NCBI GenBank assembly: GCA_013286835.1
Contig: JABDEZ010000010.1
Span: 1 to 43,776 of the forward strand
DNA length: 43,776 bases
Direction of reading: 5' to 3'
Source of the DNA: Bacteroidota bacterium
GTDB taxonomy: Bacteria; Bacteroidota; Bacteroidia; Chitinophagales; Chitinophagaceae
Shown: positions 1 to 43,776 of the stretch, in pieces
Position numbering within the stretch: the first letter of the stretch is position 1
Layout: every line of letters begins with the position of its first letter
Position numbers and translations under genes: made by a program
Notes under the pieces: model-generated
The model's database searches: none
What the model was told of the DNA's origin: nothing
What the model saw: only the letters and a program-made list of their open reading frames with translations

Positions 1-306
1 CCACATACGCCAGCAGCCTGCCATACGGTTAGCCACTTCTTTTATAGAAGTTTCATGGCCCAGGGTGCCATCGGCCTGCGGAACGCCTGCCTTACGAAAG
101 TATTTTTGCGCCAGTATATCGGTTGCTATCTGCGACCAATGGCTCGGCACTTCTACATTCGTCATTTCAAATACTTTCTCTCCGTTTGGGTTACGTATTA
201 CCGATGTCCGGTAATCGTATTCAAACATATCAAAGGCCTTTACGCCATCGCGAGTGTAGTGCCTTTTGAACGACAGACCTTTGCCCTCTTTCCTTGGATT
301 GCTCAT
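1..306 (-). CDS. nrdJ: Vitamin B12-dependent ribonucleoside-diphosphate reductase, N-terminal part
   Basis: The first 102 codons of a gene that runs off the left edge. Class II reductases use adenosylcobalamin to make the thiyl radical that reduces ribonucleotides to deoxyribonucleotides in the cytoplasm, with or without oxygen. The translation opens MSNPRKEGKGLSFKRHYTR and continues through a block resembling the family N-terminus (YDYRTSVIRNPNGEKVFE, then VEVPSHWSQIATDILAQKYF, then a tail containing MAGCWRMW). In the family this block precedes the ATP-cone and catalytic barrel, which lie outside the window. The start is the first ATG after a TAnnTTTG box about 250 bp upstream, so the leader would be long. 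Assignment rests on remembered family similarity of this N-terminal block; the catalytic residues cannot be seen. Confidence 0.85.
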   Translation of the reverse strand, partial: MSNPRKEGKGLSFKRHYTRDGVKAFDMFEYDYRTSVIRNPNGEKVFEMTNVEVPSHWSQIATDILAQKYFRKAGVPQADGTLGHETSIKEVANRMAGCWRMW

Positions 307-375
307 GCGTATTAGTTTTTTAATATAAAAGATGTGTTTCAGTAAAATTCGGATAACGAAAATATCAAATTTGCT

Positions 376-530
376 TGCCTGTAAAAGAATAAGAAATACA
401 GTGAATGGGGATAAATTTTTAACATCCATTCTACAGGCATTTCCGCAAAATCAGCCTCAACCCTATTTGTTTTTTCAAAAAAAAGCGGTATATATAAAAA
501 ATTAGGGTGGGAAATCGCCTCCGGCGCACC
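376..530 (-). promoter_or_regulatory. Possible structured leader RNA of nrdJ
   Basis: On the minus strand a compact element at 530-506 reads GGTG, then a CGCC-GGA-GGCG hairpin, then ATTTCC, then CACC, so an outer helix could enclose an inner hairpin. Further downstream an 8-bp inverted repeat (TACAGGCA at 432-439 and TGCCTGTA at 376-383) encloses 48 nt. Both fall between a TAnnTTTG box at 558-565 and the nrdJ ATG. The canonical cobalamin-riboswitch B12 box was not recognised. Only helices are visible; function is inference. Confidence 0.28.
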
Positions 531-557
531 TGTTTTTATCCTGCCAGTCACCTCATG

Positions 558-565
558 CAAAGATA
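558..565 (-). promoter_or_regulatory. Candidate nrdJ promoter, -7 box TATCTTTG
   Basis: A perfect match on the minus strand to the Bacteroidota -7 consensus TAnnTTTG. Only a weak TTTA-like -33 lies about 20 bp upstream. It would give nrdJ a leader of roughly 245 nt. Confidence 0.45.
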
Positions 566-785
566 CTGAAAATAGCGCCCATATTGCGTTAAAGGCTATA
601 CAATTGTTACAATAAGCGCATCTTCATAAACTATAAAGACACACCCATAAACGCTATCCTTTCGCACAAGAACATAGAGATATATTTATTTTATGCGTTC
701 CGGTTGCATCACAAATATTAACATCAGTTATCACCATCGTATTAAACGCCGCTAAGCTATTAATTTAACCTTGTGTACATAACGT

Positions 786-823
786 AAAAAAGAAAGGCAA
801 CCCAAAGGCTGCCTTTCTTTTTT
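786..823 (-). terminator. Terminator downstream of pckA
   Basis: A perfect inverted repeat (AAAAAAGAAAGGCA at 786-799, its complement at 810-823) with a 10-nt loop. It starts 15 bp beyond the pckA stop. A-rich and T-rich flanks on both strands would let it work in either direction. Confidence 0.85.
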
Positions 824-838
824 ATAAATCAAGGTATA

Positions 839-2455
839 TTATTCAGCATTTACCAGCATCTTAGGTGCGGCTGCCAGTGTTTCCTCGTTCGCTTCCGATG
901 CATATTTATCAAAGTTCTTCACAAACAGCTGTGCCAGTTCGTTAGCCTTTTTATCATATGCTTCCTTATCGCTCCATGTATTACGTGGCGATAGTATTTC
1001 AGCAGGTACACCAGGGCAGCTTTCAGGCATCAGTATGCCAAACACCGGGTGTGGCTCGTAAGCTACATCGTTCAGTTGGCCGGTCATAGCTGCAGTTATC
1101 ATGCTGCGGGTATAGCTCAGCTTCATACGGTTACCGGTGCCATAAGCACCACCGCTCCAGCCTGTATTGATCAACCATACATTAATACTTGGGTCTGCTT
1201 CCAGTTTCTTACCCAGTAATTCTGCATAAGCTACGGGGTGCAATGGCAGAAACACACGACCAAAACATGCTGAGAAGGTAGTCTGTGGTTCTGTAACACC
1301 CATTTCTGTACCGGCAACCTTAGCTGTATAGCCACTCACGTAGTGATACATAGCCTGGTTCTTGGTCAGTTTAGATATTGGGGGCAGTATGCCAAACGCA
1401 TCGCAGGTAAGGAAGAATATATTCTTTGGAGTACCGGCGTACGATGGTTCTTTTGAGTTGCCTATAAAATTTATTGGGTAAGCGGCACGGGTATTTTCAG
1501 TAATGCTCTTATCAGCATAGTCCACCTCATTGGTTCCTGCCTTGAAAGTTATATTTTCAAGCAAAGTACCTGGCTTTATAGCTGCAAATATTTCTGGTTC
1601 TTTTTCAGCGCTCAGGTCTATACATTTTGCATAGCAACCGCCTTCAAAGTTAAATACGTTATGTTCAGACCATCCATGTTCGTCATCGCCTATCAGGGCG
1701 CGTTGTGGATCTGCACTCAGGGTGGTTTTACCTGTTCCGCTCAGGCCAAAGAACAGTGCTACATCGCCGTCCTTGCCCTCGTTGGCAGAACAGTGCATGC
1801 TCAGCACCTTATGGTCGTGTGGCAATACAAAGTTCAGCACACCAAATATACCTTTCTTCATTTCGCCGGTATAGGCGCTGCCACCTATTAGTATGATCTT
1901 GCGGGTAAAGTTCACAATAGTAAAGTTACCCTGGCGTGTACCATCCACAGCAGGATCTGCCTGAAATTCGGGCGCCTGCAATATCAGCCAGTCGTGCGTC
2001 TGTGTTTTGATCTCTTCGGCTGTAGGGCGCAAAAACAAATTGTTGCAAAAAAGATTAGCCCACGGTGTTTCATTTATCACCAATACATTTAACCTGTATT
2101 CTTCAGATGCACATGCATAAGCATCACGCACCCATAATTCCTTACCTGCCAGGTAATTACATACCTTATCATATAGTTTGTCAAATACGTCTGGCGCCAT
2201 TGGGATATTTACATCACCCCAGTCAACACTCTTCTCTGTTATCGCGTCCTTTACGGTAAACTTGTCTTTAGGCGAGCGGCCGGTAAACTTGCCGGTATTT
2301 ACACACAATGCTCCAGTGTCATTCAACACTCCTTGTTCAAACTGTAAAGTCTGCTTTACCAATTCTTCGGGCGAAAGGTTCCAATGAGATGTACCCGCAT
2401 TGATCCCCAAGTCAGTAAGGGTTACTGACGAATTTTTACTACCATATACCTGCAT
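839..2455 (-). CDS. pckA: Phosphoenolpyruvate carboxykinase (ATP)
   Basis: Converts oxaloacetate and ATP to phosphoenolpyruvate, CO2 and ADP, the entry step of gluconeogenesis, in the cytoplasm. The 538-residue length is typical. Visible landmarks are the substrate-binding GRSPKDK segment (about 59-65), YTGEMKKG (about 195-202), the P-loop GLSGTGKTTLS (237-247) and the metal-binding GDDEHGW (256-262). The frame is open 22 codons further upstream, but a well-formed promoter lies inside that extension, so the start is the ATG at 2455, beginning MQVYGSKNS. It is a single-gene unit with its own promoter (2488-2518) and terminator (786-823). Confidence 0.97.
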   Translation of the reverse strand: MQVYGSKNSSVTLTDLGINAGTSHWNLSPEELVKQTLQFEQGVLNDTGALCVNTGKFTGRSPKDKFTVKDAITEKSVDWGDVNIPMAPDVFDKLYDKVCNYLAGKELWVRDAYACASEEYRLNVLVINETPWANLFCNNLFLRPTAEEIKTQTHDWLILQAPEFQADPAVDGTRQGNFTIVNFTRKIILIGGSAYTGEMKKGIFGVLNFVLPHDHKVLSMHCSANEGKDGDVALFFGLSGTGKTTLSADPQRALIGDDEHGWSEHNVFNFEGGCYAKCIDLSAEKEPEIFAAIKPGTLLENITFKAGTNEVDYADKSITENTRAAYPINFIGNSKEPSYAGTPKNIFFLTCDAFGILPPISKLTKNQAMYHYVSGYTAKVAGTEMGVTEPQTTFSACFGRVFLPLHPVAYAELLGKKLEADPSINVWLINTGWSGGAYGTGNRMKLSYTRSMITAAMTGQLNDVAYEPHPVFGILMPESCPGVPAEILSPRNTWSDKEAYDKKANELAQLFVKNFDKYASEANEETLAAAPKMLVNAE

Positions 2456-2487
2456 AAATATTCTTTTTTTATTAAAAAAAGTATGGA

Positions 2488-2518
2488 CAAAAATAGCACA
2501 TAAAACCTTTTTACCAAT
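2488..2518 (-). promoter_or_regulatory. pckA promoter (ATTG-N19-TATTTTTG)
   Basis: On the minus strand the -7 box TATTTTTG (2488-2495) lies 19 bp from an ATTG -33 element (2515-2518). This matches the primary sigma-factor promoter of Bacteroidota. Predicted transcription starts near 2484, leaving a leader of about 29 nt and fixing the pckA start at 2455. Confidence 0.75.
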
Positions 2519-2583
2519 CATTATTTTTTACATGCACTTTTTTCTTATACAACGAATTGTGTATAACTAAATCTGTGCTGTTA

Positions 2584-3891
2584 TTACAAATGATTGTTTT
2601 GGTCTTTATATCCTACAACTTCTGTACCATTTTGGGAAACGATTGCATTTTCCTTCAGCAGCAGCAATTGTATAAATACAACCACCCATGCCAATATACA
2701 CGGCACCACCTTTATCACATACGGTGTAAAAAACTGTTGCTTTAATATATGTGGAAAAATATCCGTCACAGAAAGTGTGGTAAATGCAAACACTAACCAT
2801 AAGATTACAGTACGCCACAAAGCATATGGACGGCTAAAATACCAGATGCCCGCACCGGCAACTGCTATGACAAACGTTGGCGATTCTGCTTTATGATTAA
2901 AAATAATCACCCATAACAGCATAGAAGCCAGGGTAAGCAGCCTGAAAACAAGGTTGCCATACATCTTAAATCGTACAAGCGGCAGCAGGAACAATGCTAT
3001 TCCAACAATGCTCACTATACTCTTACCTTGCTCCACGCCAAACCATGCATGCAGCCACCCAATTACCGATAACCCGTAAGATCCCGCCTGATCTGCTGCC
3101 AGCATAGTAGCCCAGTTATGATACTGCCACAACAATGCTTGCATAGGCACAGCTACAAGCGGCAATACAAACAGCAGTACAGTCCACAATGCTGCAAACA
3201 ATATAAAACGCACTTTGCCAGGGTAAAACAAGAACAGGCAGAAACCTATGGCCCCGTATAGCTTTATAAAGGTGGCCAGTACCAGCCACAGCGTAGCCCA
3301 CTGTACTTTGCCGTTTTGCATGCAACAAAAAGCGCCTATCATCAGCCCGGCCATAAGGGCATTGCTTTGCGCATTTTGCAGCGATGTAAGCATTTCTATA
3401 GCTACAAACCAGCACAACATGCTGCGTACCTTTACAGTAAAAGGTAGCATCCGTATAGCTGCCAGCAGTGTCAGTGCGTTCAGCAGGTTCCATATGGTAA
3501 GCCCCAACAGGTCGGGCATGTAGGCAAGCGCGCCCATGCACAGAGCAAACGTGGGACTATACTTGTACAGGTCCCACTGTTCCTTAGGGTAAATGGTGTA
3601 CAGGTTTTGCCCATGTATTAAATGGAAAAACGATTGCCTGAAGATGACATAGTTATTATATTCAGTAAAATAATTGCCTACAAACAGCTTTGCGGTCTCT
3701 GGGTTATTTACAATATCGGTGGAATGCACATCGATGGTAGGGGCAGCCATCATATGTGTACCCAGCGCTATAAGCTGCACACTGGCCACTACAGCCATAA
3801 TAATATACAGCGCCAGCACCACGCGCGGTTGCAACAAAAAATTACGGATATTCAGCCACTTCATAAGTGGCATCAAAGTACGGGAATACAT
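2584..3891 (-). CDS. GT87-family (DUF2029) membrane glycosyltransferase
   Basis: A 435-residue polytopic membrane protein with about ten hydrophobic segments, resembling the DUF2029/GT87 family of polyprenyl-phosphate-dependent mannosyltransferases. After the first membrane segment a large external loop carries the family-like region with NLYTIYPKEQWDLYKYSPTF (about 96-115), and FIKLYG-type motifs follow. It would transfer a sugar from a lipid carrier on the outer face of the inner membrane; donor and acceptor are unknown. It ends 66 bp before the pckA -33 box. Start choice is uncertain: in-frame ATGs exist at 3891, 3873 and 3864, and a TACTTTG-like box overlaps the first codons, so one of the two internal ATGs may be used. 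Confidence 0.75.
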   Translation of the reverse strand: MYSRTLMPLMKWLNIRNFLLQPRVVLALYIIMAVVASVQLIALGTHMMAAPTIDVHSTDIVNNPETAKLFVGNYFTEYNNYVIFRQSFFHLIHGQNLYTIYPKEQWDLYKYSPTFALCMGALAYMPDLLGLTIWNLLNALTLLAAIRMLPFTVKVRSMLCWFVAIEMLTSLQNAQSNALMAGLMIGAFCCMQNGKVQWATLWLVLATFIKLYGAIGFCLFLFYPGKVRFILFAALWTVLLFVLPLVAVPMQALLWQYHNWATMLAADQAGSYGLSVIGWLHAWFGVEQGKSIVSIVGIALFLLPLVRFKMYGNLVFRLLTLASMLLWVIIFNHKAESPTFVIAVAGAGIWYFSRPYALWRTVILWLVFAFTTLSVTDIFPHILKQQFFTPYVIKVVPCILAWVVVFIQLLLLKENAIVSQNGTEVVGYKDQNNHL

Positions 3892-3957
3892 GCAAAAAGT
3901 AAAACGGGAGGTTGGAGGGCCCTGAACAGCCTAATTACTTATTCATTCAAATCATTC

Positions 3958-3989
3958 TTTGCTCGTGGTACATACTGGCGCAAAATTTG
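3958..3989 (+). promoter_or_regulatory. Candidate promoter of the HAD phosphatase gene
   Basis: TTTG (3958-3961), a 20-bp spacer, then AAAATTTG (3982-3989), one mismatch from TAnnTTTG. Transcription would start about 13 nt before the ATG at 4006. Confidence 0.5.
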
Positions 3990-4005
3990 AGTACTTATAG
4001 TTTAT

Positions 4006-4650
4006 ATGATCACCAATATTTTTTTTGATTTTGATGGTGTGCTGTGCGAGTCTGTCCAAGTGAAGACCGAAGCATTCAGGCAGCTGTACGCATCTTATGG
4101 GCAAGAAGTTGCCGATGCGGTTGTAGCCTACCATCAGGCACATGGCGGTGTATCGCGGTACGATAAAATACGCTACTACCATAAAACCTTATTGCATACA
4201 GACATTTCGGATACTGAACTTCAAAAATGGTCTAACCGTTTTTCAGAATTGGTAATGGCAGGCGTTATAGCTGCACCAGAAGTGCCCGGTACTACCTCAT
4301 TTTTAAAAGAGCATTGGCATCAATATACGTACTGGGTTATAACGGCCACGCCCACTGATGAAATAAAAGCCATACTAACACAAAAAGGGTGGGGCACTTA
4401 CTTTTCAGGCATCTTTGGTTCGCCCGAAAAAAAAGGGCATTGGGCAAGGTATATCCTAAATGCACAAAAATTGGATCCTACACAGGTAGTTTTTGTTGGT
4501 GATGCCCTTGCTGATAAAAAAGCTGCAGACGATAATGGTATCACATTCATTTTGCGTCACACACCCGATAACAAAATGCTGTTCACAGGGTACGATGGCA
4601 AAAGTATAAACGACCTTTCTCAGCTCAAATCCATCTTAAAAACTTTATAA
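4006..4650 (+). CDS. HAD-superfamily phosphatase, phosphoglycolate-phosphatase-like
   Basis: A 214-residue soluble haloacid dehalogenase-type hydrolase. Motif I is DFDGVL with nucleophile D8 and acid/base D10. Motif II lies in VITATPTDE (about 111-119). The motif III lysine is in SPEKKGH (K142 or K143). Motif IV is GDALADKKAA with D166 and D170. Residues 14-100 form a helical C1-type cap as in phosphoglycolate phosphatase and beta-phosphoglucomutase relatives. The substrate cannot be read from the sequence. It stands alone between the divergent GT87 gene and the small-RNA locus. Confidence 0.85.
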   Translation: MITNIFFDFDGVLCESVQVKTEAFRQLYASYGQEVADAVVAYHQAHGGVSRYDKIRYYHKTLLHTDISDTELQKWSNRFSELVMAGVIAAPEVPGTTSFLKEHWHQYTYWVITATPTDEIKAILTQKGWGTYFSGIFGSPEKKGHWARYILNAQKLDPTQVVFVGDALADKKAADDNGITFILRHTPDNKMLFTGYDGKSINDLSQLKSILKTL

Positions 4651-4746
4651 ACGGAGCCGTATTACCTGAAATTGATACTATCGTATGAATGACAACGATT
4701 GCGTAACTTTTTATTCTATATTTAGGAGATTATAAAAATCAAGTGT

Positions 4747-4754
4747 TATTTTTG
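4747..4754 (+). promoter_or_regulatory. Candidate promoter of small RNA, -7 box TATTTTTG
   Basis: Exact TAnnTTTG match, and the same 8-mer as the pckA -7 box. A TTTA sequence near 4720-4724 could serve as a weak -33. Predicted transcription start is about 4758. Confidence 0.5.
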
Positions 4755-4919
4755 ACCTAGAAATAAAGAAAACGGGCTTCTTAAAGGTCAGCCCGTGTAA
4801 GTTTTGAAGAAGTTCACTTTATAATCACTACATCTAGTATTATTATAAAGTATTAAAAATTGAACTTAAAGATTACTATATATACTGCAGTGGGGTCTTT
4901 TCTAAGACTCCTTTTTTTT
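4755..4919 (+). ncRNA. Candidate small RNA (about 160 nt) with three hairpins
   Basis: Bounded by a -7 box at 4747-4754 and an intrinsic terminator at 4892-4919. Hairpin 1 pairs ACGGGCT (4772-4778) with AGCCCGT (4790-4796). Hairpin 2 is two-tiered: AAGTTC (4810-4815) pairs with GAACTT (4862-4867), and inside it ACTTTATAAT (4816-4825) pairs with ATTATAAAGT (4842-4851). Hairpin 3 is the terminator. An alternative pairing, TGACCT (4753-4758) with AGGTCA (4785-4790), would compete with hairpin 1. No ORF spans it. It could instead be the 3' untranslated part of the HAD gene, whose stop lies 104 bp before. It was not recognised as 6S, SRP, tmRNA or RNase P RNA. Confidence 0.55.
4892..4919 (+). terminator. 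Intrinsic terminator of the small-RNA/HAD transcript
   Basis: GGGGTCTT (4892-4899), a TTCT loop, AAGACTCC (4904-4911, one G-T pair), then eight T residues. This is a textbook plus-strand terminator 242 bp after the HAD stop codon. Confidence 0.85.
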
Positions 4920-4995
4920 GCCCTTGAGGCAAATAATATTGCAAATATAACGGCATTTTCTTTATTGTAATCACAAGGTCTAAATTAAAATAAGC

Positions 4996-5391
4996 ATGGA
5001 TATCTCCATCACTACACCCGGCCTGTTATTTCCGGCTATATCATTGCTTATGTTATCTCATACCAATCGTTTTCTGGCACTGGCAAACCTCATCCGTACA
5101 TTACTCGAAAAATATAAGAATACCGAAGACAAAGCACATATAAAATTACAAATACAGCATCTGCGCAGCCGCCTGCGGCTCATTCGCACCATGCAGGTAT
5201 TTGGCGTATTTAGCTTTTTGTTGTGTGCAATATGCATGTGCTGCATCTTCATGACATGGACGGTGGCTGCAACAGTTATTTTCGTGCTCAGCATATTCAC
5301 TTTCATCATCTCATTGCTGGTGTCGCTTACAGAGATCGTGCAAAGTCTTAATGCTCTTGAAGTAGAAATGAAGAATGCAGTGCGGGATTAA
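4996..5391 (+). CDS. DUF2721 family membrane protein
   Basis: A 131-residue protein resembling the DUF2721 family of unknown function. The N-terminus TTPGLLFPAISLLMLSHTN, followed by RFLALANLIR, matches the family pattern. A basic, helical stretch (about 38-64) is followed by two hydrophobic segments (about 67-88 and 92-113). The likely layout is three membrane helices with a cytosolic coiled region. Its stop codon overlaps the stop of the convergent surface-protein gene (shared bases 5388-5391), so there is no room for a terminator between them. Confidence 0.8.
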   Translation: MDISITTPGLLFPAISLLMLSHTNRFLALANLIRTLLEKYKNTEDKAHIKLQIQHLRSRLRLIRTMQVFGVFSFLLCAICMCCIFMTWTVAATVIFVLSIFTFIISLLVSLTEIVQSLNALEVEMKNAVRD

Positions 5392-8300
5392 TTATTACGC
5401 ATCACCTCTACTTTATGTACTGCCATACCTGCGTCAGTATCCATATATAAAATATAAAGCCCACCTGCAAGCTGCGATACATCTATCCTATAAGGCCCGG
5501 CTGTAGATATAGCCTCATCATATACCATGCTGCCACTTACTGTTGCCAGGCGTATATGGTTCACTTTTACATGCCTTGCAATTACGTTCAGCTTGCTCTG
5601 CGCAGGGTTAGGATATATACTGATATCATTGGTACCGGCTGTTAATACAGGTACTCCTGTCAATGTATCTACTACAACCACTGTAGTTACTGTATCGCTA
5701 CCGCATGCATTGCTGCCTATAAGCATAACGTTATAGACACCCTTTGCATTGTAGCTATAACGTACCGATGCAGAGTCTGCACCTGTGCCATCACCAAAGT
5801 TCCAGACGTAATTGGTTATGAACTGTGCATTCAGCACCGTAAATTCAACCACACTTCCATTAAGTGTAGGCTGTGTAACAACTATCGTTCCTATATGCGG
5901 AGTAGAATCAACTCTTACAGATATAGTATCAATAAGTGTACAACCATTTTGGCCTGCTATTGTAACTATATATGCCCCCGGCTGGGTAACAATTACGGCG
6001 TGTGCTGTATCGCCGGTACTCCAAATATTCGGGTAGGCAGTGATAGTATAAAGTATTGCACTGTTGCCGGCGCATATAGCTGTATCGCCGCTTACAATAG
6101 CCACAGGTAACGGTTTTACCACAACTGTATCTGTGTGGGTAAACGGGCAGTTATTAGCATCATGTACAGTAAGCGTATAAACCCCTGCGTCAGCCTCGGT
6201 GGCACGCCCCTTATCAGGGTTTGCCGTACTTGCCATAAAACCTCCCGGTCCCGTCCAGTTATAGTTGTAAGGTGTTGTTCCGCCTGACATTAGGGATGCC
6301 AGGTGTAACGTGTCACCTGCACATATCACAAGTGTCTGCGCAGTAATGCTCAGTACTGCCGGCTCTTCCAATATAATAGTATCAATATACGTTGCTTTAC
6401 AGCCGCCCGTTAGTGTTACATAATACGTACCTGCTTCCAGGTTATTTATATTTTGCGTACTTGCGTTAAATGTTCCTGGCCCTCCCCATTGGTAATTAAT
6501 AGGGGCAATGCCACCGGTTACAGCAAGTGCAATACTGCCATTTGTATTGCCATTACAACGGGGTTCTCTCTCTGTAGGCACAACTACAGGCGCGGGTATA
6601 ACGCTCACTGTTGTGGCAGCCGTTTTTATGCAACCATTCCCATCTTTTACGGTAAGTGTATATACACCACCAGATGCCGCAGTTGCAATTAATGAAGGAT
6701 TTTGGCCCACGACACTAAACCCATTAGGGTCACTCCAGGTATAGTTAAAATTACCTACCCCACCAGTTGCAGTACCCGTTAGGTTTAGGCTGCCACCAGC
6801 GCAAAGTGGCCCATTGTTTGTTGCAGTATCTGTAATAGCTGCAGGCTCGTTTACAGGTATAGTAGCAGTTGTACTGCAGCCACCTGCACTTGTGGCGACT
6901 ACATTATAAACGCCAGCCACAAGGTTAGTTGCATTCTGTGTACTTGCAGTGTACCCGCTTGGCCCTGTCCATGCAAAAGTAAAAGGTGCGCTTCCCATTG
7001 GCGCTAGTAATATGGCGCCGTTGTTGCCACCCTGGCACAGCACATCTTTGTTAATTATACTAAGCGTTGGTACACTATCCACTACTAATTTCAGCGTATC
7101 TGTTTTAATACAGCTATTGGCATCTTTCACAGTTACCACATAGGGGCCCGAGCCATTAAAACCAATAGTGGGAATAGATGGATATTGATTTGAAGAAGTA
7201 AAGCCATTAGGGCCCACCCATGAGTAAGATACGTTGCCAATACCGCCAGTTGCATTGCTTGTAAGCAATAAGGTAGCTCCATTGCACAGCGGCCGGTTGC
7301 CTGTAGCTGTAAGTTGCATAGCATTTGCCTGAAATACTGTTGCCGTTGTATGTGCTATACACCCCTGGGGTATAGATACATCTACAGCGTAACCACCAGC
7401 CTTCAGGCCGGTAATATTCTGATTGGTTGAATAGTATCCGTTAGGTCCTGTCCACAGCACATTATAGCTGCCGCTTATGCCTGTAACAGTCAGGTTTATT
7501 GCGCCCGTAGAGTCTCCGTTACACAATACATTAGTAACAGCATCGGTCAATACGCCACCATTGGTAACAGAAACAGTGGTAGATGTTGTGCTTGTACATT
7601 GCAGTTGGTCCGTTACTGTAAGATAGTAAGTACCTGCTTCGCTTACTGTTGACGGATTGAATACTGGTGATGCACTTACAGATGAAAAGCCGCTGGGGCC
7701 CGACCATCTATAAGTATAAATACCGGTACCACCACTACCTGTACCATTCATGTTTAGCGCGCTACCCGCACACACAGGGCTGTTAGATGATGCCGATGCA
7801 ACTACTGCCGGATACTGAAGTACAGTATCTACATTAGATGCCGTGCATCCGGTATTAGATGTAACATTAACTGTATAAACGCCGGCAACCAGGCTTGAAA
7901 TATTTTGTCCGGTAGATGTATAATTATAAGGGCCTGTCCACAAGTAAGAAAAGCCGCTCCCGCCGCTCACACTCAGGCTCACCGATCCATTGTTGCCACC
8001 ATAACAGGTTACGTATGTGGCGTGTGTAGAAAGATTAGGTATAAGGTATGCACCTACCGCAGCTGTATATGATGCTGTACACAGATCTGCATCTGTAACA
8101 GTAGCAGTGTAGTTACCCGCCAACGATGCAGTTACGGTACCAACTACAGGATTTTGGATGTAAGAACTAAAGGTATTAGGCCCTGCCCAGCTATATGTGT
8201 AGGGCGCCGTTCCTCCTGTAGGGTTAGCATACAGGTTCATTGTACTGCCTATGCATGCCACGCCAGATGCTGTAAGTGTTAGCTGCGTAGGTTGCGTAAC

Positions 8301-8594
8301 TACTACTACAAGTGTTGAATAACATGTACTGCCATGAACAGTGACAGTATAGGTACCTGCAACCAGGTTGGTAAGGTTTTGCGAATTTGATGTAAAACCA
8401 TTAGGTCCGGCCCATGCAAATGTATAAGGCGGGTTACCTCCGCTTGCATTCAGCGTAATTGTACCATTATTGCCGCTGTAACAATACACATTAGTATGCG
8501 TAGCCGAAAGGACAGGATTGGTACACGCTTTTGCTACTGTTTGCAAACCGGTCATCCCAGCCAACAATAGTATTATCCAGGCAATGCGCTTCAT
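5388..8594 (-). CDS. T9SS-secreted surface protein with alternating SprB-like and Ig-like repeats
   Basis: A 1068-residue secreted protein. A signal peptide (about 1-23) is followed by five SprB-type modules opening at C38, C197, C358, C520 and C680 (pattern C-x-G-x-x-x-G-x-I). Each alternates with an Ig/PKD-like module that opens with C-A-G or a similar motif, giving a super-repeat of about 160 residues. A sixth Ig-like module (about 832-895), a PKD domain with NFGDGTG (about 905-975) and a C-terminal T9SS type A sorting domain (ISIYPNPAQ onward, about 991-1068) complete it. SprB is the mobile gliding adhesin of Flavobacterium johnsoniae; this protein is far smaller, so adhesion or matrix binding is inference. 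It is transcribed alone from a box shared with the 19770-23816 gene. Confidence 0.9.
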   Translation of the reverse strand: MKRIAWIILLLAGMTGLQTVAKACTNPVLSATHTNVYCYSGNNGTITLNASGGNPPYTFAWAGPNGFTSNSQNLTNLVAGTYTVTVHGSTCYSTLVVVVTQPTQLTLTASGVACIGSTMNLYANPTGGTAPYTYSWAGPNTFSSYIQNPVVGTVTASLAGNYTATVTDADLCTASYTAAVGAYLIPNLSTHATYVTCYGGNNGSVSLSVSGGSGFSYLWTGPYNYTSTGQNISSLVAGVYTVNVTSNTGCTASNVDTVLQYPAVVASASSNSPVCAGSALNMNGTGSGGTGIYTYRWSGPSGFSSVSASPVFNPSTVSEAGTYYLTVTDQLQCTSTTSTTVSVTNGGVLTDAVTNVLCNGDSTGAINLTVTGISGSYNVLWTGPNGYYSTNQNITGLKAGGYAVDVSIPQGCIAHTTATVFQANAMQLTATGNRPLCNGATLLLTSNATGGIGNVSYSWVGPNGFTSSNQYPSIPTIGFNGSGPYVVTVKDANSCIKTDTLKLVVDSVPTLSIINKDVLCQGGNNGAILLAPMGSAPFTFAWTGPSGYTASTQNATNLVAGVYNVVATSAGGCSTTATIPVNEPAAITDTATNNGPLCAGGSLNLTGTATGGVGNFNYTWSDPNGFSVVGQNPSLIATAASGGVYTLTVKDGNGCIKTAATTVSVIPAPVVVPTEREPRCNGNTNGSIALAVTGGIAPINYQWGGPGTFNASTQNINNLEAGTYYVTLTGGCKATYIDTIILEEPAVLSITAQTLVICAGDTLHLASLMSGGTTPYNYNWTGPGGFMASTANPDKGRATEADAGVYTLTVHDANNCPFTHTDTVVVKPLPVAIVSGDTAICAGNSAILYTITAYPNIWSTGDTAHAVIVTQPGAYIVTIAGQNGCTLIDTISVRVDSTPHIGTIVVTQPTLNGSVVEFTVLNAQFITNYVWNFGDGTGADSASVRYSYNAKGVYNVMLIGSNACGSDTVTTVVVVDTLTGVPVLTAGTNDISIYPNPAQSKLNVIARHVKVNHIRLATVSGSMVYDEAISTAGPYRIDVSQLAGGLYILYMDTDAGMAVHKVEVMRNN

Positions 8595-8625
8595 ATTTCT
8601 GTATCTATGATGGGTAGATCACTAG

Positions 8626-8633
8626 TAAATTTA
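8626..8633 (-). promoter_or_regulatory. Candidate promoter box of the SprB-repeat gene
   Basis: TAAATTTA, a TAnnTTTA variant of the -7 box, lies 32 bp before the ATG. It sits in the 15-mer CTAGTAAATTTAACA (8622-8636), repeated exactly upstream of the gene starting at 23816. Confidence 0.4.
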
Positions 8634-8714
8634 ACAATTATATAGCGCACTAAAAAATACAGATCCTGTAAAAAAACAGTTTAGGCTAGAAATGACACAA
8701 TTAATACAATAAGG

Positions 8715-9071
8715 TTAGGCGGGTTCCCAATTTTCAAACAGCAGGTTCAAATAATGGTTCTCTTCTTTGGTGATCACATTATCAGCCTTGGTAAGCTGCA
8801 CAGCAAAGTTCATTAGGTTGATGCGTTCTTCTTCTGTAGCATCATCATAAAAATCATCAGCTACCTTCAGGAAGTGTTGTTCCCATTCTTCAGGTTTCAA
8901 ATTACTGATGATATCCATCTGCGCATCCAAATTAATATGAAATGGAAATTCCTGCGCCATGTAATCCCTTATCACCATTTCCTTGCCGCCGTTCAGGGTA
9001 AAATCTACCGCTGAGAGAATCATGAGCAAATGATATCCGGCAATGGCTTTGTTTAATCTCTTGTTGGGCAT
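8715..9071 (-). CDS. TerB-like small helical protein
   Basis: A 118-residue soluble acidic protein with no signal peptide or membrane segment. The C-terminal block ADNVITKEENHYLNLLFENW (about 97-116) resembles the TerB/tellurite-resistance-like fold, in which paired acidic helices can bind divalent metal. The N-terminal AIAGYHLLMILSAVDF (about 10-25) is consistent with the first helix of that fold. Bacteroidota carry such stand-alone proteins whose role is unknown; there is no tellurite operon here. It precedes the SprB-repeat gene on the same strand by 120 bp, but that gene appears to have its own promoter. Confidence 0.6.
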   Translation of the reverse strand: MPNKRLNKAIAGYHLLMILSAVDFTLNGGKEMVIRDYMAQEFPFHINLDAQMDIISNLKPEEWEQHFLKVADDFYDDATEEERINLMNFAVQLTKADNVITKEENHYLNLLFENWEPA

Positions 9072-9098
9072 AATTCTATTTACGAAAAAACAATAAGA

Positions 9099-10310
9099 TC
9101 AGACTTGCGACGAAAGCAACAGGTCAAGGTCCGTATATTTAAAATTGAATCTTTTGGCAATAGTTGCATTGGTCACACATCCTTTATACATATAAACACC
9201 ATTTCTTATGCCGCTTTTTGCCTGTATAATGCCTTCCATACCACCGGTATCAGCACATTGCTGTAATATTGGCATCAGTACGTTGCTGATCGCCCGCGAT
9301 GCTGTCCGCGATACTGCCGATGCTATGTTGGGTACACAGTAGTGTATTACCTCATATTTTTTAAATGTAGGGTTTTCGTGGCTGGTCAATCGCGATGTTT
9401 CAAACACTCCACCCCTGTCTATACTCACATCTACTATTACAGATCCTGCCTTCATATGGCTTACCATCGCATCGGTCACTACTACAGGTGTTATACCGTT
9501 TATGGGCTTCAATGCGCCCACAGCTACATCTGCATTGGCAATTTCTTCGGCAAGCGTTACAGGTTCTAGTACCGATGTAAAACATCTGCGTCCTATGTTG
9601 TTCTGCAGGCGCATCAGACGGTATATGGAATTATCAAATATCTTAACCGAAGCGCCAAGCCCAAATGCTGTACGTGCAGCAAACTCACCTACTACACCAG
9701 CCCCTATTATCAGCACTCTTACAGGTGGCACACCACTTATACCCCCAAGTAGTATCCCCTTGCCGTTATGCACGTTGCTCAGGTACTTAGCTGCCGTAAG
9801 TATGGCAGAGCTCCCGGCTATTTCGCTCATAGAACGCACTATGGGGTAGGTACCAGAATCATCTTTTATCGATTCAAAAGCTATTGCAATTATTTTTTTC
9901 TTTATCAGCTGCTCCAATATCTCGGCCTTCAAAAAAGGGAGGTGTATAGGTGATATAACTACCTGGTTAGGCTGCAACAATGTGGCTTCCTCCTCAGATA
10001 TGGGTGCCGATTTTATGATAGTAGTAGCTTTGTACAGCTCAGCTTTATCATACACTATGCGCGCACCCGCCTCACTGTAATCAGGGTCAAAGTAAAAAGA
10101 CCCTTCTCCTGCATTGTGCTCAACCGCTACCTGGTGCCCATTATTTACCAGTACAGATACCGCTTCTGGCGTAAGTGCTACTCTGTTCTCCTGAAAAGAA
10201 GTCTCCTTCGGAATACCTATGAACAGTTGTTTCTTCCTTTGTGGAATTTGCAACGTCTCTTCCAGAGGAACGTATGAAAATGAAGGTGATATAAAAGGTT
10301 TTTTACTCAT
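9099..10310 (-). CDS. ald: Alanine dehydrogenase
   Basis: A 403-residue member of the alanine dehydrogenase/PntA N-terminal family. It catalyses NAD-dependent interconversion of L-alanine and pyruvate plus ammonia in the cytoplasm. Visible landmarks are GIPKETSFQENRVALTP with substrate arginine R43, KSAP with K100, HLPF with catalytic H123, the Rossmann motif GAGVVGEF (203-210) and the ribose-binding acid D226. An N-terminal extension of about 28 residues precedes the usual start, as in other Bacteroidota homologues I recall. The ATG at 10310 is preferred to the upstream in-frame TTG (10331), because a TATATTTC box (10338-10345) would then give a 20-nt leader. The neighbouring TerB-like gene follows 27 bp downstream, so the two may be co-transcribed. 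Confidence 0.9.
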   Translation of the reverse strand: MSKKPFISPSFSYVPLEETLQIPQRKKQLFIGIPKETSFQENRVALTPEAVSVLVNNGHQVAVEHNAGEGSFYFDPDYSEAGARIVYDKAELYKATTIIKSAPISEEEATLLQPNQVVISPIHLPFLKAEILEQLIKKKIIAIAFESIKDDSGTYPIVRSMSEIAGSSAILTAAKYLSNVHNGKGILLGGISGVPPVRVLIIGAGVVGEFAARTAFGLGASVKIFDNSIYRLMRLQNNIGRRCFTSVLEPVTLAEEIANADVAVGALKPINGITPVVVTDAMVSHMKAGSVIVDVSIDRGGVFETSRLTSHENPTFKKYEVIHYCVPNIASAVSRTASRAISNVLMPILQQCADTGGMEGIIQAKSGIRNGVYMYKGCVTNATIAKRFNFKYTDLDLLLSSQV

Positions 10311-10469
10311 GCCGACCCACTTTTTGCCCAATTTTCAGAAATATACAACACTGCTTTATATTATGGAAACACATTAACATCTCTATGGCATTCTAGGTGG
10401 TATTGGCATCATGTTTTTAATTTCAATTCTTTTTAGCAACTCTCATGCCATTATTATGCAGTTATATTT

Positions 10470-10477
10470 TAAATTTA
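10470..10477 (+). promoter_or_regulatory. Candidate rpoN promoter box TAAATTTA
   Basis: A TAnnTTTA variant of the -7 box within TTTTAAATTTAC, 19 bp before the rpoN ATG. No -33 was recognised. Confidence 0.35.
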
Positions 10478-10496
10478 CGTCCCGACCCGGAATATT

Positions 10497-11975
10497 ATGC
10501 TAAGACAATCGCAGCAGCAAAAATTATTACAAAAATTATCTCCTCAGCAAATACAGTTAATGAAGCTGCTGCAGGTGGCAACCGTTAATCTTGAAGAACG
10601 AATAAAGGAAGAATTAGAGGAAAACCCCGCTTTGGAATATGGTCAGGATGGTGAGGGTGAACCGGATGGTGATATACCGGATGGTGATGATAAATTTGAG
10701 GAAGAAGCAGACGATGTAGAACTGAGCGATGATACTGCTGAAAAGGTGGACATGGAAGACTTTTTGCGCAATGAGGATGAAGGCAATTATGATTACAGTG
10801 ATGATTACTATGGGGGTGGCGATACCGAAAAACAATCTGTACCAGTAAGGGTTGAAACAAACTTTCACGATCATCTTTTAGATCAGCTCGGTATGCTTGA
10901 GCTTGATGACCGCACACAAAAAATAGCTGAGCAGATAATAGGAAGTATAGATGACGATGGATACCTGCGCCGCGAGGTGACAGCCATAGTAGATGATCTG
11001 GCTTTTGGAATGAATATTGAAACTACCATAGAGGAAGTAAATGCACTGATAGAAAACATTCGCCAGTTCGATCCTCCAGGAGTATGTGCAGTTACTTTAC
11101 AGGAATGCCTGCTGCTACAGCTAAAAAGGATACCTGAATCCAAATCGGTACAGAATGCCATACAGATCATCGATTCTTTCTTCAATGAATTCATCAAGAA
11201 GCATTACGATAAGATACAGAAACAACTGAACCTGAACGATAAGGATTTTAAGGATGTGATAGGCATTATCATAAAATTAAACCCCAAACCTGGTTCTGCA
11301 TTTGCGGTGCTCAATAAAGCAGAAAGTTACATCATCCCCGATTTTTTTGTGTTCAATAATATGGGCGTATTAGAACTGTCATTGAACTCTAAGAATGCAC
11401 CCGAACTGCGTATATCTGAAGGGTATAAAGAGATGATGCGCGCCTACGACCGCAGCGAGAAAAAAGACAAACGCCAGAAAGAAGCATTACTGTTTATAAA
11501 ACAAAAACTAGATTCGGCTAAGTGGTTCATAGATGCTATAAAACAACGGCAACATACCCTGCTGCATTCTATGCAGGCCATACTCGATTTCCAGCGCGAA
11601 TTCTTCCTCACCGGAGATGAAACTACCCTGAAGCCCATGATCCTCAAGGATATAGCCAAAATGACCAACCTGGATGTATCTACAGTATCACGTGTAGCTA
11701 ATAGCAAGTTTGTACAAACCGAATTTGGCACCTACAAGCTCAAGTACTTCTTCTCAGAAGCACTGCAAACCGAAAGCGGCGAAGAAGTATCTACACGCGA
11801 GGTAAAGACCATACTCAATGGTATTATAAGCGCCGAAAATAAACGAAAACCCCATAGCGACGAACGACTTACCGAAATGCTGCAGGAAAAAGGCTACAAC
11901 ATAGCCCGCCGCACAGTAGCCAAGTATCGCGAGCAATTGAACATACCTGTTGCGCGGCTGAGGAAGGAACTGTAA
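10497..11975 (+). CDS. rpoN: RNA polymerase sigma-54 factor
   Basis: A 492-residue sigma-54. Region I (about 1-48) is the glutamine- and leucine-rich MLRQSQQQKLLQKLSPQQIQ type that contacts the AAA+ activator. Region II (about 48-108) is strongly acidic. The core-binding domain follows (about 115-310), then the helix-turn-helix region (DIAKMTNLDVSTVSRVANSK, about 385-405). The C-terminal RpoN box ARRTVAKYRE (470-479) recognises the -24 promoter element. All parts are present, so it should be functional. No dedicated sigma-54 activator with a GAFTGA motif is visible in the window. It is a single-gene unit. Confidence 0.96.
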   Translation: MLRQSQQQKLLQKLSPQQIQLMKLLQVATVNLEERIKEELEENPALEYGQDGEGEPDGDIPDGDDKFEEEADDVELSDDTAEKVDMEDFLRNEDEGNYDYSDDYYGGGDTEKQSVPVRVETNFHDHLLDQLGMLELDDRTQKIAEQIIGSIDDDGYLRREVTAIVDDLAFGMNIETTIEEVNALIENIRQFDPPGVCAVTLQECLLLQLKRIPESKSVQNAIQIIDSFFNEFIKKHYDKIQKQLNLNDKDFKDVIGIIIKLNPKPGSAFAVLNKAESYIIPDFFVFNNMGVLELSLNSKNAPELRISEGYKEMMRAYDRSEKKDKRQKEALLFIKQKLDSAKWFIDAIKQRQHTLLHSMQAILDFQREFFLTGDETTLKPMILKDIAKMTNLDVSTVSRVANSKFVQTEFGTYKLKYFFSEALQTESGEEVSTREVKTILNGIISAENKRKPHSDERLTEMLQEKGYNIARRTVAKYREQLNIPVARLRKEL

Positions 11976-11997
11976 GGAAAAACAACCATCACTAATG

Positions 11998-12296
11998 CTA
12001 ACGTTGGTACTTTATTCTGGGATTCCTTTCTGTGTGGAAAATATAGGATATGAAAACAAGGCGTTCCTTTTCAAGGAGTTCATATATCACTACATAAGGG
12101 AAGATATCTATCAGTGCCTCTCGATAATTCCTCTTCTTTTTGGGAAATTTTCTGGGATTCTCACTAATATCATTTAAGCGTTTATTTACTGATGCAATGA
12201 AACGTCCTCCTAAACCTTCCGAACGTTCTTCATACCATTGATAAGATTCTTTTATTTCTAATACCGCTTCGGGATGAAGCTCTATCGTTAACTCAT
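11998..12296 (-). pseudogene. ParE/RelE-family toxin, frameshifted after codon 2
   Basis: Directly after the antitoxin gene, in a TAATG overlap, an ATG (12296-12294) reads ATG-AGT-TAA and stops. One frame over, an intact frame runs to a TAG at 11998-12000 and encodes about 97 residues (TIELHPEAVLEIKESYQWYE, and later DIFPYVVIYELLE and FHTERNP), which look like a ParE/RelE toxin. That frame has no ATG, GTG or TTG before it. Restoring one T (ATG-AGT-TTA-ACG) gives a normal 99-residue toxin. So a single-base deletion, or a sequencing error, breaks it at codon 3. The rest is undegraded, suggesting a recent lesion. Confidence 0.75.
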
Positions 12297-12541
12297 TATC
12301 GCTTTTTCTTAGCTGGTTCCATTATTTGCGCTTTAGCATCTTCCCAAGCTATGCCCTTTACTCGACCGCTTTTATGATCTTCAGAACGTTTATCTAGGAC
12401 TGCAACAAATTCTTTATCGTTCCAATAATCATAAGTGCCTTCTATTTCTCCTTCCAGCATTGTATAAATAGCCTTTACTTTCTTATCCTCAGCAACACGT
12501 ATATAATCGTACAACTTTTGTCTTATTGATGAAGCTGTCAT
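12296..12541 (-). CDS. Antitoxin-like protein partner of the ParE/RelE toxin
   Basis: An 81-residue protein starting MTASSIRQKLYDYIRVAEDK and ending in a lysine-rich tail AKKKR. Small size, a helical N-terminus, an acidic middle and overlap with a RelE/ParE toxin frame (TAATG) point to a type II antitoxin of the kind Bacteroidota pair with such toxins. The assignment depends mainly on context. The frame extends 14 codons upstream to 12583, but a TAAATTTG box at 12560-12567 lies within that extension, so the ATG at 12541 is the better start. If the neighbouring toxin is truly inactive, this gene is an orphan antitoxin that could still neutralise related toxins. Confidence 0.65.
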   Translation of the reverse strand: MTASSIRQKLYDYIRVAEDKKVKAIYTMLEGEIEGTYDYWNDKEFVAVLDKRSEDHKSGRVKGIAWEDAKAQIMEPAKKKR

Positions 12542-12559
12542 AACGTTATTTATTTTCTC

Positions 12560-12567
12560 CAAATTTA
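12560..12567 (-). promoter_or_regulatory. Candidate promoter of the toxin-antitoxin pair, -7 box TAAATTTG
   Basis: Exact TAnnTTTG match, 18 bp before the ATG at 12541. It implies a leader of about 15 nt and argues against the longer reading frame. Confidence 0.45.
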
Positions 12568-12609
12568 CTGCTTTTATAGACATTAGTGCTTACAACATAT
12601 AGGTAATGA

Positions 12610-13455
12610 TTACCACACTACAACCTCTACAGGTGCCATAAAGAAATAGACATACACAAAAGCAAAGGGTGCTGCTACCAGCAGAGAGTCAAAGCGGTCT
12701 AGTGCACCACCATGTCCAGGCATTAACGTGCCACTATCTTTTACTTTGGCTATACGCTTCAGCTTCGATTCCAGCAGGTCGCCCGCCGTACCGGCTACAG
12801 CCGCACAAAATGCAAGGGCCATCCAGTCCATCATATGGTACCATGGCGCATAATGCCCCCATAGTGCTGCTGCGCCAATAGTTAGCAAAGCGCCCCCTGC
12901 AGTACCTTCCCATGTTTTGTTGGGCGATATAGGAGAGAATGGTCTTTTACCTATAAATGAGCCTACCAGGTAGGCCATAGTATCGTTCACCCATATCATC
13001 AGTACCAACCCCAGCGGTATAGCCAGCGATGTCATGCGCATATACAGCAGCAAGCTTACTGGGAGTAAGATATACAGCATTCCCCCAAGTGTCTGCACAC
13101 CTTCCATAAAGCTGTTCTTTTTAGAAAGTGCTGTAGCAAGTATAATGAGCGTAGGCACACAAAGCAGTGCAGGCCAGTACGCAGCAGTTGCCCAGCCAAA
13201 GTTGTAAGACATAAATACCAGCAGCAGTAATAAAAGCCCCGCAGCCTGTGTTATCACCGGCAGCCATTTATGGCGGTATGTTTCCTTGTCTATCTTCTTT
13301 ACAAGCCTGAAGTAATCGCGCAGGCAAAGTATCTGTATCGAAGCTGCCAGCACAAAGAATGCATATACATTCCACAGCATTCCCCCCAGCATCACAATGC
13401 TGAATACAATAGCGCTGCCGGTACGCTTGTAAAAGGTAGGTAGGTTAAGTGCCAT
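12610..13455 (-). CDS. cdsA: Phosphatidate cytidylyltransferase (CDP-diacylglycerol synthase)
   Basis: A 281-residue multi-spanning inner-membrane enzyme. It makes CDP-diacylglycerol from phosphatidic acid and CTP, the branch point of phospholipid synthesis. The signature lies near the C-terminus: SKLKR (230-234), KD (239-240), PGHGG (246-250) and DRFD (253-256), preceded by the conserved PNKTWEGTAGG segment. About seven hydrophobic segments precede it. The gene starts 6 bp after the CPBP protease stop, so both are probably read from the promoter at 14437-14444. Confidence 0.95.
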   Translation of the reverse strand: MALNLPTFYKRTGSAIVFSIVMLGGMLWNVYAFFVLAASIQILCLRDYFRLVKKIDKETYRHKWLPVITQAAGLLLLLLVFMSYNFGWATAAYWPALLCVPTLIILATALSKKNSFMEGVQTLGGMLYILLPVSLLLYMRMTSLAIPLGLVLMIWVNDTMAYLVGSFIGKRPFSPISPNKTWEGTAGGALLTIGAAALWGHYAPWYHMMDWMALAFCAAVAGTAGDLLESKLKRIAKVKDSGTLMPGHGGALDRFDSLLVAAPFAFVYVYFFMAPVEVVVW

Positions 13456-13461
13456 AGCTGT

Positions 13462-14415
13462 TTAATTTTCAGAAAATGTATTGAGTTGTATAGGCTTAGG
13501 GTCGTTAAAGTCGCTCGACCAGCCCGCTGGCAATGGCGTCTTGTTTTTCCACAGCAGGTAAAGACCACCAGCAAAAAGCACAACGGCAGGCGCAAGTATA
13601 TACAAGGGTACCGAATTGCCACCAACAAATGTTTTAAGAGCAGCGTTATTGTTTGCTGCATACAGCAGGCATACTTGCATGCTATTGTGCAGCGCATGGG
13701 CAAGCATAGAGCACCATAAAGACCCGGTAAGGTAATAAACGGTACCTAAGAACACCCCTGATACAAAGATGGGGAAGAACCCATAGGCATCGAAATGTAT
13801 AACAGCGAATAGCAGCGCAGATGCAAATATGGATGTTTTAATATTTTTAGACCGCTTGTGCGCAAACCGCATCACCACTCCCCTAAACACCAGTTCTTCA
13901 GCCACCGCAGGCGTAATCCCCATAACTATAACACCTATAAGCAGGTACTTTATGCTGGGCATACTTAGGTATGCGTTAAAAATTTCATCGTGTGCTTTTT
14001 GCGATGCTCTGATGTTGGCTCCAAGATCTATCGTTCGCATTAGCCCTTCAAAACCCAATATCAGCGGGGTAAAGCCTGCCATTATAATAATGATGATCAG
14101 TAATTGTATTTTTTTACCTGGTGACCGCAGTCCCAGATACTCAGCAGGTCGTGGGTGGGCTAGGTAAGCAAAAAGACCCGAAGGCACTAAAAACATAACT
14201 ATAGACGACAGGAACTGACCAAGCAAGGCGGCATCAATTATCTTACGGGCGCTTCCCTCGTGCAATCCTGCCATTTGCTCAAAGGGTACACCGGTAATAA
14301 CAGGTACCAACCAAAGAATAATAACAGTAGAAAGAGAGGTCATGATAAAAACCATTAGCATAAACAGCGCAACCTGCAATGCCCATGGGTAATTACGCCA
14401 ATAGCTGGTAAACAT
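13462..14415 (-). CDS. CPBP-family intramembrane metalloprotease
   Basis: A 317-residue protein with about eight membrane segments. The CPBP (CAAX protease/bacteriocin-processing, ABI) domain occupies the C-terminal half. The EExxxR motif is E173-E174-L-V-F-R178, with further conserved histidines in AVIHFDAYG and SMLAHALHN. Relatives cleave prenylated proteins, peptides or bacteriocin precursors; the substrate is unknown. The ATG at 14415 (MFTSYWRNYPW) is preferred over an in-frame TTG at 14439, which overlaps the -7 box TACCTTTG. It is the first gene of a unit with cdsA. Confidence 0.87.
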   Translation of the reverse strand: MFTSYWRNYPWALQVALFMLMVFIMTSLSTVIILWLVPVITGVPFEQMAGLHEGSARKIIDAALLGQFLSSIVMFLVPSGLFAYLAHPRPAEYLGLRSPGKKIQLLIIIIIMAGFTPLILGFEGLMRTIDLGANIRASQKAHDEIFNAYLSMPSIKYLLIGVIVMGITPAVAEELVFRGVVMRFAHKRSKNIKTSIFASALLFAVIHFDAYGFFPIFVSGVFLGTVYYLTGSLWCSMLAHALHNSMQVCLLYAANNNAALKTFVGGNSVPLYILAPAVVLFAGGLYLLWKNKTPLPAGWSSDFNDPKPIQLNTFSEN

Positions 14416-14436
14416 GAATACTTGAATTTTAAGCAG

Positions 14437-14444
14437 CAAAGGTA
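14437..14444 (-). promoter_or_regulatory. Promoter of the CPBP-cdsA unit, -7 box TACCTTTG
   Basis: Exact TAnnTTTG match 21 bp before the ATG, with a TTTG about 23 bp further upstream. It overlaps the alternative TTG start and therefore argues for the ATG at 14415. Confidence 0.6.
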
Positions 14445-14501
14445 ACAGAGTGCAGCATATATTTTTTCAAATAACGGTAAAGCCTTTGCTGTTGCACCAT
14501 A

Positions 14502-16091
14502 TTACGGCTTAGGTTTCCCGCTTCTTTTATATATTTCTGTCCAGGTATCTCCCTCCTCATACCTATACACCCGGTGGAACGACGTATCGGTGTTCAGCCT
14601 TTCATATAGGTTGCTCGGTTCTATATTGTCAGTTATAATATACTTTGTATTATCTGTTATCCTCCAGTCCACATCTGTAAAGTTTTTGCCCAACCGCAAA
14701 AATCCGGTATTGCTATCCAGCAGGTGTTGTTGTACCAAAAAGCCACCCACACCTATGGGTGCATTATAGTCTCCGGTCTTTTCCATATAGCTTACTGCAC
14801 TCTGTTGCACATGCATGGCATGAAAGGCACCCAGGTTGGTATCGCCATGTCCTGTATCCAGTTTAAATGTGAGAAAACCAATGAGTAATAGCAATGCAAG
14901 TATAGGATAGAATAATGCCTTGTTTAAGGCTCTTATCAGCTCGTCCAGGTAAATGCCGCTGAATACCAGCATAAGTATTATAACCGGGAATAGGTAACGA
15001 TATATAAGGAACAGGTTAACGCTTGAGAATGCGAGGAAGCAGATAGAAAAAACAGTACCCAGCAATATGAACTTGGTTTCCGGCGTTCGTGTGCCATACT
15101 TCAATCGGGCTAAAGTATAATTCGCATATAAAGAGGCCAGGATAAAAACACTGAACATCACCCGGGTGTATGTATGCTGCGAGAGACGGTCATCGGCCAT
15201 GATGTAAATGCACACCGCAGGTAATAGCAAAACCGCATAACGAATATCCCTTTTAACTATAGCAGTAAGTACAGACAATGCCAGCAGCAGGTTGAAATAA
15301 TAATACCTGTGGTCAAGCGTAAATATATTAAACAGTGTACTCCTGAATTTAATATAGAACGCGCCCCATGTATGCTCCAGGTTATCAGAGTACAAAGGGA
15401 ACACATACCACCCTCTTAAATGTTTTTGCACCAAAAAGAAAATAGCAATGGCTGCAAAAGGTATAGCCACACAAACAACCCTCATCATCTTCTCCCGCAC
15501 CGTCTCCTTACTAAACAATCGCACCAGTACATCCATCCCGATAGCTACGCCGGCAATAATGCCGCTCTCCTTGGTATAAAACAGCATGCTCAGGAATATA
15601 GCAGTCAATAGATAACTGCGTGTGGTATAAAAATAAATACTGAGGAACGCCAGAAAGGCCACCATGATCTCAAATAGCAGCAAAGAAGACTGTACAAAAT
15701 ACATCACCTGTATAGCCACCAGCACTGTACTCAATACGGCCACACGCCTGTTATACAGACTAAAACAAGCCTCATGTATAGCTATAAGAAAAGCAATAGA
15801 CACAAAAAGCGCAAACGAGTGTATCACCACCTGCGTAGTACCAAATATATCCATCCATGCCGCCGCCGCCGCATGAAAAAACAAAGGGTGCCCTCTCGAT
15901 AATAAACTGTCCACAGCATCGGGCATAAGGCTTGGTCCATGCACGTACATCTGCTTCACAGCAGGTGCATAGGGCCAGCTTTCATCCCAGTAAAAAGGGT
16001 AGTGCAAATGTGGAGTCTTGCAAATAATAAAAATGATGAGCAGCACAAACAGCTCCCATCGTTGCTTAAAAAAAACAGATATAGTTTGCAC
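14502..16091 (-). CDS. GT-C-fold membrane glycosyltransferase (GT39/ArnT-like)
   Basis: A 529-residue protein with about eleven membrane segments and a soluble C-terminal region (about 430-529). The first periplasmic loop carries YWDESWPY with the acidic pair D36-E37, the catalytic-type acidic motif of PMT/ArnT/GT39 enzymes. These use polyprenyl-phosphate sugars on the outer face of the inner membrane to modify proteins, lipid A or polysaccharide. Donor and acceptor are unknown. The start is a GTG at 16091, with no in-frame ATG close by. It ends 86 bp before the CPBP start, which has its own promoter. Confidence 0.75.
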   Translation of the reverse strand: MQTISVFFKQRWELFVLLIIFIICKTPHLHYPFYWDESWPYAPAVKQMYVHGPSLMPDAVDSLLSRGHPLFFHAAAAAWMDIFGTTQVVIHSFALFVSIAFLIAIHEACFSLYNRRVAVLSTVLVAIQVMYFVQSSLLLFEIMVAFLAFLSIYFYTTRSYLLTAIFLSMLFYTKESGIIAGVAIGMDVLVRLFSKETVREKMMRVVCVAIPFAAIAIFFLVQKHLRGWYVFPLYSDNLEHTWGAFYIKFRSTLFNIFTLDHRYYYFNLLLALSVLTAIVKRDIRYAVLLLPAVCIYIMADDRLSQHTYTRVMFSVFILASLYANYTLARLKYGTRTPETKFILLGTVFSICFLAFSSVNLFLIYRYLFPVIILMLVFSGIYLDELIRALNKALFYPILALLLLIGFLTFKLDTGHGDTNLGAFHAMHVQQSAVSYMEKTGDYNAPIGVGGFLVQQHLLDSNTGFLRLGKNFTDVDWRITDNTKYIITDNIEPSNLYERLNTDTSFHRVYRYEEGDTWTEIYKRSGKPKP

Positions 16092-16216
16092 AGGGTTTGG
16101 GAAGTTATATTAGTATGTATAGATTGTTCTTTCAATGAGACAATATTAGCGAAATTTTTAGTTTGCTATATCCATAACCCCAGAATGTTGAGACTGTGAT
16201 ATTCCTTACCAAAGTT

Positions 16217-16224
16217 TAAATTTA
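16217..16224 (+). promoter_or_regulatory. Candidate TMEM175 promoter box TAAATTTA
   Basis: A TAnnTTTA box within TTTAAATTTACAC, 18 bp before the ATG at 16243. The same TTAAATTTAC core precedes rpoN and two T9SS genes. Confidence 0.35.
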
Positions 16225-16242
16225 CACATACAATTTCGCCAC

Positions 16243-16902
16243 ATGAGCTTATTCAACGATACATATAACCGCTTTGCTGGCAAAAAGGTACAGCGTATAG
16301 AAGCCATCAGCGATGGTGTTTTTGCCGTAGCGCTTACTTTGCTGGTGCTCGATATTAAAGTTCCTCCCACAGCAGGCATCAAAACCGAGACCGAACTTGT
16401 TGCGGCATTCTGTGCGCTCACCCCCAAACTGCTTACCTACTTTCTTAGTTTCATGACCCTGGGTATTTTCTGGACCGGCCAGACAGCACAATACAATTTT
16501 ATAGAAAAAAGTGATCGCGACCTCAACTGGATAGCGCTGTTCTTCTTATTAGTGGTTTCGTTGCTACCCTTCACTACCGCCTTCCTCGGCGAGCATTTCA
16601 ATTTCCACTTCTCGGTGGGCTTATACTGGCTAAATATCTTCCTGCTAGGTCTTATGCTATACATTCATTGGAACTATGCCTACAAAAATGGTTATGTAAC
16701 AGTACCCGAAGCCGAACGAAGCGCAATAAATAAAGCGGTACGCATGCGCATCATCACAGCTCAATGCATGTATGCAGCTGCCGCGCTATTATGCTTTATT
16801 AGTAATTATCTCAGCATCTTCATTATTATAGCTATCCAGCTCAACTATGCATTTGTTTTCTTCCGCCGCAGAAATAAAACATCTGTTCATCCCAAATTAT
16901 AA
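16243..16902 (+). CDS. TMEM175-family (DUF1211) potassium channel
   Basis: A 219-residue protein with six hydrophobic segments. The first helix carries the family signature RIEAISDGVFAVALTLLVLD (about 19-38), which lines the pore in bacterial TMEM175 channels. Bacterial members have one six-helix unit and assemble as tetramers that leak potassium across the cytoplasmic membrane. The length fits. It is divergent from the glycosyltransferase gene and convergent with the GSCFA gene, whose stop lies 6 bp beyond this one. It is a single-gene unit. Confidence 0.88.
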   Translation: MSLFNDTYNRFAGKKVQRIEAISDGVFAVALTLLVLDIKVPPTAGIKTETELVAAFCALTPKLLTYFLSFMTLGIFWTGQTAQYNFIEKSDRDLNWIALFFLLVVSLLPFTTAFLGEHFNFHFSVGLYWLNIFLLGLMLYIHWNYAYKNGYVTVPEAERSAINKAVRMRIITAQCMYAAAALLCFISNYLSIFIIIAIQLNYAFVFFRRRNKTSVHPKL

Positions 16903-16908
16903 AATTGA

Positions 16909-17883
16909 TCATTCCGAAAAATACTTCAACTCCTCTCTCAGGTCCAGGAATGGGTGCCTGCCCAACAGGTTATTAATGCGTGCAGCATAGTCGGCCTTAA
17001 ACTTGCGGTGCGCTTCGGTTTGCGGGAATCGTGGCCTGTGCATACGTGCAGTAATAATATCCAGCACTTCCTGCATCACATCTTGTATCCCGGGGTTAAT
17101 ACATGCCGCAACAAACTGTTCCCATATATAGCTGGTGGCCAGATAATTGGGGTGTACAAAGTCTATATCGTAATAACGGTAATCGCGCAGTATGTCTATC
17201 AATAATTCATACGCAGGGAAATAAGTGGCATGGGCAAAATTGCTGCACAGGGTATGTACAGCTTCTATCAGCCTTGCTTTGCTGCGGTTATTTTCAATTA
17301 CCCCTTCACGCACATGGCGCACAGGGCTTATAGTAAAAATAATGCGCGCACCTGGGTTCACCTCATATATCCGCTGTATGGTATTGGCCAGCGCAGCTTC
17401 TATTTCATTTATTTCCAGCAATCGTTTATTAAACCATTGTGCCGGGGCCCTATGGTTATTAGATACTGGTAGTCCCGTCTCTTTCAGGTAATACTGGAAG
17501 GCCGTACCCAATGTTATTATGATCCAGTCTGCTTCAAGTATAAAATCAGCTGCTTCCTCCTGCGATTGATTAATGGCATCCAGGGCTACATTAGGGTCTA
17601 TATTAGAATAGCGGCTGTGGTGGTGCCAGCTATTCCATACTTCGTTCAGGTAAAAAAGATCTTCTGGTGCATATGTACGCCGCTCTATATAGCTGTCCAG
17701 GCTGTCTGCTACGCTCAGCGGATTAAACAAAATGCCATTAGGGTTGCTCAGTGTACGGAACTTATAGCCACTCAGCCGGTCAGCCATATGCTCTGTAAAG
17801 CACGATCCGGTAAGCAGTATAGAATCGGTGTATGTAATAGGAACAGGCAGTGGCCTTATGTCCAGTTGCAGTGTCAGTTGCAT
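16909..17883 (-). CDS. GSCFA domain-containing protein
   Basis: A 324-residue protein whose N-terminus holds the family-naming motif LLTGSCFTEHMADRL (GSCF at 26-29). It continues with conserved blocks such as SNPNGILFNP, WHHHSRYS, ITLGTAF and IIFTISPVRHVREG. GSCFA proteins resemble SGNH/GDSL-type hydrolases; the serine of GSCF would be the block I nucleophile and DIDFVHPNYLAT the C-terminal block with aspartate and histidine. The substrate is unknown. The frame is open to 17961, but that extension crosses the response-regulator terminator, so the ATG at 17883 is used. A TACATTTG box at 17887-17894 sits directly before this ATG. Confidence 0.88.
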   Translation of the reverse strand: MQLTLQLDIRPLPVPITYTDSILLTGSCFTEHMADRLSGYKFRTLSNPNGILFNPLSVADSLDSYIERRTYAPEDLFYLNEVWNSWHHHSRYSNIDPNVALDAINQSQEEAADFILEADWIIITLGTAFQYYLKETGLPVSNNHRAPAQWFNKRLLEINEIEAALANTIQRIYEVNPGARIIFTISPVRHVREGVIENNRSKARLIEAVHTLCSNFAHATYFPAYELLIDILRDYRYYDIDFVHPNYLATSYIWEQFVAACINPGIQDVMQEVLDIITARMHRPRFPQTEAHRKFKADYAARINNLLGRHPFLDLREELKYFSE

Positions 17884-17886
17884 AAG

Positions 17887-17894
17887 CAAATGTA
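17887..17894 (-). promoter_or_regulatory. TACATTTG box abutting the GSCFA start codon
   Basis: An exact TAnnTTTG match three bases before the ATG. If it acts as the -7 element, transcription would begin at or next to the A of the ATG, giving a leaderless mRNA. No -33 is visible because the preceding terminator hairpin occupies that space. Confidence 0.3.
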
Positions 17895-17898
17895 GGTG

Positions 17899-17932
17899 AA
17901 AAAATACGGGACGTTCTTTTGGAACGTCCCGT
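17899..17932 (-). terminator. Terminator of the response-regulator gene
   Basis: An 11-bp perfect stem, ACGGGACGTTC (17906-17916) and its complement (17922-17932), with a 5-nt loop. On the minus strand it is followed by A and a run of six T. It begins 31 bp past the regulator stop. Confidence 0.9.
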
Positions 17933-17963
17933 GATAATGTTTTTATGTGCTGATCTTCCAAAA

Positions 17964-18659
17964 TTAATCAGGCACAACCAGCCTGAAGCCGTTACCGTGT
18001 ATGTTCACTATTTCAACGCTGCTGTCTTCCTTCAGGTATTTACGCAGTTTGGCTATATAAACATCCATACTGCGACCGTTAAAGTAAGTATCGCTGCCCC
18101 ATATGCGTTTCAGGGCCGATTCGCGTGGCAAAAGGTCATTCTTATATTCGCACAGCATCAACAGCAGCTCATTTTCTTTAGGAGAAAGCGTTTGTGCATT
18201 ACCACCATGCTGCAATGTGCGCAGCTTACTGTTATAGCTGTAACCGCCTATGTTAAACTCAACCTGGCCATGGTTTTTCTCCTGTAGTTCCTGGTTTCGT
18301 TTCAGCACTGCTTTTATTTTATGCAGCAGCACTTCACTATCAAACGGTTTTGTTATGTAGTCGTCAGCGCCCAGCTTGTAGCCGTTCAGTATATCATCCT
18401 TCATGCTTTTTGCCGATAGGAAGAACAGGGGCACATCAGGGTCCACATTGCGTATTTCTTCCGCCAGCGTAAAACCATCCATATTAGGCATCATCACATC
18501 CAGCAGGCAAATGTCAAATTTCTCACGGCGAAAGGCTGCAAGCCCAAGAATACCATCGCGCGCCAGTTCTACTATAAAATCATTCAGTTCCAGGTAGTTT
18601 TTAAGTACCTGTCCAAAATTGCTGTCGTCTTCTACCAGTAAAACCTTGTTTTTTTCCAT
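17964..18659 (-). CDS. OmpR-family DNA-binding response regulator (orphan)
   Basis: A 231-residue two-component regulator. The receiver domain (about 3-120) has the acidic pocket E10-D11-D12, phosphoacceptor D54 in LLDVMMPN, S82 in LSAKS, and K104 in ITKPFD. The C-terminal winged helix (about 130-230) contains LSPKENELLLMLCEYKNDLL and a recognition region ending NIHGNGFRLV. It resembles Bacteroidota RprY-type regulators. No histidine kinase is adjacent, so its partner is elsewhere. The ATG at 18659 is chosen because a TATATTTG box at 18680-18687 lies inside the longer frame. The PorP/SprF gene ends 62 bp upstream on the same strand. Confidence 0.92.
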   Translation of the reverse strand: MEKNKVLLVEDDSNFGQVLKNYLELNDFIVELARDGILGLAAFRREKFDICLLDVMMPNMDGFTLAEEIRNVDPDVPLFFLSAKSMKDDILNGYKLGADDYITKPFDSEVLLHKIKAVLKRNQELQEKNHGQVEFNIGGYSYNSKLRTLQHGGNAQTLSPKENELLLMLCEYKNDLLPRESALKRIWGSDTYFNGRSMDVYIAKLRKYLKEDSSVEIVNIHGNGFRLVVPD

Positions 18660-18679
18660 GTTTACGCTTGTATTATTAT

Positions 18680-18687
18680 CAAATATA
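18680..18687 (-). promoter_or_regulatory. Response-regulator promoter, -7 box TATATTTG
   Basis: Exact TAnnTTTG match 20 bp before the ATG at 18659, with a TTTG about 23 bp further upstream. It gives the regulator its own promoter separate from the PorP/SprF unit. Confidence 0.6.
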
Positions 18688-18721
18688 AATTGGCTTATCG
18701 GCTTTTGCCACAAATATTTTG

Positions 18722-19765
18722 TTAAAAGAAGGTAGGACAGTTATAAGATTTCTTAACTCTTGAGAAACCGCCATAAATACCTTGGTAAATAAGAGAGAAC
18801 TCCATGGCCCCATTCCCGGCATTATAAGGCGCCAATCTCGATATAGTCGCATCATAAGATGCCGTCACTTGCACCCCACCCCACTGGAAGCCTACAACTC
18901 CTATCACAGCATCATTCAACCTATTGAATGCGCCCAGTATCAGCTGGGTACTTAAAACATCATGTCCCGACAGGTAAACACGAAACAGTGAGCCGTAAGT
19001 CAATTCATAAGCCCCCTTTTGGGTGGCAAAGTAGATAGATGGATTGATAATGTAGCCAGTAGCAGGCTTAAATACACCATCAATATCTGCAGTGGGCCTT
19101 ATTCCTAGTTGGTTCTGCGATCCGTAAAAGCTCTCAACCGGCTGATTGATGTTGGCTACACCTGCACCCACTTTTATATAAACGTCATCATTAGGAAAGT
19201 ATGCATAGTTGATACCCGCGCCCACATCAGCATAGTTGGTTTTAATAATTCCATTCTTCTCCGCGTTAGGCAGGCTGCCGTTAAAGGCAAAGCCGTCCCA
19301 CTGGCTGTCAAAGGTAAGTGCGTCATAGTTCACGCTGCGTTGTGCATACCCGCCTTCCAGCCCCAGGCTCAGCAGGCTGGTGCGGGTCATAGCAAGGTGG
19401 TAGGCTGCAGTCACCTCCATATGGGTCAGCGCCAGGTTGCCATCCCCCGCTTTATCGCTAAACAGGGCGCCTCCCACTCCCAGCCAGCTATGTACATCAC
19501 CATCGTTCTGCCTGTTGTTCGGTACTTTAAAGTCTGCAAACGCTGAAAAGGTATTATATGGCACCGGTACCGACGACCACTGGTTGCGGAAGTTAGCACC
19601 CATCCTATAATCATAGTCAGGCATCATGGCCGTGTTGGCAGGGTTCACCAGCAGGGGGGCATTATAGTACTGCGAGAAATGTATGCTTTGCGCCTGCGCA
19701 GTTACACCACACAATGCCATGCACATATAGGCCCATACTTTTTTATATAGTGGTTTGTTTTTCAT
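18722..19765 (-). CDS. PorP/SprF family type IX secretion outer-membrane protein
   Basis: A 347-residue protein with a signal peptide (about 1-25, ending AQAQ). The opening SIHFSQYYNAPLLVNPANTA is the family hallmark, followed by alternating amphipathic strands typical of an outer-membrane beta-barrel. PorP/SprF proteins work with the type IX secretion system and are commonly encoded next to a large protein with a gliding-motility (CHU_C) C-terminal domain, which they help to export or anchor. Exactly that partner lies 4 bp upstream here, so they form a two-gene unit. Many such paralogue pairs exist per genome; this one should be specific for its neighbour. Confidence 0.94.
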   Translation of the reverse strand: MKNKPLYKKVWAYMCMALCGVTAQAQSIHFSQYYNAPLLVNPANTAMMPDYDYRMGANFRNQWSSVPVPYNTFSAFADFKVPNNRQNDGDVHSWLGVGGALFSDKAGDGNLALTHMEVTAAYHLAMTRTSLLSLGLEGGYAQRSVNYDALTFDSQWDGFAFNGSLPNAEKNGIIKTNYADVGAGINYAYFPNDDVYIKVGAGVANINQPVESFYGSQNQLGIRPTADIDGVFKPATGYIINPSIYFATQKGAYELTYGSLFRVYLSGHDVLSTQLILGAFNRLNDAVIGVVGFQWGGVQVTASYDATISRLAPYNAGNGAMEFSLIYQGIYGGFSRVKKSYNCPTFF

Positions 19766-19769
19766 GTTG

Positions 19770-22700
19770 TTAGCGCAATAATGTTACATTTCCTTTCTTC
19801 TGTAGTGTAGTACCGTCTATAAATGTTACTCTCAGCACATACGCGTATGCATCCATTTCCTGCGGCTTGCCGTTATACGTGCCATTCCATCCCTTGTCTT
19901 GACTAGTGGTTTCAAACACAAGTTGTCCCCAGCGGTTAAATATCATCAGGTCCATCGTTTGTATAGCAGCCCCTCTTACATAAAGTATATCATTAGCTCC
20001 ATCTCCGTTGGGTGAGAAGGCAGTAGGCAGATCAGCAAGCGGTTGTATATCGGCGCTTGTAGCCTTGCATATTTTCGATGGGCAACTCAACCTGTTATAT
20101 GCAGTAAGGCAGGCGCTGTATTGCCCCGTACGTTTATACATGTGGCTCGGGTTCACATCCGTGCTCCCGGTATTGTCTCCAAAATCCCACGCATAGCGCA
20201 CAGCCCCTGTCGATAGGTTGGTAAACGTTACAGGTGAATTGGTAACAGGTATTACCGGCGATGCCGAGAAATCGGCTACCGGGCTGTTTATGATATAAAT
20301 ATTCTTCTTAAAAGTATCAGTACCGTTGCACGATGCGCTGTTGATGACCACTTGCGTTATGGTATACAACCCCGTATCCTGAAATTGGTAAAGCGTATTA
20401 AGAGCATTGCCTGTTACAGACTGGCCATTACCAAAATAGTAGTTAATAATGGTGGCATTTGCAGCTGTCGTACCAAAGCTCACTTCTGTATTTACACAAG
20501 CTGTATCATTTGAAGTAAACCCTGCGGCTACCTTTATCCCGTTAAATTTAAATGTCTTTGAAACGGTGTCCAATGCATTACAGGCGGTCGTGTCGTTGGT
20601 ACTGAGTGTAACGGTATAGGTACCTGCCGCTGCATAGGTATGTGCTGGAGGGGTAGCACCTGTATAGGTGGTGCCATCGCCAAAGTTCCAGGTATATACA
20701 GTAGCTGAGGTACCCTTTGATGAGTCTGTGAATATGGCAATGTAGGGTGCGCAGCTATCTGGCAATACATAACTAAATGCAGGTGTTATTTTATTACTAG
20801 CCACCTTTATAGCAAGGTAGGCCGTATCTGCCTTGTTGCACGAGCTTGGGTTAGTAGTGATCAGCCGTACAGTATAATTTCCTGTATTATTAAATACATG
20901 CGATGGTGAAAATGTCGCACTCGAACCGCCATCTCCAAAGGTCCACTGGTAGGTAGCTCCGTTCACACTCTGGTTCTGGAACTGTACTGTATATGGCGCA
21001 CAGCCTTTAGCGCTGGGCAATGCTGTGGCCGCAGCGCTCACCAGCGGGTAAAATGTAAGTATATGCGATACGCTGTCGGTAGTAACGCACAGCGTTGGGT
21101 CGGTCATAGTAAGCACAACAGTATCGCTGCCGGTAGTGGCGTAAGTATGGTTAGGTGGGGTTGTACCCGTGTAGCTGGTCCCGTCTCCAAAATTCCATGT
21201 ATATACGGTAGACGATGTCCCTTGTTGCGATGTATTGGTGAAGTGCGCCACATACGGCCCGCAACTATCCAGTTTCACCATAGTAAACAGCGGCACTACA
21301 CCACCCGAGTCAACCGTAATATTTATATACGCGGTGTCCACAAGTTTTGAGCAGGCGTTGCTGTTCTGCACAATAAGCTTGGCCACATAATGCCCGACTA
21401 TGGTATAGGTATGCGACGCACCAAATGTATTAACTGTTGGCGACCCATCACCGAAATCCCAGGTATAGGTCGCGCCATTGCTGCTCAAATTGGAGAACTG
21501 TATAAACAGCGGTGCACAACCCTGGCCACTCGTTGGATTGGGAGATGCCACAGCGCTCACAGGACCAATAGAAAAATTTATTTTCAGTGCAACTTCGTTA
21601 CAGTTGTGACTCCCGTTTGTCATGCTCCAGGCCCCGACTGTAGTTGGGAATCCCTGCCCCCCACAGCCACCGCAAATAGCCTGGTACACAATACCATTTT
21701 TGTCGAAGCGACTTGTCCCTCCATCTACATGCTCGTCGGCACCACTTTGTCCCATATAGGTGGCATAAACTAAGGATGCAGCATTTTTACTGAATACAAT
21801 AAAGTAGAAGTCATATCCGTCAGTTGTTGATTGTGCAGCATTTGCAGTAATAGGCATATTGGTACACTCTCCTAAACTTGCTGGGATAGTGCTGCTTGGG
21901 AAATACTGCTTGATATGTAGATCGCCTCCGTAACCTGAAATGTATATATTCTGGCAGGTATCTACAAGAAATGCTACAGGGCTAATGTTGGTTTGTGAAG
22001 AAATACCATTTCCGTAAACCGTAGAAAAAACATCTGTTGCTAAACTGCTGTCCATTTTCATTACGAACTGTGTAGAGTTGGGGTTACTATACACCCCTGT
22101 CGTAACAGGAAACAAGCCACCTATTGACTGCCCCATCACATACACATAATTGGCAGCATCTACCTGTATACCATATACCTGGTCATAACCACTTGTGCCT
22201 ACAAACGTTCCTTTCTGCAATGTATAAGGAGCACTGTTTTGAAATTTCACTACAAAACCATCTGCAAGATCTCCTTGATAGGTAGAATGTAATGTTCCAG
22301 AGGTAACAGGAAAATCGCTGCTTTGAGTACCTCCCGCAACATAAAAAGATGTCTGGCTATAATTGAAGGCAATAACATAGCCTGCATCATCGCTACTTCC
22401 ACCTAGATATGTGCTATACAACAGACTGGACAATGAACTATTCATTTTAAACACAACAGCATCCTGTGAGCCGGAAAGCGTAGTTTGATGGGCATTTAAA
22501 GTTGTAGGGAAACCAGAAGTTCGGGTACATCCTGTAACATAAACATTACCGGCCTTGTCAACTTGCACTTCACTGCGTGCATCATCTCCATAATTATGTT
22601 TTAGATTACCATAATAAATCTCTGTTGAATCATAATTAACGCCATCATCACCTGGGCCGCCAATGTAAGTTGATGCTAAAAGGCTGGTACCTGCGCTATT

Positions 22701-23816
22701 AAACTTAGTAACAATAATATCCCACCCACCACTTTTTGTCGTTTGAAATGCGCCCGTTGTAACCGGGTAATCTCCCGAGGTCGACCTTCCGGCAAATATC
22801 AGGTTGTTGCTACTATCAACAATCATACTGTGTGGCCTTTCGTCAAGAGAACCTCCAATATAAGTGGCAAATATCCTGTTTGATAAAGTTGGATTATATT
22901 TAATAATAGCAATATCACATCCCCATTCCGTAGCGCTCATGCCAGATGTACCACCTTTATATGTTACCTGGAAAGCACCTGTGCTAACAGGGTAGCCGAA
23001 GCCTTGCGCGATACCGCCGGCGTAGAAATTACCTTGTGCATCATAAGTTGCTGTAAAACCCCAGTTGTCAGCCGTGGAGCCGGTGAACGTAGCGAAAATA
23101 ACCACCGGGTCTATAATTAGCGGTTGGTTTGTATCATACTTGTCAGGAAAAGAATATGTTACAATATTTCCCGTCAGAACATAGTTGCATGCAACCACTG
23201 TTTTTTTATCGTTTATATATTGGTATGCATATGGTTTTTGCTCAACAACATCCCCAACAGAAGTATGAATAATAAGATTGCCATTTTTTATGGCCATACC
23301 TTCTGTCCCATCATACCTCAATTTTATTTTACTTTCATCTGCACCAGGTTTCACTATAAACTCATACTCTATATCCCCTTTATCCGATGACACGTGCAGG
23401 TCTATATCTTTGTATAGATGTAAGTAGTCCATATCGTGGTAGGGATGAATGTTAGATTTCCACCTCGAAGAATCGCTACCCAGGTAATAATTATAATATC
23501 CTGTTTCCTTTTTACTTCCTTTCAGTTCAGGCAGATTTGCACCCTCGAAGAACATTTTGTAAGACTGAAATTTTAAGATGGGTGCATCTTTTATTTTGCC
23601 GTGTTGATAATCATCTATTTTGGTGAAATTTGTACCATCTCCAACCAGGTAAGTAAAGCAGTTGTTTTCAAGATATACATCACCTCTGCCGGTACTGGCC
23701 TTATACTTAAATGGCCCATTCCACTGTCCCTGGTTCTCTATAAATTCTATATTTTGCGCAATAAGCCGCGCGGGAATTATAAGGAGTATATAAAAAAATA
23801 GTATTCGGAAAATCAT
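19770..23816 (-). CDS. Large secreted SBBP/PKD-repeat protein with gliding-motility C-terminal domain
   Basis: A 1348-residue secreted protein. A signal peptide (about 1-21, LLIIPARLIAQ) precedes an N-terminal domain starting IEFIENQGQWNG (about 22-235). SBBP-type propeller repeats follow (about 240-780, pattern YLGGSSDDAGY and DFPVTSGT). Then come about six PKD-like domains with FGDG motifs, the fifth degenerate (YYFGNGQ). The end is a CHU_C/T9SS type B domain (AFSPNGDGANDILYV, NRWGQLVFET, KGWNGTYNGK). PKD domains 1 and 3 resemble each other, as do 2 and 4, so a two-domain block was duplicated. Function is probably adhesive or structural. The frame extends to 23954, but the signal peptide and a promoter-like box place the start at 23816. 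Confidence 0.93.
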   Translation of the reverse strand: MIFRILFFYILLIIPARLIAQNIEFIENQGQWNGPFKYKASTGRGDVYLENNCFTYLVGDGTNFTKIDDYQHGKIKDAPILKFQSYKMFFEGANLPELKGSKKETGYYNYYLGSDSSRWKSNIHPYHDMDYLHLYKDIDLHVSSDKGDIEYEFIVKPGADESKIKLRYDGTEGMAIKNGNLIIHTSVGDVVEQKPYAYQYINDKKTVVACNYVLTGNIVTYSFPDKYDTNQPLIIDPVVIFATFTGSTADNWGFTATYDAQGNFYAGGIAQGFGYPVSTGAFQVTYKGGTSGMSATEWGCDIAIIKYNPTLSNRIFATYIGGSLDERPHSMIVDSSNNLIFAGRSTSGDYPVTTGAFQTTKSGGWDIIVTKFNSAGTSLLASTYIGGPGDDGVNYDSTEIYYGNLKHNYGDDARSEVQVDKAGNVYVTGCTRTSGFPTTLNAHQTTLSGSQDAVVFKMNSSLSSLLYSTYLGGSSDDAGYVIAFNYSQTSFYVAGGTQSSDFPVTSGTLHSTYQGDLADGFVVKFQNSAPYTLQKGTFVGTSGYDQVYGIQVDAANYVYVMGQSIGGLFPVTTGVYSNPNSTQFVMKMDSSLATDVFSTVYGNGISSQTNISPVAFLVDTCQNIYISGYGGDLHIKQYFPSSTIPASLGECTNMPITANAAQSTTDGYDFYFIVFSKNAASLVYATYMGQSGADEHVDGGTSRFDKNGIVYQAICGGCGGQGFPTTVGAWSMTNGSHNCNEVALKINFSIGPVSAVASPNPTSGQGCAPLFIQFSNLSSNGATYTWDFGDGSPTVNTFGASHTYTIVGHYVAKLIVQNSNACSKLVDTAYINITVDSGGVVPLFTMVKLDSCGPYVAHFTNTSQQGTSSTVYTWNFGDGTSYTGTTPPNHTYATTGSDTVVLTMTDPTLCVTTDSVSHILTFYPLVSAAATALPSAKGCAPYTVQFQNQSVNGATYQWTFGDGGSSATFSPSHVFNNTGNYTVRLITTNPSSCNKADTAYLAIKVASNKITPAFSYVLPDSCAPYIAIFTDSSKGTSATVYTWNFGDGTTYTGATPPAHTYAAAGTYTVTLSTNDTTACNALDTVSKTFKFNGIKVAAGFTSNDTACVNTEVSFGTTAANATIINYYFGNGQSVTGNALNTLYQFQDTGLYTITQVVINSASCNGTDTFKKNIYIINSPVADFSASPVIPVTNSPVTFTNLSTGAVRYAWDFGDNTGSTDVNPSHMYKRTGQYSACLTAYNRLSCPSKICKATSADIQPLADLPTAFSPNGDGANDILYVRGAAIQTMDLMIFNRWGQLVFETTSQDKGWNGTYNGKPQEMDAYAYVLRVTFIDGTTLQKKGNVTLLR

Positions 23817-23845
23817 CTGAATTAAATTATGCTTTTTGCCCCTAG

Positions 23846-23853
23846 TAAATTTA
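23846..23853 (-). promoter_or_regulatory. Candidate promoter box of the SBBP/PKD-PorP unit
   Basis: TAAATTTA, a TAnnTTTA variant, 29 bp before the ATG, inside the 15-mer CTAGTAAATTTAACA (23842-23856). The same 15-mer stands at nearly the same distance before the SprB-repeat gene. Confidence 0.4.
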
Positions 23854-23981
23854 ACATATTTTATCCAATTACCTGTCAAATTAGTTGGCAAAACCCTATT
23901 TATAGGGGTGAACAATACTTTTGCTGCTCTAACAATAATTGCGGTCTTTTGCATCTTACATACTATTAAGAGTATTTATAA

Positions 23982-24923
23982 ATGAAGTATTACATTTTTA
24001 GTGCACTTTTCTCTTTGCTCTGCACCGCCTCTGTTTTCGCGGCAAACGAGGTTACACTAAAGGGCTATATTGGTATAGAAGGTGGCGAGTCTTTTTCCTA
24101 CAAAATAGTGTTCACAGATTCCGCAGGGTTTATCCATGGCTATTCCCTCACTTATATACAGGAAGCAAAAGATACTCGTTCGGCCATCAGCGGCTATCTC
24201 GACAGGGCGAACCATACCATTAGCTTCAAAGAGCTCAATATCCTGTACAACCATGGTTTTCACAGCAACAACACCATGTGCCTTATCGATGCTACCCTCA
24301 AGTATGTGCCAGACAATGCGCATATCGGCCATGTAATGAAGGGCACTTATAAAAGTGCCGACGCAAGTGCTACCTATTGTGGCATGGGCACAGTCACCTT
24401 CATGAATGATGATGTACTGAAAACACTTTTTGAGGGAGCACCTGCAAAAGATACCGTAGCCACAGTCAAAAAAACAGCGGTGCCTATATCCCGCAAGCCC
24501 GCCGGCATAAGGGTTACCGAAGTATCCTATCCTGTCAGTCCGCACCCCACACCTGCCCCTGCAGCTAAAACCACAGAAGAGATAACCGCCGGGATAGAAA
24601 AGATCTACGAATGGCAAACAGATACCGTGATTATAGACATATGGGATGGCGGCACTATTGATGGCGACAGGGTTACAGTTCTGTACAACGGTAAAAAAAT
24701 ACTCACCAATTACCTCCTCACTGCTGCCAAACGGCAACTGCGTCTGCCAGTATCGGCAACAGGTATAGATATACTTACCATTGCAGCCAATAATGAGGGC
24801 AGCGAACCGCCCAACACTGCAAACCTGTTGCTTACAGATGGTACACAGACTTACAGCATAATAGCATACAACAACACAGGCAACGAAGCAACGATCAAAA
24901 TAAAACGCGCAGCCAAACAGTAA
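23982..24923 (+). CDS. Secreted protein with a recurrent Bacteroidota C-terminal domain
   Basis: A 313-residue protein of unknown function. A signal peptide (about 1-20, ending VFAAN) leads into a domain of about 140 residues (VTLKGYIGIEGGESFSYKIV onward) that I do not recognise. A proline-rich linker follows (about 165-195). The C-terminal domain (about 210-313: DIWDGGTIDGDRVTVLYNGK, SEPPNTANLLLTDG) resembles a block found at the end of many secreted Bacteroidota proteins. It lacks a T9SS sorting signal, so a periplasmic location is likely. It is divergent from the SBBP/PKD gene across 165 bp. Confidence 0.75.
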   Translation: MKYYIFSALFSLLCTASVFAANEVTLKGYIGIEGGESFSYKIVFTDSAGFIHGYSLTYIQEAKDTRSAISGYLDRANHTISFKELNILYNHGFHSNNTMCLIDATLKYVPDNAHIGHVMKGTYKSADASATYCGMGTVTFMNDDVLKTLFEGAPAKDTVATVKKTAVPISRKPAGIRVTEVSYPVSPHPTPAPAAKTTEEITAGIEKIYEWQTDTVIIDIWDGGTIDGDRVTVLYNGKKILTNYLLTAAKRQLRLPVSATGIDILTIAANNEGSEPPNTANLLLTDGTQTYSIIAYNNTGNEATIKIKRAAKQ

Positions 24924-25018
24924 TTCTGCATTTTTGTATCATATCCAATAACAAATCATTTAAAGCAGCTTTACATCAGCTTAACAAGCCTTGGCGGCTC
25001 ATTTGCAATTGCTTTATA

Positions 25019-25026
25019 TACATTTG
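25019..25026 (+). promoter_or_regulatory. Promoter of the LEA2-type lipoprotein gene, -7 box TACATTTG
   Basis: Exact TAnnTTTG match 17 bp before the ATG at 25044. It shows that this gene is transcribed apart from the secreted-protein gene upstream. Confidence 0.55.
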
Positions 25027-25043
25027 TACTCACAATTCTGTTT

Positions 25044-25490
25044 ATGAAAAATCTGCTACTTATTTTAACTGTCATTGCATTTTCTTTTACCTGGGCTTCA
25101 TGCTCTGCACCAAAAGGATTAAAATTCCAGAAGGTGGAGGATCTCACCATCCTTAAAGACAGAAACCACCCTTTTATTGTTTATCTGCAATTGTACAACC
25201 CCAATAAGTTCCCCCTCGAGATCAAGTATGGCAATATTGAAACTTTTCTTGAAGATCTGCCGCTCGGAGAATTAAAATACGATACAGTTATAAAAGTAGC
25301 TGGCAAAGAAACACTCAACTTCCCCTTGGCTTACAATCCTGATTACCGCAATATGTTTGCCAATCCTGAAAAACGTCTTTCAGAACCCAACCTCAATGTA
25401 AAAATTAACGGCAGCCTTGCAGTAGAACACAAAAGCAAATTCTACATCACAAATATCCACTTCCAGGGCGATCTGCCGCAAGCGCAATAG
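25044..25490 (+). CDS. LEA type 2-like lipoprotein
   Basis: A 148-residue predicted lipoprotein. A hydrophobic leader ends in the lipobox WASC with C20 as the lipidated residue. The mature part resembles a single LEA2 (late embryogenesis abundant 14-like) beta-sandwich, with typical phrases LQLYNPNKFPLEIKYGNIET and GSLAVEHKSK. Such domains occur widely in Bacteroidota envelope lipoproteins; no biochemical role is established. It has its own -7 box and terminator, so it is a single-gene unit. Confidence 0.82.
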   Translation: MKNLLLILTVIAFSFTWASCSAPKGLKFQKVEDLTILKDRNHPFIVYLQLYNPNKFPLEIKYGNIETFLEDLPLGELKYDTVIKVAGKETLNFPLAYNPDYRNMFANPEKRLSEPNLNVKINGSLAVEHKSKFYITNIHFQGDLPQAQ

Positions 25491-25512
25491 TTTACCCATT
25501 TACATATTCAAG

Positions 25513-25541
25513 GCCGGCTGTACCAACGGTCGGCTTTTTTT
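25513..25541 (+). terminator. Terminator after the LEA2-type lipoprotein gene
   Basis: GCCGGCTG (25513-25520) pairs with CGGTCGGC (25527-25534) using two G-T pairs, around a 6-nt loop, and is followed by seven T residues. Confidence 0.85.
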
Positions 25542-25694
25542 ATTTGATGGCTTTTGTGTTCAAGCCCGGTATCTAAAATGCTTTGGTTGTAGCCTAAACA
25601 AAGTGAAGAACTACCCCATAAGGAACAACCAATTATTTAGTTGCCCATTTGGCATTATTACTCCCTCCATGTGTATAAGTTTTCACTCTGGTCA

Positions 25695-25733
25695 AAGCGT
25701 CCGCTTGGTCCCAAAAACGAGAAGCGTCCGCTT
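25695..25733. repeat. Two copies of the dyad AAGCGTCCGCTT
   Basis: The imperfect palindrome AAGCG-TC-CGCTT occurs at 25695-25706 and 25722-25733, with start-to-start spacing of 27 bp. It could be a protein-binding pair or a remnant repeat. Confidence 0.6.
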
Positions 25734-25929
25734 CCAGTAATAGCAGATGCGCTCACCAAAGTGTTCCATGCCCTCTGTGGAACGGTGGATATGTTCTTTT
25801 GGCAGTTATATCTTGCAGCAGTAAATTGCACCCGTTATATTGCCTTGCAAACAAAAGATAGACGACTACCACCACAAGAAAAAACATAGTCATCTCCCAT
25901 CCGGTCATAAAAATTCCACTCTTACACCC

Positions 25930-26061
25930 AACGGACATTTCAAGACATTTTACGACATTTTTTATTTGTGAAAATAAAAGCATATCCGCCTCTATAGCCT
26001 ATTTACAAGGGCCTTATCATCAAAATGTCCTTTTCAGATTTTTTTTGCGCAACGGACATTT
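25930..26061. repeat. GACATTT motif array with 10-bp phasing
   Basis: GACATTT ends at 25940, 25950 and 25960, an exact 10-bp period. AACGGACATTT occurs at 25930-25940 and again at 26051-26061, and the reverse complement AAATGTCC at 26023-26030. The last two form an inverted repeat with a 23-nt loop. The array ends 99 bp before the carbonic anhydrase ATG. Confidence 0.65.
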
Positions 26062-26160
26062 TTCAAAATATCCAAACCAGTAGATAGATTTCACAACGAA
26101 ATCACATTGCCCGCTAACCGCATTTTGTTTTAATATTGCACGGGCATTTAATCCCAAACT

Positions 26161-26841
26161 ATGGCTACTTACGAACAGATCTTCGATAAAAACAGGGCAT
26201 GGGTCGAAAAAATGAAGGGTACCGACCCCGATTTTTTTGAAAAGCTAGCCGCCGATCAGCAACCCGACTACTTGTATATAGGTTGCTCAGACAGTCGTGT
26301 ACCTGCAAATGAGATCATGGGCTTAGAACCCGGCGAACTTTTTGTGCATCGCAACATTGCCAACCTGGTCAACAATAGCGATCTCAATGTCATGAGCGTG
26401 ATACTCTACGCAGTAGTGCACCTGAAGGTGAAGCATATAATAGTTTGCGGGCACTATAACTGTGGTGGCGTAAAGGCTGCAATGGAGCCTAAAGATATGG
26501 GCCTGCTCAACCCCTGGTTACGCAACATACGCGATGTATATCGCCTGCACCACGATGAGCTGAATGCTATAAAAAACCAACAAGCCCGTTACGATCGCTT
26601 GGTCGAATTGAATGTACTGGAACAGGCTACAAATGTTATCAAAACGGCTGCTGTACAAAAATGTTACCTGGCTACGGGTTTTCCCATAGTACATGGCTGG
26701 GTGTTCGATCTTCACACTGGCATCCTGAAGGATCTTGAAATAAACTTCGTGAAAATATTGAAGGACATACAGGAGATATATGACCTTACAAGCACACGCT
26801 CAGAGTTTGGAGAAGGTTCTTCAGACGGGAATAATATTTGA
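26161..26841 (+). CDS. can: Beta-class carbonic anhydrase
   Basis: A 226-residue zinc enzyme that interconverts CO2 and bicarbonate in the cytoplasm, supplying carboxylases. Zinc ligands are C42 and D44 in CSDSRVP, H98 and C101 in GHYNCGG. The catalytic D44-R46 pair is intact, and the following HRNIANLV block is typical of the can/cynT group. The length fits plant-type beta enzymes. The acyltransferase gene starts 14 bp after it, so the two are probably co-transcribed. The upstream region carries a phased GACATTT array that may regulate it. Confidence 0.96.
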   Translation: MATYEQIFDKNRAWVEKMKGTDPDFFEKLAADQQPDYLYIGCSDSRVPANEIMGLEPGELFVHRNIANLVNNSDLNVMSVILYAVVHLKVKHIIVCGHYNCGGVKAAMEPKDMGLLNPWLRNIRDVYRLHHDELNAIKNQQARYDRLVELNVLEQATNVIKTAAVQKCYLATGFPIVHGWVFDLHTGILKDLEINFVKILKDIQEIYDLTSTRSEFGEGSSDGNNI

Positions 26842-26855
26842 TAATTAATTAGGGT

Positions 26856-27710
26856 ATGTATTACCTGCTGCTTATTTTTTTGTACCCGCTTGCACTGCTG
26901 CCATTACGTGTATTATATGTTTTGTCAGATATTATTTATGTTTTGCTCTACCGTGTAGCAGGCTATCGCAAACAGGTAGTGCTTAGTAACCTGCGCCACG
27001 CCTTCCCGGAAAAAGATGATCAGGAGATCAGGCGCATCATGCGGTTATTCTATCACAACTTTTGCGATCAGTGGATGGAAACACTCAAGCTCCTTACCAT
27101 ATCTCCAAAAGAATTGAACAAACGCATCACGGGCAACTGGGAGGTATTTCATGAACTGGATAGGGAAAACAGAAACACCTACATTTTGCTAGGTCATACC
27201 TTCAATTGGGAATGGGGGAATGTAGCATTACAATACAACAATTCACAACAATTTGCCGGCGTGTACCAGCCTGTTGCCAACAAAGGTTTCGATAGGCTCA
27301 TGTTTCGTCTGCGCAGTCGCGGTGGTGGCTGGATGATTAGCATGAAAGCTAAAAAAGGATTCCAGCGGCTGGAAGGAGTACGGTACCTGGTAGGTCTCAT
27401 CGCCGATCAAAACCCCTCCAATATCAAGGGCTCTATATGGTTGCCCTTTATGCACAGGCAAGCGCCTTTCTTTAAAGGCCCCGAACAGTTAGCCACCAGG
27501 GCAAAAGCCGCAGTAACATTTGTAGGCATAAAAAAACTAAAACGCGGTTACTATAATATAACTATCTCACTGTTCACAAAAGATGCATCGCAACTGGCAA
27601 GTGGCGTAGTAATGAAAGCCTACGTAGCCTTTATGGAACAACAACTCCGCGAACAACCAGAGAACTGGCTATGGAGCCACAAGCGCTGGAAGCATACACA
27701 AGGCGTATAA
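26856..27710 (+). CDS. LpxL/HtrB-family lysophospholipid or lipid A acyltransferase
   Basis: A 284-residue protein with an N-terminal membrane anchor (about 1-35). The acyltransferase motif H-x4-E is H114-TFNW-E119 in LLGHTFNWEWGN. Later blocks such as GLIADQNPS and PFFKGPEQLATR match the lipid A late acyltransferase family. It would transfer a fatty acyl chain to lipid A or an amino-lipid at the inner membrane; Bacteroidota relatives can also act on other lipids, so the acceptor is open. It lies 14 bp after the carbonic anhydrase gene and is convergent with the DAG-kinase-like gene, 2 bp apart. Confidence 0.88.
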   Translation: MYYLLLIFLYPLALLPLRVLYVLSDIIYVLLYRVAGYRKQVVLSNLRHAFPEKDDQEIRRIMRLFYHNFCDQWMETLKLLTISPKELNKRITGNWEVFHELDRENRNTYILLGHTFNWEWGNVALQYNNSQQFAGVYQPVANKGFDRLMFRLRSRGGGWMISMKAKKGFQRLEGVRYLVGLIADQNPSNIKGSIWLPFMHRQAPFFKGPEQLATRAKAAVTFVGIKKLKRGYYNITISLFTKDASQLASGVVMKAYVAFMEQQLREQPENWLWSHKRWKHTQGV

Positions 27711-27712
27711 AC

Positions 27713-28588
27713 TTAAGGCACTAATACCTTTTGTGCTCCTTGCTCTACCCTGAAGTTTATTTTGTCGCTGCACACATGTGCATCTCCATCTGTCTGCATC
27801 AGGCGCAGACCGGGGTTTGTTACTACCACTTCTTTAGCGCGGTAGTGTTTTACAAAAAAACTGCCTGCTATGGTGCCGCTTATTGCACGCAACACAATAG
27901 CGCCACCAAGTATTTTAGGAAATTTACGTATGATGATAACATCCAGCCAACCGTCTGTATAGCTGGCCATTGGCGCTATTTTAAAGTTGTATCCAAATTG
28001 CTGTCCGTTAGCTACGTTCACTATAAAAGCCTTTTCAGTAACCAGTTTCCCATCTATGGTTATGTCCCAATCCCACTCTTTATAGGTCCACATATGCCGG
28101 GTTACCAGCCAGCTATACATAGCCAGCCCACGTCTTACACTTTTTGCAAATTTCTTCGAGATCAGCGCATCAAAAGCCACACCGGCATTGCTTATAAATA
28201 CCTGTGCATTAGCATAGGCAACATCAATTTTTACTTCTTTCCCTTTATTGATCACCTCTATCGCTTCCGGCACACTCAAGGGTATCTTCATAGTCCTTGC
28301 CATGCCATTGCCAGAGCCTTTTGGTATTATGGCCAGTACAGTATTAGTGCCTTGCAAACCGGTAACAATATCGTTTATACTGCCATCGCCACCAACAGCT
28401 ACTACAGCATAGGCTCCATCTTTTGCGGCCTTTTCAGCCAGTACTATACCATGCTTTGCATATTCGGTATAGATGATCTCATGGCTATAGGTCGAATGGT
28501 CAAGTCGGTCATTTATTGCCGCTTTTATTTCCTTCTGCCTGTCAACGCCCGATTTTGGGTTGATGATGAATACCAGGTGTTTTTTCAT
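27713..28588 (-). CDS. Diacylglycerol/lipid kinase family protein (YegS/LCB5-like)
   Basis: A 291-residue soluble lipid kinase. The N-terminal nucleotide-binding domain has the phosphate-binding INPKSG (9-14) and GGDGS (66-70) motifs, followed by IPKGSGNGMART. The C-terminal beta domain includes DGDAHV near the end. Members phosphorylate diacylglycerol, sphingoid bases or related lipids; the substrate here is undetermined. The ATG at 28588 overlaps the nadC stop in TAATG, indicating translational coupling. A longer frame to 28651 lies inside nadC and is not used. Confidence 0.9.
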   Translation of the reverse strand: MKKHLVFIINPKSGVDRQKEIKAAINDRLDHSTYSHEIIYTEYAKHGIVLAEKAAKDGAYAVVAVGGDGSINDIVTGLQGTNTVLAIIPKGSGNGMARTMKIPLSVPEAIEVINKGKEVKIDVAYANAQVFISNAGVAFDALISKKFAKSVRRGLAMYSWLVTRHMWTYKEWDWDITIDGKLVTEKAFIVNVANGQQFGYNFKIAPMASYTDGWLDVIIIRKFPKILGGAIVLRAISGTIAGSFFVKHYRAKEVVVTNPGLRLMQTDGDAHVCSDKINFRVEQGAQKVLVP

Positions 28589-29427
28589 TAGGCTATTTGC
28601 GCTTTTAAGCTTAGATCCAAACTCACAGCATGATGTATAATGGCACCGCACGATATATAATCTACACCAGTGCGGGCATATGCTACTATATTGTCCAAAT
28701 TAATACCACCAGATGCTTCCGTTTCATACTTGCCCCCTATCATTTCCACCGCTTGTTCCAGCAGTTCAGGGGTATAGTTATCCAACATAATTCGGTGTAC
28801 GTTACCGGTAGCCAGCACACGTCTCACATCCTCCAGGTTCCTGGTTTCTACTTCTATTTTCAGGCTGCGGTTGTTTGCCGCCAGGTATTCATTCGTTTTC
28901 TCTATAGCTTTTTCAATGCCTCCACAAAAGTCTATATGGTTGTCCTTCAGCATGATCATGTCGTACAACCCCATACGGTGGTTGTACCCACCTCCAATAC
29001 GCACAGCCTGTTTTTCAAACTCGCGAAACAGGGGAGTTGTCTTGCGGGTATCCAGTATTTTACTACTGTAACCTTTTATTTTATCGGTGTACTTATTGGT
29101 TAGTGTGGCAATACCGCTCATACGTTGCATGCAGTTCAGCACCAGGCGTTCAGCCATAAGTATGGTATGTACTTTGGCTGCCACTTCAAAGGCTGTTTCA
29201 CCTTGGGTCACGCTATCGCCATCCTTTTTGTATAAGACAAACTTTGCATCAGGTTGCAGGTGATAAAAAATGTCCTGTGCCAGCTGCATACCAGCAAGTA
29301 TGCCATTTTCCTTTATTTTTAAAACTGCCTTACCTTCAGTTTTTGCAGGTATTGATGCCAGCGTAGAATAGTCACCACTACCCACATCTTCAGCCAGAGC
29401 TGCAGCAATAAATTCTTGAGTGTTCAA
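28588..29427 (-). CDS. nadC: Nicotinate-nucleotide pyrophosphorylase (carboxylating)
   Basis: A 279-residue quinolinate phosphoribosyltransferase. It makes nicotinate mononucleotide from quinolinate and PRPP in de novo NAD synthesis. Conserved blocks are AEDVGSGDYSTL (about 13-24), AERLVLNCMQRMSGIAT, the active-site segment LDTRKTTPLFREFEKQAV, RIGGGYNHRMGLYDMIMLKDNH, and EASGGI near the end. The start appears to be a TTG at 29427, as no ATG is in frame nearby and the protein begins normally there. It overlaps the lipid-kinase gene by one base. It has its own TACTTTTG box. Confidence 0.95.
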   Translation of the reverse strand: MNTQEFIAAALAEDVGSGDYSTLASIPAKTEGKAVLKIKENGILAGMQLAQDIFYHLQPDAKFVLYKKDGDSVTQGETAFEVAAKVHTILMAERLVLNCMQRMSGIATLTNKYTDKIKGYSSKILDTRKTTPLFREFEKQAVRIGGGYNHRMGLYDMIMLKDNHIDFCGGIEKAIEKTNEYLAANNRSLKIEVETRNLEDVRRVLATGNVHRIMLDNYTPELLEQAVEMIGGKYETEASGGINLDNIVAYARTGVDYISCGAIIHHAVSLDLSLKAQIA

Positions 29428-29447
29428 TATATTATATTTTCAATGTG

Positions 29448-29455
29448 CAAAAGTA
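29448..29455 (-). promoter_or_regulatory. nadC promoter, -7 box TACTTTTG
   Basis: Exact TAnnTTTG match 20 bp before the TTG start of nadC, between the QueA-type gene and nadC. It supports the unusual start codon because no ATG follows it before the conserved N-terminus. Confidence 0.55.
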
Positions 29456-29486
29456 ATTAAAATACACGCCCCTGTATAGGCAATCA

Positions 29487-30713
29487 TTATTTGTTAACAC
29501 GCCACAGCAGGCAGCCATCTCCATAGCTCAGAAAACGGAATCCCGCATCCATTGCATGCTCGTATATCCGTCTCCACTCATCCCCTACCAGTGCGGCTAT
29601 CAGCAACAATAAGGTAGAATGTGGCTGATGAAAATTCGTAACCAAGCCAGTAGCTATCTTAAATGTATATCCCGGCGCTATAAGTATTTGCGTACGGGTC
29701 ACTATCTTTTCCTTACCACTTTGTTGCAGCCATTGCAATATGCAGCCCAAAGCAGCCTGCACAGTTGGGTTTGCATCCAGTTCATAAGGCTCCCATTGTG
29801 TCAGTGCTATACCTTCAAAGTCTATAGGTATATTTTGCAGTAGTTTACAACCTATCCAGTACAGGCTTTCTACAGTGCGCAACGATGTAGTACCTACAGG
29901 AATGATATCGCCATTAGCATGTGCTATCAATTGCTCTAAAGCCTGCTTGCTTACTTCTATCCACTCTGCATGCATATCATGAGTGGCCATGGTTTCGCTC
30001 TTCACAGGCTTAAAAGTACCGGCCCCCACATGCAGGGTCACAAGCGCCTTGTCAATACCTTTCTGCTCAATACTTTGCAGTACACGTTCGGTAAAGTGCA
30101 GGCCGGCTGTTGGCGCAGCTACACTGCCATCATCCTTTGCATATACGGTCTGGTACCTGCTATCATCACCCATTTCTGCTTCTCGGTGCAAGTAAGGAGG
30201 CAATGGCACCTTACCACAGTGGTGCAGCACTTCCGCAAAAGATAGTGTTACATCATCCCATTTCAATTGCAGTATATAGCTGCCGTTCCTGCGTTCCAGT
30301 ATGTTTGCTGTAAGTTTAAAGTGGGGTTCGATACAGGTCATTTGTAACACCTGGCCATCCTTCCACTTGCCTGCGCCACCTACCAGGCAGTGCCATTCCA
30401 CGCAGCCTTTTTGCAGCATGGCAGTTTGTATATCAGCATACCGGCTTGCAGGTTCCAGGCAAAACACTTCTATTTTACCTCCAGTCTCTTTTGTAAATAC
30501 TAGTCGTGCATGTACTACGCGTGTTTGGTTAAACACCATAAGTGCCTTTGAGGATATATGCGCAGCTATATTACTATAGGTATCTTCGCTTATATCTCCT
30601 GCTCTATATATCAGCAAGCGCGCAGCATCACGCTCTTCCAGCGGATATTTAGCTATATGGTCATCAGGCAGCTGATAAGTAAAATCTTCAATTTTAAGAT
30701 CGCGGGGGTGCAT
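29487..30713 (-). CDS. S-adenosylmethionine:tRNA ribosyltransferase-isomerase family protein (QueA-type)
   Basis: A 408-residue QueA-family enzyme. QueA transfers and isomerises the ribose of S-adenosylmethionine onto 7-aminomethyl-7-deazaguanine at the tRNA wobble position to make epoxyqueuosine. Family blocks seen are LPDDHIAKYPLEERDAARLL (about 15-34), FNQTRVVHARL, PTAGLHFTERVL, LHVGAGTFKPV and NFHQPHSTLLLLIAALVG. It is longer than classical QueA (about 350 residues) and somewhat divergent, like a second paralogue I recall in some Bacteroidota, so exact activity is uncertain and no symbol is given. It lies 22 bp after dgt and is likely co-transcribed with it. Confidence 0.87.
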   Translation of the reverse strand: MHPRDLKIEDFTYQLPDDHIAKYPLEERDAARLLIYRAGDISEDTYSNIAAHISSKALMVFNQTRVVHARLVFTKETGGKIEVFCLEPASRYADIQTAMLQKGCVEWHCLVGGAGKWKDGQVLQMTCIEPHFKLTANILERRNGSYILQLKWDDVTLSFAEVLHHCGKVPLPPYLHREAEMGDDSRYQTVYAKDDGSVAAPTAGLHFTERVLQSIEQKGIDKALVTLHVGAGTFKPVKSETMATHDMHAEWIEVSKQALEQLIAHANGDIIPVGTTSLRTVESLYWIGCKLLQNIPIDFEGIALTQWEPYELDANPTVQAALGCILQWLQQSGKEKIVTRTQILIAPGYTFKIATGLVTNFHQPHSTLLLLIAALVGDEWRRIYEHAMDAGFRFLSYGDGCLLWRVNK

Positions 30714-30735
30714 CTCCGTTACTTCAATTTTATGT

Positions 30736-32106
30736 TTAGCGCAATTCAGGTATAGTAATACCTGTTATTTTCCGATACAGATCAATAGCATAAAGGTCTG
30801 TCATCCCGGATATAAAATCTACAACAGACTGTATGTCTGCGTATAAGTTTTCCTTCTTTTGGGTAATAGGAAATTGTAGGGGGATTATCTTAATTATTTT
30901 GCCAGATTTAGTATGTCCATGTTGTAAAATCGCATGCAGTAGCTCTTTCAGCAAACCACCTATAACATTATAACCTGCCAGTTCTATTTCCACAACAGGC
31001 TTATAGTTGTAGATGTTTTTCACCGAAAAAGCGTTAATTTCTTTTATCAGCAGACGATCTTTTTCAGGCAGGCATTTCATCAGGTCTTTCTGTAAGTTGC
31101 CCGTAAGTAATGCTACCTCGTTATCCATGAATTCCTGCGATAGCTTTTCTGTCATCAAACCTATCCAACGGGCGCGTATGTATTGTACTTTTTGATTATT
31201 GTCATCAATATCCGCCAATTTTTTCATGATATATGCTTCAGAATTGTATCCGCTGGCTTCATCAAAAAAAGGAAGGAATAGTTCTTGGAATTTTTCAATG
31301 GAAATAATTTGCAGGCGGTGCGCGTCTTCCAGGTCAATCACCCGGTAACAAATATCATCAGCAGCTTCTGTAAGGTACACAAAGGGGTGGCGTGCATATA
31401 CATCCTTGTGTCCTTCAACCTGCGGTATCCCAAATGTGGCAGCAATATCTTTGTATGTATCTGCTTCACTATCAAAGTACCCTGACTTCTTTGTAGCTAT
31501 TAGCCCGGTATCTGTAAAGCCAGCCGAAGAACTGCATGGGTATTTTACAATGGATGCCAGCGTAGTATAAGTTAGCTTATCCTTGAAGCTGTGGGTAAGT
31601 ATCCGCAGGGCATTGGAGTTGCCCTCAAAAAGTTCAAAATCTTTTAATTGGTTGGCTGTCAAATGTTCACTGATGATCTTTCGCGTTTCACTATCCATCT
31701 CAGTAAAATAGGTGCGTATGGCATCCTCACCCGAATGACCAAATGGCGGGTTGCCAATGTCATGCGCCAGGCAGGCGGCAGCTATAACCGACGGTAACTC
31801 GTATTTATAAAATTCTGCAAATTCGGAACCTTCATTTGGGTATTTTTTTGCCAGTGCATCGCCCACATTTTTACCAATAGAGCGCCCTACCGATGCTACC
31901 TCAAGACTATGAGTAAGCCTGTTGTGTACAAATACAGAACCCGGCAGGGGGAAAACCTGCGTCTTGTTTTGCAATCTGCGAAATGCCGAGGAGAAAATAA
32001 TACGATCGTAATCGCGCAAAAAAGAGTTCCGTGCTGGTTCCGAGTTGGTGTCCTTACGTATCGGGTCACCGGTACGTCGTGAACTATATAAGGTCTGCCA
32101 GTTCAT
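30736..32106 (-). CDS. dgt: Deoxyguanosinetriphosphate triphosphohydrolase-like protein
   Basis: A 456-residue HD-domain dNTPase. It would hydrolyse dGTP or other dNTPs to deoxynucleoside and triphosphate, limiting dNTP pools. The N-terminus has RNSFLRDYDRIIFSSAFRRL and NKTQVFPL. Metal ligands are H66 in RLTHSLEV and H115-D116 in CLAHDIGNPPFGHSGE, with a later aspartate in TEAADDICYRVIDLEDA. The group is often annotated dGTPase type 2. It has a clear TACCTTTG box 30 bp upstream and reads into the QueA-type gene. Confidence 0.94.
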   Translation of the reverse strand: MNWQTLYSSRRTGDPIRKDTNSEPARNSFLRDYDRIIFSSAFRRLQNKTQVFPLPGSVFVHNRLTHSLEVASVGRSIGKNVGDALAKKYPNEGSEFAEFYKYELPSVIAAACLAHDIGNPPFGHSGEDAIRTYFTEMDSETRKIISEHLTANQLKDFELFEGNSNALRILTHSFKDKLTYTTLASIVKYPCSSSAGFTDTGLIATKKSGYFDSEADTYKDIAATFGIPQVEGHKDVYARHPFVYLTEAADDICYRVIDLEDAHRLQIISIEKFQELFLPFFDEASGYNSEAYIMKKLADIDDNNQKVQYIRARWIGLMTEKLSQEFMDNEVALLTGNLQKDLMKCLPEKDRLLIKEINAFSVKNIYNYKPVVEIELAGYNVIGGLLKELLHAILQHGHTKSGKIIKIIPLQFPITQKKENLYADIQSVVDFISGMTDLYAIDLYRKITGITIPELR

Positions 32107-32136
32107 TTGCAGTAATAAGTTGTTTTATATGGGTTG

Positions 32137-32144
32137 CAAAGGTA
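32137..32144 (-). promoter_or_regulatory. dgt promoter, -7 box TACCTTTG
   Basis: Exact TAnnTTTG match 30 bp before the dgt ATG, lying just after the third terminator. Confidence 0.6.
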
Positions 32145-32193
32145 CACTGTTTAAATACCATAAGTTAGTAGCAGATTCTGCATAATTACAAAC

Positions 32194-32222
32194 AAAAAAA
32201 AGCCGGATCAGAAGATCCGGCT
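32194..32222 (-). terminator. Terminator hairpin 3 upstream of dgt
   Basis: A 9-bp perfect stem, AGCCGGATC (32201-32209) and GATCCGGCT (32214-32222), with a 4-nt loop and eight T residues on the minus strand (32193-32200). No gene ends just before it. Confidence 0.85.
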
Positions 32223-32420
32223 CTACACACACAATACACACATTCTTATCTATTTATAGGCAGTTCTCTATATCCTTACAGGTTTATGAAATTCTTTTCC
32301 ATAACAGGTTTTGTTTTATTGTGGTTGTTATCTACGTTAAAATACCATACCAACTTTTCAGTTGTTTGTCATTTTGTTGCAATCTCTTACCATCTTACAA
32401 ACTGCCTGGTACAAACCATA

Positions 32421-32456
32421 AAAATTCAGGGCCTGATGCTTTACATCAGGCCCTGA
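32421..32456 (-). terminator. Terminator hairpin 2 in the gene-free stretch
   Basis: A 13-bp perfect stem, TCAGGGCCTGATG (32426-32438) and its complement (32444-32456), with a 5-nt loop. It is followed by AATTTTT-type sequence on the minus strand. The nearest upstream gene already has its own terminator 85 bp earlier. Confidence 0.75.
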
Positions 32457-32535
32457 GGAGGGAAAATATTCGGAGCGTTTTCAAGGTGGGAAAATCAAGG
32501 ATATTCTACCTCTATGCTTATTATTATCGTGCCAG

Positions 32536-32569
32536 CATAAAAAGGGTCCGGTATAATGCCGGACCCTTT
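32536..32569 (-). terminator. Terminator hairpin 1, of the duplicated-domain T9SS gene
   Basis: An 11-bp perfect stem, AAAGGGTCCGG (32541-32551) and its complement (32559-32569), with a 7-nt loop. The T residues continue on the minus strand. It begins 19 bp past the stop of the gene at 32589. Confidence 0.88.
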
Positions 32570-32588
32570 CCTGTTTAAATAAATCTGA

Positions 32589-34214
32589 TTATTGTTTTAC
32601 AAACCTCATAGTATAAACATTACCGCCTGCAATGTTTATGTTTACAAAGTACATACCTGGCACAAACTGTGCAGTACTGATGTTCAATATCTTATCGCTT
32701 GAAATTGTAGTAGATACTTTTTTACCTGCGATGTTGTATATATTAACGGCTTTCTGACCTTCAGCATAAGTGTTGATATAAACATTGTTACCAGCAGGGT
32801 TAGGGTATAATACCGGAGCATCAATATTTGATATTACTGATGGTACACCTACATGGGTTGCAGTATCTATTTTAACACCATCCAATGCAAAGTTATCAAA
32901 CCTGTTATTGCCACTGGTATTTGATGTTGGAGCAAAACCAGCAGCATTAATTGTAGATGGAACTATTTTAAATACAAGTCTTGGGTTATTATTAACTGTA
33001 GCATCAGCAGAGGTGAAATTTACAGTTATCAATTTATACACACATGTAGCAGAAGCAGAAGCATAGCTACCTACCGATATACTGGAATCCTGTATTTTGT
33101 CAAGGCCTACAGTTTTGAAAGTAGCGCCACTGTCTGTACTATAAGAGAAATCATTGTAGTGGTAACCGCTTGCTGTGCTTGAAGACTCTACCGTATAAGA
33201 GAAGGTAAGGTTCTTATAGTTAGTAGAAGGTATATACAGCAACAAATATGCACTATCTGTAGGGTTACGGAAACGGTATGCATTACCTGCAGGTGTCAGC
33301 ACCCCATTTATTGTCCTTAAATTATATATATCGCTGTCAGCAGCCCCAGTTGCCACATAGTCAACATATCCTGCATAAGCGCTTGATGTGCCGGCAACCA
33401 ATTTGTATGCTAAAGCTGTTTTGTTGGTGTCTATAGCAGACCAGTCAGCTTTAAGAGACGGGATACCTGGATTGTGAAAAGCACCATTAAAATTATTGAA
33501 GTGCCAGTAGTGTACCAGGCTTTGGGTACCACCACCTGTAGATGTAGATATTGCAGTACCATCAACTGATATGTTATCAAACCTTACATTACCATTACCA
33601 GTGAGGCGTACTGTATTTGTAACTTTAAATATCAATTTGGGGTTGTTATTAACTGCGCTATCTGCGCCGAAAGTTACTGTTATCAGGCTGAATACCGGAG
33701 TTACTGTATCAGTTGCTGCAGACAATGATGTTGTTTTCCATGTAGATCCACTATCTGTGCTATAAGCAAAAGTTTGGTTAGTAGGGGAAGTAGAAGTATT
33801 TGAAGTTTCTACTGCAAATTTCAAGGTTATGTTTTTGTAGCCTGTTGTTGGGATATTGAAAGTAATATAAGCACTGTCTGACGGGTTGCGGAACCTGACT
33901 GCACTGCCCGACGGTGTGGGAACACCATTAATAACCCTTAAGTTTAAAGAATCGAAGTCCGGTGTACCAGATGCTACAGGATTAACAAAATCTTCATAAC
34001 CTGCATAAGTGCTTGATGCCCCCGTAATGAGATGATAAACAAACAAAGCTTTGTTTGTATCAATGATGGAATAATCGGCTTTAATAGCAGGTATTCCTGG
34101 ATTGTGGTACACACCGGTAAAGTTATTGAAGTGCCAGTAGTGTATCAATGTTTGAGCGTGTGTCTGCGCAGCTAGTAAAATAAAGCAGGCAAGAGTAAGT
34201 AATGATCTTTTCAT
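32589..34214 (-). CDS. T9SS-secreted protein with a tandemly duplicated domain
   Basis: A 541-residue secreted protein. A signal peptide (about 1-20, ending THAQ) is followed by two copies of a domain of about 200 residues. Copy 1 spans about 21-222 and copy 2 about 231-455, offset by 210 residues. Each opens with HYWHFNNF and NPGIP, has YSTDSG in the middle and ends RFDN. The pattern suggests a beta-sandwich, as in carbohydrate-binding modules, but I do not recognise a named family. A C-terminal T9SS type A sorting domain (VLYPNPAGNNVYIN to the end, about 467-541) follows. No catalytic motif is evident; surface binding is inference. It ends in a strong terminator. Confidence 0.87.
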   Translation of the reverse strand: MKRSLLTLACFILLAAQTHAQTLIHYWHFNNFTGVYHNPGIPAIKADYSIIDTNKALFVYHLITGASSTYAGYEDFVNPVASGTPDFDSLNLRVINGVPTPSGSAVRFRNPSDSAYITFNIPTTGYKNITLKFAVETSNTSTSPTNQTFAYSTDSGSTWKTTSLSAATDTVTPVFSLITVTFGADSAVNNNPKLIFKVTNTVRLTGNGNVRFDNISVDGTAISTSTGGGTQSLVHYWHFNNFNGAFHNPGIPSLKADWSAIDTNKTALAYKLVAGTSSAYAGYVDYVATGAADSDIYNLRTINGVLTPAGNAYRFRNPTDSAYLLLYIPSTNYKNLTFSYTVESSSTASGYHYNDFSYSTDSGATFKTVGLDKIQDSSISVGSYASASATCVYKLITVNFTSADATVNNNPRLVFKIVPSTINAAGFAPTSNTSGNNRFDNFALDGVKIDTATHVGVPSVISNIDAPVLYPNPAGNNVYINTYAEGQKAVNIYNIAGKKVSTTISSDKILNISTAQFVPGMYFVNINIAGGNVYTMRFVKQ

Positions 34215-34443
34215 TTTGGCTGTTGTTTAAGCTGCAAAAAAAGATCTTTAACATAACGGCTACATTAACAGGGGGTTACCTTAGTGTTAAGACAATCTGA
34301 ATGATAATTCAACTTTTGTTATCATCGGTAATTTAATTAAACCTATAAATATAAAAAGCAACCCAAAACATTGAAATAACAAAGTAATTCAGAGTTAATT
34401 TTTTAGTGATAATTTATTAATATATAGGTGATTAAATAACCTA

Positions 34444-34451
34444 TAGATTTA
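34444..34451 (+). promoter_or_regulatory. Candidate promoter box of the S74-T9SS gene, TAGATTTA
   Basis: A TAnnTTTA-type -7 box 14 bp before the ATG at 34466, in a very AT-rich 251-bp divergent intergenic region. No -33 was recognised. Confidence 0.35.
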
Positions 34452-34465
34452 CAAAAAACTAAAAA

Positions 34466-36352
34466 ATGAAAAAAACACTATTGGCTTTATTAACAGTTTT
34501 TATGCTGAATTCATCATTGCTGCACGCACAAACATGGATACCAGCCTCTGGAGGCAATCTAATAACAGACCCCGCAACAACCAACGTAGGTATCGGCGTT
34601 ACAGCACCGACAGATCCACTAACCATAAAGAATACAATGTCATTGTATGATCCTTTGGATAAATACCGATATATCCTAGGACGTTCATTAACCAGCGGTA
34701 TTAAAATGTGTGCTAATACTGATGCAACTGAGGCAAGCGTGACACTGCATGCAACAAACGAAACTGGCACCGCAGCAGGTGCAGTCACATTTATGACAAA
34801 ATATAATAGTAATACTACTTATCCGTATGTATTCCAATATACAAACCAAAGTAATGCAGTATCAAACTTCCTAACATTTGATCCTACCGGCATTGCACAA
34901 ATAAAAAATAGCTTACTTGTGGGTAATTCTATAGATGTTAGCAGTACTATTTATGGAGAGGCTGACTTAAACATACAGAATAATGGCATTGTATATGGCA
35001 CTTTTCAATCCGGTCCATTGTCTGCAGGAAGCCTCACGTCTATAGGAAGCCTCACATCGGCAGGGCCTAATACATTAAATGGCACTACTACATTAAGTAC
35101 AACCAACATAAATGGAGCTTTAGATGTTAGTAGTACTATTTATGGAGAGGCTGACCTAAATATACAGAATAATGGCATTGTATATGGTACTTTTAATTGT
35201 GGTCCATTGACCACCACCGGAAGCCTCACATCGGCAGGGCCTAATACATTAAATGGTACAACTACCTTAAGTACAACCAATATAAACGGAATTTTAGGGG
35301 TTAGCAGTAATATTAATGCTTCAGGAACAATCACAAGCAGTGCTCTTAATGGAACAGGTAATAGAATGGTTAAAACTTCTTCAACCGGAACCTTAGGATA
35401 TGAAAGCATGCCAGCATTAAGTATTTCTGGTACAACCTTAACCTTATCTAATGGTGGAAGTATAAATAGCCATGTAACAGTACCGTCTGGTGGCGGTGGC
35501 GGTGGTTGGGTTGGTACAGCTACTTCAGCTTTGAATATGAGCAGTTTTGGAATAAATAACGTAAGTACTATACAGGGAACTTTCGGAGCCTCACTTAACC
35601 TGAATAGTAGCAATATAAGCACTACTGCTCAAATGTCAGTAGGTGCACCCTCTACTAGCGGTTATCAATTTTATGTTGATGGTGATACCTACTGCACGGC
35701 GGGTGTATGGACAGCATCTGATAAAAGATTCAAGAAAGACATCCAAAATCTAAGCAACGTATCTGAAAATTTATTTAAAGTAATACCAAGATCGTATAAT
35801 TTCAAAAGAGAAGAATTCAAAGGCATTAAAAATTTTGATGCAATAAATCATTTTGGTTTTATTGCGCAAGAGATTAAAGAGATATATCCTAACCTGGTCA
35901 GATTGGATAGCCCTGGTTATTATGCCATAAACTATACTGAATTCATTCCACTGTTGTTACAATCACTTAAAGAAGAAGATGCTAAACTAAAAGACTACGA
36001 AAACAGATTGGCAGATTTAGAAAATGAGATTCAAGAGATAAAGTATAACAACATTACTACTACTGCTGCAAACACAGCAAAAGTTGATAATAATAAAACA
36101 ACTTTATCGCAAAATGTACCTAATCCTTTTAATGCTGAAACTGTAATTGGTTTTAATATTGCAGGGCAATTTAATCAAGCATTTATTGGGTTATATGATC
36201 TCACTGGTAAAGAACTAAAAAGAATGCCTATCAATTCAAGTGTAAATTTCATAACAATACCTGCTGGCATGTTACAACCTGGTATGTATGTGTACAATCT
36301 TGTTGTGGACGGGATTATGATAGATTCTAAAAAAATGGTGTCAACAAATTAG
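34466..36352 (+). CDS. Fibre-like protein with peptidase S74 chaperone and T9SS sorting domain
   Basis: A 628-residue secreted protein. A signal peptide (about 1-21) is followed by a tail-fibre-like region rich in S, T, N and G, including an internal repeat (LDVSSTIYGEADLNIQNNG and NTLNGTTTLSTTNING, about 157-275) and a glycine stretch (342-347). A peptidase S74 intramolecular chaperone follows (about 414-510: WTASDKRFKKDI, HFGFIAQEI, YTEFIPLLLQSL). S418 and K423 match the serine-lysine spacing of the self-cleaving dyad in phage endosialidases. A coiled coil (about 497-528) and a T9SS sorting domain (VPNPFNAETVIGF to the end, about 551-628) complete it. It probably forms trimeric surface fibres. 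Confidence 0.88.
   Translation: MKKTLLALLTVFMLNSSLLHAQTWIPASGGNLITDPATTNVGIGVTAPTDPLTIKNTMSLYDPLDKYRYILGRSLTSGIKMCANTDATEASVTLHATNETGTAAGAVTFMTKYNSNTTYPYVFQYTNQSNAVSNFLTFDPTGIAQIKNSLLVGNSIDVSSTIYGEADLNIQNNGIVYGTFQSGPLSAGSLTSIGSLTSAGPNTLNGTTTLSTTNINGALDVSSTIYGEADLNIQNNGIVYGTFNCGPLTTTGSLTSAGPNTLNGTTTLSTTNINGILGVSSNINASGTITSSALNGTGNRMVKTSSTGTLGYESMPALSISGTTLTLSNGGSINSHVTVPSGGGGGGWVGTATSALNMSSFGINNVSTIQGTFGASLNLNSSNISTTAQMSVGAPSTSGYQFYVDGDTYCTAGVWTASDKRFKKDIQNLSNVSENLFKVIPRSYNFKREEFKGIKNFDAINHFGFIAQEIKEIYPNLVRLDSPGYYAINYTEFIPLLLQSLKEEDAKLKDYENRLADLENEIQEIKYNNITTTAANTAKVDNNKTTLSQNVPNPFNAETVIGFNIAGQFNQAFIGLYDLTGKELKRMPINSSVNFITIPAGMLQPGMYVYNLVVDGIMIDSKKMVSTN
34934..35300 (+). repeat. Internal tandem DNA repeat of the fibre gene
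   Basis: A block starting GATGTTAGCAGTACTATTTA at 34934 recurs nearly identically at 35123 (189-bp offset). A second block (GGAAGCCTCACATCGGCAGG) at 35045 recurs at 35219 (174-bp offset). The first copy carries an extra 15 bp. Few synonymous differences suggest a recent duplication. Confidence 0.8.
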
Positions 36353-36367
36353 AATCGAAATATTTAT

Positions 36368-36406
36368 AAAAAGAGGCTGTCTCAAAAATCGAGACAGCCT
36401 CTTTTT
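36368..36406. terminator. Bidirectional terminator between convergent genes
   Basis: A 16-bp perfect stem (36368-36383 with 36391-36406) with a 7-nt loop, A-rich on the left arm and T-rich on the right. It serves the fibre gene (stop at 36352) and probably the convergent AAA+ gene (stop at 36505). Confidence 0.85.
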
Positions 36407-36504
36407 ATTCGGATACCTGAAGGAAACCTCTTTGCGTTTAAGCAATTCTAGAAGCCTTCATTTTATTTTTGATACAGGTACCTAATAGTTGCAAAAGTCA
36501 GCTA

Positions 36505-38034
36505 TCAAAAACCATCTTCCTGGTCATCCTCATCTGCTCCAAGGCTCATGTTCAGCATACTCCCCAATATATCGGCAAACGCGTAACCACCGGCTTCCAC
36601 ACCTTTCTTGCTGATAAGTGAAAACTCTGACAATCCATGTAAAAGAAACTCCATCAGCAAAGCTGTATGTGCTTCATTTTCATTAGGGTAGTATTGCTTC
36701 ACTGCTGAGTGCAGTCCACTTACATTATATAGATGCTGCACATACTCAGCATCAGGTTCATCTTGTAGCAACATCAGGTCATTCCCTTTGCCAAACCAAT
36801 CAATAATAGGTTGATAAGGATTAGGTTTGGGCTTATTCCGTTGCGCTTCCTTCGCATTTTTCTTAAATGTCTGCGGATCGGGGAAGTATTGAGTAAACAC
36901 CGTACGTATGGCTTGCCCTATAAGGCGGTAAGCAACATTCTGAGGTCCTTCCTGCTCCCCCTCATACACCAACTCTATCTTACCCGTTATAGAAGGTATA
37001 ATACCTATGAAATCTGATATGCGGCTAATAGTATGCTCTTGCTGTTCACGCAAGGCACGGCGCTCCGCTGTACTTACCAGGTTTTCGTAAGCTGATATAG
37101 TAAGGCGTGCCGATACCCCGCTTTTCTGGTCCACATATTCGCTTTTACGGGCTTCCATAGCCACCTGCTCTACCAATGTGCGACATAGGTCGGGTACCTC
37201 TACCCGTTTTAATTGTGCAGGCAGTACTTCGGCCTCCTGGCTGGTTATTGCCTTGCTCAGCTCCACAGTTTTAGGATAGTGAGTCACTATCTGGCTTTCA
37301 ATACGGTCTTTCAATGGCGTCACTATGCTGCCACGATTGGTATAATCTTCAGGGTTTGCCGTAAATATAAATAGTATATCAAGTGGCATTCTTAGCTTGA
37401 AACCTCTTATCTGTATATCTCCTTCCTGTAAAATATTGAAGAGGGATACTTGTATCCTTGCCTGCAGGTCGGGTAGCTCATTGATCACAAATATACCCCT
37501 GTGTGAGCGTGGTATGATACCATAGTGTATCACACGTTCATCAGCAAAGCTCAGCCTCATATTGGCAGCCTTTATAGGGTCCACATCGCCTATAAGGTCA
37601 GCTACAGACACATCGGGCGTAGCCAGCTTTTCGCCATAACGGCTGCTGCGATGCAGCCAGGTAATGGGTGTTTCATCGCCTTTTTCTTCTATCAGTTCTC
37701 TTGCGTAGAGCGATATAGGCAGCATGGGGTCATCATTTATCTCACTGCCCCCTACCACAGGTATCCATTCGTCCAGCAGGTGTGTCATCTCGCGGGCCAT
37801 GCGGGTCTTTGCTTGTCCACGCAAACCCAGGAACAGTATGTTGTGACGCGACAATATAGCGCGTTCTACATCAGGTATTACAGTGTCTTCGTAACCTAAT
37901 ACACTCTGAAAGGGATTTTTCTTTTCTTTTATGATCTTAATAAGGTTATCCCTTATTTCGTCTTTTACTGTTTTAGGGGTATAACCATGTTTTTTTAATG
38001 CGCCTAAAGTCTTTATCTCCGGTTGTGTCATCAT
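36505..38034 (-). CDS. MoxR/magnesium-chelatase-type AAA+ ATPase
   Basis: A 509-residue AAA+ ATPase. The Walker A motif is GLRGQAKT (70-77). The Walker B-like segment is IFVINELPDL, with N185-E186 in place of the usual D-E. Later blocks LFIFTANPEDYTNRGSIVTP and LKDRIESQI correspond to sensor 1 and the arginine-finger region. It resembles the Bacteroidota group named magnesium chelatase or sigma-54-interacting, but it lacks a GAFTGA loop and the window has no bacteriochlorophyll genes. MoxR-type ATPases usually act as chaperones with a VWA-domain partner; none is seen within the window. Two adjacent ATGs (38034, 38031) are possible starts. Confidence 0.88.
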   Translation of the reverse strand: MMTQPEIKTLGALKKHGYTPKTVKDEIRDNLIKIIKEKKNPFQSVLGYEDTVIPDVERAILSRHNILFLGLRGQAKTRMAREMTHLLDEWIPVVGGSEINDDPMLPISLYARELIEEKGDETPITWLHRSSRYGEKLATPDVSVADLIGDVDPIKAANMRLSFADERVIHYGIIPRSHRGIFVINELPDLQARIQVSLFNILQEGDIQIRGFKLRMPLDILFIFTANPEDYTNRGSIVTPLKDRIESQIVTHYPKTVELSKAITSQEAEVLPAQLKRVEVPDLCRTLVEQVAMEARKSEYVDQKSGVSARLTISAYENLVSTAERRALREQQEHTISRISDFIGIIPSITGKIELVYEGEQEGPQNVAYRLIGQAIRTVFTQYFPDPQTFKKNAKEAQRNKPKPNPYQPIIDWFGKGNDLMLLQDEPDAEYVQHLYNVSGLHSAVKQYYPNENEAHTALLMEFLLHGLSEFSLISKKGVEAGGYAFADILGSMLNMSLGADEDDQEDGF

Positions 38035-38057
38035 AATTTTGCGTTCATTCCTAGGTC

Positions 38058-38065
38058 TAAAATTA
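38058..38065 (-). promoter_or_regulatory. Candidate promoter box of the AAA+ gene, TAATTTTA
   Basis: A TAnnTTTA-type -7 box on the minus strand, 23 bp before the first ATG of the AAA+ gene. Confidence 0.3.
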
Positions 38066-38198
38066 AGCTATGCGGCAATGCAACGAGCACGCACTTTATA
38101 TAGCTGTATAGAAAATGACAATCCCGAACGTTAATTGTTCAGAGCAGTCTAACATTTCCTCAATATATTTTTTGTGGAATGATTTAACCTGCACTATT

Positions 38199-39383
38199 TC
38201 AATAAATTCCATTAGGGCTATCTTCATCCATTCCCGAACTCTCTTTCTTTTTTTCGTCGTCTTTGTGGAGAACCCCTTTTGCAAATGAGCCTTTCTCTAT
38301 GATCTTGTCCAGTTCTTTGGCCCTTTCCGGCGACAATTCCAATTGGGTCATTCGTACATCATAGCCCGTTTTATCTTCAGATGATCCCCAGTTGCCAGTA
38401 AAAGCACCATTCTTGTATGCCAGGTCCATACTACCTATAGGTGGATCTTCAGTAAACTGCCACCGTCCTTCAGGAGTTTTTGATACATCCAGTTTTATAT
38501 AGTCATCCTGGTCACCAAACTTGTAAATGGCCTCCCATGCGCAAATACCTTCCGGGCAGTTACCTTTCAGGTAGCGGATGTACAGTTTTACAGGTATCTC
38601 ATTATCAAAGGTGCCGCCAAACAGCTTGCGGTCCACTACTTCCATTGTTTCCATACCACCTGCCTGGTGCTGTGGCGCATCCTCTTCTTCTTCAACTTTA
38701 ATAGGAGTGCGATGGTGTGCGCTATCTATAAGGGCAAGATCTTGCTCTGTAAGACCCAGGGCCGCCAGCATTTTCTGTCGCCTTACTTCAATGGCCAGCT
38801 TTTCCTGGTATTCTTCTATGTTCGATGCTTCAAATATATTCATCACCTGGCCACCGTACCAAAGGCCATTTATATTCTGCATCTCCCTAATTGTAAAGGC
38901 AAAGATGCGCTTGGTAAGCATATCCTTAATAAATACATACCCTTGAAAACGGTCTGTAGCTATCTTATTATACCCAACAATATCGCGCGTTAAAGTCATG
39001 CGCTGCAGCTCAAACCGCTCTAATACTATCCTGTCCCAGTGTATGCCGCTATCTTCACCTTTCTTAATTACATTATAATAATTATAGACAATAGCGGGGT
39101 TAAATGCAGGATCATACTGCTGTACTTTTTCCGGGTGCTGGCGGATATGGCTTATCTGTTCCATATCGTCTATACTGCCACTATAGGTTATGATCTGAGT
39201 CCAAAGCGTATCGAAGGATGGGAATAGTGCCGCATAGGATATGGTATCCTTGTATTGCATGCAGCCCAGCAGATTGCCTATTAGCTCGCTTTCTTTGGTA
39301 GAAACCGCACCCGCACTGCAATCCTGTGCATACAATATAGCACAGGCAAAAACCGCAAATATGTATTTATAAATAGCCTTCAT
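38199..39383 (-). CDS. Secreted protein of unknown function
   Basis: A 394-residue protein that I do not recognise. A signal peptide (about 1-25) is visible, with no lipobox and no T9SS tail. The region about 30-205 is predicted helical and contains FIKDMLTKRIFAFTIREMQ and WYGGQVMNIFEASNIEEYQE, loosely like a lipoprotein-recognition or stress-type alpha/beta domain. A charged linker (about 224-245, EEEEDAPQHQAGG) leads to a C-terminal beta-rich domain (about 246-355) with CPEGICAWEAIYKF and GAFTGNWGSS, whose two cysteines might form a disulphide. The end is lysine- and acid-rich. A periplasmic or outer-membrane-associated role is likely. It is a single-gene unit with a TATCTTTA box. Confidence 0.75.
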   Translation of the reverse strand: MKAIYKYIFAVFACAILYAQDCSAGAVSTKESELIGNLLGCMQYKDTISYAALFPSFDTLWTQIITYSGSIDDMEQISHIRQHPEKVQQYDPAFNPAIVYNYYNVIKKGEDSGIHWDRIVLERFELQRMTLTRDIVGYNKIATDRFQGYVFIKDMLTKRIFAFTIREMQNINGLWYGGQVMNIFEASNIEEYQEKLAIEVRRQKMLAALGLTEQDLALIDSAHHRTPIKVEEEEDAPQHQAGGMETMEVVDRKLFGGTFDNEIPVKLYIRYLKGNCPEGICAWEAIYKFGDQDDYIKLDVSKTPEGRWQFTEDPPIGSMDLAYKNGAFTGNWGSSEDKTGYDVRMTQLELSPERAKELDKIIEKGSFAKGVLHKDDEKKKESSGMDEDSPNGIY

Positions 39384-39399
39384 GCACTTAACCGCTAAT

Positions 39400-39407
39400 T
39401 AAAGATA
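39400..39407 (-). promoter_or_regulatory. Candidate promoter box of the secreted unknown, TATCTTTA
   Basis: A TAnnTTTA-type -7 box 16 bp before the ATG at 39383 on the minus strand. Confidence 0.35.
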
Positions 39408-39450
39408 AGGAAATAGCACTTTCATAGCTTCACATCCAGCATTCGCCTGT

Positions 39451-39501
39451 TGCTATATAATAGAAAAGGTTGCCGTCGGCAACCTTTTCTATTATATAGC
39501 A
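39451..39501 (-). terminator. Terminator of the BI-1 gene, 24-bp perfect stem
   Basis: Two 24-bp arms (39451-39474 and 39478-39501) are perfect reverse complements around a 3-nt loop. The core is AAAAGGTTGCC, and the minus-strand 3' arm is T-rich (CCTTTTCTATTATA). It begins 16 bp after the stop of the BI-1 gene. Confidence 0.85.
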
Positions 39502-39517
39502 TTAAATATATTTAATT

Positions 39518-40255
39518 TTAACTCCTCCTTTTGCCAAACAAACGCAACAGCATCAGGAACAGATTGATGAAATCGAGATAAAGGCTAAGAGCGCCGAAGA
39601 TGGCAAGCTTCCTTGTCTCATTCTCGCCTATGCCATATGCACCTGCACCAATTTGTTTCAGCTTCTGCACATCGTATGCAGTAAGGCCGGTAAATACGGC
39701 TACACCTATGAAGCTAATGATATAATCCATAAATGCACTACCCAGGAACATGTTTACTATAGAGGCAATGATGATACCTATAAGCCCCATCATCAATATA
39801 CGACCAAAAGAAGTAAGATCCTGTTTAGTAGTGTAACCCAAAACAGCCATAATGCCAAACATAACAGATGCAGACAAGAAGCAACCAAACACAGAACTAG
39901 TGGTGAACACAACCAGCCATACACTAAGGCTAATACCCATGATAGCCGCAAACGTTAAAAAGAGAAAAGTCATTACCGGGGCCGATAATTTGTTGTAGCC
40001 AAAAGACATAAGCAATACAAAACCCAATGGCGCAAACCTGGCCAAAGTGCCCAAGCCTGTAAAATTGCGGCCATCGAATACAGAACTCATAAGCTCTGGG
40101 CTATTTGCAAACCAAAGCGAGAAAAAAGCAGAAAGACCTAATGCCGCAAACATCCATAAAAATACACTGGCCATGAAAGTTTTAGCTACGGGCCGCACTG
40201 TTGAACCTACTACCTGGTAATCAGCATACTGCTGATCCTGATTGAAATTATTCAT
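39518..40255 (-). CDS. Bax inhibitor-1/YccA family membrane protein
   Basis: A 245-residue protein with seven hydrophobic segments after a polar N-terminus of about 25 residues. Family features include FMASVFLWMFAALGLSAF in the first helix, TGLTAYDVQKLKQIG (about 190-204) and the C-terminal LYLDFINLFLMLLRLFGKRR. Bacterial BI-1 proteins such as BsYetJ are pH-dependent calcium leak channels; YccA modulates FtsH proteolysis. Which role applies here is unknown. It has its own TAACTTTA box and a very strong terminator, so it is a single-gene unit. Confidence 0.93.
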   Translation of the reverse strand: MNNFNQDQQYADYQVVGSTVRPVAKTFMASVFLWMFAALGLSAFFSLWFANSPELMSSVFDGRNFTGLGTLARFAPLGFVLLMSFGYNKLSAPVMTFLFLTFAAIMGISLSVWLVVFTTSSVFGCFLSASVMFGIMAVLGYTTKQDLTSFGRILMMGLIGIIIASIVNMFLGSAFMDYIISFIGVAVFTGLTAYDVQKLKQIGAGAYGIGENETRKLAIFGALSLYLDFINLFLMLLRLFGKRRS

Positions 40256-40277
40256 ATACTATCCTATAAAATTTGCA

Positions 40278-40285
40278 TAAAGTTA
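40278..40285 (-). promoter_or_regulatory. Candidate promoter box of the BI-1 gene, TAACTTTA
   Basis: A TAnnTTTA-type -7 box, 22 bp before the ATG at 40255, with a TTTTG about 16 bp further upstream. Confidence 0.35.
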
Positions 40286-40351
40286 GTAACTAAAACTTGC
40301 ACAAAATGCTAAAATTGAATGCTTTTTTATACAACAACTGAAAAACATCGC

Positions 40352-41659
40352 TTAGGAAAATTCCGTTATAAAATCTTTGTAAGCATTTGTCCACCCAGCC
40401 CATAGGGGCGATGTACCCAGAGAAAAATTATGGAAAATAGTGATGAGCTTGCCTCCATTTTGCCGTAAAACCATAGCCATGAGGTGCAGTGCAGTAAATG
40501 CAGTGCTCACGTCCAGCTTCTCCTCATACTTGGCAGCAGTATCCATAAAGCAGAAGGGGTATATAATAAGTGGAGTAGTGTTATCCGCCAACACATCGTA
40601 CCAAGGGAACGGGTGACTGGTACTGGCCCTGAACCCGATATGGGTGGCGTAACCCATACTATAGTCGTTGGTAATACCCTGTTGCAAAAGCATCCGGTAA
40701 GTATTAGGCAGCAAGTTCCTTATATAATGTTGTCGCGATGAGGTTATGGTTGTGCTTGTAATCTGTTCAAGCACCTCTTTTTCTTTTACCAGCATACCGC
40801 CTGTCTGGGCATTGTAGGATGGATGGATAAACACCGGTCCATCCTTTTGTAACTGCTTTACCAGCTTCACCATCAATGGATGCGTAGGCAGTATATTTTT
40901 ATCATAAGGTGTGTTGTGCAGGGCGCAGAGTATAAAATAAAGGGGACTGACTTTTGTAGTTTTATGCAGGTCTGCAAGTATGCCAAAACTATCGTAAGGA
41001 TCCTTGGTATTACCCAGCAGTACCGATGCCCGTTGCCGAACAATATTTATGCGCCCGTTAAGCATGTCTTTGGCCACGCCACCAATGTTTCGCTGCGCTC
41101 CTTTACCCAGGTAAGAGTATGCAATATCTATATCGTAAGTAGGGATAAAGCTAAAGGGGGTAACCGGGAGGGTGATGCCCGCATAGCTTTGCAGCATTTC
41201 ACCAAACAAGTGTACCCACTCATCTGCAAGCGGACGGCGGAGCCAGCCACGCTTGTATAGTTCACTCTCGGTTGCGGGATAGCGGCCATGTTTATCAGGA
41301 GTGTATGTATAATATTCCTCATAGCGCGCTATGAGGAAAAATATGGCCGAAAACATATCGAAGGGGAGCGTGTATCCTGTCATCCCATCTTTAGCAGCAT
41401 ACAAGGTAGGTATGCCATACCAGTTACCTATTGCTATGTCCTGCTGTTTTACCCCTGTTTCGCCCAGCAGGCCTGCTGCCGGTACCGAAAGCGCATGGAT
41501 AAAGTGCGCACCATAGGCTATGAAAAAAGTATTATCAGGTAGTTCTTCAGCATTGTGGGTAAGCACATACGGCACTTGCATGCGTGTTGTAAACAGCCAG
41601 TCCAGCACATAAGTGAGGCGGGCTGATGCAGCAGGGCTGTATATAATTATTGGCTTCAT
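40352..41659 (-). CDS. DUF7033/polysaccharide-deacetylase-like protein
   Basis: A 435-residue cytoplasmic-looking protein without a signal peptide. The N-terminal region (about 1-160, with FDMFSAIFFLIARYEEYYTY near 100-119) resembles DUF7033. The rest resembles a divergent polysaccharide deacetylase (NodB-like) barrel: TYDIDIAY (D176, D178) for the metal and catalytic aspartates, HPSYNAQ for a histidine block, then GFRASTSHPFPWYD and FHNFSLG. Bacteroidota proteins of this type often sit in polysaccharide loci; the substrate here is unknown. It starts 11 bp after the lutB stop and so shares its transcript. Confidence 0.8.
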   Translation of the reverse strand: MKPIIIYSPAASARLTYVLDWLFTTRMQVPYVLTHNAEELPDNTFFIAYGAHFIHALSVPAAGLLGETGVKQQDIAIGNWYGIPTLYAAKDGMTGYTLPFDMFSAIFFLIARYEEYYTYTPDKHGRYPATESELYKRGWLRRPLADEWVHLFGEMLQSYAGITLPVTPFSFIPTYDIDIAYSYLGKGAQRNIGGVAKDMLNGRINIVRQRASVLLGNTKDPYDSFGILADLHKTTKVSPLYFILCALHNTPYDKNILPTHPLMVKLVKQLQKDGPVFIHPSYNAQTGGMLVKEKEVLEQITSTTITSSRQHYIRNLLPNTYRMLLQQGITNDYSMGYATHIGFRASTSHPFPWYDVLADNTTPLIIYPFCFMDTAAKYEEKLDVSTAFTALHLMAMVLRQNGGKLITIFHNFSLGTSPLWAGWTNAYKDFITEFS

Positions 41660-41670
41660 GTGGCAGCGTA

Positions 41671-43044
41671 TTATTTATTGCGCTCCTTCCACAACCGGCT
41701 GAACGATTTTGGGGCGAAGTGCAATGCAGTCCTGTCTTTTACCCAGGTATCTTTAAACACCCTATTGGTAAGCTTGTCTTTTAGCTTTGCCGGGGCCAGC
41801 TCCATTATACTCCTGTTCATCATACCCATCTTCCATAATTTCCAGGCCAGGTTCTCTTTTTTAGTATTCAGCCCTTCTGCTACGGCAATATTCCGGTTTT
41901 CGAGCAGCATGCCATGTATGTTTATTTTTACCGGGCACACTTCTGTACAATTGCCGCAAAGACTGCTGGCATAGCTGAGGTGTTTGTACTCTTCCATACC
42001 CTGCATATGCGGCGTTATAACCGAGCCTATGGGGCCGCTATAGGTAGCGCCGTATGCATGGCCACCAATGTTCTTATACACCGGGCAGGCATTGAGGCAG
42101 CTGCCGCAGCGTATGCAGTACATACTTTCGCGCACTTCTTTGCGCAGCAGATTGGTACGGCCGTTATCCAGCAGTATCACGTACATTTCTTCTGGGCCAT
42201 CGTTTTCGCCGGGCTGCCTGGGGCCTGTAAATATGGTATTGTACACCGTAAGTTTTTGCCCGGTGCCATATGTTGCCAGCAAAGGCCACATCAGTTGCAA
42301 GTCGTACACAGAAGGCAGTACCTTTTCTATACCTACAATGGCAATATGCGTTTTGGGGAAGGCTGTTGAGAGCCGTGCATTGCCCTCGTTCTCGCTCACA
42401 CATACCGCACCAATATCGGCCAAAAGGAAATTACCACCGGTTATCCCCACATCGGCAGACTGGTATTTTTCGCGCAGGTTAACGCGTGCTATCTGTGTCA
42501 GTTCGGGCGGTGTAAGGTTGGGCAGTGTGCTTAGCTTCTCATGAAATACCCTGGCTACATCTTCCTTGCTTTTGTGCATGGCAGGTGTAACTATATGGTA
42601 GGGCGCTTCCCCATCCAGTTGCTGTATATATTCGCCCAGGTCCGTTTCTACCGATTCTATATTGTGCTGTTGTAAAAAGCTGTTCAGGTGTATCTCTTCA
42701 GTCACCATACTCTTTGACTTCACAACCTGGCGGGCGTTCTTTTCGTTGCATATCTGCAATACCGCCTGCTGTGCGTCGGCAGCGGTTTCGGCCCATATTA
42801 CCTTGCCGCCACGGGCGGTAAAGTGCTGCTCAAAGAGTTCCAGATATTTATCCAGGTGCTCTATGGCCTTCCATTTTACATTTTTGGCCTTTTTGCGGGC
42901 AGCATCCAGGTCTGCAAACTGGCGCTTGCCTTTTACCACACTGTCGTTGTACTTCTGTATGTTAAAACTGATCTTGCGTTTGTGTTCCAGGTCGTGGGCC
43001 TTTACATCGCTTTTAGCAAGGAATATGGACAGATTATCAGTCAT
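41671..43044 (-). CDS. lutB: Lactate utilization protein B (iron-sulfur)
   Basis: A 457-residue LutB/YkgF-type protein, part of the LutABC complex that oxidises L-lactate to pyruvate. An N-terminal LUD domain (about 70-300, with ADVGITGGNFLLADIGAVCV) precedes two 4Fe-4S motifs: C310, C313, C316, C320 and C363, C366, C370. The second lacks the usual late cysteine-proline partner in the part inspected beyond CPVKI, so the cluster arrangement should follow the family pattern. LutA and LutC are not in the window. The partner in this operon is instead the deacetylase-like gene. A TATCTTTA box only 7 bp before the ATG would give a nearly leaderless mRNA. Confidence 0.92.
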   Translation of the reverse strand: MTDNLSIFLAKSDVKAHDLEHKRKISFNIQKYNDSVVKGKRQFADLDAARKKAKNVKWKAIEHLDKYLELFEQHFTARGGKVIWAETAADAQQAVLQICNEKNARQVVKSKSMVTEEIHLNSFLQQHNIESVETDLGEYIQQLDGEAPYHIVTPAMHKSKEDVARVFHEKLSTLPNLTPPELTQIARVNLREKYQSADVGITGGNFLLADIGAVCVSENEGNARLSTAFPKTHIAIVGIEKVLPSVYDLQLMWPLLATYGTGQKLTVYNTIFTGPRQPGENDGPEEMYVILLDNGRTNLLRKEVRESMYCIRCGSCLNACPVYKNIGGHAYGATYSGPIGSVITPHMQGMEEYKHLSYASSLCGNCTEVCPVKINIHGMLLENRNIAVAEGLNTKKENLAWKLWKMGMMNRSIMELAPAKLKDKLTNRVFKDTWVKDRTALHFAPKSFSRLWKERNK

Positions 43045-43051
43045 AGCGGTC

Positions 43052-43059
43052 TAAAGATA
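43052..43059 (-). promoter_or_regulatory. TATCTTTA box close to the lutB start
   Basis: A TAnnTTTA-type -7 box 7 bp before the lutB ATG. If used, the leader would be only about 4 nt. Confidence 0.25.
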
Positions 43060-43183
43060 AGCAAGGTTAGCAAGATAAGCCCCAAATACGGGCTTGTTTT
43101 TTAAATAATACGGTGCTGGATAGCCAGCATACAAGGGGGTATTTTTCCCATGGCAAAAGCGGGGTAATCCACTTTTTAAGGTA

Positions 43184-43714
43184 ATGCCAATACCGGAATT
43201 TTACAATATTAAAAACTATTGTGAGATGGACGGATTTAAATATTATGACCAGTACGATGAAAGGATACTTGTGGTAGCATCGCTACTGATTGCAACTGTG
43301 ATACTGTTCATACTTACTTTTTTCCTGGGTTGCGGTAAGGATGGTACACACCCAGGCACTTTGGACAGCATAACCTATACCAGCCCCAAAGACATCCTGC
43401 AGACAACGATACATGAATACACAAAGCTGTTTAAGGACGATACCACGGGCACTATTGTGGAGATAGGCTGGAAAACCAGGTGCGATACCAACGGCTGCAT
43501 TAACCTGAGTGCAGATGTTATTTTAATGGACAACACCAAAAACTGCGTGGTGCATACCCTGCTACCCAATGACCCTTTGAATACAACACTGGACAAGAAC
43601 AACGTAGGCGTAACAGATGTGATACTGACATTTGAAATGCCCTCTATGCTTGATAGAGAACTGCACATTCACCACTATCATCTATTTGCCGACGGCACTA
43701 CAGAACAATTATAA
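43184..43714 (+). CDS. Membrane-anchored or lipoprotein of unknown function
   Basis: A 176-residue protein that I do not recognise. A single hydrophobic segment (about 29-48) ends in FFLGCGKDG, with C50 placed like a lipidated cysteine, but the sequence before it is long and acidic for a lipoprotein signal. Starting at the second ATG (43226, MDGFKYYDQYDE) shortens this region to 35 residues and is plausible. The remaining part (about 60-176) has no motif I know; it includes two close cysteines in CDTNGC and a histidine-rich LHIHHYHLF near the end. It is divergent from lutB and appears to be a single-gene unit. Confidence 0.6.
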   Translation: MPIPEFYNIKNYCEMDGFKYYDQYDERILVVASLLIATVILFILTFFLGCGKDGTHPGTLDSITYTSPKDILQTTIHEYTKLFKDDTTGTIVEIGWKTRCDTNGCINLSADVILMDNTKNCVVHTLLPNDPLNTTLDKNNVGVTDVILTFEMPSMLDRELHIHHYHLFADGTTEQL

Positions 43715-43737
43715 AACTAAGGAGAAGTTATAACTAA

Positions 43738-43776
43738 CTAGTCCTGGCTCCATTCATCTTTATAGATCTCGTTCCA
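43738..43776 (-). CDS. Possible C-terminal end of a gene beyond the right edge
   Basis: An open minus frame from the edge encodes WNEIYKDEWSQD and ends in a TAG at 43738-43740. It is only 12 codons, and another minus frame is also open here, so this is a tentative call. It would be convergent with the gene ending at 43714. Nothing can be said about the product. Confidence 0.3.
   Translation of the reverse strand, partial: WNEIYKDEWSQD

Follow-up and report, generated by a model that had tools for sequence, protein, structure and literature searches.

The window analysed here, a continuous stretch of 43,776 nucleotides from a Bacteroidota genome, carries on its forward strand an intact reading frame (positions 34466-36352) that starts with ATG and encodes a protein of 628 aa, in which a fibre-like region, an intramolecular chaperone domain of the Peptidase_S74 type, a long helix and a type IX (T9SS) sorting domain follow one another. 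This succession of fibre-like repeats, S74 domain, coiled coil and T9SS domain had been proposed in a first-pass annotation, and it is borne out by the reading frame, the profile matches and the fold comparisons described below. The protein opens with a probable Sec-type signal peptide (residues 1-22, positions 34466-34531, ending in LLHAQ), which has the typical look of such signals when read by eye; in an alignment of 17 full-length proteins with a sorting tail, M1 and Q22 were invariant.

Residues 23-417 (positions 34532-35716) form the fibre-like region that sits before the S74 domain. Shared 8-mers revealed a real internal duplication in it, with one copy at residues 157-217 (positions 34934-35116) and the other at residues 220-275 (positions 35123-35290). 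Compared with the PHROG collection, the whole protein matched the tail fibre family phrog_5668 over residues 84-522, and residues 1-416 alone matched no family below E 1e-3. In a full-length monomer model almost all of residues 15-421 had pLDDT values below 50, a confidence too low for a fold search. Given that the region has neither a PHROG family nor a confident model, the term "fibre" as used here refers to its position, its repeats and an analogy with known fibres. Thus, of the fibre-like repeat region first proposed, the duplication and the place before S74 were confirmed, and the PHROG search of residues 1-416 gave it no family.

A prophage or phage origin of the gene was considered and rejected, as its neighbours appear by eye to be chromosomal genes of housekeeping type and the best 15 of the 66 phage matches of the protein lie within residues 384-519. 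Promoter and terminator scans returned nothing beyond shuffled sequences; the Bacteroidota-type promoter pattern matched five times in the window, each time away from the S74-T9SS gene, and 13 of 100 shuffles reached the same number. The genome itself, which is 69% complete, contained a single S74 match, 98 Por_Secre_tail matches (94 over the cut-off) and a PorU match of 1155 bits. The SprA_N profile found no match in this 69% complete genome, and the same search had no match in any of the control genomes. Elsewhere in the window, on the reverse strand at positions 18722-23954, a protein that resembles T9SS type B proteins by eye adjoins a PorP/SprF-like gene, which is the usual pair.

The S74 domain and the sorting tail

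The Pfam profile Peptidase_S74 (PF13884) matched residues 418-479 (positions 35717-35902) with an E of 3.4e-14 and 53.3 bits, against a cut-off of 22. The predicted catalytic serine is S418 (codon at positions 35717-35719), with the predicted cut just before it, and the predicted catalytic lysine is K423 (codon at positions 35732-35734). Both residues had been noted to lie at the known dyad spacing, and alignment with endosialidase-type chaperones had been suggested as a check. With phmmer, residues 379-519 aligned with the long tail fibre of a phage (6f45, E 0.001), and at E values short of significance the protein also aligned with a neck appendage protein (3gud, E 0.81) and with MyRF (7dc3, E 1.7); in all three alignments with these solved structures S418 and K423 (S-x4-K) indeed fell in register on the dyad positions. 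At the serine position 7dc3 reads alanine, which we took as the S587A construct; S587A and K592A are reported to abolish MyRF cleavage, and these residues are equated with S911 and K916 of endoNF in the available text (PMC8326128).

An AlphaFold2 model of residues 383-628, built with 45 sequences (mean pLDDT 84.6), displayed an S74 core, a helix spanning residues 490-531 and a beta-sandwich. The helix (42 residues, 108-149 of the modelled fragment, positions 35933-36058) lies mostly within the confident part of the model and probably forms a trimeric coiled coil; S418 falls in a less confident stretch. With an E of 0.001 or less, Foldseek retrieved four chains, three of them from MyRF 7dc3 (best E 5.7e-5) and the other from the unrelated 5vi0, followed by weaker matches to 3gw6 (E 0.0049) and 3gud (E 0.0088). 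VIA-align superposed residues 18-142 of the model on residues 569-705 of 7dc3 (Z 9.8, 125 aligned residues), and, judging by its first aligned pair, S418 corresponds to S587 and K423 to K592, provided that no gap lies between them.

Behind the helix lies a T9SS type A sorting domain, with a core at residues 552-620 (positions 36119-36325) and a modelled extent to residue 628. When residues 383-628 were searched, TIGR04183 scored 25.0 bits and passed its cut-off of 23, and the full-length protein had no match listed against NCBIfam; tails on repeat-rich proteins may therefore escape full-length profile scans. PF18962 stayed below its cut-off of 27 bits, with 17.1 bits for the full-length protein and 19.4 for the fragment. 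Forty-five tailed proteins, the 628-aa protein among them, were aligned with MAFFT (alignment A1); of the 45 rows, TIGR04183 matched 42 at an E of 0.01 or less, PF18962 matched 36, and S74 matched all 45. Among the Foldseek matches were PorU (6za2, E 0.002) and a T9SS complex (8glk, E 0.0027), amid many unrelated beta-sandwiches, and VIA-align scored the C-terminal domain of PorU at Z 10.6 (87 aligned residues), PorZ at Z 9.7 and mirolase at Z 9.3, with fibronectin-type domains reaching Z 9 to 10 as well. As unrelated beta-sandwiches score nearly as high, the fold alone is no proof of a T9SS domain; the C-terminal T9SS domain of the first-pass annotation holds on the TIGR04183 score of the fragment together with the fold match to PorU, PorZ and mirolase, with PF18962 below its cut-off. 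A tail specific to S74 proteins was rejected, since a model of the tail matched 22 places in the same genome, the second-best of which is a 579-aa protein that looks by eye like an M28-type peptidase.

Spread of the layout among relatives

Of 147 genomes sharing the family code, 74 had S74 matches, as did 88 of 296 genomes sampled across the phylum. Reading frames were taken from the best-scoring matches among those listed, which gave 241 unique S74 frames; five whose C-terminus is cut by the end of the stretch were dropped, leaving 236 with a complete C-terminus, the 628-aa protein included. A T9SS tail stood at the end of 53 of these sampled frames and was missing from the other 183. Tailed frames made up 44 of the 140 frames from family-level loci, a count that includes the 628-aa protein and its nearest relative (L031) and comes from at least 20 of the 147 genomes plus L031, and nine of the 96 frames from loci outside the family, these nine falling in six other family codes. 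A further frame with a tail, L060 in G023, is truncated where its stretch ends. The nearest relative, in another genome, has the same layout, with 53% identity over the best segment of residues 399-628. By hand tally among the matches listed, there are at least 12 tailed S74 paralogues in one genome (G063) and at least eight in another (G070); these paralogues (e.g., L082, L110 and L131) stand partly in tandem and recall the fibre repertoire of Bdellovibrio. A crude pattern detected a signal-peptide-like N-terminus in 106 of the 119 family-level frames that include a start, tailed or not.

The length of protein beyond the catalytic serine was 199-289 residues in tailed frames and 83-210 in untailed ones, of which 179 of 183 had fewer than 165; the remaining four untailed frames reached 185-210 residues without a tail-like end. 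On the basis of these residue counts, the T9SS tail looks like an addition behind a common S74-coil unit. On a tree of the 236 S74 domains the tail state changed at least 21 times, compared with a mean of 48 and a minimum of 43 in 60 label shuffles, which indicates a state that is clustered on the tree yet switches repeatedly; this count is only indicative, because of a short alignment and many weakly supported branches. Given these repeated switches, a single fusion event is unsupported as the whole story, and the tails, which by eye are of two kinds (most of one type, those of L009, L040 and L089 of another), also point away from it.

The combination is thus a real and recurrent domain layout, made of two domains that are each well described already. 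Among the matches listed in the open-licence literature we found no paper on S74 combined with T9SS, and the texts that held both terms, as far as their available parts go, did so by chance wording (a library label, a page number); the layout may well be visible in domain databases.

Conservation of the dyad with and without a fibre

The serine, aspartate and lysine of the dyad motif were invariant in all 45 rows of A1, with S418 as the serine and K423 as the lysine. When the 236 frames were aligned by HMM, 52 of 53 tailed and 174 of 183 untailed ones had the serine, and 52 of 53 vs 182 of 183 had the lysine. These two alignments are the trusted source of dyad counts, as locating the dyad by its motif already requires S and K. 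Column entropies of tailed and untailed frames correlated at 0.94 over 89 columns. Therefore, T9SS-tailed frames hold the dyad as strictly as untailed ones, and the constraint on S74 is alike in both. In four untailed frames (L229, two in L231, and L236) a cysteine takes the place of the catalytic serine (CDRNxK), which suggests a possible Cys-Lys dyad.

The length of the N-terminus was associated with the fate of the serine, which was missing in six of 11 frames with a short N-terminus (doubtful L189 and L070 among the 11) vs four of 177 with a long one, 53 partial frames having been set aside; the Fisher p of 1.6e-6 is only a guide, because the sequences are related. All four serine-less frames with a long N-terminus are the cysteine variants. 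Among ten stand-alone S74 proteins that look secreted, measure about 140-150 aa and have neither fibre nor sorting tail, eight kept the lysine and four the serine (L103:1501-1953, L115:2611-3045, L237:1992-2420 and L265); the serine was lost in L084:2461-2910, L127:2185-2616, L065:2311-2745, L097:580-1023, L234:2112-2528 and L266:1504-1917. The sole exception to the dyad among tailed frames, L193:4349-5083, has no fibre either: its signal-peptide-like stretch leads directly into the S74 domain, in which E replaces the serine and R the lysine. Two orthologues (in G435 and G436) carry the same two replacements, so that all three fibre-less S74-T9 orthologues lack the dyad. All three pass the Pfam cut-off for S74, with matches that begin at profile position 2 and exclude the serine, and their tails fall below the Pfam tail cut-offs. 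Retention of the dyad thus seems to go with an attached fibre, whether or not a tail follows, in a comparison whose fibre-less set is small and made of mutually related members. In our reading of this pattern, the fold would not need the serine, which would be retained wherever a portion is present to be cleaved off, in tailed and untailed proteins alike; conservation of the dyad could also be partly structural.

These dyad-dead genes are part of a trio found in three genomes of one genus code, at L261:1987-6512 on the reverse strand (G387), L258:3-6065 on the forward strand (G435) and L259:1-3999 on the reverse strand (G436). A fibre-like frame without a tail comes first, the dyad-dead S74-T9 gene that lacks a fibre stands second, and a fibre gene with S74 and T9 domains is third. 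The first two frames overlap in G387 and G435, where the third gene keeps the dyad motif (SSVRWK in L193, SSRAWK in L258); in G436 the first two genes are alike, and the third is cut by the end of the contig before any S74 becomes visible. In each of the three genomes the 5' end of the first frame is open. In L261 it matched no Pfam family and, among PHROGs, only phrog_36881, of unknown function, and by eye its counterparts in L258 and L259 have an end of the same type. By analogy with phage fibre chaperones that resemble these domains and act in trans (PMC10579305), the trio has the look of an arrangement that is pre-cut and would likewise act in trans, and the dyad-dead S74-T9 protein is a possible trans-acting export escort.

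Proposed cutting and export of a putative self-cleaving fibre

Several known systems share parts of this design. The S74 subgroup of the Bdellovibrio MAT fibres, represented by Bd3182, comprises surface fibres with a signal peptide, an S74 domain and an SDxxxK dyad; Bd3182 is described as cleaving itself at S782, and S782A blocks the cut (PMC10769870). These fibres end in S74, whereas the 628-aa protein continues into a T9SS domain, and the published description, in the part available, holds no T9SS tail; it does report a conserved domain of about 130 aa behind the signal peptide of MAT fibres (PMC10769870). MyRF (7dc3), the best Foldseek match, shares the S74 fold and a dyad (S587/K592); its trimerisation is driven by a C-terminal coiled coil, as is probable here, and its cleavage is reported to part the N-terminal portion from a C-terminal targeting or anchoring segment, a comparable layout (PMC8326128). 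It differs in being a eukaryotic membrane transcription factor with a membrane anchor after S74 and no T9SS domain. The endosialidase, tail-fibre and neck-appendage chaperones of phages (3gw6, 6f45 and 3gud) have S74 and the dyad and match in sequence or fold, but they are virion proteins, and the best 15 of 66 phage matches lay within residues 384-519, none reaching the tail. T9SS type A cargo resembles the protein in its C-terminal domain of TIGR04183 type and in its Sec-type signal, which in the 628-aa protein is a probable one.

What was observed is the order of the domains and a dyad that is intact and conserved; from this we tentatively interpret the 628-aa protein as a fibre of the S74 (endosialidase-chaperone) type, probably a trimer, that is secreted across the outer membrane by the T9SS and is cut outside, after export. 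Sec would export the chain, the S74 domain and the coiled coil would gather three chains, and the T9SS would recognise the C-terminal domain; once outside, the trimeric S74 module would cut each chain just before S418, which would free the fibre from the S74-coil-tail module, and PorU would then trim the sorting tail. Until export, cleavage would presumably be restrained, for instance if the chain were monomeric or its tail were gripped by the export machinery. A cut between A417 and S418 would part the fibre from the sorting tail, as follows from the order of the domains. The first-pass annotation had inferred such a release, which is supported in part: the domain order is as it described, and an active dyad is favoured by conservation in 52 of 53 tailed frames together with frequent loss where no fibre is present; the pattern fits, without proving, a self-cleavage that frees the fibre from the S74-coil-T9SS module. 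Since an active dyad would defeat any anchoring through the C-terminus, the fibre is more likely to be released or held otherwise. As the layout is common among relatives, cutting and export probably take place in a set order.

That self-cleavage can act on a bacterial S74 surface fibre has been demonstrated for Bd3182, according to the available text (PMC10769870), and MyRF cleavage is described as requiring trimers, formed by its C-terminal coiled coil (PMC8326128). On the other side, T9SS cargo reportedly folds while still in the periplasm and is recognised by its C-terminal domain (PMC10202324), after which it is reported to cross SprA, undergo processing by PorU, and be released or attached to A-LPS (PMC10202324, PMC9251779). 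One would expect S74 to form its trimer and make its cut in the periplasm, where T9SS cargo folds (PMC10202324), which argues against export before cutting; given the periplasmic folding, either cleavage is delayed or the cut complex travels together. The latter course, missing from the possibilities listed in the first-pass annotation, would have the cut made in the periplasm and the fibre trimer held non-covalently by the S74-coil-T9SS module, which would escort it out folded. We consider it unlikely. It would agree with the reported transport of folded and very large proteins by the T9SS (PMC9251779), with the pairing in G387, G435 and G436 of a fibre-like gene without recognised S74 or tail and a dyad-dead S74-T9 gene, as if pre-cut, and with phage trans-acting chaperones resembling these domains, which have been proposed to cap fibres (PMC10579305). 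However, another fibre gene adjoins this pair, whose partnership is putative, and cut S74 domains are described in the accessible texts as released or removed from the mature protein (PMC8326128, PMC10579305).

Similarly low in probability is a suppressed cleavage, in which S74 would serve as a trimer clamp, PorU would take off the tail, and fibre and S74 would stay joined as an intact trimer anchored at the surface. This would resolve the clash with periplasmic folding, and self-inhibition of cleavage by a juxtamembrane region is reported for MYRF-1 of C. elegans (PMC12803276); yet a permanently silent dyad should tolerate loss, and 52 of 53 tailed frames keep it, even though fibre-less relatives match the S74 profile without the serine. 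Very improbable, in turn, is a tail unused for export, the protein being periplasmic or exported by another route: 183 of the 236 sampled S74 frames have no T9SS tail, signal-like N-termini occur in tailed and untailed frames alike, so that untailed fibres presumably have other fates or routes, and the tail scores below the Pfam cut-off, but it reaches that of TIGR04183, matches the fold of T9SS domains and recurs as the same type on a different protein of the genome. Chance resemblance or a decayed gene is scarcely credible, as nothing except the weak Pfam tail score speaks for it, against the strength of the S74 match, the intact frame and a relative in another genome that shares the layout.

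Cutting outside after export, the reading that we tentatively prefer, thus concerns a layout in which a self-cutting domain stands between cargo and export signal, so that a single point mutation can directly test in which order the protein folds, trimerises, is cut and is exported. Since the T9SS is described, in the sources available, as exporting folded cargo, proteins of this layout also raise the question of whether an obligate trimer can pass. A general export escort in Bacteroidota, with a periplasmic cut, a fibre held by a module whose tails pull the complex out before release, and a module acting in trans in some lineages, is rather improbable at present; if it were true, a separate, dyad-less module would serve a neighbouring fibre in trans in those lineages, and the T9SS would there export a protein without a sorting signal of its own.
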